Part shown: positions 1-64,000 of the stretch, piece after piece | Layout: the number at the start of each line of letters is the position of its first letter | Position numbering within the stretch: the first letter of the stretch is position 1 | Origin: Hexactinellida sp. DTS-2022 | Taxonomy: Eukaryota; Porifera; Hexactinellida | Direction: 5' to 3' | Assembly (NCBI GenBank): GCA_028753945.1 | Contig: JAPNXP010000008.1 | Location: 1,426,001-1,490,000, forward strand | DNA: 64,000 bases | Program-made: the position numbers and the translations under genes | Notes under the pieces: generated by a model | Database searches by the model: none | Told to the model about the DNA's origin: nothing | What the model saw: only the letters and a program-made list of their open reading frames with translations

Positions 1-356
1 TATATCGTATATAGAGCAGGCTAAGCAGCATTGTCTTATTTTTAAAAATCGGATGGTTGTCAATATTGTCAAGAATGCTTAACGATAGATGAACACCTTT
101 ATGTTAATAATGATATAGGTTCGCAATATAAGTTGATACATTTATGGACCCTCTCGAAATCATCATCATAAACTGAGATTATAGTGTTTTTGAACAGTAT
201 GCAATAAATACTAGGTCACTGAAATTTAAACTAAATCGGACCTATACTTTTGATGTACAGCAATTTGAATATCCAGTACGTAATTTTTTCACAATGGGAG
301 GTCTATTTTAAACGAATTTCAAAAATATCGTGGTATATATTTGTTACAGGCCTAAA
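1..356. other. AT-rich intergenic DNA
   Basis: I see no coding signal, RNA gene or recognisable mobile-element end here. Confidence 0.5.
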
Positions 357-515
357 ATTATGGATTATTATATTTACTTAACATCACAAATTTGACTAAT
401 GTCTTGTTTAATTAAATTAGACTGCTGAACAACCTGAGATAATTATAGAAATACATTTGAAGTATAATTGGTTCTTGACAACATTTGAAGCTTTACAAAG
501 TAAGTGATTGTGGTT
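357..515. repeat. left arm of a long inverted-repeat pair
   Basis: About 155 bp here match, in reverse complement, the sequence at 4112-4160 continued at 4583-4704. Shared landmarks include ATGTCTTGTTTAATTAAATT and CAACCTGAGATAATTATAGA. The arms are about 4 kb apart. They could be the TIRs of an old element or two opposite copies of one repeat. No clear TSD was found at the outer edges. Confidence 0.6.
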
Positions 516-1527
516 AGACGGAAGATACTAGTGATTATAGTACACAATAATAAGAAATAAATACTATAATTAATTGAATGGTATTTTAACTGTTCATATT
601 ATATAGCCCTCGTAAAATTATAAAACTGGAATGCTATACAAATAGAACTAATGAATCTAGGTACAACTTGTAGTATGTGGTTGTTAATTGGTCTCCACTT
701 CATTCGGAAGATCTTAACAAGTAGGTTGGATGATATTTTAATAACATTCAAAATTATTTGTGAAATGTAAGCTGCGGAAGTTTACTTATAGTATTCACAT
801 GCATCCAGGCTTTCATCCAGGAAAAATTTACAGCGCTCTTAGATTTAGTTTGAGCTCATTCATTTTTCATTTTGTACGCCTAGATTAGTCATCTTGTATT
901 AAGTCTATGGGAGCATCTCTCAATATTGTAGCCCTATATTGATTTTTGTACGCCTAGATAAAAATCCTGCCAAATTACGCTCCTTTAGGCGCACCCAGCA
1001 CGCCTGGATAACACCCTGCATGCATCAACTTGTTTACTATCATAAAATAAACAGAACTGCTAATGAAACAACAACAAAACTTTATACAAAAGAGGTATGC
1101 AAACGATTAGAGTGAATATATGGTACGAGCAAAGGAATCCAGACATGAATTTAACTATGGAATTTAAGTTTTTTTTGAACATATTTTTGCAATGTAAAAA
1201 AGCAAGTAATGTTTGTCAGATGTTGAATTAATTCAGCGCCAGACAATAAAGAACTTTTTCAGTGTTCAGTAACTTTAAACACTCGGACTTCAAAGAAGGC
1301 TGAGCTGAAAAAATAATTCATGGCAAGCCCAGACATCCTGAGGGGGGGGAGGGAATAACGTGTTAAGCGAGAGAGTAAGAAGGGTTTAGGCTCACTAATG
1401 AGGAAAGCCAATGATCCTTGTTGGTTAACCTATGTCCCCCAAATCACAGCATTAGATCAACACAAGTCCTCACTCAACTCTGGAAAATAGAACTCCGAAT
1501 AGAGTATTGGTCGAGATCCAGTTAAAG
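516..1527. other. intergenic DNA, no gene seen
   Basis: No ORF of interest. Two copies of a TGTACGCCTAGAT motif lie near 876 and 947, in GC-richer patches that resemble sequence near 15.6-15.8 kb. They may be fragments of one unclassified repeat. Confidence 0.4.
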
Positions 1528-1722
1528 CAGTGGTCTTCAAACTGGGGTACGCGTACCCCTAGGGGTACACGAGGCTTCTCATGGGGGTACGCCAGCTCTC
1601 TTTGAGACGAGTCGGTAAAGTATGTACGTATATGTAAAAATTAGATGTTGGGGACTTGGGGGTACGCGTAAAGTTAAAAAATAGCCAGGGGGTACGCTGA
1701 GAAAAAAGTTTGAAGACCACTG
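1528..1722. mobile_element. hAT-type MITE (195 bp)
   Basis: The ends are CAGTGGTCTTCAAACT and its reverse complement AGTTTGAAGACCACTG, the TIR style of ZBED/Charlie-type hAT elements. A perfect 8-bp TSD, AGTTAAAG, lies at 1520-1527 and 1723-1730. There is no coding capacity; the interior repeats GGGGGTACGC-like motifs. Confidence 0.9.
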
Positions 1723-2013
1723 AGTTAAAGGACAGGAAGATTTCGGGATACCAAATAAAATCGCGAATTATGTGATGACAGAAGAAGAAATGAACATGTA
1801 AGTTTCACGTATAACTAGTATAACTTAATTAATTAAGAGTAGAAGCCAACTAGAGAATGAGTTGATGAGCGAATTTACCAGTAACTCGGCTGTACACTAA
1901 TATCACGTAGTCCAAATATTTAAGATAGAATGATACCTAAACTTGGTGTTATTATAGTATGATTGAGCAAGTCAACGAGTTAAACAAATAAAACAATGTT
2001 CCCGATCTTGTGT

Positions 2014-3150
2014 CACTGCACAGTGGGCAAATCAGCGGTCATAGCTCAAATTTTGAGGTCTGTGTTTATGCTCAATTTCTTAAATATGTGTTGCTAGGAT
2101 AGTCAAGGACCATAGAAATATAATTTATTTTATCAAATTCCATCTGGAAGTCAAGATGTTATAATTTGAATTACGATCATAAACTATGGTTTCCAAGATA
2201 AAACTCGAGTTTTCAAATAGTATCAAGTTTCAAGTGCTAAATTTATAACATAAAATAAGCTTTCTAGAGCATTTGAAGCATACTAGTATCAGTTTTTCTT
2301 CTAGTTTCCAGATATGTGTCTATACTTAGTACATCTCTTATGGTTTCCGAATTCAGTATCATTTATTTTATTTCGTTTTCGATGATCCTTTTTGTATATT
2401 TTGTGCCCGACCTTATATGGTAAGATATGGTCAATTATTTCACCTATGCTATCTTAAACTACAGAAAATTCTCTTTAAGATGTAACCAGTCACTAATTGA
2501 CATCATTTGACCCAAAAATGTTACATACATTATTAAACTGTCCATCGGACTAAAATTTCAAAAAATTGAGTTGTTTATTAAATATTCAAATACTTGTGGT
2601 TAAGTATAAAATGTAAAATATGTAATATCTAATGTGTTTATTGAACTTTATTCGTTAAATCAATGTAAAATGAATAATGTAATTAGTATTGGTGCATTTA
2701 TTGTTCTAGAAACACGCATCGATATTACCAGTGAAGTATCCGAACAGATAGTATCTTAATTTCAAATCCCAAAACAGAATAATTAATATTTTCTGAATTC
2801 TGTTGTAATTATTAATTTGTTGTTTCTCACATAGGACATGATTTTAATCAGTTATAAAGCGGAAAATAACATGTAAGATGCTCATTTGTATTCTACATAT
2901 CGACATATACTACTAGTATGAATAGTCCAACTAGATCGATGATAATTATCAAAATATTTTCGGAATTAGATTTATCTCATTTTTGCTAAGTCATCACAAC
3001 TTAAAAAATAGAAGCCATACCAAATTTTGTTTGGTCCCAATCAATTTGTTATAGGTGATAACCCATAGGTAACTAATACCTTTTATACCTCTATCTTGCA
3101 CCTAAATACCTATGACCGCTGATGTACCTGTTTTTGCCCACTGTGCACTG
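2014..3150. mobile_element. possible TIR element (CASTGCACAGTGGGC ends)
   Basis: CACTGCACAGTGGGCAAA at 2014 is matched in reverse complement at the 3150 end (CAGTGCACAGTGGGCAAA), and the similarity continues inward to a shared ATCAGCGGTCATAG motif. The 3' copy has about 10 extra bases. The 8-bp flanks do not match, so the boundaries or the transposon nature are uncertain. No transposase is seen. Confidence 0.45.
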
Positions 3151-4111
3151 ACAGTTTATTCCCAAACAGAATTTAAGTATGTGCAGTCTGAAGTACACTT
3201 GAATGCTGCAGAATCAATTCGCACTATTCCAGCCCAGATCTCAACATCACCCTTGATTCGATCGATTCCCATGAGAGACATCGGATATAATCATTTCACC
3301 TCATATATCAACTCCAGCCTACAATTCGATAAAACTTGTTGTTTATATGATATTATCCCAGAATATTCACTCCTTCAAAATTCAATATGGCTCCCACACA
3401 ATCACAATACACTTCATTTGACCATACCTATCCTCCGATCAGTCATATCCAGAGTTCTATTTCTTCTGAATCATCCCTAACTCCTCCTTTTGTCTCAAAT
3501 GTGTTTCCAACTGTAACACAAGCAACATGCACCCAGGTCGAGCAAGTGTGTGGGTTTTGTGTAAACTGACCTGCAGTGACGCTCAGCGTTGTCAGGATGT
3601 CGTCAATCTATCCATAAATATTGTGGGAATTATGTAGAGAACATGGAAAGATATGGTTTCCCAGTTTGGTGTAGAGTTGTTTGCTAGAGGAAAGATCAAA
3701 CAGGATTGAAGAAGGGAGGAGAGCAGCCAAATGAAGTCAGGTTAAACAGATAAATAGAATGATCCACAAATCAATAAATAATCAAGATATTCAACATAGG
3801 AAAAAAATGTGCCCTTACAAATTCCAGGAGTTGACCATTTGACCGCCAGAACATCCCAAGAGTCAAACTGAATAGTACTGTTGATGGATTTTATCAGATC
3901 GAGACAACTGCAGGGAGATTAGAAAATCACCATAACGTGCGTCAGTTCGAACTGTTTCTTTCTTTTTGAAGCCCGAGGATGTACCTGACAATCCTCTCTT
4001 GGGAGTCACAAGTAATTTTGCAACTGCACTGCAGGATGTTTATCAAATAAATGCAAATGCTTAAAATTAAAGAAAACTTGCACTTCAAAGTATCACAAAG
4101 CAATCACCTGT
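3151..4111. other. intergenic DNA with unrecognised short ORFs
   Basis: Two overlapping plus-strand ORFs of 122 and 60 codons (3112-3480 and 3387-3569) begin in or near the right end of the putative 2014-3150 element. They have no motif I recognise and no splice context, so they are not called genes. Confidence 0.35.
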
Positions 4112-4704
4112 CACAATCAAAATACTTTGTAAAACTTCAAACGTTGCCAATAACCAATTACACAATGTGACAAAATATGAAAAAAAATTCGTTCCTGGGT
4201 TGCAAGTAATATTTCCTAATTCCTTACACATGTAAAGCATTCAAAACTACTTTTCTTCTCTTCTAACTTTGCTTTTGTCATGTTGACAATGACATTAATA
4301 AATTTACCGAAATGTCTCACTTTTGATGCAGCTGTTATACTTTTGAATTGCTTTAGTACAGAGACATTATATTCATGTTGCACTATGATATTTCTAATTA
4401 ATGGGAAAAAAAGTTGATAATACCAGTGATTTTTTATTGTAGATTTGTAAATTAAGAAATTTGTCTCATTGAGTAAAATCAAAGTCCTGATGTTGTTATC
4501 TCAAGATTCTATCCTTTTAGAGTATAAGGAATTAGGATATTTCTACTGATAGCCAGGAAAAAAATTTTGTCACATTGTGTTATACATCAATTGTAATTCT
4601 ATAATTATCTCAGGTTGTTCAGCTAGTCTAATTTAATTAAACAAGACATCAGTCAGATTACTGAGGTTAAGTAAATAGAATAATCCATAATATCAATAAT
4701 TAAT
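4112..4704. repeat. right arm of the long inverted-repeat pair, split by a MITE
   Basis: Sequence at 4112-4160 and 4583-4704 is the reverse complement of 357-515. The arm is continuous once the 419-bp insertion at 4161-4579 and one TSD copy are removed, so the arm predates that insertion. Confidence 0.6.
4161..4579. mobile_element. PIF/Harbinger-type MITE (419 bp)
   Basis: TIRs are CACAATGTGACAAAAT and its complement ATTTTGTCACATTGTG, flanked on both sides by TTA (4158-4160 and 4580-4582). The 3-bp TTA target is typical of PIF/Harbinger. An 88-codon minus-strand ORF inside (4216-4482) shows no transposase motif. The insertion splits an older inverted-repeat arm. Confidence 0.8.
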
Positions 4705-5562
4705 ATAATGTTTAAATCAACATAAAAGTAATAATTTAATCCTTAGATGTATTGTAGATATTAAAAATTATATAAATAAATATTAAAATAAAACCATGAT
4801 AGTTTGGAAACGCCAATGGCCTAGGCGAAAGGCGTTCAGGCTGGAAAATCCTTTGCCTGCAACAGATGCATGTAATAACCAGTTCGTTGTGTGTGGGTAT
4901 GTTTTCATATAAATCTCGGTGATTTACCAAAATTTAGCACTTTGATAATACAATTTTTTAAAAATCAAGCCATTTGGCCTAAAAATGTTAAATTACGAAA
5001 AATGATTATGGGTAAAATCTTTGCTTCATCACCCGTGTGAGGTCCCAAGAAGAGATTGGGTTGAAAATCTAGGTCTATTACCAAGAATCCTAAGCATATT
5101 AACTCTTTTTCAAGTTTTAATTGATTCTGAGCATTATTTATCAATTTCCAGCAATAATGCCTTTCAACTGAATACTTTCAGGACAAGACCTCCCTTAAAG
5201 ATAACGGGATCTCAACAAAATCGACTTGTCTGAACAAACGAAGTGACGCAAATCAAATCTAACAGATTCAGTCCAATTAACTATATGCATACTTACTATA
5301 CAAAGATATTCGAGTAAATTCGTATACAATATAACTCTTAGCTATGGGCGAATAAGTATGCTTATTTTTAAATCGCTGGGTAAAATTCTTAAAAAATCAG
5401 AATTTGATCTGCCTGTCACACCAAAGGTAGAGAGCCAATTGAATTGAAACTTTCAGTGAATAAGGATATACTATACCAGTATAGGAAACTGTATTAAACT
5501 CACCTTTTTTATAGATTTATCTACCAGCGAGGAGCCAAATAACCAGAGATAGGCCTTAGTGG
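4705..5562. other. intergenic DNA, no gene seen
   Basis: Short ORFs only, without motifs. I see nothing else of note. Confidence 0.4.
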
Positions 5563-5710
5563 CAGGGGTGGCGCTAGGGTGGAGGCAGGGGGGGAAATAG
5601 TCCCCCGTCGGGGAAAGTTTATACGGGGAAGCTGATCGCGTTCCCTCTATTTAGCCACCCCCGTCGGGGATTTTAGCCCCCGTGTCAGGGAAATCCTGGC
5701 GCCACCCCTG
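5563..5710. mobile_element. hAT-type MITE (148 bp)
   Basis: Ends are CAGGGGTGGCGCTAGG and CCTGGCGCCACCCCTG. A perfect 8-bp TSD CTTAGTGG lies at 5555-5562 and 5711-5718. The interior is unusually GC-rich for this window (CCCCCGTCGGGG repeats) and can fold on itself. Confidence 0.9.
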
Positions 5711-5718
5711 CTTAGTGG

Positions 5719-7806
5719 ATAGAAGCGATCTTAAATATCCGTCTCGTTGTCTGGTAGATTGTGTCTGTATCTGAATTCATTTTTAGCAAGGTTGATAACT
5801 TTAATAATTGAACAAATAATTTTATTCTGAACAAAGTAGAACAAATTGGTACAACTTTGTATGAAAATGATTATATATAAAAATAGTGATATGTGAACGT
5901 TTATAGTGATAAGTAACTTAGATGTGCTAAAGAGGTTATGCGTTAGATGGTCAAATTGTAGCCTATCAAAAGAGTCCGGAATGATAATAGAGTGGTTCGG
6001 AAGAGAGAATACGAACTAAAATACAATAAACTTTTAAACCATTTCTATTATATAATTCAACTTTGAAAGTTCAGTCCAAGAGTTTAGATGATGGCGAGAG
6101 ACTTAGTATACAAGTCCCGGAGTCTCTTAAATAGTATAGTAGTTTATTTAGTCCAGTAGTTACTTTACAAGTCTAATGTGAAGTGATTAATTACAAGTTC
6201 TTTCCAGGAGTATTCAGAGCGAGACATAGTGTTATGCTCACGTATACCTAATTATTAATGTCTAGTAGTTGGTAATCCTCATTAAAATATCAATTCACTA
6301 CAAACATATCTCTAGAACAGAGCTCAGGTTTCCTTAGGATTTAGGACATCTTTAGTTGAACTAGAATAAAGTACGTATTTATACCCGGAGTGTATGCTTT
6401 AGAATTTAGTCTTTTTGAAATTAACCATAGATTTATCTCCATGGTCCTTATTTATAATGGAGTATCATTCCCTTAGGACATTAAATGCTATGCTTAATCC
6501 AAAGCAGAGATATAAGTATCAGCACAAAAGTTTATAAAATTATCAGGGGGCTCAGCCCCTATAGCACCCAAACCCCTCCCCCCCTGGCTGAAAGACTCAC
6601 TCGATATAACTCTCATGTGCAATTTGAACAAATTCTTAGTAGTAATTCGCATTAGTGTGCGGCACAGTATCTTCAAAATGGTTCAAATTCGAGGATCTGG
6701 ACCATTTTCTACATCCGGTTTGCAAGAGAAATGGTTGGATGAAACAAACTCGATTTTAAATGAATTGATAAATATACTGCTGACTAACTTGAAAACTTTG
6801 CACAAACCCCCCTCCCCACTAAGTTGAATTTTCAAACTTAATATACGTATATACAATAGAACTTCCTTAGTAAGAACACGCTGAATACAAGATTTCCTAG
6901 GCGGGTAGAGTAATATATAGTGGAACTACGTTAGTACGAACACGAGGGTACCGCCATAATACGTCGCTTTATTCGGAATACGTATTAACCAATATGATTT
7001 GTTCTGAAACGCTTTAAATTGGGACTGAATAATGTTAGGAAATTTGTGCCAGAAGTGGCTCATGACAGGACACATTTACCACCTCAAATCGACATGACAT
7101 GACCTGAAAACACTAGGTTCCAAAATTTATACAGTAGTACGATATTTAAGTAACATCAATGTAGTAGCATTTCTGTCCCTGTCAATTTGAGAAATATCAC
7201 CGTACACTGACTTGAACAGAAGAATGACAAGTAACACCGAATTGATGCTATATTATAGCATCATGACGAAGACGAAAACGCATCAAGCTATATTAATCGG
7301 AAAACTATGGTGACGAAATTTCAGGGAAGGAAAGTAATGAGAACTGATCTTCTTAGAAATATTTAACTTCTCCTTTTATTATATGTCTGACTCAGGCTAA
7401 GTGATAGAACTTTAGAAACTATTCATCCCCAGCTAAGTCAAGACAACTGTGCGTTGTGACAAATTGAGAATAGTAGGAGGGACATGATGATAGATAAACT
7501 GTTACAGAATATTTTACAGCTTTAGTTGCTGACGTGGAATGTTGTGAAATGTACCGCCTCCATTAGGACTCCATTCTCTGCAAATTTCCAGGATAAAGCT
7601 TGTTGAAATGGCTTAACCGGTAGAGGATTTGTAGCTACCTTACAATCTGGAGCCGAAAATTACGTGTTTGGCAACTTTCACTAGAAGTCAGCATAAAACT
7701 TAGGAAAATCAATGCATTTATTTATGACAAACGTGAAATAAAAGATTAATAATTCGTAAACAAATTTAGATGAACATTATACATTGTTCTTGTATTAAAC
7801 TAATCA
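5719..7806. other. intergenic DNA with pogo-like fragments
   Basis: No gene seen. Near 6865 and 6918 there are two same-orientation motifs of the type GGAACTNCGTTAGTACGAAC, resembling pogo/Tigger termini; no matching right end was found. A GC-rich patch at about 6547-6595 is unexplained. Confidence 0.35.
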
Positions 7807-7875
7807 ATAGCCTACTCTATATAAGGCCTACCATCAAAGCTGATATTTTGCACCAAGGATGAAGTAGTGTACGAT
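7807..7875. repeat. left terminal inverted repeat of the P-like element
   Basis: Reverse complement of the right TIR, with several mismatches in the middle of the arm. Outer motif ATAGCCTACTCTATATAAGG; inner motif ATGAAGTAGTGTACGAT. Confidence 0.85.
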
Positions 7876-8395
7876 ATTATTATTGACTCATAGTTATTTA
7901 CATTTATCTCTGTACAGTTAGAAATATTTTAAAAATAGTTGGATGAACTTGCTACTGATTTTTGTTAATTTTTAGTAATTAATTAATACAATTCTCCTTC
8001 CACCGATATTTAAGCACTTCCTAGTACGTAGTACTATATTTGACTTTGTTTCTTTTTAATAGTTAGATATTTAATTTTTCTCAATGCCGAACTGTTCTGC
8101 CCCTGGTTGTAGGGGTAATTATACCCCAGAAGAGAGAGCCCCATTTTTAAACTTCCAGATGGTCCACCTGAGTTACGACATGCCTGGATATGTGTTTTCC
8201 ATCGTGAGGATATTTCTGAATTCAAAATGGTGTACGTGTGTGCTAAGCATTTTCCGAAGGAAGATATTCAATATTTTCACACGGTACCCAGAGGAGATGG
8301 CACATCCTATGAGGTCCCGCGAGGAAGACCCAAATTAAATCCTGGCGCTGTCCCCTCTCTCCTTCCTGGTTGTCCGTCTTATTATTCCCCTACCC

Positions 8396-9485
8396 CAGGG
8401 GTGGGCAACCCCCGGCCAGCGGGCCAGATCTGGCCCGCGACACGAAATGATCCGGCCTCTGCTCTCTATAAACATGCTCATCATGACCTCCGATTCGTTC
8501 ATTCAAATAAATCCAAATACTCGCTATCCGGGTGAGGGGTGTACCGATCCAAAGAATTTCTGTTCCGATTTGTGAATTCGTATGGAATAGTCCACTAATA
8601 CGATTATATAAGCCTCTATAAATGAGATCCTGATAATCCAAACCATACAAGTCCAAAGCTTATAAATCCAAACTAAACATTTAACATGGTACGTTGGATG
8701 CCGGGTGTAAGCACATCGTCGTGCTTACGTATAAGTGGCATGTTCTTATAAATGACATAAATTATATAGGGTAAATGTTAACCGTTTTCCAAATAGTGTT
8801 CTTAGATCCGATATGTTATTATAACCGGTGTGATATTCGACATCTAATGTTGTTTCACAATTCCAATGTAATGTTCAAAAAAATTCCATATTTAACGAAG
8901 TAAGTTGTATTTCGGATAATACTTGTATTTTAGCATGTGGTTGCTTTATAATTTTTTAAAAATTTAGAATGTCGCCATTTTGTGATTTAGAAGCCTTTGG
9001 GGTATGAAGTATATCCCTATTTTAGTATTCCTATTATAAAATTATAGAAAGTAGGAAGTAACGGAAATTTATGATATTTGAATTTTTTTTCATTTTACCA
9101 AAAATTGTTACCGTCATCATTAAATGGCGCCTAAATAGCTTAACCACAACTCTAAGATTCTCAAAAGTGGTTCTAATGGACTCGCAATGGTTGATTACCC
9201 CATATACAACCCAAATAACAACAATAGGAGGCATGGTTTAGCTTTGAATTAAATTTAAAACTGGCCTTCTTGTTTGAAGGCCAAGTCGGGAACATACACA
9301 GCCGTATATATAGTAAGCCATGTGTGGTAACATTATTGAGATAAGTAAATTCACATTTACTCCTGGTCAACAATTCTACAATGGAACAATTCGGAGTAAG
9401 ACTAAAGGATGGTAAATCGCTTGGCCCGATTAATGCGGTAAATTAATCAATCTGTCCCGTAGGTTCTAAAGGTTGCCGACCCCTG
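8396..9485. mobile_element. non-autonomous hAT element (1,090 bp) inside the THAP-coding region
   Basis: Ends are CAGGGGTGGGCAACCCCC and, at the right, GGTTGCCGACCCCTG. The flanks CCCTACCC (8388-8395) and CTCTACAC (9486-9493) agree at 6 of 8 positions, so the TSD is imperfect. Related sequence recurs at 42590-42790, and a related end lies at 43921. No transposase is encoded. Confidence 0.8.
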
Positions 9486-10273
9486 CTCTACACCTTGAAT
9501 TAGAATCAAACGAACTCGGAGCTCTTACTACTCCAAAGAGGAAGATTTATAGAACCAATCAACTAATCTCAGCTTGAGATTAGAGAACACAGATATGGAG
9601 AAGTTTCGTGTTGGTTGTATACAAGAAATACGAGATAAGTTAGATTTGATAACAATCCCAACTGACTGGTTAGTTTGGATTCAAACAGATAATCGTGTGA
9701 GATTTATTTGCCTAATATGGAAAATCATAATACGTATTTGTGCAGATGTTTCTCTTGAAATGAATTCTTTTTTTATCTGTGAACGGATATACATATATAT
9801 GGGGAGTCCACATCTCTCTCATTTATCTCTATCACTGGTATTCGACAAATTCAAACGATGTTTACAGAGATTACTCTGAAACTTAGCTCTTCCCCTCAGA
9901 AGAAACATCTTCACCATATCTCTAAAGCAAAAGAACATATTGAGGAGGCCATATGTAATCTATTAGATAGTGATGAAACAGAATCCAATTGTTCCGATTT
10001 GCCAAGATTACAATTTATTCTTTTCTTTTTTCTCATATAAGGGTGGGAAAATATTTGGTCCTAACTTATCCCCTGAAAACACCACAAGAACTGTATTTTC
10101 TATCATGGTCTCTAGTTTACACAAAAATGGTCCTGTATTTCTCGTTTGATACCTTGCGCATCTATATCTGCTGAATACCTTTTTCCTATAATTAAGTCTT
10201 GTATTTTGGATATCGAATCTTGCGGTTTGAAAGTACAGATTTTTCTACCGACAATTACACTTTAAACGTGAAC

Positions 10274-11028
10274 CGTGACCTACGTTATATAAGGCCTATG
10301 CACCAACTTTGTGAAACTGGGCCATGGATTAAAGGAAGGCTATTGATAAATAGGTTATTTATCGTTATCTAAATAACTAGTAGTTATAGGCCTCATAAAT
10401 GTTCTATAACTATATAGGAACATGGTATCAAGGTAATACACTCATTATCTCAATAATCTTTGAGATAATGAGTGTATTACCTCATAAGGAATTAAGTGCT
10501 AATTATCTTACTCTCTCAAAAATTATTGTAGTTAGGCATATATAATGTATTATCAATGAATAGGAAGTTACCTATTGCGGATAGATTAGTACTAGCCTAG
10601 TTTACATAAAATCGATAGTTTTTGAGTTATGGCTCATTTTAGGAAAAATACATTTCCCTGGCAACCGAGGAGTGTGTCAACATTCCATTTATAATTTCGA
10701 TATAGTTCATTCAACTAGTTAGGGACATCCTCATGTTCCAATTCTGAACATTTTTAACGCGTCTAACTATGTTAAAAGTAGGCAATAAAAACACGATAAT
10801 ACCCACCAAAATTAGCGATTACGTAATCAAATGATGACATAGCTCAAATCTGAAGGGTGCTATGTATACCTTTATAGCATGTTCCTATATAGTTATAGAA
10901 CATTTATGAGGCCTATCACTACTAGTTATTTAGATAACGATAAATAACCTATTTATCAATAGCCTTCCATTAATCCATGGTCCAGTTTCACAAAGTTGGT
11001 GCATAGGCCTTATATAACGTAGGTCACG
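10274..11028. mobile_element. foldback/MITE element (755 bp) with ~180-bp TIRs inside the P transposase gene
   Basis: Arms at 10274-10460 and 10850-11028 are inverted copies starting CGTGACCTACG, flanked by a 7-bp repeat CGTGAAC (10267-10273 and 11029-11035). Its outer arm shares TATATAAGGCCTA with the host P element's own TIR, which suggests a P-related non-autonomous element. A hairpin AATACACTCATTATCTCA/TTGAGATAATGAGTGTATT sits at about 10435-10481 and looks like a secondary event. A second copy lies inverted at 42797-43329. Confidence 0.88.
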
Positions 11029-12727
11029 CGTGAACTTATTCAAGTTATTTTCTCCAACTAAACAGTTAGAGACTAGTGTACATGTACCACACCCTTCTGA
11101 TAATAAAAGAAAACTCTATGTTACTTTTGACTTTGTGCACATTTTGAATAGTATTCGAAACAACTGGTTGAAACAGAAAGATATTCGGAAAACCTTTCAC
11201 TTTCCCAACTTTCAGAACATTAAGCTGGATTACTGTGTGTATCCTGTTCAAGTTTACTCTGCATCTTTTAGTGATGTGCGTCTCCTCTATACTTTAGAAA
11301 AAGAATCCTTAGCTAAGTTAGCTCCTAGCTTGACTATCAAATCTTGTTATCCTTCTCTATTGAGCGCCAAAATGTGAAACTTGTTTTGAAAGTATTCAAC
11401 GATTTAACTGTTGCAGCTCTGAAGTTACAAAATGAACTCCGTGAACCAAGAAGAACGAAACAATACACGACTTAGTTGAAATACTTCTTCAAATTTGGAA
11501 ACTGTTCAACATAAATTCCCCACTTAAAGGTAAACGTTTGAATGATGATTCTTCAAGACCTCTAACATACCAGGACGAACGACTTTCATTCTTAGCTTGC
11601 GTTGTTATTTGGTTAGAGACTTGGCTGGCCTTGCCAGGAATGTAGGAAAGTTAAGTAAACAAACGTTTACCAGTTTTAAACATGCATGTACTGTATTGCC
11701 TCAGATAACTAACCATTTAACTGGATTTTGTGGATTTAACTATCTTTTGACATCCTTTTTACAGACAGATCCATTGGAACATCACTTTGGCCTATATCGT
11801 ATGATGTCAGGTTCAAACTATCATATCTCGTATCTTCAAATCCTTGAAAATGAACGCCGCCTCAAGTTATCCAAAATATTAAACATTTTTGCTTCACAAC
11901 AAGATTGTGGCTTATATTCAATTCAGACATTTATTGATTCATACTTATCCCTTGATACGAATAATGGTGATGAAATCGGTGTCCAACTAGTCTGTGATGA
12001 AATTAATGATCTAACTTCCATTGAATGTAGTTTACAGACTCTTCAGTCATTAGCTTTTATTGCTGGTTATGCAGTACATAAATTTATTTTAAAAACTCAG
12101 CCATGTCATATTTGCATTGATCTTTTGACCATTGACAAAGACTTTATCTTTGATGAAGATTCACAACCAGAGTTCAGGCTTTTGCAATGGTGGCCTAAAG
12201 TATCCAGCTGAGTTTATCCTCGAATCTATAGTAACTTTATGGAAGACGCTAATTGCAATTGGAAGCATAGACAACTTGTTGGCGATATTGATGCAAGTGT
12301 CATCCAGAAAAATTATTGTGGAAGTAACCTTGATATTCTTAGAAGAGACTGATGCGATTGCTAAATCGAGTTGCATTTCTTGTGGTGTCTCTATTTTGAC
12401 TAACCTACCAAATCTTATTTTCACATGCGCCAACTGTTTACTAGCTAACAAGGTTAAAAATTATAACTCCGCTGTTGCATCTGAAGGAATAGAAAAGCGA
12501 AAACTGAAGAAGTTCTCACATTAATGAAATACACCAGAACGCTACTCTTCTATTATCATTATTGTTATTATTATTGTTATTTGAACCCACATTATTATCT
12601 ATGTATTCTTATGATTGTTGTTAAGTGACAATAACGACTCAATAGAGAAAATCTATTAATTTACTAGAATTATTTATTATAACAGATTAATGTATAAATT
12701 AAGTTGAAAACATTGAACTGTGTTTAT

Positions 12728-12796
12728 CACTTTCTCATCGTACACTACTTCATCCATGGTACATTTGATGGTAGGCCTTATATAGAGTAGGCTATG
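12728..12796. repeat. right terminal inverted repeat of the P-like element
   Basis: Matches 7807-7875 in reverse complement and is followed by the TSD ACTAATCA. Confidence 0.85.
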
Positions 12797-12804
12797 ACTA
12801 ATCA

Positions 12805-13223
12805 TATAATAACCAAATACAAACATAATGGACGTACTGTAAATAGAATGTGAACATAAAAATAGCCTGGATTTTGATTAAATTCCAATTTAGACTGAAT
12901 CCTGGTTCGCAAATGACATGCGATTGTGAATCCTGACATCAGTATGGTAGGACATAATGATGATACCAATAAACAATTCAGAGGGCATCATTCGGAATCT
13001 AAGAATTTGAAAATCAAATGCAAATGCATGTGGCGCCAAATAATTTTCAAATCAAATGCATGATCCCTTAATCAATCCATGGTAAAATGAGCACCATGCC
13101 TTAGTATATTAGAATGCTATGGTGGGATGGTGGAATTGAACCCCGAGAAGTCTACCATCTACTTATCTGAAGGTGGCCAGTAGGAATCTGTTTAAATCTA
13201 CGACTATATCACTCAAGAACTCA
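12805..13223. other. intergenic DNA with a tRNA-like B-box
   Basis: No coding gene. On the minus strand near 13130-13145 a GGTTCAATTCC motif resembles a pol III B box in a tRNA-like context, possibly a SINE or tRNA relic. I could not draw a cloverleaf, so no tRNA is called. Short direct repeats of an AATCAAATGCA motif occur at 13010-13065. Confidence 0.3.
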
Positions 13224-13912
13224 TCTATACTATTAAAACACAAGGCTGGGTGTGTGTATATATATAAATATTTTTTTGTATGTATGTTCCGAGTTGATTG
13301 AAGAAAGTGGACCCAAATGTGATATTTGGCATATAGGGATACCTTTTGACACGCGCCAACAAGTTGAGGTCTACACTCAAAATTTATCACACCTCGACAA
13401 GTTACGACGTCATTGTCACATTTCGAGAAACGTGAATTCACTTATTCGCTCATAATTCGCGCCCTCTACGGGATAAAAATCTGAAAATTTAATAGAAGAT
13501 GCACATTAATGATACGGACACGTTGGTCACACCAGATCACCAATATGCTAACTCATTATCGAATGATGACGTCATCACTGAAATTTCACAAAGTTAAAAT
13601 CGACTAATTATGCTATTTACGGTTTATAATCAATGATAGAAGTACAGGTAAACCTCCCAAAGCGGCACCCATCGGGAGAATGATTTTGTGCCGCTTCTCG
13701 CAGGTTGCCGCTTTGGGAGGTTGCTCGTAAGGTAAAACTCCCAAAGCGCCACCCATCGGGAGAATGATTTTGTGTCGCTTCTCGGAGGTTGCCGCTACTC
13801 GGAGGTGCCGCTTTGGGAGGTTTACCTGTATATAAATCACACACCAACCGCGAAGCGGTTGGTGTGTGGATGTGTTCTGCCGCGAAGCGACATAGCAAGC
13901 GGAGGGCGCTAG
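13224..13912 (+). mobile_element. non-autonomous Helitron (689 bp)
   Basis: The 5' end is TCTATACTATTAAAACAC and the 3' end is GGGCGCTAG, inserted between A (13223) and T (13913) as Helitrons do, with no TSD. About 50 bp before the 3' end a hairpin ACCAACCGC/GCGGTTGGT lies at 13846-13867. No Rep/helicase is encoded. The element carries a TA-target MITE at 13645-13828. Relatives: 44133-44772 (inverted), 47088-47252 (3' part) and pieces at 31440-31985. Confidence 0.88.
13645..13828. mobile_element. TA-target (Tc1/mariner-type) MITE nested in the Helitron
   Basis: TIRs begin CAGGTAAACCTCCCAAAG and end CTTTGGGAGGTTTACCTG, with TA on both sides (13643-13644 and 13829-13830). The centre contains partly duplicated arms: GGGAGAATGATTTTGTG occurs twice, so it looks internally tandemised. 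It is absent from the Helitron copy at 44133-44772. Confidence 0.85.
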
Positions 13913-14014
13913 TTAATGATAAATCATGCGTTGACAGTCTCTTTCGATTAATAGAAAATTACGAGTGGCAAAATCGTATTAATCGCGGGTCACATTGGGT
14001 TCCAAAAATATTCA

Positions 14015-14257
14015 GGGTCATTAATCTCCTGATTAAATACTATTTATTGTGCCCAAATAGGCTTCCGATCTACTTGATAGAGATGGTATATCCATTCAAC
14101 CTAGTTGCACATCTGAAAATATGTAGCTCGGAAGTTTGTCCATCAATTGAATAATTTTGCTAAATAGCAGGAAATTAAGGTCATGGAAATTAACGCTCCA
14201 TGAAATTATCGCGATTTGGAGAAATTCACGTTAATTTCATGGCGCGTTAAATTCCTA
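14015..14257. repeat. repeat family with AATTAACGC-type ends, right part
   Basis: Closely matches 43480-43742, including TATTTATTGTGCCCAAATAG and TTTGCTAAATAGCAGGAAAT. It ends in the GGCGCGTTAAATTCCTA terminus shared by the family (see 43391-43742 and 63931-64000). The left TIR is missing here, so this copy is truncated. Confidence 0.75.
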
Positions 14258-15157
14258 TAATAAGGTATTTTGAATTATTGGATAAATTGTACTAATAATT
14301 AATCAATATATGAATACTACATATGATACTGACTCTTGATTTGTCTAATAAATTGGCGGTTTTGTTGGTATCTACCTCAGGAACTTTAAAAAGAGGGAGG
14401 AGTTAGCACTAGAAAGAGTAAAGACTAAAACATGTAACTTTTAACAAAATAAGAATTAACAAACACCAAGTAAAGTTGAGAAACTCACCTAAATCTCATA
14501 ATTATCTCAAAATGTCATGTATTATTCATCCATGGCTAGTTAATAAAAAAATTTCAAAATCCACAATACAAGTAAGAAATGTTTTGAAGCGAATTTAGTA
14601 GATTCTTCAAAATGGTGGTTCTTAGACATTGCTGAAGAATAAACAGGCCTTTATCAAAACTTTATTTTAGTGATACATTGTTGCGGCATTAATGTGCTAT
14701 GCTCGTAAATATCGTTGAGGATGCAATAGTGCAAATTAAAGAATTCCCCATTGAACACCATTTTTGGTAGGATTCTAAGATCAATGAATGAGACACTAAT
14801 ATAAGAAACACTTTAGACCACTTTAATTAAACACAATTGTTAGGTTATCGAGAATATAATGTAGTATAATTAGATATTCAGATATCTAGGCGCATGGCGG
14901 GCTCCTAGATAAAACCCTGAAGTCATGGCAATATCTGAGCGGGTCAGTTAACTACGTTGTATTCGGTAATATAACAAACACTACAGCCTTATGTAAGATA
15001 ATTAACCAATAAATATGCCATTTCACCAAGAATAAAGTATAGTAAGTTGCAATATTCATCAGGTGTTACGTCGGGATATAGTATTCGTGAAAATATGCCA
15101 CTGCCTTTCACAAACAATATCCCTGTCCTACCAAACGTTCGTACAATTCAAATTCTA
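14258..15157. other. AT-rich intergenic DNA
   Basis: I see no gene and no recognisable element end. Confidence 0.4.
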
Positions 15158-15486
15158 CAGGGTTGATAAAAATCATGATTTTTTTAAAAATCAAAAAATC
15201 CGATTTTTTTCATTTAAATCAGAGTTTTGATTTTAATTGTTTTTTTACAATCTATATCACACTGGCGTAGATTATTTTGCTAATGGATTAATTACATTGA
15301 TAATGACTCATTATCAATGTAATTTGACTCAATATCAATGTATTTCTTTTCTTTTCGCAAAAAACAATAGACATAAAAAATCTGATTTAAATCAAAAAAT
15401 CCGATTTTTTTGATTTAAATCAGACTTTTTTGATTTAAATCATGATTTTTATTAATAAAAATCATGATTTAAATCAAACAACCCTG
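15158..15486. mobile_element. hAT-type MITE rich in ATTTAAATC motifs (329 bp)
   Basis: Ends are CAGGGTTGATAAAAATCATG and CAACCCTG. A perfect 8-bp TSD AAATTCTA lies at 15150-15157 and 15487-15494. The body is made mostly of AAATCA/TGATTT iterations able to form many alternative hairpins. Confidence 0.92.
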
Positions 15487-15494
15487 AAATTCTA

Positions 15495-16769
15495 CATATA
15501 AATTTTCTATATTAAGTTAACATATTAACTTTCAATCAAACTATTCAATTGTGCTAATTTAGTGTTATGATGAGATAGGACATTATTTTACTCAATATAA
15601 ATTATAACTGATAGAGACTAGCTCTGGGTTTATCCAGGAGCGCGCCATACGCCTAGAGGCGTATAAATCTGGGTATGTTCGCGTTTAGGAGCGCGAAAAC
15701 TGCTGAAAATACCCATAGAGTAATACAAAACTAACCTTTTAGGCGTATAAATTCATACTCTAGTGACCTTAGGACAGTTAGGGGTGTTCAATTCTACCCC
15801 TGTATAATACCCTGGATTAGCTTACTATTTTAGCTGAATTATATAAATTAAATAAATCACTACTATAATATTGCATCTAATTGAATCACAATATAATTAA
15901 TACAGTTATAATGAAGTTCGTCGCCTCACTACACCATATTTTGAGAATACAGGAGTTTCTATGTTTGTATAACTTTCCCCCAGAAGGCTAAAACAAAGGC
16001 AAGAGTAAATTCATGACCATACTTGTGCATACGAATGAATATTTTATACTTGGATTACCTTCCAGTCAATTAGTATCAACGAAGAAATCGTTATGTACAA
16101 ATACTCTAGCTAGGGAAGTCGATTCTAAATGCAAGGAATTACAGACCAAGGCTTGACATCGTCAGATACAAAAATTGAAATAACTACCAAAATGAGAGCA
16201 AATTAATATAACTCGCATATTTGCCAACATATATCAGTGAAATACACTAGAACATATCGAAAAGCACTCAAAGATGGGATGAGAGTGTGCTTCTTCTGGT
16301 TGGTATAGGAAGCAACCAATTTTTGGACCATGAAAACGCTCAGGAGTGTTGTATTGTAGGTACAGGGATAATATTTAAAAATAATTTAAACATTTAAATT
16401 ACATTTCATCTTAATTAAATACAATTAAATTAATTACCGAAAAGTAAGGAATTAAAACATTAATCAGCTTTTATTAAATAAACTAACTATAACGTAAATA
16501 CAATACAAAATGGAGAAAATGGCCGATGTTATAAAAACAGCTAATAAACCTAGTATTCTACACTTTTAATTGCTAAATAGAAAGAACAGCCCTAGAATAA
16601 TATAATTCCTGTCACTGGCGGTCTAGCAGGCTGATTAGACGTGCGGCCAACCGGAAGTTCCACAGAACGATTTAAAAACTGTTTTACCAGAAGCACACTA
16701 AAAAAACGGGGGTTCAGCAAGAGTAGGAATTTTGGTAGCAGATACCGAATGGTGTGGTATTATTAAGAT
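15495..16769. other. intergenic DNA with dispersed repeat patches
   Basis: No gene. 16270-16450 contains AGTGTGCTTCTTCTGGTTGG and an A/T-rich tract that recur inverted at 50150-50270 inside the large 49.6-56.3 kb element. The 15620-15830 patch repeats AGGCGTATAAAT and GGAGCGCG motifs and resembles 870-1020. Confidence 0.4.
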
Positions 16770-17074
16770 CATAGGCGTCGATATTTTTGGTATCCTTCAA
16801 AATCTGGGGGGGCCAAAAAAGGTTTATCTCTATACCTCATTATTAATATTATCTCATTATTAATATCACTACACAATTAACAATAAATTAACAATTTGTT
16901 TTTGTAACACCTTGCGAATGAATCTGTAGAATGAATAGTCGCATTCATTGTAAAAAACAATCAATCTATGAAACATCGAGGTTAATAAACTGGGGGGGCC
17001 TGGGATACTCGGCCCCCCAGTTTTAAAAACTAGGGGGGCCTGCCCCCCCTGCCCCCCCATTAATGACGCCTATG
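16770..17074. mobile_element. hAT-type MITE with G-tract interior (305 bp)
   Basis: TIRs are CATAGGCGTC and GACGCCTATG, with a perfect 8-bp TSD ATTAAGAT at 16762-16769 and 17075-17082. The interior has several runs of 6-8 G or C. Similar CATAGGCGTAG ends bound 32675-34022. Confidence 0.9.
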
Positions 17075-17454
17075 ATTAAGATATAGGTTATTGGCAGCTA
17101 GGTTTAGGTCCAACCATAGTCATGTTATATCTAATTGTCGAAAGACGTAAGTAGTATATTGATATCGATGTTTTCAGTCTATCCCTATATTTATGGGCAT
17201 TTCAGCATATAATTCATTAAGGGGAACACTAAGTGAATTTAGGTGGAAACAGTTGAATTATTCGAAAAAGTTTTTTTAATGAAAATATCCAAAGAGGGAA
17301 TTTTCTGAATATAAAAAAATCACCTTTAAATTCAGTTTACACTTTGAAACATCACAAAATCTTCCCATTTTTATAAAAATAAGCTTCGTCACTCTAGTTA
17401 GAGGTCTCCAGGTCAGGTAAATATCTAGATTTAGGTATAGCACCGTTATATATA

Positions 17455-17628
17455 CAGTCAACATCCGGTAACTCGAACCCTCAGGGGAATGAAAAATCCG
17501 TTCGAGATAACGAATGTTCGAGTTAACGGGCATTCGAGTTACCAGATGTTGACTAAGGGGAAATGGAAATTCGTTCGAAATATCGAATGTTCGAGTTAAC
17601 GGGCATTCGAGTAACCGGATGTTGACTG
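17455..17628. mobile_element. pogo/Tigger-like MITE with a duplicated right arm (174 bp)
   Basis: TIRs are CAGTCAACATCCGGTAACTC and its near complement at 17609-17628, with TA on both sides (17453-17454 and 17629-17630). The right arm, TTCGAGTTAACGGGCATTCG and following, occurs twice in tandem, giving an asymmetric element. Confidence 0.88.
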
Positions 17629-17711
17629 TATATATATATTGTATAATGCTATAGTATTAATTTCTACCAAATTTATATTTTGGCATAGCATTTATTTTAC
17701 ATTTGTCTTCC

Positions 17712-17834
17712 AAAAAAAAGGATTAAACGTCATTTTGAGGGTGAAAGTCGAAGTCTGAATTCAAAGATCTGTAATTTTCAAAGTTGGCATATGGAATGGT
17801 GTGAATTTAGAGTTTACTTCAAATTACATATGTA
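17712..17834 (+). repeat. left copy of a ~120-bp direct repeat flanking a hAT gene
   Basis: Nearly identical to 20468-20592, from GGATTAAACGTCATTTTGAG to TTCAAATTACATATG. It is far longer than any hAT TSD. Confidence 0.85.
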
Positions 17835-20467
17835 TTTGTATTTGAGAGTATTTCAATACTTTTTTCTAGTATTTTGTACTGTATTTGTATTTTAACTTTA
17901 TCTAAATGAGAGTATTTGTATTTGTATTTAAATACTTTCAAAAAGTATTTTAAATATTCAAATACTTTATAAATACGTACAATCAAATATTAATTATACA
18001 CCCATAATAAGTTAAAGTTATTTATATACGAGGTAGATTAATATAAGTTGTTTACCCAACAATGGCAAAGTACCACTCAATGATCTCCAGATTTTTCAAT
18101 GTGCCTGAAGGCGTTGAAGGCAATTTTTCTACTAAATGCAAGCTATGCCCATCAGAAATATCTGGCTCTACTAAGGCAACATCAAACTTACTTCTCCATC
18201 TCAAGGTACTATTAGTTTGTCAATTAAGATATCTTGTTGTATATGCAGACAGTGGCGTTAAGTAATATTTTTCGTATTTTAACCTATTAAATAGGGTACA
18301 TTGTCATCATAATAAATACTACATTGTTATGTAAATTATCTTTCTTATTATTTGAAGAGGCACAAGTAAAAGAACAGTCAGAGAACAGCAGTCAACTCTA
18401 ATATCATTGGTCTCTACACCTAATAAGTACAGTACCAAAGATCCACGCCAAACAGAACTGAACGATTCCATTGTCATATATATTGCTGGCGACTTGTTGC
18501 CCCACTCCACTGTAGAGAGTAAACGGTTCCGAAATAAGATCAACAAGGCTTAGCCTAAATAGCAAATCCCCAATCGGAAGCACCTAACCAAAGATCTAAT
18601 GCCTCTCAAGATCACCAAAATCCAAGAACAACTTATTACACAATTCAAGCAAGTTGAAAAAGTATGTGTGACTATTGATTTGTGGACCAGCAGACTTATG
18701 CGAAGTTACTATGGCGTTACATGCCACTTCATTATTGACTAGAATTTGGAATCTGTTATGCTCGCTTGCTCTCGCCCCCGTGGATCTCATATAGCTAATT
18801 CCATCGCTGAACAGTTTCAGAACACAACTTCAGCTTTTGGGATTTCCAATAAGGTATCACACATCGTAACAGACAACGCCGCTAACATGACCAAAGCCTT
18901 TTCATACCTGGCTTCGAGGAAATTGGGTCGTATGATTCGAGTGATGAATCGTCTGATGATGATGAAAGTAAGTGTTATCAACTGTATGTTCGAATCCCTG
19001 CACGAATATATGAATGAGCACGTTTCTTGTTTCGCTCATACATTGCAGCTAGTGATCAAAGATGGTTTTAATCAAGCTGCTACCCTTAACAAAGTAATCG
19101 CCAAAGCCTCTGCCATCGTATCCCATGTTCGCAAATCAATACATGCATCATAATTACTAGAATCACAAAAACGGCTCCAAACTTCTAACACCACAAGATG
19201 GAATTCACAACTTGTCATGGTGCGATCCATCCTGCATATTCCAGAAGAAATATTGTGCTCCCTAAATACACAGCACCAGATTACTGCATACAACCGCACT
19301 ACCCTGAAGGACATGATTGAAATTGTGACGACTTTCGAAAGTGCCACACGTTGTATTCAAGGTGGCAAGGTGATCACTGGGAGTATGGTTGTCCCCTGTG
19401 TGCGAATACTGAAGGCGGAAATGGAAGTATTGTGTTCCAAGTACAGTTCCAAGTTCGTTGCTACACTGAAGGACTCTCTTCACAAAAGACTGTCACACAA
19501 TGAAGAACACGATGGTTTCAAACAGCAGCTACTTTGGATCCAAGGTTCAAGCAACAGTGGTGCTCCTAGGCTGAAATGCATAGGCACAAGTACAGCCTCA
19601 TTGCTAAAGCCTTAAATATCGCTCCTAGACAGGCTGAATTTTCCCCTACTGAAAGCATTCCCAATCCCGAACCTCCGACAAAGAATAATTGTGGGTTCTT
19701 CAGTTTACTGATCCACGTTCCTGTCAATGACATCAATACTCATAGTAGTATTGAATTGGAGATACAAGAATATCTAACTACTCCATGTCTCCCAGAAGAA
19801 TCAGACCCTCTCAGCTTCTGGAAGTCGCACACTTCTAAGTTTCCAACACTAGCTTATTAGCAGAGAAATTTTTCGCGTACAAGTATCTACTGCTCCTGTG
19901 GAGAGGCTATTTAGTATTACAGGGAAAATATTTCGTCCAGAGAGATGTCGTCTAACAGAGAAAACATTTGAACAACTGATGTTCCTGAGATCTAATGACT
20001 CTAATAAGAAATAGTAATATTATAGTTCATAGGATTTTTGATTAGGCTATAATATACTTAGTAGAAGATTATGCAGCTACATGGTATTCATTAGGTGATA
20101 GTATATTAGATTTTCATGGCTTGATTAAATCATCAAAAAGTGAATTGCATATACATCATTGTTATATTAATTAGAGACGGGAACGGGGCGGATAGCGAAT
20201 TTTGTTAAATATAATAACCATGGTCCAGGAGGATCGTGTTAGAATATGTTGAATTAGCATCGGTTTTGCGAATTGTATTGGTATTGTAATTAAATACATT
20301 CCAAAGTATTTGTATTTGCATTTAAATACATTGTCATTTAAGAGTATTTGTATTTGTATTTGTATTTAAGAATTTCACATGTATTTGTATCTGTAATTAA
20401 ATAATTTTCAAAGTATTTGACCCCATGTCTGCCAACATGCTATAATGTGAAAAATTCATTTTGTCTA
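17835..20467 (+). mobile_element. BED-finger hAT transposon
   Basis: A hAT gene lies between subterminal arrays of TATTTGTATTT-type repeats (17835-17960 and, mainly, 20280-20420). The exact TIRs were not resolved because the arrays blur them. The whole unit sits between two ~120-bp direct repeats. Confidence 0.7.
18062..20014 (+). pseudogene. hAT (ZBED-type) transposase, disrupted
   Basis: A cut-and-paste transposase of the hAT superfamily. Exon 1 (18062-18205) encodes a BED zinc finger: CKLC, then after splicing the H-x3-H of LLLHLKRHK. A likely intron runs 18206-18357 (AAG|gtacta, acceptor gaag|AGG) and restores the second finger half. Downstream, VTIDLWTS at about 18668 is the RNase H-like core start with the first catalytic Asp, and HIVTDNAANMTKAF at about 18860 is the second Asp region. 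The C-terminal hAT dimerisation region is read at 19885-20000 (APVERLFSITGKIFRP). Stops or frameshifts occur at about 18375, 18740, 19150, 19612 and 19858, so the gene is dead. Start chosen as the Met giving an uninterrupted BED finger. Confidence 0.88.
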
Positions 20468-20592
20468 CCAAAAAAAGGGATTAAACGTCATTTTGAGGGT
20501 GAAAGTCGAAGTCTGAATTCAATGATCTGTAATTTTCAAAGTTGGCATATGGAATGGTGTCAATTTAGTGTTTACTTCAAATTACATATGCC
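20468..20592 (+). repeat. right copy of the ~120-bp direct repeat
   Basis: See 17712-17834. A 70-codon ORF (20417-20629) overlaps it; only the left copy lacks the continuation, so I do not call it a gene. Confidence 0.85.
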
Positions 20593-21259
20593 AACATACT
20601 ACTGTGATACTTCCGAACCTTATTGCTAACAAATTTCGACAGTTATACTCGAGAAACTTTATATTTTTGTTGAAAAGTAACCTTTGATGACGATTCACCA
20701 ATTCCTAAGCTCTAAAAAGGTCGCTGACAGATTGCGAAGCGACGTGTGAAAGTGACCGATAGTTTACACTTCGTCGAAATTGCAGGAAATATCATTCGAA
20801 GATCAATACTGTTTCTGCATACATTGTTATCCTACAAAGGTTCATCATATCTTGAAATATTACTTATATGCTGTACTTTTCATTTGTTTGCTTAATTTTT
20901 GTGAGCTTAGTTATTTTAGATTCTAGTAGTTTCGTGTCTGTTTGTCTAACTGTACTTTATGTTCCTACCAATCGATCCTAAAAATCTATTTGTAAATTGT
21001 ACACTAGTATTCTGTATATTTTTTGATGATCCGTTGAAATTATGAAAATGTCAGAAGAAAGGGATTGGTGCTGAAATACTTCAATTGTCAGTTGGACTGT
21101 TGACAGATATCTCACATGAAATCAGCTTCGTCGGTTATTTCACCAGCTTCATCTCGGCCTGCGCAATAGAAATGATAATTGCGATCACAGAAATCACATT
21201 GTATCCAATTCAAAATTTCAGCGCGTACACAGATATTTAGATTTTCAATTATTTCATCT
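20593..21259. other. intergenic DNA
   Basis: No gene, RNA or element end recognised. It may include the 3' end of the Mutator-like element whose gene lies to the right. Confidence 0.35.
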
Positions 21260-21862
21260 TCACCTCTTTCCCAAAAAAGTGCATATCATGTTTCTAGAAG
21301 TTACAGGAGATGCAGTAGGAGTAGAAAAATTAGGAAATGAAAAAGTTGGAGTAGATGAAGTAGGAAATGAAGAAGTTGGAGTAGATGAAGTAGGTATATA
21401 ATAAATAGGAGCAGAGGATGAAGTCGCTTGAGTTATAAGTTCTGGAATCATTGTGGAGAGTTGAGATTCTGGTGTAATCTCTGTATGGGGTACTGGTAAG
21501 TAGGAAGCACTGTATTTCCCGCTCTCATAGCTACTCCCAAATAATCGAATGCTGGCAGTCCTCCTTCGTTGATGCTTCATTCGTGAAGCAAATCTTCGTT
21601 TCTGCTTAGCATGTTGATCGAGGCTCCTATTTACGCGCGAGATATCCATTTTAGTCAACACGTTGACAAGTGATGGATAAATTGTGAATTTTAGATCTCT
21701 TAGAATATCCATAACGTCAAGAATTCCTTCGTTATAGCGTATAACAGCAAGCGCACTGGCTAATTTCATGCCTACGACACCTGCTTTACGCACCATGGAA
21801 AACAACAGACTATGCAAACACTCGTTGCGGTTTCTTCTTTGCCCATCGGGTATCTGATTCAC

Positions 21863-22859
21863 CAGTGGTGTTTTGCCAAAAAAAGAAGTGGGGGGCAGTC
21901 CCTTTTCAAATTTAGCATTTTATTAGAAAACATACACTGGCCGGCCAAATGTATTTGAACAACAGGAATTATATTCCAGACAAAATATGCTTCAAATAGT
22001 TTGTTGACGGCTGTTTAAACTACTCTAAAATGACTTTAAATATATTGCCATGATTCTCACCTTCATATCATTGATATTTTAAGTCAATTTTAAACAAAAT
22101 CCATGAAGTGGCATAAGTGGGCCAACCACTTGCCACTTGTGGCACAAGTGGCACAAATGGGAATGTGGCTGTATCTCAGTGAGAAATTATCGTAATAATT
22201 AGAAATTGTGCACCTAGAGTAATCAAACTACGTACGTAGTTCCAAATCTTTAAAAAGAATCTGTATATTCTAAATGCCTCATTATGATCAGAAAGTATAT
22301 ATTTAATCAGCTAATTATATAGTTAATGAGTTTAACACCACCATAAAAATTTAATTTTAAATATTTTGCCATTTCTGTATACTTAACATATCTTTTTATG
22401 TCAACATCCAATTTGAAGCATCTACTAATGTTATTATACTGCTATACGCTTGAATATATTAATTCCTAATATTGATGTTGGAATACTTTTGGCCTGTCAG
22501 TGTAGGTGAAAACGGCCCCCAATAATGAAGTGGGGGGCCATCACATGCCATAGGTTCATGCCAAAGCCAAAATCTAAGAATTTTGTTCATGATCTGTCAA
22601 CACTGCTCAAATTTCACAAATATACTTTTATAGGATGATAGGAAATTTAGAAATTTTCAAAAAATAATGGTAAATCTGTTATAATAGATCCATTGAGAAC
22701 TATAATGATATTAAAAGAGGGTAAGTTAAAATAGCGATAATTTTTTTAAACTTGATGTACATTCTATAGATAACTGATAGGAAGGAGCGCCGTCCCTGGG
22801 ATAAAAGCGCGCGCCCTATCGAAATAAGTGGGGGGCGGAGGCCCCCCCAAACATCACTG
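21863..22859. mobile_element. hAT-type element (997 bp) inserted in the Mutator-like gene
   Basis: Ends are CAGTGGTGTTTTG and CAAACATCACTG. A perfect 8-bp TSD TGATTCAC lies at 21855-21862 and 22860-22867. The interior holds repeated AAGTGGGGGGC motifs and a nested Tc1-like MITE (21935-22502). The coding frame of the Mutator-like gene resumes on either side. Confidence 0.9.
21935..22502. mobile_element. Tc1-like MITE (568 bp), second-order nested
   Basis: TIRs CACTGGCCGGCCAAATGTAT and TACTTTTGGCCTGTCAGTG resemble Tc1 ends (CACTGrCmGGCCAAAAGTAT). TA lies on both sides (21933-21934 and 22503-22504). A diverged relative of its right half lies at 34070-34245 (shared GCATCTACTAATGTTATTAT). Confidence 0.88.
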
Positions 22860-24754
22860 TGATTCACAAAGAATTTCTCATCATAGTGAAATAGTCGAAA
22901 TATTTTAGTAACGAGTTCTACAGCCTGTGCGCTAAGATAGTTTCGGTGACGCGGTGGCTTCTCGCCTTCTGATACCGACACCACGATTCCGGGCCTGTTG
23001 TAGACAAGGAATGGTTTGTTTTTGCATCATGTTCGTTAGCGCCGAGATGAAAGGAACAGCTTTTATAGATTGCAATATTGCATCAGTGCTCCTAGGTGTT
23101 GTTAGACTGCCAGTTGATAAAAAGAAGTAATTCGAGCACACATTCCCTGAGATAGGTACCTCAATTCAACTGGAGTTTTATATTTCCTCGATTGGCAGGT
23201 TTTTTTTTAATATGGACACATAGGTGACGGAAATAATCTTGCAGGAAGTGTTTCTGTCCAAGAAACACGTTGGACATGAGTTCTGACCAATGTACCGGCA
23301 TACAGCTTCCTTAAATTCTTTTTGTGCGCCTCCTGAAATTCGATCGCAACCGAATCTTCAATGCAAATTTCCTCACGCTTCTTATCACCCCGTCGTGCTT
23401 TTAGAACTTTTAGAACTTCAAGAGGACTTTCATTCGTTTCCAAAATGGGCCACGCATTCGTAACGCTTTACCACATGTCCAGAAAATATCTTTGTATGGC
23501 TTATGTTCCGAAATTTTAGAGAAAATTTACTGTTACCATCACACACCAGTCCGTCGAAAATAACTCCTCGCGTGAGGGCTTGTTCAAGAATACTGGGTGC
23601 AATTTCGCTTTCGAGCGAGACCCTGGATAACGCAGCGTACAATGCAGGAGAGTTGGCTTTATGATCTCCCAGATTTTTTATGCATTCGTCCTCTGTGATA
23701 GAATCGTATTCTAAGAGATTGTCGATTCACGTACAAGCACTACAACTGTTGTAAGCAACGTCGTAGGCTAGTACCTTGCCATTGTACATAGATATAACGG
23801 AACCAAAGCAGTAGGTAGAATATCCCCCACCGCTCTTGGTCGATCTTTCTGGTATGCTTCGTGAAATGATGCGATGGCATGTATCAGATTATTCTAGTCA
23901 GTCCCAAATTCACTTTCTAGCTCGATTGCTGCATAATTCATTGATCTTTGAGCAATAAATTCGGTTACTAAGAGCAGTTCTCTTTGGGATTCGACAAACA
24001 CACCAGGCGGTAGTCCAATACCTATCATAGAATGGTATACATCAAGGGAATACTTTCCTATACCAATTAAACGTCCTGCCAGAATGCATTGATACATGGA
24101 GTCGTTTCGCTTCGTTATTTTGTGAGTGCCTATTTCGATTTTTGACTGAAACTTTCCTGATAGTGTCCAAAAATCCTTGCCGCTATTGCAATAGTTACAA
24201 CGCAATGTTAGATAGCTTGCAAAGCAATGTCTCGTACCCAGGTCCCAGATTTTAAAACGTTCTATTAAGGCATACAATGCAAACTGCGCAAGACTCCAGT
24301 ATATTCTCGAGGACCGAAGGGTCAATCACAATATTTGTCGTGACTTTGGTAGCGGATACAACCTTCGCGCGCAAATCAGGAGATCGGACTATCAATTCCT
24401 GGGGAGGTTCTTTTTCGATTACTTCGAATCTCACACCCAACTTAGTCTCAGCGTTGGTCGGTCGTGCAAGTGACATTTCTTTCGGGGATTCAGGTGGTCG
24501 AGGATCTACGCTGGCAGCTTGTGGACCTTTTCTGTAAATTCTCTTTGGGAGTTTGATTTTATGTGGGGGAACCTTTGAGATTGGATGATAAAGGTTTCTT
24601 CTCCTTCAAGCCCCATTTCCTCTTCCCTGATGTTTCTTAGGAGGACTTGGCGTAGAATGAGACTGAAGCTCATACACGTCAAAGCTCTGTGACAAGCCAG
24701 TGGTTGGAGGAATAACAGAGTCATATGAGTACAGTTCGTTATGAGGGTCTCTTG

Positions 24755-25208
24755 CAGAGTAGACCATGGGTCGATGGGTCATGGGTCATGGGTCACATGG
24801 GTCACATGGGTCACATAAATTGATGGGTCAGATGGGTCATGGGTCACGGCTCTGTGACCCATGACCCATGACCCATTTGGAATTTCGATGTCCGTCCAGT
24901 TATAGCACGAACCAAATAAAACCCAGAAACAATACAGGGTATTTCTTTGGTATTAGAAGTCTAAAAAAGTTAATTGATTGACAAGCATCATACATATATT
25001 GCAAGTCGCAATGTGTTACATAATGTTTAGATATTTAAAAATAGATATTTAAAAAGGTCAATGGGTAACACGATGGGTCAAAGCGTTACTTGATGGGTCA
25101 ATGGGTCACTCGATGCGTCATGGGTCAATGGGTCAATGGGTCATGGGTCACAAATGCGATGGGTCAGATGGGTCATGGTTCACCAATGTTAACCCATGGT
25201 CCACTCTG
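24755..25208. mobile_element. hAT-like element built from ATGGGTC iterations (454 bp)
   Basis: Outer TIRs are CAGAGTAGACCATGGGT and ACCCATGGTCCACTCTG; the flanks GTCTCTTG (24747-24754) and GTCTCCTG (25209-25216) match at 7 of 8. Inside, ATGGGTC/GACCCAT heptamers occur more than 20 times in two blocks (24760-24873 and 25055-25195) around an AT-rich spacer. An inverted switch at about 24850 can form a hairpin. Confidence 0.85.
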
Positions 25209-25216
25209 GTCTCCTG

Positions 25217-26246
25217 AACATTCGAGAACGTAGTCTCTATCTTTTTGAGACATAAAGGTGAAAAGTGTGTCTAATATTCAAAAACAAAAAGGAGCAAAGA
25301 AAAGTGTATATCAATGATGATAACAATAAAAATATTCCTAAATATACAAAGAGATTCAGTTAAAAGGGAAAATATAAAGGAAATCAAGTCAGTGAAAGGA
25401 TTTTTGATCAAAGCAGTGCCTATTATATATATAAATTTTACTTTATCTTTATTAATAATATTCACAATAAGATTAAAATTTTCATTAGGGCCCCACTATA
25501 CTCTATAAGATAATAAACTAATCTACAAGGTAAGGCTACACTGAAAATCTCAGATGAATCTAACCTCTACGTTTGACGTTAGTTGTGTGAAGATACATAT
25601 TTGTATAATGTATTAAATTCACCCGTCCAAACTCAGATAAAGTTGGAGCTATAAATAATTGGTAATTGAGCACTGCGCGGGAAAAGTTAATAAATTCGGG
25701 TTACAGGGACGCATTTCACCTCTGAGGTAACTTTTGAGAATAAATAAATAAAAAATAAAACAAATAAAACAAAGATTCTGCCACAAATGTTCTTGGTTTT
25801 GATTATTATGATTTTATTGAGAAAACAAGTGAGCAGGGCTAGAAAACAAAAAAATGGACATACATTGCAAAAAAGCCTCATTAGAACGAGTTTAAAAATC
25901 TATCCGAAGTAGAATTTCAAATCTTATATAAATTTATTGAGAAATAATTTTTTTAGTACAAAAATATGTATAATTTCCTTGTAAATCCCAATATGTGTCG
26001 TCGATAATTAGCCAAAAATAAGACTATCTTAAGACCTAAACCTTGCTGTCAATAACCTAGAACTTAATAATACTACACCATTCGGTGGTATCTGCTGTTT
26101 AAATGCCTACTAAAATATATTTATTGCTAATTATCTAGTTATTGAAATCAAAACCTTAGCAAAAAGAAAAATTGAATTTGATAATGTAACTACTAAATAA
26201 ACATTTCCACAATTCAATAAGCTAAGCCACATTATATAGGTATATT
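25217..26246. other. AT-rich intergenic DNA
   Basis: Only short ORFs biased to hydrophobic residues by base composition. Nothing recognised. Confidence 0.4.
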
Positions 26247-26680
26247 CAGTGTTCCCCATGCAAAGTTATGGGCCACATTCGGCCGGCCTTATACCAGCTT
26301 CATCGACCGATAAATTTAAGAAAACGGCAATAAGCCGGCTGGAGAATACGACACTTTTTCAACAGATAATGCAATATAACTTCGGTATTATCCAAAAATC
26401 AATAAATGCCTGCATAATAGTGCATATACTAAGCTTACCTACTGCGATAAACCTTCAAATTAAATGGTAACCATTTCCCAAACCCAGGTAATGGTCTTGC
26501 TTTCGATTTTGAGGGGTACAAAAGACATTCTGGAAGTCATTTTGAGCGGCTCCAGAGTCTATTTTACCGACCGTTGGAATGCCAAATTGACGTTTTGACC
26601 GACCAGCCGGCCGATCAATTGGCTTAGGTGGAAAACCTTCGGTGAGATTTGTGGAGTAATATCATTTATGACCACCACTG
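26247..26680. mobile_element. possible CAGTG-ended element (434 bp)
   Basis: Begins CAGTGTTCCCCATGC and ends ATGACCACCACTG, with TATATT next to both ends (26241-26246 and 26681-26686). GGCCGGCC-type motifs lie near both ends. A 6-bp flank is short for hAT and the TIRs are weak. Confidence 0.4.
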
Positions 26681-26686
26681 TATATT

Positions 26687-27460
26687 AATTAACTAAAGTA
26701 TGGCCTTATATTATCAATTCTAAGTTTTAATTGGAATAAAATGTTCAAATAAGTTAGTTATAATGCAGAACAAGATGGAATGGAAATAAATTCAACGGAA
26801 TTAGATAAATATTGATGCAACATCAAAATATTGGTATACATGCATTGAATATCCTCATGTGTTTGGGTTGGCATAACAGAAAAAATAGATGGTATCGCGT
26901 TCAGCTAATTCAAAATTCAGGAATTGTCATAGTCAATTTGCAACAAACATAAATATCTAAGTAATATGTATGTCAAGAATTAGGTACTATTAAGTTGAAA
27001 CACAAAGGATTGCTTCAAAGTTGAAGTGTGCAACTTGTAATTTATCAAAGTTAAGTGTTAAGTTATTGATAATTTAGCTGGGATTGCTGAAATATTGTAG
27101 AAAAGAACAATTATTGTTTGGAAATATACATGGGAGTCAAAAGACAGACAACTCCATTACTTAGAGATCACATGCACCAGTACAACTCTATAGAGCTGGG
27201 AACGTCAGTGTAAATAGACAACTCTAATTATCTAATTATTATTTATATTCAGGTAATTTTAGAACTTATTTGTAGAGCTACAACATTTTGAGTGGATGAT
27301 TAAAAGGTGCGCTATATTCTGACTATACAAATTTCAGAATCCTAGCTCAGTAATGATTCTACTAGACTAGTACTCCCAGAGCATGGTAACAAGCAGGCAT
27401 CGCATAAAAATGACTAAATAATTATGTAATATCTTACATGCAAATATCAATGAATGTTAC
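26687..27460. other. intergenic or intronic DNA
   Basis: Nothing recognised. If 27461-27862 is a real exon, this is the start of its downstream intron. Confidence 0.35.
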
Positions 27461-27862
27461 CTGTTTAAAAATGAATTATTAAATTTATTTTCATCAGTTT
27501 GAAATATTTGAATATTCGAATTATTGTTGAAGACACTCAGCTTTTGATGTGAACCTTGTAGAAACCTTTCTCTTTTATATTCTTCCAACCATTTATGAAA
27601 GTTAAGATTATTTCGGTTTGTAATCACACTAATGTTATTCGTTTTCCGTAAAATTTTGCGTTGTCCTTGTAGATCAAGGGTAAAAGCCTTCATAGGATCA
27701 ATATTTAAAGAAAATTTGCGTTTAGAAATTAGATTAGAAATTTCAATTGATCTCAATCTAGCAGCATGATCAATGTTTGTTGTTCGAATCTGATCCATTA
27801 ATGAATGCCACATTTCGGGTGTAAGATAAGGATTCACATTCATATCTAAAATGATGGTTTCC
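27461..27862 (-). CDS. candidate internal exon of an unidentified host gene
   Basis: A 402-bp open segment (134 codons, phase 2 at both ends) with a strong acceptor (TTTTCTGTTGTCTTTAG, 27863-27879) and donor (AAACAG|gtaaca, 27461/27460). The protein has ordinary composition, unlike the AT-driven ORFs around it: YLTPEMWHSLMDQIRTTN, LRSIEISNLISKRKF, LDLQGQRKILRKTN and WLEEYKRERFLQG. It contains charged, probably helical segments. I do not recognise the family and no transposase motif is present. The reading frame stays open 74 bases upstream of the acceptor, so an unspliced start cannot be ruled out. Confidence 0.55.
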
Positions 27863-28256
27863 CTAAAGACAACAGAAAATATATTTAAGTGGTCATGAAT
27901 ATGGATGGGAAAATGTATGTTATGATTTAATTGCATAATACAAAATCAAGTATAATACTTATATAGTAATAAGCCGGGTTTCATCTAGCCAACTTACGGT
28001 GTGGAGACGGGAGGTAATAGATTCCTCTGAAAAAGGATCTCCGAAAGAATTATAAACCATACAACAGTGTCCGGCGTGTGCATCAACATCATAATACAAA
28101 GCACATCGGGAAAAAACAGGTAATCATCGTTAATCAGTGGCAGTGCTAGTTCGGCTCTACTGCGCTGGTGGGGCACAGGAGGGGCACGCCAGCATCAATT
28201 TTAAGCCAGTGCCCAAACTGAGCTGAAGTGTGTCATTAGATGGGACAGAGACCCAC
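27863..28256. other. intergenic or intronic DNA next to a MULE
   Basis: No gene seen. GC content rises toward 28140-28256, next to the MULE boundary. Confidence 0.35.
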
Positions 28257-28265
28257 GAGGCGTAT

Positions 28266-28415
28266 GCATTAGTGCGAATTTCTAGAGTTGTCATTAGTGC
28301 GAATTTGAAGAGTTGGCATTAGTTCTACTCGAGATTTAGAGAGTTGGCATTAGTTCTACTCAAAAATTGGAGAGTTGGCATTAGTTCTACTCGAGATTTA
28401 GAGTGTTGGACTTGA
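28266..28415. repeat. left MULE TIR, tandem units
   Basis: Contains units of AGAGTTGGCATTAGTTCTAC spaced 31 bp apart; about four units including the diverged terminal ones. Confidence 0.88.
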
Positions 28416-28595
28416 TTTTGGGAGAACTCTCTTTAAATACATCAATTATTAAGAATAATGAAGTAATGATTTTAATGAATAAAGAATAATGAAATAATAA
28501 CTTGGTGAATAGAAATTGATGAAATATAAATTACTTCATGAATAAATAAGTTAAGAAAAAAAGAGTAATGAAAAGGGGCCACGTAAAGTTGATGG

Positions 28596-28844
28596 TTAAT
28601 TATATATTTGGAACCTATCCACGAAAGTAGAACGGCATGTGGGACAAGTTTGGCCGAGTTCTTCTATCTTGTTACTGCACTCACCACAGCAGTTAGCATG
28701 TCTGCATGGTAAAAAGATCCAAGTTGAGGTTCTACGGTTCAAACAGATCACACAATTGTGACTTATTGTACTTTCTGGATTATCCTCCACTTCCAAGTTG
28801 TCAGTATCAGTAATATCTTCTGAGTGAGTCATCAGTGTATCCAA
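28596..28844 (-). CDS. RING-finger C-terminus of the MULE-encoded protein
   Basis: An 82-codon open segment ending at the gene's stop. It carries a complete C3HC4 RING of the IAP/MULAN type: CVICL, then LPCRHANCC, CSNK and TCPTC, all eight ligands present, with the finger at the very C-terminus as in IAP-like E3 ubiquitin ligases. Upstream it is preceded by acidic, Thr/Asp-rich sequence (DITDTDNLEVEDN). It may be the last exon or the end of a frameshifted single-exon gene that starts at about 30200. Its likely role in an element-encoded protein is unknown; E3 activity is inference from the fold. Confidence 0.8.
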   Translation of the reverse strand: MDTLMTHSEDITDTDNLEVEDNPESTISHNCVICLNRRTSTWIFLPCRHANCCGECSNKIEELGQTCPTCRSTFVDRFQIYN

Positions 28845-28849
28845 AATTA

Positions 28850-30200
28850 TTTACGTTTTTACCAATTGTACTACTTATTGCCTCCAGATATTCCCAAGGT
28901 GTAAAATTACCGTTAATCAATTGATTTTTAAATGTTGATCGGCGCTCATCATTGATAATATTCTAAAGTTTTCTTGGCCTACTTATTTCATTCCCACTTG
29001 ACAACCTTGCATAGTCGGGATCAGTATCCGCAATTATTTCGTTTAAAACTGTCAAGAATTTCCAAATTCGGGGATGACCAGCCTGAATTCTTGTCTTGAG
29101 CTTTGCATGATAGCTTTCAGCTCAATTATTTGTAGTTGATTTTATATAAAAACTGATAATTCCTCGGGACTAACCTGACAGAGCCATCTCTTCGTAAAAT
29201 ATCTTTTAAGTTTATCTAAATTGACCCTATCTGTATCAGTAAGTGTCGTAGGAGAATTTAGAAGACTGTAAGTTGGTTGTATCAGTGTAGATGGGAGGAA
29301 GGGAATGGCCATCAAGTGCTGACAAATGTTGATAAGTCTCGATTGCTGTGAAAACTGTTGACAAGTCCGAGTTTTTGGGTTTGATGCCAGATGCGTTGCG
29401 TAAAATGAAACCAACAGCCTTTGATATTAATATCTGGATAAAGCTCCTTCATTACATTTCTTGGAGCGATTTCCCAGTCTGACATACATGACATAGGATT
29501 GAACTGTGGTACAAGATTGCGAATACTTTCCATAATGCATTTGTATAGCCCTTGTTCTTTTCCTGTCAAAAGACAATGGATTGCAGGTAAGGAGTGCCTT
29601 TCAACTCTTACAAAAATGGTCCACAGTTGATAAAATTGATTTCGAACACAGTAAAAAGTTCCATCGAACTGAATATCAGGTGCCTGTGATACTAAATCCA
29701 TCATTTTATCAGAGAAGAATATGAGAGCTGTTTGGTCATTAATTGTAACTTTACTTTTATGGAACTTTCCAAAGGTGGTAGTCGGTAATAACAGAGATAA
29801 TTCTGTAACGTTTGAAGGTATTTTCGGCTCTAAACTCTTTCTTGAGCGATACATTGAAGATTCGATTTGAGGGAATGATACCTCTGTTGCAAAAGAATCC
29901 TCTCTAGTCGTATCATCGAATATTTTTCGAAGAGGATCCTGTGAGGTACGTGCCTTGGTTTTGCATTTCTTCTTTAGGTCAAAGGTTTCTGAATGGTAGT
30001 TCATGATTTCGTGGTTATGTACGTTGCCTGGGGTAATCAAATCCCTGTCCCTATCCACTTCAGCCGTTGCTTTACATCCATCTCTGAATAGCGCACATTT
30101 GAGGTAGCGACTGATTTAACTGTATATTTCCGTTTAAGATACTTATGACCATCTGCTGTAGTGAGAATATGCCCACTCATGCGTCTATAATTGTCTGTTT
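28850..30200 (-). pseudogene. FLYWCH-MULE transposase
   Basis: DDE-type transposase of the Mutator-like superfamily. Reading leftward from about 30170: a FLYWCH/WRKY-GCM-type finger, with C-x5-C in KCALFRDGCKA and H-x-H in NVHNHE (about 30040-30115, crossing a frame change); a linker; the MULE core with the first Asp in IQFDGTFYCVRNQFYQLWTI (about 29670), the second in CMSDWEIAPRNV (about 29470) and the C/H signature KGCWFHFTQRIW (about 29430); then the third acidic residue in AESYHAKLKTRIQAGHP (about 29100). Defects include a TGA inside the latter motif and frame changes near 29420 and 29150. It shares a unit with the RING segment at 28596-28844. Most of the core (29312-30058) is open, so decay is recent. 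Confidence 0.85.
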
Positions 30201-30406
30201 TGTATTCCATTTTCCGAATTTCTTTTGGGTATGCACATTGTGTTCTACTTTATAGGAATCTATGGGATGTTGATATTTCACAGTTTTTAAATCGCACACG
30301 CAAAATCAGGAACAATTATGTGAACCTAACGATATAATTATGTGAAACCTAAAGCTCACTAACAACAGTATAGGGTTGCTGACTCTCCCGCTTTTTTGCC
30401 TTAATC

Positions 30407-30626
30407 GAGTAGAACTAATGCCAACTCTCTAAATCTCGAGTAGAACTAATGCCAACTCTCTAAATCTCGAGTAGAACTAATGCCAACTCTCTAAATCTCG
30501 AGTAGAACTAATGCCAAATCTCCAATTTTTGAGTAGAACTAATGCCAACTCTCTAAATCTCGAGTAGAACTAATGCCAACTCTTCAAATTCGCACTAATG
30601 ACAACTCTAGAAATTCGCACTAATGC
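30407..30626. repeat. right MULE TIR, expanded tandem array
   Basis: Six to seven 31-bp units of GAGTAGAACTAATGCCAACT plus CTCTAAATCTC, ending in the terminal GAAATTCGCACTAATGC. It has about three more units than the left arm. Confidence 0.9.
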
Positions 30627-30682
30627 AGCGCCCCCAGACCCACCCTACATACCCTGCAGCCGCCCCTGGGGGTAAAGAATAT

Positions 30683-30949
30683 TTAGGTAATTGTCATATT
30701 TGATATGGCTTGTAATTTCAAGTTGTTATGACATTGTAAATCTGCAATTAAATCCGAGATTATATAAGTCGAATTAATATTCTTTCTGATAATAACTACA
30801 AATAATATTATGCTTGGAATTAAAAATGGTGATAATAGGATAAATATACTTAATTCTAGCTGGCTAGCAACAAAAAGCATCCTTGGTGAAATGAAGAATA
30901 CCGTGTTACTTGGAATAAGCGCCTCGGCGCTTATTATTTTGTGGGACAA
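30683..30949 (-). other. short hydrophobic ORF, unassigned
   Basis: 88 codons with one strongly hydrophobic stretch near the middle. There is no motif, homologue or splice context I recognise. It is probably chance in AT-rich DNA; listed because it lies at the MULE edge. Confidence 0.2.
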
Positions 30950-31439
30950 AGAAAAATGCAGAAAAAAATATTTAGATCGGTTCTAATGGTTCTCACCGAC
31001 AGTATACACAATGAAGTTGCCAAAATAAAGGAAATTACACATCCAGTGATCTACTAATGTGTTCCAATTTCTATCATATCAATGTCATTTTTATTGCTTA
31101 ATCGGGGAAATACCGTTATCAAATTGCGAAATAAGAAGTAATAAAGTTTTGAGATTTGTCTCAAATGATAATTTCGGCAAACTGATCAAGGTATCGCAAA
31201 ATATATTTGTGAGAAACCTCTATGCATTCTAAAAGCTCTTACATAATGGCAGTGGTACTCGTCGAAGGAAATTTGTCAAAAATTAAATAAATGCATTATT
31301 GCAAAATATAAAAGATCCTAAATCTAAGTATACTTTAATACACTTATAAATAAAACTAAAAAGCTCAGATGCTTCTACCATAAAAGACCTAAACAACTAG
31401 ATATACAGACAAGTCTTTAAAGCTCCTAGACCTATAGAA
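30950..31439. other. intergenic DNA
   Basis: Nothing recognised. Confidence 0.35.
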
Positions 31440-31985
31440 ACGATATGAAATCAGACAAGTCTGAAAATTTAACAGAACATGTGCATGTACATTAATGATG
31501 CGGGCAGGGTTGGGGCCGATTACTATTGTAATCGATTATACATTTCGCTGTAATCATAATCGTAATCGTAATCATATGATTCTATTAGAGTGTAATCGCA
31601 TCGAAATCGTAATCATGCTATTTTATCAACGTATTTATCTTTGAAATTAAGGGTATATTATCAATTCATAGGATTGCACATGTGAAAGTGCTTTTATTCA
31701 ATAACAGTCACATTAAATATGAATTCCATCATAAGATACACAGTACAGTTAGTTTAATGAAATTGACACTTTTCCTTGTTGTTAGTACTTTAGATTCGAA
31801 TTTATCAGACTTAGCCAGACCGCATTTAGTAAACATTTTGGGTTGTTTTCATAATAGATCGTATTTATAATCATAATCATAATCATCTGAAAGTAATCGA
31901 CCCCAACCCTGTATGCGGGTATGTTGGTACACAATATTATCATAATCCTCAATTAATATCAATCGATGATGACACTAACATAAAG
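31440..31985. mobile_element. Helitron-derived fragments around a hAT MITE
   Basis: 31458-31504 (TCTGAAAATTTAACAGAACA and following) and, more weakly, 31912-31985 resemble the interior of the Helitron at 13224-13912 (13478-13560). A hAT MITE splits them. No Helitron ends are present. Confidence 0.5.
31505..31911. mobile_element. hAT-type MITE (407 bp)
   Basis: TIRs CAGGGTTGGGG and CCCCAACCCTG; TSD GATGCGGG/TATGCGGG (31497-31504 and 31912-31919, 7 of 8). The flanking inner regions are TAATCGATTAC and AATCATAATC repeats. A 62-codon ORF inside has no motif. Confidence 0.9.
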
Positions 31986-32674
31986 ATGAAACTTTATGTA
32001 AATGTTATTCAAGGTTGGCAAGTTAACGCCATTTAGTTTTAGTCTTATTCAGAATAAATTGAGGAAAAGCCAGTCATAGAAAAGGCATCAATTCAATAAC
32101 AAGTTTTAGTCAGTTGTGAGGATCAGTTGAGTTTGACTGGTGACACAGACACGCGATCTTAGTAGCATTATACTTATAATCAGTTTTAGTAAATAATTTT
32201 AGTAACTAGTATAGAAACCATTCAAACTGAAAACAAGCGTATATAATAATGTATTGAAAAAGCTAAAAATTAATAAATATATACGAGGGTTGTCACGAAA
32301 TGGATGATCAGCTGTCATTGAAATTATCGAAAAATTGTATCCGAGCACTGCATTAGTTTCTAAAATTTTCTATATAAACGTAAAGATCACAGTGTAAAAT
32401 CGGGAGTTCCCAATAGTCCAGACATTTTATGAGAAAAAGGGATGAAACTGGTAGTACTTCATCATTGTTAACAACAGAGATCAACAACATAATTCCAACA
32501 TAAAGAATCGCCAGGAGATCAGGACCTGGAGTTGGAAGTGTCCAATATTATTGCAACGGTAATGAAATTCTTAGAGTTTGAGCATATGAGGGCCGGGACG
32601 GGGAATTGAGTTTTATCCATCTATAGTGTAGAACCGCAATGACATCAAATCAAATGGTTGCAGCTACTATTGAC
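31986..32674. other. intergenic DNA with a mariner-like 5' end
   Basis: TACGAGGGTTGTCACGAAAT at 32282 resembles a mariner terminal repeat, and the next 300 bp read weakly like a mariner N-terminus (RDETGSTSS). There is no matching right end and no clear DD34D core. Confidence 0.3.
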
Positions 32675-34022
32675 CATAGGCGTAGAATTCGGGGGGGGAG
32701 GGGGAGGTCCATAGTACCGCCCCCCGCCCCCCACTATTTGGATTTGATCTCTTTTCTCCAATGTGTAGTAAATATTAAAATGGATCCTCCGTATTTGAAG
32801 GAAACGAAAATAATCAAAAATTCCATCAAGAATAACCCAATTAAATGAAACCTTTTGATCGAAGCTGTTTTAGTATAACCTAACTGGTTCTTTGTGAAAT
32901 GAAATTGTTAATAATTTTTCACAATGACATGTCATCTGAGTTACTAGGTACATAAAAAAATTACTCAAATTACTAGAATAATTATAACGAGTATAGTAGT
33001 ATAATGTGAGAGAAGAGACCGCGAGAAGAACAGACAGGCACTGGACTATTCCTCTTCAAAAATCATATGAAGTCTTCTAATTTAGATAAACCTTCTACTT
33101 CATAAGCTGAGCAGATAGAGCCAGTCGAACTACCTCTTCCAGAAAGTCAGGATATTTAAGGGCTTCCCTTTTCCCATGTCAAAATCTGGAAGTGGTCATT
33201 CTATCCAGAAGAGTTAGTTTTAGGATTTTCTTGGCTAAGCTTGCAGAAAACTTAAAGTATTTATATTGCATCAGTTTGCAATAGGGCATTTGATAATTGT
33301 CGCCTAAACCTGCCTACATGAATTTGTATGAACTTGAACGCGTGTTGAACGTGAAACGAATCGTCAGTTTGAGCTAAACAGAATGGACCTCAAGGGTGTG
33401 TTTGAAAGTGTGAGATTGTGCTGACACCAAGTTTTGCGCTAAGTGGAAATGAATACGAATATATTTATTTTTACGATTATATGCTGTGTTCGCATACTTC
33501 TTTTCGCTACTATGTGCAATTCTGAGAGTGCACGGAGTGAGATCATTTTCATATCATAAATCTAGCAGGAAATTTAACCTTGCCAATTGGGTTGATTTCT
33601 TATTTTAATGGAACGATTGAGAATATTCTGATGTCCAGACCTCTCCATTGACTGACCACATTACGTGCCGACACCATAATTTATTGAATCGTGATCCGAC
33701 ACCTAACCTGAGAGTAACTTCTTTTGGTGGCACACCATCTTCCAACATCCCATTTCATTGGAAATATTTTATTTGTTTTTTTAGGATCAGTGGCAAGACT
33801 TTTGAAAGAATACATAGCTACTGGCTGTTTTATGAAATTATTTCCTCTCATATTATTTGAAGTTATTGAATCGAAAATTTTGATGAACGATATAATTTAC
33901 TTTGCAAAGTACCCGCCTTTTAACTCGCATATTAGCTATAATTTTTTACAAACCATGCAATGACCAGGATAGACAACATTTTACATAATTTTCCCCCGTA
34001 TTCCTAGAATCCTACGCCTATG
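32675..34022. mobile_element. possible TIR element with CATAGGCGTAG ends (1,348 bp)
   Basis: CATAGGCGTAGAATTC at 32675 is matched by GAATCCTACGCCTATG ending at 34022. The ends are related to those of the MITE at 16770-17074 and it has the same G/C-tract next to the left end. The 8-bp flanks do not match. ORFs inside (70 and 79 codons at 33648-33963) have no recognised motif. Confidence 0.55.
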
Positions 34023-34069
34023 GCGGGTAGAAGCAGCTAGTAAGAATCTAAGGGATTAATTTTGCTAAT

Positions 34070-34245
34070 TATATACTTAATGAGTTAAACCAAAAAAAAT
34101 CTAAATTCAATTTTCTTTCTATTTTGATATAGTTTCAAATCGTTTCATGAAAAAAGTCGTGTTGAGCATCTACTAATGTTATTATAAAAGAGATCTATCA
34201 GCAGATATCGAATAATTATATTTGGCAAATAGTTATAATCAATAT
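34070..34245. repeat. diverged relative of the Tc1-like MITE interior
   Basis: Resembles 22305-22480: AATTATATACTTAATGAGTT and GCATCTACTAATGTTATTAT occur in the same order. No TIRs remain. Confidence 0.55.
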
Positions 34246-35930
34246 TGATGGCTTATGCCAAAATTGAATCGAATAAACATGAATATTTCAATTATGAATT
34301 TGAAGATTTCATAAATTCACATGCAAGATCCAGTGTCAAATACCAAAATTTGAGATGTACTCTATATAGAAGCTTGAAGTGTAAAGGATTTGGAAAGATA
34401 GACCTGAAGTTAAACCAATTCATTGAAACACAAGACAAAAACCATGAATTTGATGCATATAAAGCCAAACAAATTGCACTTCCGAAATAAACTAAAGAGA
34501 GCGGTAGGTTAATCAAGTATAGTAGGTTGTGATCTTTTTGATGATACATTAAATAATGACCCAGAAGCAACGAAAATTTCATACCGCAACAAAGATGCAT
34601 CATTTCAAAAAGAAGAAAACTTCAAATTCCTGGTATGCCAAAATCTGTAGATGAATTTAGCGAATTTTACTCCATAGCCGTTATTTCGATATACATAGTA
34701 ACTGTGAGGGTTGATATAAATAGTGTAGGAGTAGTTTTAATGTGAAATAAAATGACATCGCTAGTGAAAGGTTTCAAGTACATCAGTTTGATGGTACTTT
34801 TTAATTAGTACCCCAAGATATTATATCAGTTATTTACGATATTTTGCTATTATCATGAGCACACTATTCCTGTAAATCACATCTTGATGAGCAACAGATA
34901 AAAAGAACTTTATAGTCATGCTTAAAAGTGGTGTTCGAAATTCTACCCATAATGTATGTATCTTTGCTGTAACTGATTTCACGAACATTTATCGAGAAGT
35001 GCATTTCGAAAGCAACTTGATGGGATTCAGATGATAGGTTGATTATTCAATTCTACACAAGCAATTTGGATGCGTGTAAGGAAGGCTGGTCTAGTTCTGG
35101 GGTTTTTTTAAGGCCGATCTTGGTGTAAAATTTGCACCAAGATTTTTGGGAGTTACACCACGATTCGGGTCGGCCGCAGCCGCTGCAGTGTTGAGTTACA
35201 CCACGGCCGCTGCTGAATTACACCAAGGTCTCAACCTTAAAAAAACCCCTGGTCTAGCTAATATTTATCGGACGAATTCCGAATCCGTAATGGTTCCGTT
35301 GTATTATGGCAAAACCTTTATTGCCAGGAATGAAATTTCACCTACTTTGCCTTCTTGGAATATAACACGATTTAAGAATTACAATAAAAAAACAATGGGT
35401 GTTAAGAGAAAAGAACTTCTGTTTTTGAAACTCCTAATGGGCTAATAATGGAGCCGAAACGTATAATAAAAGTTTTTTTAAGACATATCGTAACAATATT
35501 TAGTCTTTTCTTGATTCACTTGAAAAGATCTTGTGTGAATTCGACTTGGAATACGCAAGATTAGAACAGGGTTTGCAAATATCCTGTCCTGTTAGTAAAT
35601 ACCACTAGGAAATGTAATCAAATGGAGGATATGCAAAGAGAAACTTAGCAATGGCACGTATACTCCACTATAATATCTCACTGATGTCAGTTCAACAGTT
35701 GGCAAACAATCTTACTGTAATACCAAGGAACTGACTTCAAAAATGAGATACATGATGAAATATCTGAGGATGAAGGATGATTTGATAATATATGCGTGGT
35801 ATGTCTACAAATTCGGCAAGAAACTTATGTCTTAGTGCGGAGTGGACATGGTAACCCACGTCATACATACAATGTCTGAATAGAAGATGCCCAAATTGCA
35901 GGAGTGAAATAACTCACTCAGTCAACTCGA
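34245..35930 (+). pseudogene. second FLYWCH-MULE-RING gene, heavily decayed
   Basis: The order of parts matches the minus-strand MULE at 28.6-30.2 kb. A FLYWCH-like finger: RCTLYRSLKCKGFGKID (C-x7-C) followed by QDKNHEF (34245-34490). The MULE first-Asp motif QFDGTF at about 34775, followed by a stop and LVPQDIISVIYDI. At 35240-35440, GLANIYRTNSESVMVPLYY probably corresponds to the post-core region. A RING remnant lies at about 35793-35915: CVVCLQIRQETYVL, SGHGNP, then after a frame change RCPNCRSE. A 155-bp hAT MITE (35097-35251) is inserted. The many stops and frameshifts show it is older than the other MULE; TIRs were not recognised. Confidence 0.75.
35097..35251. mobile_element. hAT-type MITE (155 bp)
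   Basis: Ends CTGGGGTTTTTTTAAGG and CCTTAAAAAAACCCCTG; flanks GTCTAGTT (35089-35096) and GTCTAGCT (35252-35259) match at 7 of 8. The interior has GTTACACC/GGTGTAA and GGCCGC iterations. Inserted within the decayed MULE. Confidence 0.87.
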
Positions 35931-36417
35931 CTTATCCAATAATATTATTTGCATCTAATTAGTATAGGTTGATTTGTAATTGTGCTTCATTATCATCATT
36001 CAAAGGGACTTTTGTTTTCTCATGTATTAAATAATTATGTTTGCCAATTCATATTCCTACGTCAATATACAAGCAACACTGAGGATCAAAATACAACATT
36101 AATAAAACGTCGATCAAAATCCTGCATAGGGAACAGCTAATCAAAATCCTACATTCTCGTTGATCAAAGTATACAGTCCCAAATAGCATAAAAATGGAAT
36201 GGACTTTATTTTAGGAAGTTAGATAAGTCTTAACAACTTAAAGATGTATCTCTTAAATGGTCAATAGAGGCCGATATATTGAATTATGGAGTTGGCATAT
36301 TTACAAAAGATACACTATAGTAGAACTCAGTTAAGAAGTAACAGCCTGGAAAACAAGCAAAAGTACATACTAACCGAGATACGTCTTATCCGTATGCATA
36401 ATCCACGAGTCGAAATA
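35931..36417. other. intergenic DNA
   Basis: Nothing recognised. Confidence 0.35.
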
Positions 36418-36425
36418 CTGACTTG

Positions 36426-37440
36426 CAGGGGCGCCGGAAATCATTTGTATCAGGGTGGGTATACTTCCCGATAAACATAAAATTAAATATTTTTTCAATA
36501 AGACTAATATCGAGAATACACGTGTTTGATTATAAGGAATACCTTTATATGGAACTCCAGGCTGAGAAATTATTCATTACTACGTTTACGTACATATAAG
36601 GCCTCATAAAATAAATTACTTGTTAATCATCCATCTTTTCGAGAAAATTGGGACGGGAAGCGGGAATTTATTTTTATTTATTAAATATTGCCTAATATTA
36701 AATTGTTCATTAACTTACAAGAGATTGACGATATATTTCACCAAACAGATTAATAATATTTATCGACAAGTTCTTCGTAATTAAATGTAATATATAATAG
36801 ACTATTAGTAAAGTTATCATTTTAGGAAGGATGAGGGTAATCGAAGTATTTATTAATATATGAAATTGTTTATTAAAACATTATGGATGCCAAATAAAAT
36901 AATATATATTGTCCGAACGGGGGACAAAAATTGGGGCAGGCGGGGTAGATAAACAAGTTATTTACTTTATACGGCCTAATGTATTTCTAAATTTACTAAT
37001 ATTATTAATATAAGATTAATTCAATATTGTCAAATAGAAACGTTACAATATGTATTAATCCAAAAAATTAAGGAACTTTGAGGCTGAAATAGACAAAATA
37101 AAAATGAACTTCAGCCTGAAATTTGAATTAATGTTCGTTATAAAAAAAACCGTCAAAATAGAAGAAATTAAATATAATCATTACTTAGAAACCTCTAGAG
37201 GGGTTATAGATGACATATACTTGTTACACAATCTGATTGTCTATGAACTTAGAAGAAATTGGAACATAAACTGTGAACAAATCAAAAACAAAATTGGATC
37301 TTGGATAACAGCGATTACTTTGGTCAATTGAATAAAATATTGATTGGAATATTGAGCATTAACAGGGTGGGTTAAACCCACCCTAAATAATTTTAGGGTG
37401 GGTCCATACCCACCCTTCCACCCCAGTTTCGGCGCCCCTG
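36426..37440. mobile_element. non-autonomous hAT element (1,015 bp)
   Basis: Ends CAGGGGCGCCGGAAATC and GTTTCGGCGCCCCTG; perfect 8-bp TSD CTGACTTG at 36418-36425 and 37441-37448. Near the right end a hairpin pairs AGGGTGGGTTAAACC with later ACCCACCCT copies. ORFs inside are short and lack hAT motifs. Confidence 0.92.
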
Positions 37441-37448
37441 CTGACTTG

Positions 37449-38041
37449 TACAATGATGTAAATATGATGTAGGATATACACGTCTCCAAAAACATACTTA
37501 ACGGTAAGATAAATGTATTTAGATGTAACGTACTCATACAATCAAAACACAAACTGCTGATAAATTTCTAGAGCGCGTACCAACTGAATTTGAATGAATA
37601 CATTTTAATTATTTGAGAATAGAAATTGGTACGTCTTATCCTAAGTACGTCGTAGCCGAGTAAGTAATAACAGAATCATTTTCTAATAGATCAGATAGGA
37701 GAAAATTGGTTATTAGAGTAAAGTACGAAATATTCGAGAGTGCTTACTAAGCGAGTTCCGAGTATTTACATTAAAGAAGATACTGACAAACTTTGAATTT
37801 CTAAACATAGTGCATGCTTTGATGTTATAAGGGGGTGGACTGGTATAGAATTAAATTTTACACCTTTGGTAGGTACGGTTTTTGATTTTTCTGACAAAAG
37901 TGGGGAGCCAGTTTCCTGTATTTCCTAACACTGAGATTCCGTGAAATTGATAAATCTAATTACATTGTTTAAACTTGTAATACTTAGATTGATTCAACTT
38001 GTTATGTCTTGCACTATTGTATCAACTTGCGAAAAATGATA
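37449..38041. other. intergenic DNA
   Basis: Nothing recognised. Confidence 0.35.
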
Positions 38042-38043
38042 TA

Positions 38044-38302
38044 CCGTATTTCCTTGAATAGTAGCCCCCCCTCGAATAATCGCCCCCCTTGAATAATCGC
38101 TCCCCCAAATAGGTCCTAATTATTTTTTGACACAGCCTAGAATACCCGTTGATATCAAATAATCGCCTCCCTACAATTATTGACTCTCTCAAATGATTAT
38201 ATTCCACAAATATTCGCCATTCTCGAAAATCATAACATTTTCTTGGGCCTAAATGGGGCTTGAAATCAATAATCGCCCCGGCTACTATTCAAGGCAATAC
38301 GG
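38044..38302. mobile_element. TA-target MITE with CCGTATTTCC ends (259 bp)
   Basis: TIRs CCGTATTTCCTTGAATAGTA and TACTATTCAAGGCAATACGG, with TA on each side (38042-38043 and 38303-38304). The interior repeats GAATAATCGCCCCCC-type units. The TA target points to the Tc1/mariner superfamily. Confidence 0.87.
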
Positions 38303-38582
38303 TATATTACAAATTGAAAGAATATAATTAGATTTAACAGTTTTACTGAATCTTAAGTGTGAGCAATTACAGGCGATTGGCAACAATGATGGCACAAACC
38401 TAGGCCAAAAGGTGAGAATTTAATTCTCTATCCAATTCATAAAATTTCATCAAGCTCACTATTACTCATTTAATGTTATATTCTTAGATCAAAATCGTAG
38501 CCCCAGGTGCAAATAATACGGTCACTCAGCACCTGCATGCCACGTTTCAAGACTTAATCTAGAAAATATAAAAAATAATAAA

Positions 38583-38682
38583 GGTAGTGATTTAAATAAT
38601 GGCCCATAACATAGTAGTCGGCACAGTAAAAAGGCAGTAATTTCAATACTGGCCCAATACGTAGTAGTCGGAACAGTTAGAA
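38583..38682 (+). repeat. two-copy 50-bp tandem repeat
   Basis: GGTAGTGATTTAAATAATGG followed 50 bp later by GGCAGTAATTTCAATACTGG; both continue to CATAGTAGTCGG or CGTAGTAGTCGG and an ACAGT. About 80% identical. Confidence 0.75.
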
Positions 38683-39040
38683 AAGACGCTTTGCATGGAA
38701 AGTGGATCGAGGTTTAACCGCAAGCATTTACTCGTAAGTGAGAGTTCAAATTTCAGAGGTTTCTATAGATGACTTCGAAGCACTGAGGAATGATATTTTG
38801 AGACGTATTAGATATTGAGACGCTACTATTAGAAAATGATGGATTTATGATAAATTTAAGAATAGGGGAATTTTTGATACGATAGTATAGAAACCATAGA
38901 CGGGATATTACAAAAGGGGGATTAAATTATCTAAGAAATGAATATATTACTTAATTGTCCATTAAACTTTACATCTCATCCATTTACAACAAACAAACAA
39001 TTAATAATATTCTGATTTTGAAATGAATCCAAATGCATAG

Positions 39041-39168
39041 AAGAAATTATCCAGTTTATTCTGGAAGAAAAATATCCGGAGGAAAGACAAGCTTTAGGTC
39101 AAACAAAACGAACTACAAAAGAAGATTGTCTTCTGAATTTTATGGGAGATTCCAACAAATTTTTCCAG
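39041..39168 (+). CDS. weak exon candidate
   Basis: A 128-bp open stretch between GCATAG (acceptor-like but with a poor pyrimidine tract) and CCAG|gtaata. It reads IIQFILEEKYPEERQALG with charged, helical character. A second open stretch (QSELDSIDENFHDEVGHPVV, near 39286-39345) follows after a TTTTTTCCATTAG site. The family is not recognised; it could be chance or a decayed element. Confidence 0.25.
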
Positions 39169-40049
39169 GTAATATTAACTCCCTAATTCCAATAGACAAT
39201 TAATAAATAAATTATGGTATAATTTATTTTTTCCATTAGAGGGTAAAGGTAGAAGGCAAAAATACAGATTTTGGAAGTTCCATTGCAGTCTGAGTTGGAC
39301 AGCATTGATGAAAACTTCCATGACGAAGTCGGTCATCCTGTAGTGAGTACAACTCTACATCCAGTTTAGTAAATATACACATGGGGAGGGATTTCCCAAG
39401 ACGTTAGAACAGCGATTCCCAGCATTTTTCAACCTGGGAGCCCCTATTGTAAATATTAGACATTCTCTGGACCCAATTCCTTGACCGTATACATCTTGTG
39501 GACCCCAAGTTGGTTAGAGAATATGTGAGTTAGTTTCATAATGCGGTATACCTTCAACGCCATCCGCTTGGTGCGGCCATGGGACCAATTTCATTTAGTG
39601 AGACAGTAATATATAGGAGGGTCCAGTTCTGGCCAGACAGCTTCTATATTTTGGCAGGCTACTTTTCAGAGACGTAAAGCGGCTGAATATAGACATTCTA
39701 CAGAATTTGTACTCGTTTGTAAGTTGTAAATGTACCTACATATCTGATCTCAATTGAGCTTTGTTTATTATTATGTGCAGCTAATATTATTTCGAATCAT
39801 TTAATAATAAGCAAATAATTATATCTTAATAGGAGTGTGAAGTTGGCTGAATATCGACTTCAGTCAATTACTTGACTAACTTGCTACATCAGATTTAAAT
39901 GATTTTACAGGATTCGAGAGAGCAGAAACCTAAGTTGAAGAAACTAGGATTACAAATAATATCTTATTAAATTTTCGACAAAATAATTGACCCATGACCC
40001 GCACTAGTTGCCCCACTTTTTTAATACACTAATACTATTTAGAGAATGC
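39169..40049. other. intergenic DNA with a hAT end fragment
   Basis: 39411-39520 (CAGCGATTCCCAGC; ATCTTGTGGACCCC) matches the reverse complement of 50307-50410 and is a fragment of a CAGTGGT-ended hAT family. No gene seen. Confidence 0.5.
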
Positions 40050-40211
40050 TTATATAGAGCTGAGCTCTAGTAGTGTTCAGATTTTTCCCATACTAAACCC
40101 CAGGCTCACTTTCTAAAGGTAAATTTCAAACCCTGGGAAAAACTGACCTTTCTCAGTGCCTGAATACACATACTGAAAAACTGAACTCTACTAGAGCTGA
40201 GCTCTATATAA
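40050..40211. mobile_element. palindromic MITE with TTATATAGAGC ends (162 bp)
   Basis: Arms TTATATAGAGCTGAGCTCTA and TAGAGCTGAGCTCTATATAA are perfect complements at the tips and continue inward through AGTAGTGTTCAG/CTGAACTCTACT. A second inner pair, CCCAGG...CCTGGG, lies near the centre. The TSD is unclear because the termini themselves are AT-palindromic. Confidence 0.75.
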
Positions 40212-41789
40212 GTTATTTGTACTAATTATATGGTATAGAAATTTCATCAAAAATTTATGTACCTTATGAAATATTTTCGTTTGAATATTGAAGTAGTCAA
40301 AATCGAGTCTACATTAAAATCCTATTATATTTACTATGTATATCACACATCTAGCAAAAGCGTCAATTCCAGTTTGACGTCTACAGTAGAAGTGATTAAA
40401 TTAGATCACAAGCTTCAAGCAAATAATATATTAAGTATTAATAATTCCTTATAAAGAGGATAATGTCAATTCAAGTCTCTTATTCTTCGAATAGTCCTTT
40501 GATAGTATCAACACTATTTATTGTTTGTTTGCATAATAAATGAATAAACTACTTTCAACATATCAAACGAATATAAAATTTCAGAAATCATATTATAAGC
40601 CCGCACCTATTATATTTAACCTAATCTCATCATTGATTGACCCATTACAGCCAATAAACTTTTCATTTATAACTTCGACTTTGCAAGTATTGACTCATGA
40701 GGTTCGTTTCTTCTTATTACATAAGATTTATGGTTTTAGATATTTATATCAGGGGTTTTCAACCTGGGGATCGCAAAGGCTTCCAAGGAAGGACTCACGA
40801 AACGATTAACATAATTGATTATAATTTAAAAATATTCAATTATTCATAAAATATAATATAACTGGCATCATCAATTGTGAAGTGAATAGATTGGATTTTG
40901 GACCTGATTTGATATGTTGACTCTCAAAAACTTAGCCTAGAGTCTCTCTAGTTCTTGAAAGAAGCAGTTCATACTCTACATCAAATATTTTGGTAATTAG
41001 ATGAGTTCTAACAACAAATTTCTCCCATGAACATTAAGGTGTTCGAGGGAATGTTCACAGAAGCAAAAGTTAAAAACCACTACATTATATTGACTATATA
41101 TTATATTAATTATTTTGTATGTACAATTTAGATTTACATTTGCGTCTCCACGATGCATGGCTCGAAATTTCAACAAAGCAGCTTTTCGAAAATCAAATTT
41201 ATTGAATTGTTGCATCAAATAATATTTGTTTATGTCCAATGTTAAAATAGATACAATATATTACTAGATTATTATGATATAATTCCTGACTAATTTTTAA
41301 GCCAAAAGACTAGATTCGGGATGTCAAACTCGATTCCGATACCTGGCGAATTCATAATTCCCGGGCCTTGTGAAAATTTATCTGAAAATAACTAGCGAGA
41401 TATTAATTAAAAAATCAGGAATCTTTGTAACTTTGTTCAATATACTACTGCAATGTAATTATATTTTCGCAAATGACCAGCTGGCTACCAGTTTGACACC
41501 TAGACTAGACAAAATGAGGGTCATGATGAATTTTATTTCAGTAGATATGTTGCATTAGTAAAAATCATAGTGTATAAAGATTCTAGTCGCTTTTTCAATT
41601 TTTATAAACTTTCATCGTTCTTTTGAAGAAGATTCGATCCATTTTGATTCCCCATATTAGTTTTATGTTTACTATTAAGTATGAACTAACAATCGCTTCT
41701 AATTGCCGAATTATCTGAATATGTGCTGGACATAAGTTTGTGCAACATTTTTCTAAAGTAATAATCTGGGTGGCGGTAATTCCACGACA
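40212..41789. other. intergenic DNA with a hAT end fragment
   Basis: 40752-40805 (CAGGGGTTTTCAACCTGGGG) is a Charlie-like hAT terminus with no partner found. Several ORFs of 60-89 codons lack any motif. The P-like fragment begins at the right edge. Confidence 0.45.
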
Positions 41790-42504
41790 CTTTTTAAGGA
41801 TAATACAATATGCATAACAGACCGATCCATTAGAAAAGAGATTTTCTCAATATAGACAAATGAGTGGCGGTCGTTTCCTAGTGAGTTTAACTGAGATACT
41901 GCGTTCTGAAAAGATAATAACTTACCAGCACCTTCTCAAACGCTATATCGACTTTAGTGGCTTAATAGTGTCTTCAACTGATGAAATAAATAAGCTGATT
42001 TCGGATTTTTTAATTACATTACCGACTGATTCTATTGACATACTTTATTTATCAGATAACTCTAAACATATTGTTGCTTATGTAGCAGGGTACATCTCTC
42101 ATTCGTTCATACAACGTTCCAACTGTGATGTTTGTTTTGAACTACTTCAGAAAGATTAGATGAATAATTTTTATATTGAGATTCTTAATAGAGGAGGGCT
42201 CGAGTTACCAACAGTAATCCTTTACCAATATGTAGAAACTGCATTTTCTATACTCGAATCGTTGAATCGCAGATTGGCAACTAAACTTCCAACTAAACAT
42301 GTAATGCTCCACCTACTTGCACAGGTATCAGTTGAATGGGATTCTGGTTTTGATTGCGATCTACATGCTACTGATGGTTGTAAGAGAGTTCATTCGATTA
42401 CAACTAATCTTTATCTTAAAGGACTTTCCAATGAAGTTAGTGAAACTGCTAGAAAGTCTCAAGTTGATTCATTTAAGGCCAAGACACGTAGACTACCAGA
42501 CTGA
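41790..42504 (+). pseudogene. P-element-like transposase C-terminal fragment
   Basis: Reads TDPLEKRFSQYRQMSGGRFL at about 41820, then LTEILRSEKIITYQHL; further on, VAYVAGYISHSFIQRSNCDVC, stop at 42157-42159, and a continuation to 42504. It is homologous to 11770-12211 of the P-like element at 7.8-12.8 kb (TDPLEHHFGLYRMMSG, AFIAGYAVHKFI, CHICIDLL) but clearly diverged, so it comes from another P-like lineage. No THAP domain or TIR is seen next to it. Confidence 0.8.
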
Positions 42505-42796
42505 TTGATTGTTTGTCTTTATCATTATAATAAATTATGCTTCATTGAATTCTTTTATATGTATACTGTATACATGTGTATTAGTTGTCGCTGACGTCAT
42601 TATTAAATGGCGCTAAACCGCAGTTCTGAGAATCTTATAAATACTACTAATGGATTTACCATACTCTATTACCCTATATTATGTCAAATTCACAAGTTCT
42701 ATAAGCATAGATTGTATTAGAGTGAAAATCAGAAACTGGCCTCTCTTTTTTATTCGTTGGTCGGCTGCTTTCCCATCTGTATTATATAGTAGTCTA

Positions 42797-43329
42797 TGGG
42801 CCTATGCACCAACTTTGTGAAACTGGACCATGGATTAAAGGAAGGCCATAGATAAATAGGTTATTTATTGTTATCTAATTAACTAGTAGTGATAGACCTC
42901 ATAAATGTTCTATAATCTATAACCACATAGGAACATGGTATCAAGGTATACATAACACCCTTCAGAATTGAGCTATGTCATCATTTGATTACGTAATCGC
43001 TATTATTGGTGAAATATCGTGTTTTTCTAGCCTGCTTTTAACATAGTTAGACGCGTTATAAATGTTCAAAATTGGAACATGATGATGCCCATAACTAGTT
43101 AGATGAAATATATCGAAATTATAAATGTAATGTTGACAAATTCGTCGGTTGCTAGGGAAATGTATATTTCCTAAATGAGCCATAACTCAAAAACTATCTA
43201 TTTATGTAACTAAGCTAGTACTGATCTATGTGCAATAGGTAACTTCCTATTCAATGATAATACATTATATATGCCTAACTACAATAATCCTTGAGAGAAT
43301 GAGTGTATTACCTCATAAGGAATTAATTC
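42797..43329. mobile_element. second, truncated copy of the 755-bp foldback element, inverted
   Basis: GGCCTATGCACCAACTTTGT to about 42945 matches the arm; the rest matches the interior of 10274-11028 in reverse complement, to CTCATAAGGAATTA. One arm is missing, so it is no longer a complete element. Confidence 0.82.
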
Positions 43330-43390
43330 TGCAATATATAGTAAATATATTGCAGATTTTAACGGAGATTCCATTTTGACTATCTTATTA

Positions 43391-43742
43391 TAGGAAATTA
43401 ATGCTCCATGAAATTAACACGAATTGGAGCTGAACATTTTCAAATACATGAAATTAACGCGAATAAATTTTATAAAAAGATTTAAGGATTATTAATCTCC
43501 TGATTGAATACTATTTATTGTGCCCAAATAGTCTTCCAATCTACTTGATAGACATGGTATATCCTCTCAACCTAGTTGCACATCTGAAAATATGTAACTT
43601 GGAAGTTTGTCCATCCATTGTATAATTTTGCTAAATAGCAGGAAATTAAGGTCATGGAATTAACGCTCCATGAAATTATCGCGAAGGAAATTAACGCGAT
43701 TTGGAGAAATGCGGGTCAATTTCATGGCGCGTTAATTTCCTA
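43391..43742. mobile_element. MITE family with TAGGAAATTAACGC ends (352 bp)
   Basis: Left TAGGAAATTAATGCTCCATG; right CATGGCGCGTTAATTTCCTA. The flanks TTATTA and TAATAA extend the palindrome, so the TSD cannot be separated from the TIR (TA or TTA are both possible). Other copies: 14015-14257 and the window end. Confidence 0.78.
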
Positions 43743-44132
43743 TAATAAGGTACATACTATGTCATTAAATTAGTTTATACTTCCTTCATAGTTCATTTCC
43801 CATTAATGCTACTGCAAATAAAATAAAAAATGTGTTAAATAGGAAATCTTCACTCTCAGGCCCGCAACTCTATGACATTTATCCATTTTGGCCCGCGGCC
43901 TAAAAGTTTGCCCACCCCTGTTCTAAATGGTTATAAAACCAATTTAGATAGTATACTCAAGTTCACATGAAATATAACTGAATCGAACAAAACTACGCTA
44001 CGTCTATAAATGAAATTTTGAATTATTTCAAATACATAGTTCTATTTGTGGTTTGGGGATTCAAAAATACAAACATTTAACATCACTCTGATTTACAATG
44101 TGCAAGCAATTGTCGTATCATTTCAATTAAAA

Positions 44133-44772
44133 CTAGCGTGCTTCGCTTGCTAGGTCGCTTCGCAGCAGAACACAACAACACACCAACCGCTTCGCGTTTG
44201 ATGTGTGGTTTATATACTTCTAACAATGATTATAAAACGTGATAGTCCTAAAATAGTCAAATTTAGTAATCCGAAATTTTAGTGATTACGTCATCATGCG
44301 ATAGTAAGTTAGCATTGTGGAAATCTGGTGTTACCAACATGTCTGCATCATTAATGTACATGTTCTATTAAATTTCCAGATATTTATGATAACTCTTAGA
44401 GGGCGGGAACTATGTGCAATTAAGTGAATTATCATGATTCTCGAAAAGTGATAATGACGTCATAAATTGTCGAGGTGAGAGAAATTTCTGGTGTAAATGT
44501 TACAGTTTATGGACGTGCCTGGTGTATCCCCGTGCACACTGGTGTACCCGCGTGCAAGCCAGGACTTTCTTCTGGTGTGCACGCGTGTACACCAGGCACG
44601 TCCATAAACTGCAACATAAACTTCAACTTGTTGTCGGGGGACAAGAGTTACCCCTATACATATGTAAATCAGATTTGGAAACCGTCCAGTTTCTTCAATC
44701 AACTCTGAACATACAAAAATATATATATGTATATACATATATACACCTATCCTTGTGTTTTAATAGTATAGC
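44133..44772 (-). mobile_element. non-autonomous Helitron, second copy (640 bp)
   Basis: On the minus strand the 5' end reads GCTATACTATTAAAACACAA (TC changed to GC) and the 3' end has the CGAAGCGGTTGGTGTGT hairpin side and ends CTAG next to T. It is homologous over most of its length to 13224-13912. It lacks the TA-target MITE of that copy but has its own hairpin insertion at 44499-44615. Confidence 0.87.
44499..44615. mobile_element. hairpin insertion (117 bp) inside the Helitron copy
   Basis: GTTACAGTTTATGGACGTGC pairs with GCACGTCCATAAACTGCAAC; both arms continue through CTGGTGTA. It is absent from the matching position of the 13224-13912 Helitron, so it is an insertion. The TSD is not clear. 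Confidence 0.7.
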
Positions 44773-45660
44773 CAGATATATACAAAATGAATATGCTAAA
44801 TATATATATTTCTATACTGATTTACTGTTACACTGATTTGTACAATTAGGAGGTTTTTAGTGTGATGCACCAGAGAGAGCAATGGTAGAAAAGTGATCTA
44901 AGGTTTCTAATAGTTCTAATACACATCATAACATTTAGTAAGCATCTACCCTAGTTACATGGGTGTAAAATCCTTATGAACTGGACTTTTACGAATTATT
45001 TCTCATGTTCAAGTTATTTGAACGATAACCATGAGTGAATATTGAAATATAGATAACAAACCAAATTTTTGTATTTCATTAATTTACAACAAACTTAAGA
45101 GAACTCCTACATCATTTTTGATGGTGCCATTCAATTCTCACGTATGAATAATCTATATGTCAGTAATACTTTAATTTTGAGCATCTGCAACCCAAATGCC
45201 TATTTCCTATAAACTACAAGTTTAAGCCAATGTGCTACTCAACAAATTAATGCACTACCTAGTTGACCATCAAACTCAAATCCAATTCGGTGGGAAATGT
45301 GTAATCGGATGTGACGGTGATATGAACATGTTCATTAATATTATGCTCCATGGTTGTTTAGTTTTAGAAAAAAATTCTTATGTTATAATAGCAATACCAA
45401 ATGATAAAAATACATTCCTAGATGCCTACAACGGATTATTGAAATGTATTTCAATACTAAATGTAGGAATATTTCACTCTCGAAGAATATTTGCAGACAA
45501 CTAACGTAAAACAATAGAACGTTTTCTTGAAGAATTTCCGTTTTGATGGTAGAGAAATTACACCCTTGATTTTTCGACACCCGAAGACCTAATGTTTTGA
45601 TTGCATATTTGGATACTACTAAGTATTCTAAGATATCGCTGCAAATATTAGAGTTCTACT
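44773..45660. other. intergenic DNA with an unassigned ORF
   Basis: A 90-codon plus-strand ORF at 45232-45504 reads QIQFGGKCVIGCDGDMNMF, later YVIIAIPNDKNTFLDAYNGL. Its composition is more protein-like than its neighbours, and after the stop the frame continues with FLEEFPF. The family is not recognised. Confidence 0.3.
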
Positions 45661-45798
45661 CAAGGGCGTAGCCAAGCCAAAATCTAGGAGGGGGCAAATG
45701 TACAACCAGCGAGCGTAGCGAGCGACTTAAAGAGGGTCTGGGGGTGAAGATGGCTGAGCTAGGGGGAGGGGGCAACTACTCCCCTCCCTACGCCCATG
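45661..45798. mobile_element. possible MITE with CAAGGGCGTAG ends (138 bp)
   Basis: CAAGGGCGTAGCC at the left and CTACGCCCATG at the right are near-complements. The interior is GC-rich (GGGGGAGGGGGC). No matching TSD. Confidence 0.55.
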
Positions 45799-46135
45799 CT
45801 ATCTATTACTATCTATTAATCCATAGCTATGAACTATGAAAGTCTCAATATTGTACTAATCCATACTAGCCGAGAATAGAATTTTGAACTTTTATACCAG
45901 TTTTTAGCCCGAAACATGTCAATTATATATTATACCTGAGTCGATTCTCAATGTTTTAAACCGCATCAGAATTTAAAAATTCCTCCGTCTTCCCCAACTT
46001 ATTGTCATTTTTGTGAAATTGGTCCAAAAAATTGCCAAAAATTTCTTTAAAAGTGTCCCAATTGAATATTTGTGTATTATAATGCCAAAACTGCCGCGGT
46101 TGAAACCATGCATCTAAGTTTCCTGATCATCTTAA

Positions 46136-46245
46136 CCCTCGTCTGGCTAGGAATGTAAAATTGAAACTGAAAGTTAATTGAATTTCAATTGAAAGTGAAA
46201 GTGGGGTTTTTCTATTTATACCTTTTACCCCAAGCCAGCCGAGGG
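46136..46245. mobile_element. piggyBac-type MITE (110 bp)
   Basis: TIRs CCCTCGTCTGGCTAGG and AAGCCAGCCGAGGG lie exactly between two TTAA tetramers (46132-46135 and 46246-46249), the piggyBac target. Internal arms CAATT/AATTG and ACTTTC/GAAAGT extend the fold. Confidence 0.82.
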
Positions 46246-46249
46246 TTAA

Positions 46250-47087
46250 AATAAAATTCGACCTTCCAAGATAAAAATTCAGCTTTTTGTATTCATTCTC
46301 CCAGATTGACTTTTTTATATAAGACAATTTTGAAAGTCGACGGCATGTGTTTGTTAAATATCACCTTTAATGAAAGTTTGGGGGAAAAAATTATGGGAGT
46401 CAATCAGTATATCATACAGAGTATTCCTGGTAAGTAATATCGTCATAAATTTTCTCAATTATTTTTTCCGGAAATGAAGGGTCTAATCACATTTTCTTGA
46501 TGGTTGACACAGTACACATAGTAATAATAATTGAAATAATCTCATTTCTTCGCTATTTCCCAACGTTCCTGATATCTCTTGAACCTTCCAGATACAGTTT
46601 TAAACACTCCTCCAGGCTTTGTTAAATGGTCTCACCACCAAATACATATCCACGATATTAATTGGATGTTCATCTGAACGAAATGGCCAAAGTTATCAAT
46701 TTTATTCTTCTTCAATTCATAGTAATTTGCTAGAAGAGTAGACAATTATCGCCTCCCTCGATCATATCCATGATTGGTGGCTTGTACTTAATGCTAAGGT
46801 ATGCAACCATCCGATGCAAATAGGAAACGCTCTCGTAAGAATGATAAAACATCTCCGAACAATTAGTAATTATCTTGAAACCTAGAATGCTATTCAGTTA
46901 ATCGGAATATCGCTAAAATAGCAAATTGTTGAACTTATACGAATGGGTACTTGACAAAAAAATATATTTTTAAATTATGATTGGTTTGTGTTATGGAGCC
47001 ATTCAACATTTACAGAAAAAAGTTTACTCATCAGCTGTCATCTCAACTTAATAGTGCCCGATATTTAGTTGAAGTCAAACAGATGAC
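46250..47087. other. intergenic DNA
   Basis: Nothing recognised. Confidence 0.35.
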
Positions 47088-47252
47088 ACATGATGACGCA
47101 ATCACTAAAATTCATGTTGTTAAATTTCACTTTTAGGCCTATTTAAGCTTCATAATCTACGTTATAAGTATATAAACCACACAACAACCGCAAAGCGGTT
47201 GGTGTGTGGTTCTGTTCTGTCGCGAAGCGACCTAGCAAGCGACGCGCGCTAG
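47088..47252 (+). mobile_element. Helitron 3' end, third copy
   Basis: GATGACGCAATCACTAAAAT to CGACGCGCGCTAG matches the last ~165 bp of the other two Helitrons, including the hairpin CAACCGC/GCGGTTG and the CTAG|T junction. The 5' part is missing. Confidence 0.85.
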
Positions 47253-47929
47253 TCTGAATAATATTCTGACCTGTTTTTTCTCAAATGAATACAAACTTTG
47301 GGGATGAGGGCCGCGAAGCAAGAACCTTCCCAGTATGTGAATAATAAATTAAAAGCATTAACAGTTATAAAATCCAGAAATACATATGTAAGGTGAATCA
47401 GATATAATTTTAATTGAGATGTAGGTCGATGCTTGAGATCAAACAATAATCTTAATTTATGTAAGAAATTCTTCTACACCCTCAAAAGGGTACTAGTACT
47501 TCTAACAGGACAGTTTAATCGATGTTTAGAAATTTCGATTCACTGATAAGATTAGTTTCAGTAAGATAATGTCAGTTTGTCAGTTATAAGTTGATCTGGT
47601 TTTGACAAGCTAAGAAGGTGTTTATATATAATTCCTTTCTCAAAATAATTATTTAGAAGTGTTAACTGTAAGGAATATAAATGACAAAATATTTGCATTT
47701 ATAGAATTGCTGTGTGTTTAATAATACTAATTTTCATATTACATCAGAAAAATAGCAATTTTTAAAAGATTCTCAGCAGTATTAATAGGTAAAGCAGAGT
47801 GGAAGCTGGTTACAGAAGGAAACTAGAAGATGCAAAGAAGAAAATCAGAGCTCTGCAAGTACAAAATATAATTTATTGATGCCTGTTGTGCCTGTGGCTT
47901 TTCCAATTCATGAAATAGCTTTTGTAGAA
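47253..47929. other. intergenic DNA
   Basis: Nothing recognised. Confidence 0.35.
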
Positions 47930-47991
47930 TGAACATTGATTGATTGAAATCTTAATGACGCGTCATTAAGATTTGAATCAATCAATGTTCA
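47930..47991. repeat. 62-bp near-perfect palindrome
   Basis: TGAACATTGATTGATTG... folds on itself around CTTAATGACGCGTCATTAAG with a single mismatched pair. It has no loop, so it is a true palindrome. It sits directly before the TTF-type hAT relic. Confidence 0.95.
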
Positions 47992-48950
47992 TAGCCAACT
48001 CTTCAGATCGAAACACATGTGGGACAGAATATAATTCAGATGAATCAGATTAAATGACGGAACCTGAATCAGAAATACATGATATGGATAAAGTAGCAGC
48101 TGATCTCTTTCATGATGGTGAAGTTTGGAATATACCATTATCTGACCATATTCGGGTAGAAATCGTATCTCGTGGACCAGATCTTCAAAACAAATAGGTG
48201 CCAATTAAATCAGTAGAAACATCGGCTCCAAGAGGAAATTATGACTGGTAGAAGGAATGGTCTCATCATATCTTTGATCTTGGCGAGTAAGTACTGAGGT
48301 CTTGGATGTTGTATCCTTCAAATAGTGGAGGTCTAGATTATTTTTGCTGTCGCTTAATTATGGGAAGTCAGATAGATCAAGCATACAATATCTTTGTAAT
48401 GAATGGGTTCCGAATGTGGTGGAAAATAGTTTAATCCTTAATGATCATGAAAAAAACCGAATGTGGTGGAAATTAATCCTTAATGATCATTAAAAAACAC
48501 CGAAAGTGGTGGTAAATTAATCCTTAATGATCATTAAAAAACCTGTTGGCGTTTGGCAGTTGGAAAGAGCTGGCAATGCGGTTGAAAAAGGATCAAACAT
48601 TGGACAAAGATAAAGAGGGACGAATAAATCACAAAACAAAAAGTGAGTCAATATTCTCCATCGTAACCTGGATCCAATTCTGTTTCGGCTAGCTCCACGT
48701 GGACACATAATTCTTTGATGGAAAAGCAACCCGGGAAAAATTAATTGACTTACAAAGCATATTTCAAAGTATGATACTGTGCTGATGGAACATTTGATAC
48801 GATTCCGAATGGCTCTCAATACTTGGTTTCTTATTTGTCTCCAAGGAAACAGAACGAGTTTAAAAATACTTGCTAGTCAAGTAACGCAGTACAGTAGAGA
48901 GAAAGTAGCGAAGAAAAGAGAAAATAAGTCTAAATAAAGTTTAAAAAGAT
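47992..48950 (+). pseudogene. TTF-type/DUF4371 hAT transposase N-terminal relic
   Basis: Read with frame changes: DIDKVAADLFHDGEVWNIPL and IRVEIVSRGPD (about 48085-48180) resemble the start of TTF-finger hAT proteins. YPSNSGGLDYFCCRLIMGS (about 48313) corresponds to the CFCCRLF part of the TTF finger. RLAPRGH, then GKIN, then HISKYDTVLMEHL (about 48690-48790) resembles the DUF4371 motif RGHdE...isKYDPVLkeHL. Many stops and frameshifts; the catalytic core was not found. The middle is expanded by a three-copy repeat (48410-48542). Confidence 0.65.
48410..48542 (+). repeat. three-copy ~45-bp tandem repeat
   Basis: Each unit contains CCGAATGTGGTGGAAA or CCGAAAGTGGTGGTAAA followed by TTAATCCTTAATGATCAT. 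Lies inside the TTF-type hAT relic. Confidence 0.9.
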
Positions 48951-49570
48951 ATAAATTGTAAATACATTAATAAAAAGGAAAAGCAATAAAGTTATCGTGG
49001 CTATACCGGGAAATTGTTATATTCATCATTAAATCTGATAAAGGAACAAATATAGCCAAAGATAACGTTACAGTGCACGATGACTGGAAATTTATATTTC
49101 AGTTTTCGCTAGCTTAATCAAATGTATTAACCTATAATAGATCACCCCTAAATGTGATTGGCACCACCAGAATTTTAATATGGCTTCTTATTTTTGTATG
49201 ACGTCATCGTTAGATGACTGAATTTTAATTCAAGTTGAAATTAATCAAACTCGTCATATACTAATAAGACAATTCACCAAATACTCGTGGTAGCTTCTGA
49301 ATTTTTCTTTATTAGTTTTAAAGCTTCATTTTGAAAATTAACGGTAGATCACAAGACCTGTATCACTCGGCAAGTGTTATTCAAAGTAAATTTTCTTGAT
49401 AAATGCTCTCGACACCTCCAAATGTGTTTATTGCATGCTTCGAGACCTTCTTCTAAATATCCTCTAACCCATAACCTTAATTATAATACAAAATGATTTG
49501 AGGGGTGTGTCCTATAACATGTGAAGAGTCGGCGAAATATTTGCCTTTGAAATTTCGGAAAAATTGATTG
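48951..49570. other. intergenic DNA
   Basis: Nothing recognised. Confidence 0.35.
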
Positions 49571-49579
49571 ATATGTTCA

Positions 49580-49948
49580 CGAGTGTTATCTTAGCAGCGG
49601 ATTCAGCAGCGGATTCAAAAACCATGCTTCCAGGCTTATAACTCAAAAAGTATAAGTCCAGTGTAAGAAATAGTTATACCATTCGAAAGAACAAACTTGG
49701 TGCATTTCATATTACATTTTAATAATACCAGAATCGCCATGATGAGTTAGCAAAACTCAATATAATTTTGAGTTCGGTTTTTGGTTAATAATTCGACAAA
49801 TATTTATTACAGAGATATTCCTTTTAACTACGTTTATATCTCACTTGGTACATTTTATAGTTCAATATTGAAATAAAAATATTCTTTTTGACCAAATTTG
49901 CATTTTAGCATTTTTTAACTAGAAATCGTATATTCTACTCAATAGTCT
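49580..49948. repeat. left ~370-bp TIR
   Basis: Outer part has CAGCGGATTCAGCAGCGGAT. It matches 55937-56306 in reverse complement to CTCAATAGTCT. A few substitutions separate the arms. Confidence 0.92.
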
Positions 49949-50149
49949 CCATATGTATTACTCAAGTATACTGATACTATAGAATATTACATACTATATG
50001 TTATTATGATGATGATAGTTGTTTGTTACATTGTTGATTATGTCAATTCTATTATTCAAAATAGTAACGTAAATACTCCACGGATTCCTATTTCTATTTA
50101 TAATAATTAATCTTACTTAATTAAATTAATTAAAGACGATTCTTATTTG

Positions 50150-50410
50150 AAGTCATACAATTCAAACATTAATTAAATTGTATTAAATTAAGATGAAATA
50201 TAATTTGAAATATTGAAATTATATTTAAATCAAACATTGGGTACGACCTGCGCAACCAGAAGAAGCACACTCCCATTCGTCTGCGAGGGGATTTTATCCT
50301 TTAGCTCAGTGGTCCACCTGGGGTTCCCGGGCGGCAGTAGGGGTCCACAAGATCTCAAAATTTGTTTTACGGTCAATGGGACAGTATGTCTAATATTTGC
50401 TATATAGGGG
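50150..50410. repeat. dispersed repeats inside the OTU element, including a hAT end
   Basis: 50150-50270 is shared with 16270-16450 (inverted). 50307-50410 starts CAGTGGTCCACCTGGGG, a hAT terminus related to 39411-39520. No second hAT end or TSD was found. Confidence 0.6.
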
Positions 50411-51816
50411 GAGGAGCAGCTTGTGTGTATTAGTGCTAATAGCTATATAATTAATTAAGTCAGTTAATTAATAAACACATTTTTCATACTGTACACATAA
50501 GCATTTCTGATCAATTTACACTCAGTAAATTGTATTACATTTTATTCTCGTTTTTGTACCGAAAAAGCACAAATTTAAATAATTAGTAATAAGGATGTCA
50601 TTCTTCGTTATGCTACTACTAAAACTAATCGTTGTGTAAACTCCTCAAAATTATTACCTTTGCAATTTGGATCTCTTCATAATTTTAATTAAAGCCTACA
50701 CCAACATTTTATGACATCAAAGATTATTAATTATACTTTCGGTACGATTCATCCTTCACCTTTTAGTTCCCATTCTATTGAGTTTATCTAAACACTTATT
50801 CATCAATACGTAATACATTGTTTTTGGTACTTCACATAATTGTACAAACAAATCAAATAATTAGAATACAATCTTTCATAATAATACACATCAATACACA
50901 AATAACTATTCTTGTTACAATGATTGAAGTTGCTTTTTACTAACTCCAACTAAGTTATCCAAATTTCATTTCCATAAATAATTTGATTAACTTCTAACGA
51001 CTCCGACTGCTTTTGGTACGTTCTTAATTCAGCCGATTTTCACATAACATCAAATATTTGTATCTGCTCTGTTAAAGAACTAGAGGATAAATCTCATACC
51101 TATTTTTCAGAAAAATATTTATAAAGAATATAATTTACAACGAGAGCGTAATAATTTAGCGACTTTCGATAACATTGGTTTGACATTAATTAATATGAAA
51201 TTTATTTTGCAATTCATTGATTTCAAGATTTTAAACTGATCGACTATGATGGTTTTCGATTAATTGTCAATTAATCTCTCCAAACATGCAATATACATAT
51301 TAGTCACCACTAATAGAGAACTAGATTAAAGTTTGCACAGTGTTTGGTAATAAATAAGTCATTAAAATAGTGACAGTATAATTTAATTAGAAGAGAGAAC
51401 TCGAATTAGAGAAAACTAATTTAATTAGGAATTAGAGAGAACTAATTGTTGACAGGGAAGAGGTAGAACTATTTACGTAATGATAAAGTAGTATGTACGT
51501 ATGTTGTTTACTTTTGGACTATATCATCATCCTCGTCAGCCTAAGTATAGTATCAACAATAAATTACATTCATCTACTTTCATAAAATATATTAAAGTGG
51601 ATAGTTTCTTTGTAGTCGATAACATGTCATGTATTCATTCATAAGATTGTTACTGTTAATGTTAAATACAATATATTAATACTGAGGAGAACTTTACATT
51701 GCGATGTTATAGTAGTTGCTACTTGGAGAATAATATTGAGAAAGGTGGGATGATAAACAAGTGATTTATTTGACATGAATTTAATTAATTAAATAAAACA
51801 ATATTGAGAATTACTA

Positions 51817-52584
51817 CTAAGTATGATTTCCTAACTTAACAGAAAGAATTGGCTCATAATGGTTAGCAAAATTCTGTATATACAAACCATTTGATCTTGG
51901 TGTCTTTATTAGCTGATCAAAACTTGATCCATTTCCTGAAAAGCTTGCCCAACGTGTTCCAAGAGGACCCAAATATATCCAAATATCAATATTAAACAGC
52001 AGTGCAGTTGCCAAAACATCCAGGTCCGTAGCCCATTTCCCATTCTTATTCATTCCCATTTTGTTAACCCAGTCCTGCACATTTCTATAATTACCCTGAG
52101 TGTACACATACTTTGTACGCAAATATTTATTACAGCTCATGCTTAATTTTCCAAGCATATTTTCAACTATTAGGGTTCGTATATCTAAATGATATCCTTT
52201 ACTTCGGGTCATAAGGTATGAAATAGTAGAAAAGTAGCAATTTCCATCTCCTACTATATATTCCATCAAATGTGGAACATAAATAAACAAACCTTCCTTG
52301 TTCGGTAAGATATCAGAAAAGGAGTATGCCACCTGCTGACAAAATTGCAAATTCCAATTTTTACAAGTTTCAATTTGCCACTCAATGTGAGGTGGACGAA
52401 AGTTTGGTAAACTATAACGTATAATACCCGTTTCTACCAGTTCTTCATCAGTTATGATGGAAGCTACTTTGACTTCTGGTGATCTACAATCCTTATGTAA
52501 GGCAGATAATTTTTCAAATTTTCGAGGGACAAATTTGTCTTTAATTTTATGAGCTTTATTATCAACTTTGATTTTTTTCGTCAT
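51817..52584 (-). CDS. OTU-like cysteine protease domain (C-terminal part of the element protein)
   Basis: 255 open codons. GDGNCYFSTISYLMT (about residues 113-127) is the OTU active-site block (DGNC-[FY]), with Cys in the D-G-N-C motif. The C-terminal NHYEPILSV (about residues 241-249) fits the catalytic His region. Between them IRTLIVENM, WATDLDVLATALLFNIDIWIY resembles the OTU core (W.. d.ei.aLA..l...I.v). OTU proteins usually cleave ubiquitin or related chains. The Met at 52584 follows the stop of the upstream fragment with a 4-bp overlap (52581), so this may be a separate ORF or the same protein after a frameshift. It is the most intact ORF of the element and may still be translatable. 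Function in transposition is inference. Confidence 0.82.
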   Translation of the reverse strand: MTKKIKVDNKAHKIKDKFVPRKFEKLSALHKDCRSPEVKVASIITDEELVETGIIRYSLPNFRPPHIEWQIETCKNWNLQFCQQVAYSFSDILPNKEGLFIYVPHLMEYIVGDGNCYFSTISYLMTRSKGYHLDIRTLIVENMLGKLSMSCNKYLRTKYVYTQGNYRNVQDWVNKMGMNKNGKWATDLDVLATALLFNIDIWIYLGPLGTRWASFSGNGSSFDQLIKTPRSNGLYIQNFANHYEPILSVKLGNHT

Positions 52585-52952
52585 AGGAAATTCATAAATT
52601 TAGGTTTTAAATAGCCACATGTTTGTTTACTTTTCCTTGACCACTCTTCAATACTTTGCTCTTCCGAATTATCTCTCAATCGTTTATGACTTTTTAAAAC
52701 TTTATTAGGTCTCGGATGAAAGGCGAACCGAAATGCACGAATCCTACTTACTATACCAGAATACAATTTTTTAATAAGATCTTCAGGTCTTAAATTAGTT
52801 TCAGAGCCCAAAATATTTAACTTTAAAATACGCATCCAATTCTCTACGACAGCATTACTACAATGAGCATAATTTGAACCTACTGAAATACTTTTCAATC
52901 CTAATATGATACCACTCCATAAAGGTAAAATTGGCAAGTAATAAGTTAACAA
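52581..52952 (-). CDS. transposase fragment with the third acidic motif
   Basis: Reads YYLPILPLWSGIILGL, then NYAHCSNAVVENWMRILKLN, then RPEDLIKKLYSGIVSRIRAF. The NAVVENWMRILK block matches the position of the final catalytic Glu in this family of repeat-encoded proteins, as I remember them. It overlaps the OTU ORF by 4 bp in another frame (a simple frameshift or an overlapping stop-start). Confidence 0.65.
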   Translation of the reverse strand: MLTYYLPILPLWSGIILGLKSISVGSNYAHCSNAVVENWMRILKLNILGSETNLRPEDLIKKLYSGIVSRIRAFRFAFHPRPNKVLKSHKRLRDNSEEQSIEEWSRKSKQTCGYLKPKFMNFL

Positions 52953-53169
52953 GTATTCTATAAGATCTGGATCATAGCAAGGATTGGGATTTAGTATACT
53001 TTTCGAAGCATTATTATTATTAATATCATTTTCGCAAAGTTTGGCAATGCTAACAAAATGTCTCCCAAATGGAGATTTTTCCTTAAAGGTTTTACTGTCC
53101 TTGGTAGCAATCGAATTATTGAAATCTTCTTCTTCTAGATTGTGGCTAACCTCGGTTAAGTTATGGTAT

Positions 53170-53660
53170 TCATGACGTATATGATTCTAATGTCTTCATA
53201 CGAGTTTTCACCTTTGCACTTATTGATCTACTCTTAAAAACAAAACACAAAGAACCAAATAACATATTTATATCAGTGATGTCGGTACAGCGGACAATAA
53301 ATAAAAAGAATGTAAAATAGCTTCTTACATCCTTATTAAATTGCATTTCTTGTTCATATGATAAGCTTACACTATGCATTAAATGAGCTGAACATAAGTG
53401 CAAAACTACTTGGATTTCTGTTTCTTCCATATTGTTTACTACTATACAACATTTATCAAGATAAGAATCGATATCGCACCTAATAAAAACATTGGAAGTA
53501 CTGTGAATTAAAGCCCAGCTGAAGTCTATCCGATTTGTGAAATATTAAGAATACTCCCTAGTATTTTCTTTGCATCTAGTGACCATTTGTGTAAAAAAAA
53601 GTGATTTCAGCGCTTGTGTGTCCGGAACTAATCATCTCTGCTAGCGGAACTGGACTAGTT
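53170..53660 (-). pseudogene. transposase core fragment with the second Asp region
   Basis: Reading leftward with one stop: SPVPLAEMISSGHTSAEITF (about 53650-53591), then NRIDFSWALIHSTS, where the Asp is the probable second catalytic residue, then EIQVVLHLCSAHLMHSVS (about 53420-53370) and YFTFFLFIVRCTDITDINML. The order PVP..EMIS, DFSWALI, CSAHL is constant in this uncharacterised family. Stops near 53550 and 53430 may be an intron or decay. Confidence 0.68.
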
Positions 53661-53678
53661 GTGTATATGTAGGATGTC

Positions 53679-54071
53679 TTACTGTAAGGGCATAATAAAA
53701 TACTTCTTTTGTGATGGTTCAATTTTTCTAATTATAGAACCAGTGGAGTCTAAGTGAAGGATTATGCTTGTTTCTTTGAAAGATGTTAAAATTCGAATTT
53801 GATCTTCACTATATAGATGAATAAGAAATGGATAATGTCCTAAAGATTGAATGTAACCGGTAACATGACCACCTATGTTAATGCTCTGATAATACTGTTG
53901 TAGAGTAATTAATTCAGTCCAATTGACATTAGAATATCTTTGTAAGCTAGATAAATCAAATTTCGCTTTCCGTAAGACTGAAGAACTTCGAATTTTATTT
54001 AAATTGCCATAATTAAGTGCCAAGTCAGTGTTTTCGGATGACTCGAATTGATTATAGAAATTCCTATTCAC
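53679..54071 (-). CDS. transposase N-terminal core with the first Asp
   Basis: 130 open codons. SVLRKAKFDLSSLQRYSN, then GGHVTGYIQSLGHYPFLIHL, then SIILHLDSTGSIIRKI; the Asp in HLDSTG fits the first catalytic position. The fragment ends KKYFIMPLQ just before the PVPLAEMIS region. The reading frame is open at the 5' side, where sequence up to 54300 is poorer. Confidence 0.7.
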   Translation of the reverse strand: MNRNFYNQFESSENTDLALNYGNLNKIRSSSVLRKAKFDLSSLQRYSNVNWTELITLQQYYQSINIGGHVTGYIQSLGHYPFLIHLYSEDQIRILTSFKETSIILHLDSTGSIIRKIEPSQKKYFIMPLQ

Positions 54072-54701
54072 AGATGTATCAGTTAGTTCTTTTGCAACTT
54101 AAGTTCTTTGTAAATTAGATAAATTCCTTGAATGAACAGTTTTATTATCTGAATTTTGCTCAGATAAGGCACCAGAAGCTATATACTCTACAATAATAGT
54201 ATCATTATTCTTTAAATCATTCAGCCCCTTCTTGATTAAGAATGTAAATTCTAAACAATTACTAAATTTACAAACTGCTTTTGCTCTAAAATAATAAGCA
54301 TTTTGTTTTCTACTAATTTTCTTGTTTATTTTTTGTATTTAAAACAAAGTACACATACAAAAATACTCTCCATTTTTGTACTAAATAAGTTGGTCCAATC
54401 GTTCGAAAATTTGATTACGTTTTTCCTGCATTAGAGTAATACCATTCCATTCCTCTACACTAATCAAAAATTCGCCTCATATTTCTTCTTTATCCATAAA
54501 TGGATCAACAGTTATTTCATTACATAGAGTATCATCATCTATCGGTGCCACTAATACATCCGAATAAGATTGTGTAGGAATTACGAGATTATCTGTCCGA
54601 AGTCCATCGAGAGACTGAGGTTTTGTGGTTATTAATACTGAGGATTGTGGCACACTTGAAGAGAAGATAATTTTGAAATTTTTTGATAAAGATGAATGAA
54701 A

Positions 54702-55154
54702 TCAGTTTAGTATTCCTAAATTCTCACGACTAGTTAAAATAAATAGAATAAATACTTCTAGCTGTTGAACTGTAAATGCAATATAGGAATTATCAAATAT
54801 TTCTAGTACTTGACACTTGATATTTTCCACCAACACCCATGCTTCTATTAAACTAGCCTCTCTCTTTACTAATCTAACAGAATGAAATCTGTCGTTTATA
54901 AATTTGCTAAATCTAGCAGATTCTTTATAGAGTTCTTCATTTAAGAGAATGTATTCTCCACTAGTACATGGACACTCAATGCTAAAAAATTTAAGAGCAT
55001 CTAGCCACACAATATTATCGCAGTTTAAGTAGGTCCAAAAATGCGTATTGTTTGCTCCGGTATGGGGAGGGGAAGAAGCGATGGAGGACACTAAATTATA
55101 TAATTCAGGCTCTTCGCAACCAGATGCCCACAATGCAAGGAGTTTGTCATTCAT
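54702..55154 (-). CDS. element ORF of unknown function
   Basis: 150 open codons: LLALWASGCEEPELYNLVSS, FFSIECPCTSGEYIL, VRLVKREASLIEAWVLVENI. Probably a separate protein or N-terminal part of the transposase. No domain recognised. A TTTTAG acceptor-like site just upstream may join it to 55166-55549 through a ~35-bp intron. Confidence 0.55.
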   Translation of the reverse strand: MNDKLLALWASGCEEPELYNLVSSIASSPPHTGANNTHFWTYLNCDNIVWLDALKFFSIECPCTSGEYILLNEELYKESARFSKFINDRFHSVRLVKREASLIEAWVLVENIKCQVLEIFDNSYIAFTVQQLEVFILFILTSRENLGILN

Positions 55155-55165
55155 TATTTGTCGCT

Positions 55166-55549
55166 CTAAACTATCTGCCTAAAATCGTAATCACTAAAAG
55201 TACAAACACTAACCTCCGAGTTATTATGGTAAAAACTAGCTGATTGTAACCTGGGGCTGATGTGTTCGACGGCCAACATGGGTATGTCACTATAGTTAAT
55301 TGACTTACGGATGTTACCTTTAGTCATGTCTTTAACCAGTTGTTGAAAATTCCCGCGGTTCAGTCTCCATTTCAAGTAGAGAGATTCACGCTTACAAGCT
55401 TTGTTCTTTCCAAATACAGTTATGGACAACTTTCCCCAGATTGATTTGGCTTTGTGTCTATCTCCCATATCCAAGGCAGCCTTGATTATTTGAAAATTAG
55501 CATAACCGAGTTTGAGAAGAGCCTGTACGAATTGCTCAATAGATGCCAT
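55166..55549 (-). CDS. element ORF, likely 5' exon of the same gene
   Basis: 127 codons starting MASIEQFVQALLKLGYANF; basic middle (KAKSIWGKLSITVFGKNKAC). Start chosen as the first Met after AT-rich leader sequence and the first long ORF inside the right TIR. A donor-like GAG|gttagtg lies near its end. No domain recognised. Confidence 0.5.
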   Translation of the reverse strand: MASIEQFVQALLKLGYANFQIIKAALDMGDRHKAKSIWGKLSITVFGKNKACKRESLYLKWRLNRGNFQQLVKDMTKGNIRKSINYSDIPMLAVEHISPRLQSASFYHNNSEVSVCTFSDYDFRQIV

Positions 55550-55936
55550 GGCTAAATTAATAAATTAAATACAGTCAATTACTATAAGGTTGAACTAATT
55601 AAATATTATTTTATTGTGCCTTGAAAGTAGAAAAGAAAATTTAAGCACCTGTTATAATGTTGACGAAAGGGAAGTCGAAGGTGAAGAAGATAAATTAAAA
55701 AGTAAGGTCGAAGGTGAAGTCGAAAGAGTAGGCAAGATTTAAAAATCGATCAAAAAAGTAGAAAGAAAAACAAATAAATTGAGTAATAACGATTGATAAA
55801 ATTTTAAGAATAATTGTAAATAGTAAAAGTAGTCTTATAAATATCAACTAAATTTGGCTTGTTTGTACAATACAAGCAATACATCAAAGAATGAGTGTTA
55901 CTGTGGATAAAATAAATATTCAAATAAATTAAAATC

Positions 55937-56306
55937 AGACTATTGAGTAGAATATACGATTCTAGTTAAAAAATGGTAAATGCAAATTTCGTCAAAAATG
56001 AATATTTTTATTTCAAAATTGAACTATAAAATGTACCAAGTGAGATATAAACGTTGTTATAAGGAAATATCTCTATAATAAATATTTGTCGAATTATTAA
56101 CCAAAAACCGAAGTCAAAATTATATTGAGTTTTGCTAACTCATCATGACGATTTTGGTATTATTAAAATGTAATATGAAATGTACCAAGTTTGTTCTTTC
56201 GAATGGTATAACTATTTCTTACACTGGACTTATACATTTTGAGTTATAAGCCTGGAAGCATTGTTTTTGAATCCGCTGCTGAATCCGCAGATAAGATAAC
56301 ACTCGT
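55937..56306. repeat. right ~370-bp TIR
   Basis: Reverse complement of 49580-49948, followed by the TSD copy GGTATGTTC. Confidence 0.92.
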
Positions 56307-56324
56307 GGTATGTTCCTGTAAAAA

Positions 56325-57393
56325 TTAATTCAAATAAATCGAAATCAATTCGCCTGCTACTGTTGAATACTCGCAAAATAGCACTAAGATTGTTGTATAA
56401 TCTGTGACAGACTGTTTTGAATCATTCGGAATGACAGTTAAGATCCAGTATAGAAAATCCCAATCGCACTCATCATTTTTCCAAGTAGAAAAAGTTTCCA
56501 GTCGTGGATGACCCACCTTGAGTAGACGGCTGAACAATTAAAAAGTTGATATTTTCTGCAATCAAGTTAGTGACAAACATTTTTGCATCTAATAACTTTC
56601 TTGATGTCGGTGACCACCGTTTAGATTGACCTAGCTGGAGATGGTATATTAATGTAAGAAACCAACTAAAGATGCTTAAGTAAGCATGCAAAGGAGAAGC
56701 TGGTAGGATGTCCTTATCAGAGATAGGAGGCTGCGATATATTATACCTTTGATTGCTTGGTAGCCCGATAAAATTTCTAAATTATCAACTTCTTCAAAAT
56801 AATTCTGGCTTTTTGAATGGTTCTATTTGTAAGGAAGCTATCCTGAACAAATTATAATTCGTGTATTTGGGGAAAGGTAGCAGTATAAAGTGGCAGACAG
56901 ATCCAGCCGCACAGGGTGATCTTTCTGACAAAAGTATATTTCATTTTGTAAATTATTTTCCCTCGATGTGCCGCTAATTTGTTGTAACTTGGAAGATTTT
57001 AATATTCGTTCTGTAGAATTCGCTTCACTTTTAAATACTTTCGCTTCCCAATTTCCAGTGAATCTAATAAATAAGCAACTTTATCGCATGATAACGAGTG
57101 AGATTATTGTGCATAGTTCCAATAGATAATAATTCTTTACAGACTCTGGCGCTTCTAAAGTCATGATCTGCTTGAGAACATATAAAGAGTACATGTATAG
57201 CGATTTGCTTCGAAGAAACCTTCTCATGTTCAGTAACCGAATTAAAATGATCAATTAAATTAGCCAGACGATTGCTTAAGCCATTCATAGAGAGATCATC
57301 GATGTGATTATATGTCGTGCGAGAAAAATCTTCAGATAAAATGGAATTGTGATTCATTGGGTTCAAAATTATTGGCTGTTTGGGAAGGAACAA
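56325..57393 (-). pseudogene. relic of an unclassified invertebrate repeat protein
   Basis: Reading leftward: LSEDFSRTTYNHIDD...SRLANLIDHFNSVTEHEK (57064-57393), a stretch with stops, then LHAYLSIFSWFLTLIYHLQL, WSPTSRKLLDAKMF and QPSTQGGSSTTGN (about 56520-56690), then LYWILTVIP (56325-56480). From memory, proteins with this GGSSTTGN block and conserved surroundings recur in invertebrate genomes in many copies, but I cannot assign a superfamily. Stops and frameshifts are frequent. Confidence 0.5.
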
Positions 57394-59869
57394 AACGAAA
57401 TATCATCCCAAATGTGGAAATCTTACCCTTTTCTGAAGATTTCTCTATGTTTAGTGATATTAGTGAACATAAACTTAAGATGGTTGAACTGATCCTCAGG
57501 AATTCCATCGGTAGAAAAGAAATTCAGTGCCACAATTGGGATACCTTCAAACTTGTTTTCGATTTAAAAAAAAGTATGAGAAATATCCGTCTCCAAATAG
57601 GATAGAACGAATAACTGTGCTAATAGATTTAATGACTAGTACAATAGTCATTAAAAAAATTTTTTATAGATGAGAAATTAAATACAGAGTAAATCGGAGA
57701 AAATACGGTTTATGAAAATATTTCAAAAGGTACTTGGGCGGGTGAAATAACAAATTGATTATGTGCAAAACTAATTGGCCATTCGAATAAGCATAAAGAG
57801 ACCACATACCACTGAACTTAAGGTAAATAATTTCCATCTCAAAGTGAAACAAATGAAAACGCAATAGTGAAGAAATATACTGCATAATAAAAATGCCAAA
57901 CTATTTCTCCAATGCTCATACAATAAAATAGACATTTAATTTTGATTCTACACCAAAAATAGCAAAAGAAACTATTCAAACATGAAAAAATATGCATACT
58001 AGAAAATTCATGTGGGTAATAACGTATTTAAAAGCCGCAAAATGTTAATTTTAAATGTAGTTTGAAACTTAGTTTCAGATGCTATTAATGACAAAAAATG
58101 TATATTGCACAATTAAAATAAATCAAGTTTCCTAGCTAGGTTTGCAGGTATGCTGAATAAAATAAAACCATTTATAAGCATTTTGAAACAGAAAATAATT
58201 CATAAATTTCCACATGTAGTGCCACTGTTATTATGTTTTCAAGAAAAGGTGCCAATTACATCGTACTAGGCTATGAAGATACTCTATAAAATTCTGAACA
58301 TAATGGAGCTGTAAATAGGCTTATTGGAAACAAGTCAATGAAGGCAAGCTGAGTCTGCAAGAAATGCAAACGAGTTATTTTGCACCACAATTCAAAAATA
58401 TTGATGGAGTGACTACTGGATCAGGAGCATTCACTGTGCCAATTGAGATAGAAAGAAGATTTTAACAAGTTCCTTTTGTTCAGTTTGCGCCAGTTTGTAG
58501 GAAAGTGAAAAGAAACTTACTACAGATCAAAAGTGTGTATATGAAATTGCAATTGCAGATCAAATTTTCAAGGATTTTGCATACCACGCCGAACCACCCT
58601 TAATGTTAAAAGAATTCGAAATGGTATATATTTGTCAAGCCAATAAAATCAATGTTCATGTAAGAACATCAGCTGACTAAAGGTTTGTGGGTGGCATTTC
58701 TTATAGAGGTTTACTTACATTGCAGCCGCATGAACAAAGCTAAAAACCGCAATTCAACTCGTATGAATATCATACGGGATACTAACCCCGTTCCAGACTC
58801 GACGCTGGAAATAACGGCTCGAAAAGGTAGGTAAAGCAAAACCCATGGTCAATAACTTCAACGGATACAATGAAGAATTAATCGAATTTAAAGCCATTGC
58901 CGAAGAAAACAGTGCGCTAAGCCTTGAGAGATTAGAATTAAGCGTGAAGGAATAAATAAGAGATAATAAAAGAGATGATCCAAATGACGTGAGACACAAC
59001 TCAGGAAGCATACATAAAGAGATACATGACCAACAGGGGAGAAGGGATAAAAAATATCCAGGGAAGTGGATTTAGCTAGAGCCAGGCTCCGAATTGTATG
59101 TCCGAAAAATCAGTGGTATCTACAAATTTGAAATGATATAGCAAAGGACGACAAATAAATGTAAGAGTCAACCAACCGAATTGGATCCCAAATTAGTTCG
59201 ACGTCATAACATTAGATAAGAAAGATGCTATTTGCCTAATACTTCAAGCTTATATGAAACGCAGCAAGCAAGCAGGGCAAACGTTTTGTTCTACAGCAGT
59301 GTTCGCGTAATAAAAAGTAGAATTTTGCTAAAGATCTCCAAGCTAAAAGGCGAACTTGCTATTAGAAGAACAAAATTAAGCATAAATGCTCGCTTGGAGA
59401 CTAAATAACTTGCTAACAAAGCGATATTGCTATTGGTGCACTTGCTATTAGCTAACACCACTGTAAATGCAACCCAAAGAAATTGGATGAAAATAAATTA
59501 ATAGTACAACAATTAAGAGTAGTCATCAAGAAAGATTATTGAATTGTTAATATGTGTCAACACTAAATAAAATCGGGACCGAGGTTAGTGCACATCTGTA
59601 AACCATGAGGGTTCCAATATTAAATTTCAGTTGGTAGTCATCAAAGAGTCAGAAATGGGACACAATAATAAAATAGGAAAAAGAAAAAATAATAAATCCT
59701 CCATTTTAATATCGAATATATATATAATGGGACACGATAATAAAATCGGAAACAGAAAAAACAAATAAATCCTCTTTTATAATATCGAATAGACCCATAG
59801 TGTGGATGTAAAGAAAGTTAAATTCCAATGACTAATGCAATATGGGCATGAGTAAACAAATAATGCTAC
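57394..59869. other. AT-rich DNA with decayed coding-like patches
   Basis: 58360-58740 reads in pieces as protein-like text (SLQEMQTSYFAPQFKNIDGV; INVHVRTS; FVGGISYRGLLTLQPHEQ) with stops between; probably an old element I do not recognise. The rest shows nothing. Confidence 0.3.
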
Positions 59870-60189
59870 CTTGAATGTTGAATATTGCACAATTTACGTA
59901 AAGCAATCAGTGTGCTATTTAGTTGTCGGCACTTCAAAATTGATTCATCTAGGTGAAATTCTTCATTCTTTACAAATTCTTCTTCCCGTACAATAACTTC
60001 GAGCTCCAAAGCCATGATTCTCTTTAATGTGGGTTCTAAATCTAAAAATCGTTTTCTAAGAAATAACAAAGCGGCTCCAATATTAGAAACAGAGGTATTG
60101 AGAAACTCAACTTCTTCAGGAAGAATACGACATCTTCGTTGAGAAACATCCAAGCGAATATTTTCAATGGATCTCTCGAGCAGCTCTAA
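59870..60189 (-). CDS. candidate coiled-coil exon of an unidentified host gene
   Basis: A 320-bp open segment with acceptor TTATCTTTTAG (60190-60200) and donor TTCAAG|gtagca (59870/59869). It encodes about 106 residues: ELLERSIENIRLDVSQRR, LPEEVEFLNTSVSNIGAALL, LRKRFLDLEPTLKRIMALEL, EFVKNEEFHLDESILKCRQL, NSTLIALRKLCNIQ. Heptad-like spacing and high E/K/L content indicate a coiled coil. It has no transposon signature and no internal stops. It shares strand with the 27461-27862 exon, but whether they belong to one gene is unknown. Confidence 0.6.
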
Positions 60190-60200
60190 CTAAAAGATAA

Positions 60201-60989
60201 AGAAATTATATTAGTTCTAGAAAAAAAGATTTTGTAGTTTTGTTTATTTAAATAGACATTCCATTCAAGAAATCTTTAACAAGAAGAGAAACTGAAATGT
60301 AAAAAATATAATAAAGTGTACTGTAGAAATCAATTATCAATACAGTCTTGTTTATATAAAAAAATCCCTCAGCTATATTGAACATGTATTAGTATCAACA
60401 TAAATTTGATAAAGGTGTTTAAGAAGTGTAAAGGGTGCTCTATTTAAATGGACGGGAGCTTTTATGACATATTTGGGCAAGTTAATAATACATTGGAGAA
60501 GAACAAAAGGAATAATTCACGTTTCAGCAGATAGAAATTTCGAACTAATTGTGTATAAGCAAATTAGAGGCGTATAAATTCAAACTATTCGGTAGGAGAA
60601 ATATTATTAACGAAAGAACAGGATTAAAATGCCAAAATAACATTCTTCTCGCAGCATATCGAAGACTACCTAAACAACTCTGAAATGAGTCTAAATATCT
60701 TTCTATAGATATAAATTTTATAATATTGTGATTTGAGGTCATTTCGCGACAGTTAAATTGGCTCAGTATTCGATCAGGGTCTCTTCTGTAATATATTCAC
60801 TTCTAGTCATCCGAATTAAATACATCGAGTAGCATTAGAAGAGTTTATTAGTGGGTTTTTAAGATCTTATCACTTCGAATAGGCGCCATGTCAATAAAAA
60901 TGGCATATATATGAAAAAAATGAAAATAAATTAGTTGATAATCTGTAATTAGATTGATTAGGCACCTAAGGTATATATGTTACAGTCAT
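60201..60989. other. probable intronic or intergenic DNA
   Basis: Nothing recognised. Confidence 0.35.
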
Positions 60990-61195
60990 TCTGTGTAATC
61001 AGTAATTTCACGTAATGCCTAGAAATTTTAGGCATTTCGCGTAATAGCTGTGACCCTTAGTTCATTTCATGAAATGCCTAAAATTTCTAGTTGTTTCATG
61101 AAATGACTAAATTTATAGAGTTCTTGTTACACATATTACCAAAGATGCAATTAGTCATTTTGTGTAATTGCTTGAGTATATAGTTAGTATATAGG
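60990..61195. repeat. cluster of interlocking inverted repeats
   Basis: CTAGAAATTTTAGGCATTTC pairs with CATGAAATGCCTAAAATTTC, and TTTCATGAAATG palindromes occur twice; AGTCATTCTGTGTAAT recurs as AGTCATTTTGTGTAAT at the other side. Probably a MITE whose ends I could not fix. Confidence 0.6.
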
Positions 61196-61518
61196 TAGAA
61201 CATCCCAAAGTATGACGAGTTTTACGACATTGCATGGTTTAATATAATAATTTTATTAAACCATCCAATCCAAACGCAATCTTTCAGTATTATTCCCGCT
61301 AGTATATTCTATTTTTTCCTCTAATGCCAACACCCTCAATTCGACCTAATGCCCACATATAATTCGACTTAATGCATGCGCTCATCTGATTGTAATTATC
61401 CAAATATGGCCTCCCATTGTCTTTGCTAATTGAGCTAAAACAAGAATCCTTGAATCTCTTCATTCGTTGAGACTTGTTTAACATTCAATAATAGATGTCT
61501 TCATATTTCAAATAGTCA
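61196..61518. other. intergenic DNA upstream of the integrase gene
   Basis: Nothing recognised; no clear TIR for the integrase element. Confidence 0.35.
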
Positions 61519-61593
61519 TTGTCCAATTATAAAAGGGAAGGCAGGAAGGGATTTGATAATATATCGTATTTATATCTACTCAGGCACAACAAT

Positions 61594-63375
61594 ATGGATG
61601 ATTCCTATGAAGAAAAATTTAAGAGAGAGCTTTACATTAAATATGAGACTTGTAAAAAAATACTGATGCCCAAAGATCAATATTATTCAACTATTGAGGA
61701 TGTTAAATCAGCTGCTGCAAACCCTGCTACCAAGAATCGTAATTGTTATTATCTCCTTCAAAAGTAAGTATAAATTCAATGCTCATAATTTTCAGTACTA
61801 GTTTATTTTTCATAATACTATTTCAATAGCTAAAATGTTAGAAATTATTAATTATTACTTTACAATCAAGCAACAAAATTTCGAAAAGTAATTATCTGAC
61901 ATTAAAGAGAAAAACTACTACGACTTAAACATATTTGGCATATTTTTTAGGTACGAGATACTTCAATGTGGTGATCTGGAGAAATTGATTAAGCGGCAAA
62001 ATCCTGAAGAAACCCCTTTGTACTATGTGAGTATAGAGGATACCTACGATGTGGTTAGACGAGCACACCTATCTACTGGTCATGGGGGACGTGATCGAAT
62101 GTTAAAGGAACTTAGCAAAAAATATGCCAATGTCACTCGGGATGCTCTGGAACTGTTTAAATCCCACTGCCCGGAGTGCCAAAAGAAGCGTAAACGTCAT
62201 ATGACCAAAGGTGTTGTTGTACAACCTATTCTCACAAATGAGTTTTCTTCCCGTGCCCAAATTGACTTGATTAACATGCAATCTATGGTACAGAACTCGT
62301 TTAAATGGTTTCTTGTGTATCAGGACCACTTGACCAAGTTTGTGATCTTAATAGCTTCAACCTCAAAATGTGCAGCTGGAGTAGCACATCATCTCCTGGA
62401 CATATTCCTTCTCGTTGGTGCCCCTGCCATTCTCCAGAGTGACAATGGCAGTGAGTTCACAGCACAGGTGATCCAAGAACTCAAAATCGTATGGCCTACG
62501 ATCATTATGGTTCATGGAAAGCCGCGCCACCCACAGAGCCAAGGTTCAGTGGAACGAGCCAATGGTAACATCAAAGATATGCTTGTTGCATGAATGGGAG
62601 ACAATTATATAGCTGATTGGTCAACAGGCATCAAGTTCGTTCAATTCCAAAAAAATTCCAGTCTCCATTCTGAGGTCAAAAGAGCTCCATACGCTGCCAT
62701 GTTTGGCTGCGATGTTAAAGTTGGTCTGACTTCTTCATCTCTTCCTACAGAAGTCATTGAACGCATGTAGAGCGAGGATGATCTCTTGTCAGTTCTAAGC
62801 ACACCACTCATAGAGACACATCAACAAAGTCCCTCTGCAACTATAACTGAACCAAATATACCCAATAGCAGTCAAAGCGACTTAAATGTAGTAATTACAG
62901 GTCATAACTATTCCATGTCTACAAACGATCTACCAATAGCAACTGTCTATGAAAATAATTCAGCGATTGGCACCACCATGTCAGTACTCACTACAATTCC
63001 ACATCTGTCACAAACAGTCTATCCCAGTCAGATGATCCACCTCCCATGAGCTCTGCACCTATGGATATCATCACCTCACACATAGATAGCATATTAGTGG
63101 AACGACAGGGTGTCAGAACTGCCCAGTTTGCCCAAGCTGAATGAATGGTGAAGAGAAGTCGGATTGATCTAGCTCACGGACATCCTGGTGATAATGTAGC
63201 AGTACCAATACCTCTGGTTGACAGAGGACGTGGTGACCCCCGTAACATTCTGGGAGTGATCCTTGACTGTAACGAGAACAACATGTACAGTATTTGTGTT
63301 AAATCTGGTATTCTTAAATCAAAGTATGCCCGCAACCAGTTTGACCTGTGTAAAGCGGTTCATAATCCCTGGTAA
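61594..63375 (+). pseudogene. KRBA2/SCAND3-like integrase gene, nearly complete
   Basis: An rve-type integrase of the family found in KRBA2-like proteins and Ginger-like elements. Exon 1 (61594-61763, start MDDSYEEKFKRE) joins exon 2 (61951 on) through a clean intron, giving LLQKYEILQCG. Exon 2 has an HHCC zinc domain (RRAHLSTGHGGRDRML ... CPECQKK) and the DDE core: first Asp in AQIDLINMQS, second in LQSDNGSEFT, Glu in GSVERANGNIK. The frame then meets a TGA (62591) where the family usually has Trp, and continues in frame to a TAG (62768). A shift and another TGA precede the C-terminal GDNVAVPIPLVDRGRGDPRN domain (63145-63375). The few point lesions suggest recent inactivation. An upstream Met at 61519 is possible, but CAG|GCACAAC just before 61594 looks like a splice acceptor. 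Confidence 0.85.
61764..61950 (+). other. intron of the integrase gene (187 bp)
   Basis: Donor AA|gtaagtat and acceptor tattttttag|GTACGAG. Splicing keeps the frame (AA+G TAC), so the element's gene is spliced, as expected for an animal host. Confidence 0.85.
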
Positions 63376-63479
63376 ATTTTGAATTTCCGGAATTCAATAA
63401 TAAAACTGGCCCTATATAGATATTTTGTCATGCCTTAATCAGAATTGACCAAGATTATTAAAATTTGTATGATAAATAT

Positions 63480-63666
63480 TAATTTTCTATTAAGCGAGCA
63501 CAATTTCCACCCAATTTATTGAGTTTGCCCCAATTAAGCGGAGTTTGTCCCGATTAACCAAATTTTTAAGTATTAGCTTCTATGGAAAGGAGTCGGTTCT
63601 TGGGGAGTTGTCCCAATTAAGCGGCTGTCCCGATTAATCGGTGTCCCAATTAAGCGGAGTACACTG
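63480..63666. mobile_element. pogo/Tigger-type right end
   Basis: Repeats of CCCAATTAAGCGG and CCCGATTAA run up to GCGGAGTACACTG followed by TA (63667-63668). This is the layout of a Tigger-like terminus; the left end is not in view or was not recognised. Confidence 0.6.
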
Positions 63667-63668
63667 TA

Positions 63669-63930
63669 CTATGTATATTACCTTTGATGCTACTTACGGC
63701 TATATCTTTAACTGTTAATGTTCTATAATGATCCTCCTGGGGCCTTTTTCCCACTCGTAGACTGTAAGAGAGGACATACTGTAGTAACATATTTTTTAAT
63801 AAAAGATAGGGGGTTTAGTGATAATGGAACCAGTCTCATAGTATAAATTCAATACTATAACTTTAATATCTATTAGTTTGCGGATTCCAGCTGCTCACCC
63901 TCTCTGCAACATAAATGGCGACAACCATAT
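63669..63930. other. intergenic DNA
   Basis: Nothing recognised. Confidence 0.35.
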
Positions 63931-64000
63931 TATAGGAAATTAACGCGCCATGACATTAACGCGAATTGCTCCAATTCGCGTTAATTAAGTCGCGTTAATT
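63931..64000. repeat. AATTAACGC-family copy, cut by the window end
   Basis: TAGGAAATTAACGCGCCATG is the family's left terminus (compare 43391). It then turns into CGAATTGCTCCAATTCGCG, a hairpin. The element continues beyond 64000. Confidence 0.75.

Follow-up and report, generated by a model that had tools for sequence, protein, structure and literature searches.

The locus examined here raises the question of whether an OTU cysteine-protease domain lying between the ends of a transposon belongs to that transposon, and what it would do there. The window, the whole 64,000-nucleotide stretch of hexactinellid sponge DNA that was analysed, contains a 6,728-bp element (49579-56306) with terminal inverted repeats (TIRs) of ~370 bp and 9-bp flanks (Table 1). 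A sequence-only reading had described it as a DNA transposon bounded by TIRs that encodes a DDE-type transposase and has the OTU domain inside the mobile unit. The long TIRs, the target-site duplications (TSDs) and a single frame joining the DDE and OTU parts all agree with this description.

Table 1. Features of the element in the window (positions of the forward strand).
Feature	Position	Strand	Evidence
Left TSD, GATATGTTC	49570..49578	.	8/9 identical to right flank
Left TIR, starts ACGAGTGTTATCTTAGC	49579..49948	+	Inverted repeat, 95.2% over 373 bp
C-terminal gene fragment, linker and OTU cysteine-protease domain	51817..52599	-	PF02338, profile matches, colinear with intact frames
Fragment, end of DDE core with catalytic E (NAVVENW)	52581..53186	-	E invariant in 12/12; colinear with L049/L050
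Fragment, second D (DFSW) and CxxH (CSAH)	53170..53544	-	Both invariant in 12/12 family members
Fragment, first D (HLDSTG)	53679..54098	-	First D in 11/12 family frames
N-terminal part, stops and frameshift	54099..55564	-	tblastn, L049/L050 protein against window
Right TIR	55937..56306	-	Inverted-repeat arms
Right TSD, GGTATGTTC	56307..56315	.	8/9 identical to left flank

The best inverted pair spans 373 bp at 95.2% identity and scores 586 bits, against a maximum of 39.9 bits in 50 mononucleotide shuffles of the region. The right end stood at 56306 as previously placed, and the left end moved by one position, from 49580 to 49579. The flanks are 9 bp long and match at eight of nine positions (GATATGTTC on the left, GGTATGTTC on the right), as had been claimed. 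The left TIR has at least 49 matches across the genome, and the TIR end is conserved in the family.

On the minus strand, the motifs follow one another in the order originally described: HLDSTG, DFSWALI...CSAHL, NAVVENWMRILK, and then GDGNCYF...NHYEP. They had been assigned to separate ORFs, but proved to be colinear pieces of a single broken gene, since intact copies have one frame; the window fragments align end to end with uninterrupted frames of 1,255 and 1,261 aa elsewhere in the family. The OTU fragment keeps the D and C of GDGNC and the H of NHYEP, and a C-x4-C stretch (CKFSNC) lies within the N-terminal part (54099..55564). The OTU ORF had been called the best preserved segment, and the window copy has no lesion in the ~780 bp of the OTU versus at least nine in the ~3,000 bp upstream. 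However, several sibling copies have stops in the OTU, and the probability of such a pattern under evenly spread lesions is about 0.1 by our estimate. The intactness of the OTU in this dead copy is thus no special signal, and we reject special preservation as weakly supported (P ~0.1). The window element is a dead, decayed copy of a still-young DNA transposon family.

The genome, of 112 Mb, looks metazoan on the strength of a single actin. Elsewhere in it the gene is unbroken in other copies, where a single frame spans 1,077-1,349 aa; an N-terminal part is followed by a D-D-CxxH-E core and, behind a variable linker, by the OTU domain at the very C-terminus. Many copies are near-identical, and lineages have diverged to 26-41% identity with the window OTU. 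A genome check with the TIR found the same gene set between the repeats, with 26 of the 30 pairs examined enclosing an OTU match. The remaining four are all derivatives of the same gene from which the OTU was lost by internal deletion. In three of these (L127, L128 and L138) the core is gone, and so is almost the whole OTU, of which two copies retain the last 42 residues; the fourth (L129, a C12 copy, read in part) has kept the DDE part and lost only residues ~966-1253, the OTU. Among the matches listed, 24 stop-free DDE frames reach at least 1,000 aa; the OTU lies directly downstream in 23 and within the frame's own sequence in the 24th, L111. Long DDE frames without an OTU match among the matches listed include those at C14:387607, C1:8467260 and C6:1162830; these and the OTU loss in L129 weigh against the reading favoured below.

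The 9-bp flanks recur in other copies. Both ends were recognised in 26 of the 30 TIR pairs examined, the other four having an unrecognised end. An exact 9-bp duplication was found in 18 of the 26, and 20 were within one mismatch of it, compared with 2/650 when flanks were cross-paired as a control. The eight pairs without an exact 9 bp comprise two with one mismatch, two with an exact 8 bp and four with none. One intact copy, L049, is inserted in an array of a 154-bp satellite, whose register shows the 9-bp duplication. Two other lineages, with ends chosen by eye, have 9- and 8-bp duplications.

The second D, the C, the H and the E of the core are present in all 12 family members compared, and the first D in 11; the frame without it, L130, appears to start out of frame there. 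In the OTU, the presumed catalytic Asp, Cys and His are conserved in 11/12, 12/12 and 11/11 readable cases, respectively. The OTU assignment held in Pfam, where PF02338 matched 8/8 OTU segments at E <= 1 (best E 8.7e-11). The window OTU ORF alone gave E 4.8e-4 and scored 21.1 bits, short of the 23.3-bit curated cut-off, which L049 clears with 23.7 bits. Profile matches of the OTU were to OTUD1, OTUD5, OTUD3 and nairovirus OTU chains, and single-sequence fold prediction of the window OTU gave no confident model (mean pLDDT 34). The DDE part had no PDB match at E <= 5. A C-x4-C and an H are invariant in 7/7 cases, and no Pfam zinc finger (FLYWCH, SWIM or similar) was matched at E <= 1 in two full proteins. 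In viral contigs, the whole-protein query gave no pattern match and the DDE-alignment query gave 22, none of them confirmed; bacterial and archaeal genomes gave 33, again with none confirmed.

Late acquisition of the OTU, which had been considered earlier, did not survive comparison of the two parts. The DDE tree and the OTU tree of 12 members have the same 5 versus 7 split with 100% support, and this common split together with the single unbroken frames led us to reject late acquisition or nesting. The dN/dS comparison was informative for one pair only, L049/L050, in which both parts are under purifying selection (OTU 0.15, 0.09-0.24; DDE 0.21, 0.14-0.30), so that in this pair selection on the OTU is as strong as on the catalytic core. 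The OTU value for L107/L049, 0.42 at a dS of 1.7, is higher than the core would suggest, and L108/L109 are too similar for a reading. Because of the shared main split and the purifying selection on both parts in L049/L050, the OTU is, as judged from the sequences, an ancestral part of the family and not a late passenger. Its conservation suggests that the OTU tail may matter for jumping.

We think it probable that the window holds a decayed copy of a cut-and-paste transposon whose DDE transposase has a tethered, putatively ubiquitin-removing OTU tail. The transposase would bind the TIR ends, its D-D-E site would cut and join at positions staggered by 9 bp, and the OTU attached to it would strip ubiquitin or a ubiquitin-like tag near the transposase. 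The likeliest use would be to shield from ubiquitin-driven removal either the transposase or host factors of the transposition complex; the next likeliest would be to act, at the donor or target site, on ubiquitin involved in repair or chromatin. More tentatively, the family may be a deep DDE clade beside the MULEs in which the OTU is an obligatory catalytic part, needed for or protecting each transposition. If true, this would make it a "deubiquitinating transposase", with putative OTU activity in every transposition event.

An OTU acting outward, which would deubiquitinate histones or silencing factors and so allow escape from host repression, seems rather unlikely to us. Such a role has been suggested for anti-silencing genes in plant MULEs that bear Ulp1, a SUMO-protease domain. 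In the account of a 2026 review, Ulp1-bearing VANC-type genes (KIU) of plant MULEs are linked to hypomethylation and silencing escape, and Ulp1's own role is called unknown (PMC13317346). The selection on the C-terminal OTU in L049/L050 would also fit such a role, but the OTU is fused to the transposase itself, and action on the transposition complex is therefore favoured. That the OTU is a self-processing protease freeing the transposase from its own tail is improbable: its place at the very C-terminus behind a variable linker would suit this, and cysteine proteases do likewise in other systems, but the OTU domains of the best-matching structures presumably cleave ubiquitin. Still more improbable is the reading, modelled on Pack-MULEs, that the OTU was picked up from the host and does nothing for the element. 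A tendency of MULEs to take up pieces of host genes is described (PMC6446971), but the fusion here is in frame in lineages diverged down to 26-41% identity with the window OTU, the catalytic residues are conserved, dN/dS is 0.15 in the informative pair, and the tree split is common to both parts. Insertion of an OTU unit into an older transposon, as the separate look of the unbroken window ORF might suggest, has a negligible chance, since DDE and OTU share one frame in other copies, and it is refuted in L049, L050, L107, L108, L110 and L111.

The tethered OTU tail lends itself to experiment. The family offers young near-identical copies, unbroken frames, an OTU under selection in the informative pair and natural OTU-deleted derivatives, so that the role of the OTU is directly testable with one protein.

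For comparison with MULEs, to which the family may belong, we considered TSDs of 8-11 bp and long TIRs, which are common in MULEs, not universal. MULE cores are of the DDE type with CxxH between the second D and the E. The family's 9-bp duplications (exact in 18/26 recognised pairs) fall within this range, its TIRs are long (373 bp in the window; in two other lineages the arms align over 723 and 617 bp), and its core has the MULE order. PF10551 was not matched at E <= 1 by 7/7 DDE segments or two full proteins. Alignment with hhalign of the family against the genome's MULEs gave P of 0.065 to 0.93 over settings, with thin profiles and none significant, and 0.097-0.39 with a 12-row alignment; two MULE groups against each other, the positive control, gave 5.6e-6. 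Eight 1.5-1.7-kb pieces of PF10551-type MULEs from the same genome share the succession D, D, CxxH with the family; the E was located in four of them, where it follows CxxH within a similar motif. However, the second D and the C are 21 residues apart in these MULEs (8/8) versus 44-47 in the family (12/12), and the second D and the E are 120-133 apart (4/8 located) versus 219-237 (12/12).

Elements of the hAT type have 8-bp duplications and short TIRs; the family's duplications, mostly of 9 bp, and its TIRs, hundreds of bp long, rule out this identity. Helentrons and Helitrons are not known to have a DDE core or TIRs. Some of them are described as bearing an OTU inside their own large protein (PMC6431247; PMC9741609), but they are rolling-circle Rep-helicase elements, whereas the family combines a DDE core with TIRs. 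Ubiquitin/SUMO proteases recur in unrelated transposons, namely Ginger1, Helentrons and plant MULEs; transposon OTU domains were stated in a 2022 paper to be untested for activity (PMC9741609).

Likenesses are also found in two other published cases. In Ginger1, by its description (PMC2836005), the transposase carries an OTU or Ulp1 domain at its C-terminus and the TIRs measure ~40-270 bp, which resembles the family in the OTU on the transposase C-terminus and in having TIRs. In the same description, Ginger1 has a Gypsy-type integrase core and CCGG/CCGT-specific duplications, whereas the family has 9-bp duplications and another core. No rve (Gypsy-type integrase) match was found in 7/7 DDE segments, and this absence together with the 9-bp duplications rules out Ginger1 identity. 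The hydra (Cnidaria) element MuDR-6_HM, of MULE group 14, is listed with one ORF and "Ovarian Tumour Gene" (Dupeyron et al. 2019, PMC6446971, Table 1), and by this published description it resembles the family in its single ORF with an OTU. Its TIR is given there as "None" and its TSD is not indicated, in contrast to the family's TIRs of hundreds of bp and 9-bp TSDs. An OTU on a transposon protein is thus already published in MuDR-6_HM and the Ginger1 fusions, and the family described here is therefore a further variant of a known arrangement.

The terminal inverted repeats (TIRs) of the window element align over 373 bp with 95.2% identity and a score of 586 bits, as against a maximum of 39.9 bits in 50 mononucleotide shuffles, so that the ~370-bp TIRs described in the sequence-only reading are real. 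The element is flanked by the 9-bp sequences GATATGTTC and GGTATGTTC. The genome searched for further copies comprises 112.4 Mb in 18 contigs, with the window on contig 17. Features of the window and of the loci read in the same genome are collected in the table.

Features of the window and of loci (L) with copies of the element
Feature	Position	Strand	Description
Transposon copy	window 49579-56306	- (gene)	6,728 bp, bounded by TIRs
Ordinary MULE transposase fragment, separate	window 29312-30115	-	PF10551 E 5.7e-9, ZSWIM-like
THAP domain	window 8119-8535	+	E 2.1e-8; perhaps P-element-like transposon
Integrase core	window 61892-62593	+	just under cut-off, with H2C2 zinc binding; Ty3/Gypsy-like or Ginger-like fragment
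DUF659 match	window 18743-19153	+	weak, below cut-off; by this match presumably a hAT-like fragment
Satellite array, 154-bp unit	L049 1-1383 and 7596-8501		young copy inserted, leaving a clean empty-site register
Imperfect palindrome	L050 295-705		~410 bp (78.5%), just outside element; perhaps another small transposon
Uninterrupted frame	L049		1,255 aa
Uninterrupted frame	L050		1,261 aa
Uninterrupted frame	L107		1,260 aa
Uninterrupted frame	L108		1,349 aa
Uninterrupted frame	L109		1,197 aa, without N-terminal part
Uninterrupted frame	L110		1,077 aa
Uninterrupted frame	L111		1,096 aa

Thirty TIR pairs were examined, namely those of the window, L049 and L050 and 27 from the TIR match lists (18 + 9). 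In 26 pairs each end could be recognised, with no more than 4 mismatches to the 15-base end sequence; the remaining 4 pairs had an end that was not recognised. An exact 9-bp duplication was present in 18 of the 26; the others had one mismatch in 9 bp (2), an exact 8-bp duplication (2) or no duplication (4). When the left flank of one copy was set against the right flank of another, only 2 of 650 combinations agreed within one mismatch. The 9-bp flanks noted for the window copy also hold in other copies. L049 provides a second line of evidence, since the register of the satellite array on its two sides overlaps by 9 bp. Two further lineages, with ends chosen by eye, showed duplications of 9 bp (contig C9) and 8 bp (contig C5), and their element ends are related, as seen in ACGAGTGTTATCTTAGC, ACGAGTGTGAAGTTAGC and ATGACTGTGAAGTTGGC. 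The TIRs of several copies contain tandem units (~335 bp in L049 and L050, ~174 bp in L108), which recall Foldback/Phantom ends.

The TIRs bound the same gene set in other copies, as 26 of the 30 pairs bracket an OTU match. The sequence of the remaining four was inspected fully or partially. In L127, L128 and L138 the TIRs and the N-terminal part survive, whereas the core is gone and almost none of the OTU domain is left; the last 42 residues are retained in L127 and L128, and foreign DNA lies between the remaining parts of L138. L129 keeps the DDE part and has lost about residues 966-1253. These four look like internal-deletion derivatives, which are usual for DNA transposons.

The separate ORFs first read in the window element did not hold up. 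A single uninterrupted frame (length counted stop to stop) was found in seven of the loci read, and the L050 protein aligns with the window in three colinear stretches over residues 11-1260 (57%, 51% and 67% identity), indicating that the window ORFs are pieces of a single gene, not six. Stops or frameshifts interrupt this gene at least 9 times before the OTU domain and never inside it (counted from ORFs and alignment). The chance that ~780 bp stay free of lesions under an even spread is estimated at near 0.1, and stops are present in the OTU domain of several sibling copies, so that the special preservation suggested for the OTU ORF is only a weak hint in the window copy.

At the sequence level, the OTU domain is part of the transposase. 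The window OTU ORF gave 152 matches in the genome (147 candidates scored) and the window ORF holding NAVVENW, the motif with the catalytic E, gave 151 (150 scored). Among the matches listed, 24 stop-free frames with a length of 1,000 aa or more hold the DDE end. For 23 of them an OTU match lies no more than 232 bp away in the same orientation, and the 24th (C17:3765647, L111) has the OTU domain in its own sequence. Some shorter or interrupted long DDE frames (C14:387607, C1:8467260, C6:1162830, C14:3619515 and others) had no OTU among the matches listed. All 12 aligned members share the second catalytic D (D2), CSAH and the E. Eleven of them also have the first D, the exception being L130, whose frame apparently begins out of frame there. 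The OTU catalytic Cys is conserved in 12/12, the His in all 11 reaching it and the Asp in 11/12. The OTU assignment itself was upheld by PF02338, matched by all 8 OTU segments at E <= 1 (best E 8.7e-11), and by solved structures, where the OTU profile matched nairovirus OTU (E 1.4e-5), OTUD1 (4.3e-5), OTUD5 (5.5e-4) and OTUD3 (0.0046).

The proposed comparison of dN/dS between the OTU and transposase parts was informative for one pair only, L049/L050, with 0.15 for OTU (bootstrap 0.09-0.24), 0.21 for the DDE core (0.14-0.30) and 0.31 for the N-terminal part (0.23-0.48). L108/L109 are too similar (OTU 0.77, interval 0.17-3.4), the OTU values of L107/L049 (0.42) and L107/L108 (0.26) come from near-saturated pairs (dS 1.7-1.9), and dS was not obtained for several others. 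Late acquisition of the OTU domain is contradicted by the DDE and OTU trees of the same 12 loci, which have the same main split (5 versus 7, 100% in both), so that OTU was most likely present before these lineages separated. Three close pairs are also common to both trees; the DDE tree resolves one extra fork that is open in the OTU tree. Many copies are near-identical (TIR 99%, protein scores alike), so the family has moved recently. The host is taken to be a metazoan, since the best matches of one of its actin genes among solved structures are C. elegans actin, followed by cytoplasmic actins from other animals. The genome also contains an actin family of some 30 near-full-length frames with no intron inside, which is unusual for an animal.

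The firm part of the picture is that TIRs and 9-bp duplications delimit a mobile unit, together with the OTU fusion and conservation. The N-terminal part would bind the TIRs; its C-x4-C stretch is a candidate zinc finger of the WRKY/FLYWCH type, an assignment for which no supporting model match was found. The D-D-E site would cut and paste the element, and the tethered OTU would take off ubiquitin. The likeliest role of the latter is to protect the transposase complex itself, followed by action on ubiquitin in host silencing or repair. Self-processing by an OTU protease and passenger status come last.

Ginger1 transposases are described with a C-terminal OTU or Ulp1 domain, which their authors propose to act in transposition, e.g., via repair (PMC2836005). 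The activity of transposon OTU domains was described in a 2022 paper as not yet tested (PMC9741609). In the group listing of Dupeyron et al. (2019, PMC6446971), one MULE group, MuDR-6_HM of Cnidaria, is given an 'Ovarian Tumour Gene', with one ORF, TIR none and TSD not indicated. Among the titles and abstracts listed from the open-licence literature, nothing came closer than MuDR-6_HM, Ginger1 and the elements of PMC9741609.

The OTU family appears MULE-like in the length of its duplications, in having long TIRs and in the succession of D, D, CxxH and E along the core. PF10551 matched none of 7 OTU-family DDE segments at E <= 1, and at least 150 matches to it occur in the same genome. Because the profiles are thin (7-12 OTU-family and 2-8 MULE sequences), the profile test is weak: 8 ordinary (PF10551-type) MULE pieces against the OTU-family core gave P 0.065-0.93 over the settings tried, and the final OTU-family alignment P 0.097-0.39, neither being significant. 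One of the best non-significant stretches, around the catalytic E, paired SNAIVENWMRIVK with TNNSVEGWHRAF. As a positive control, two MULE groups of the genome matched each other with P 5.6e-6. Spacing sets the two apart: D2 to C is 21 residues in the ordinary MULEs of this genome (8/8) but 44-47 in the OTU family (12/12), and D2 to E is 120-133 (located in 4/8) as against 219-237 (12/12).
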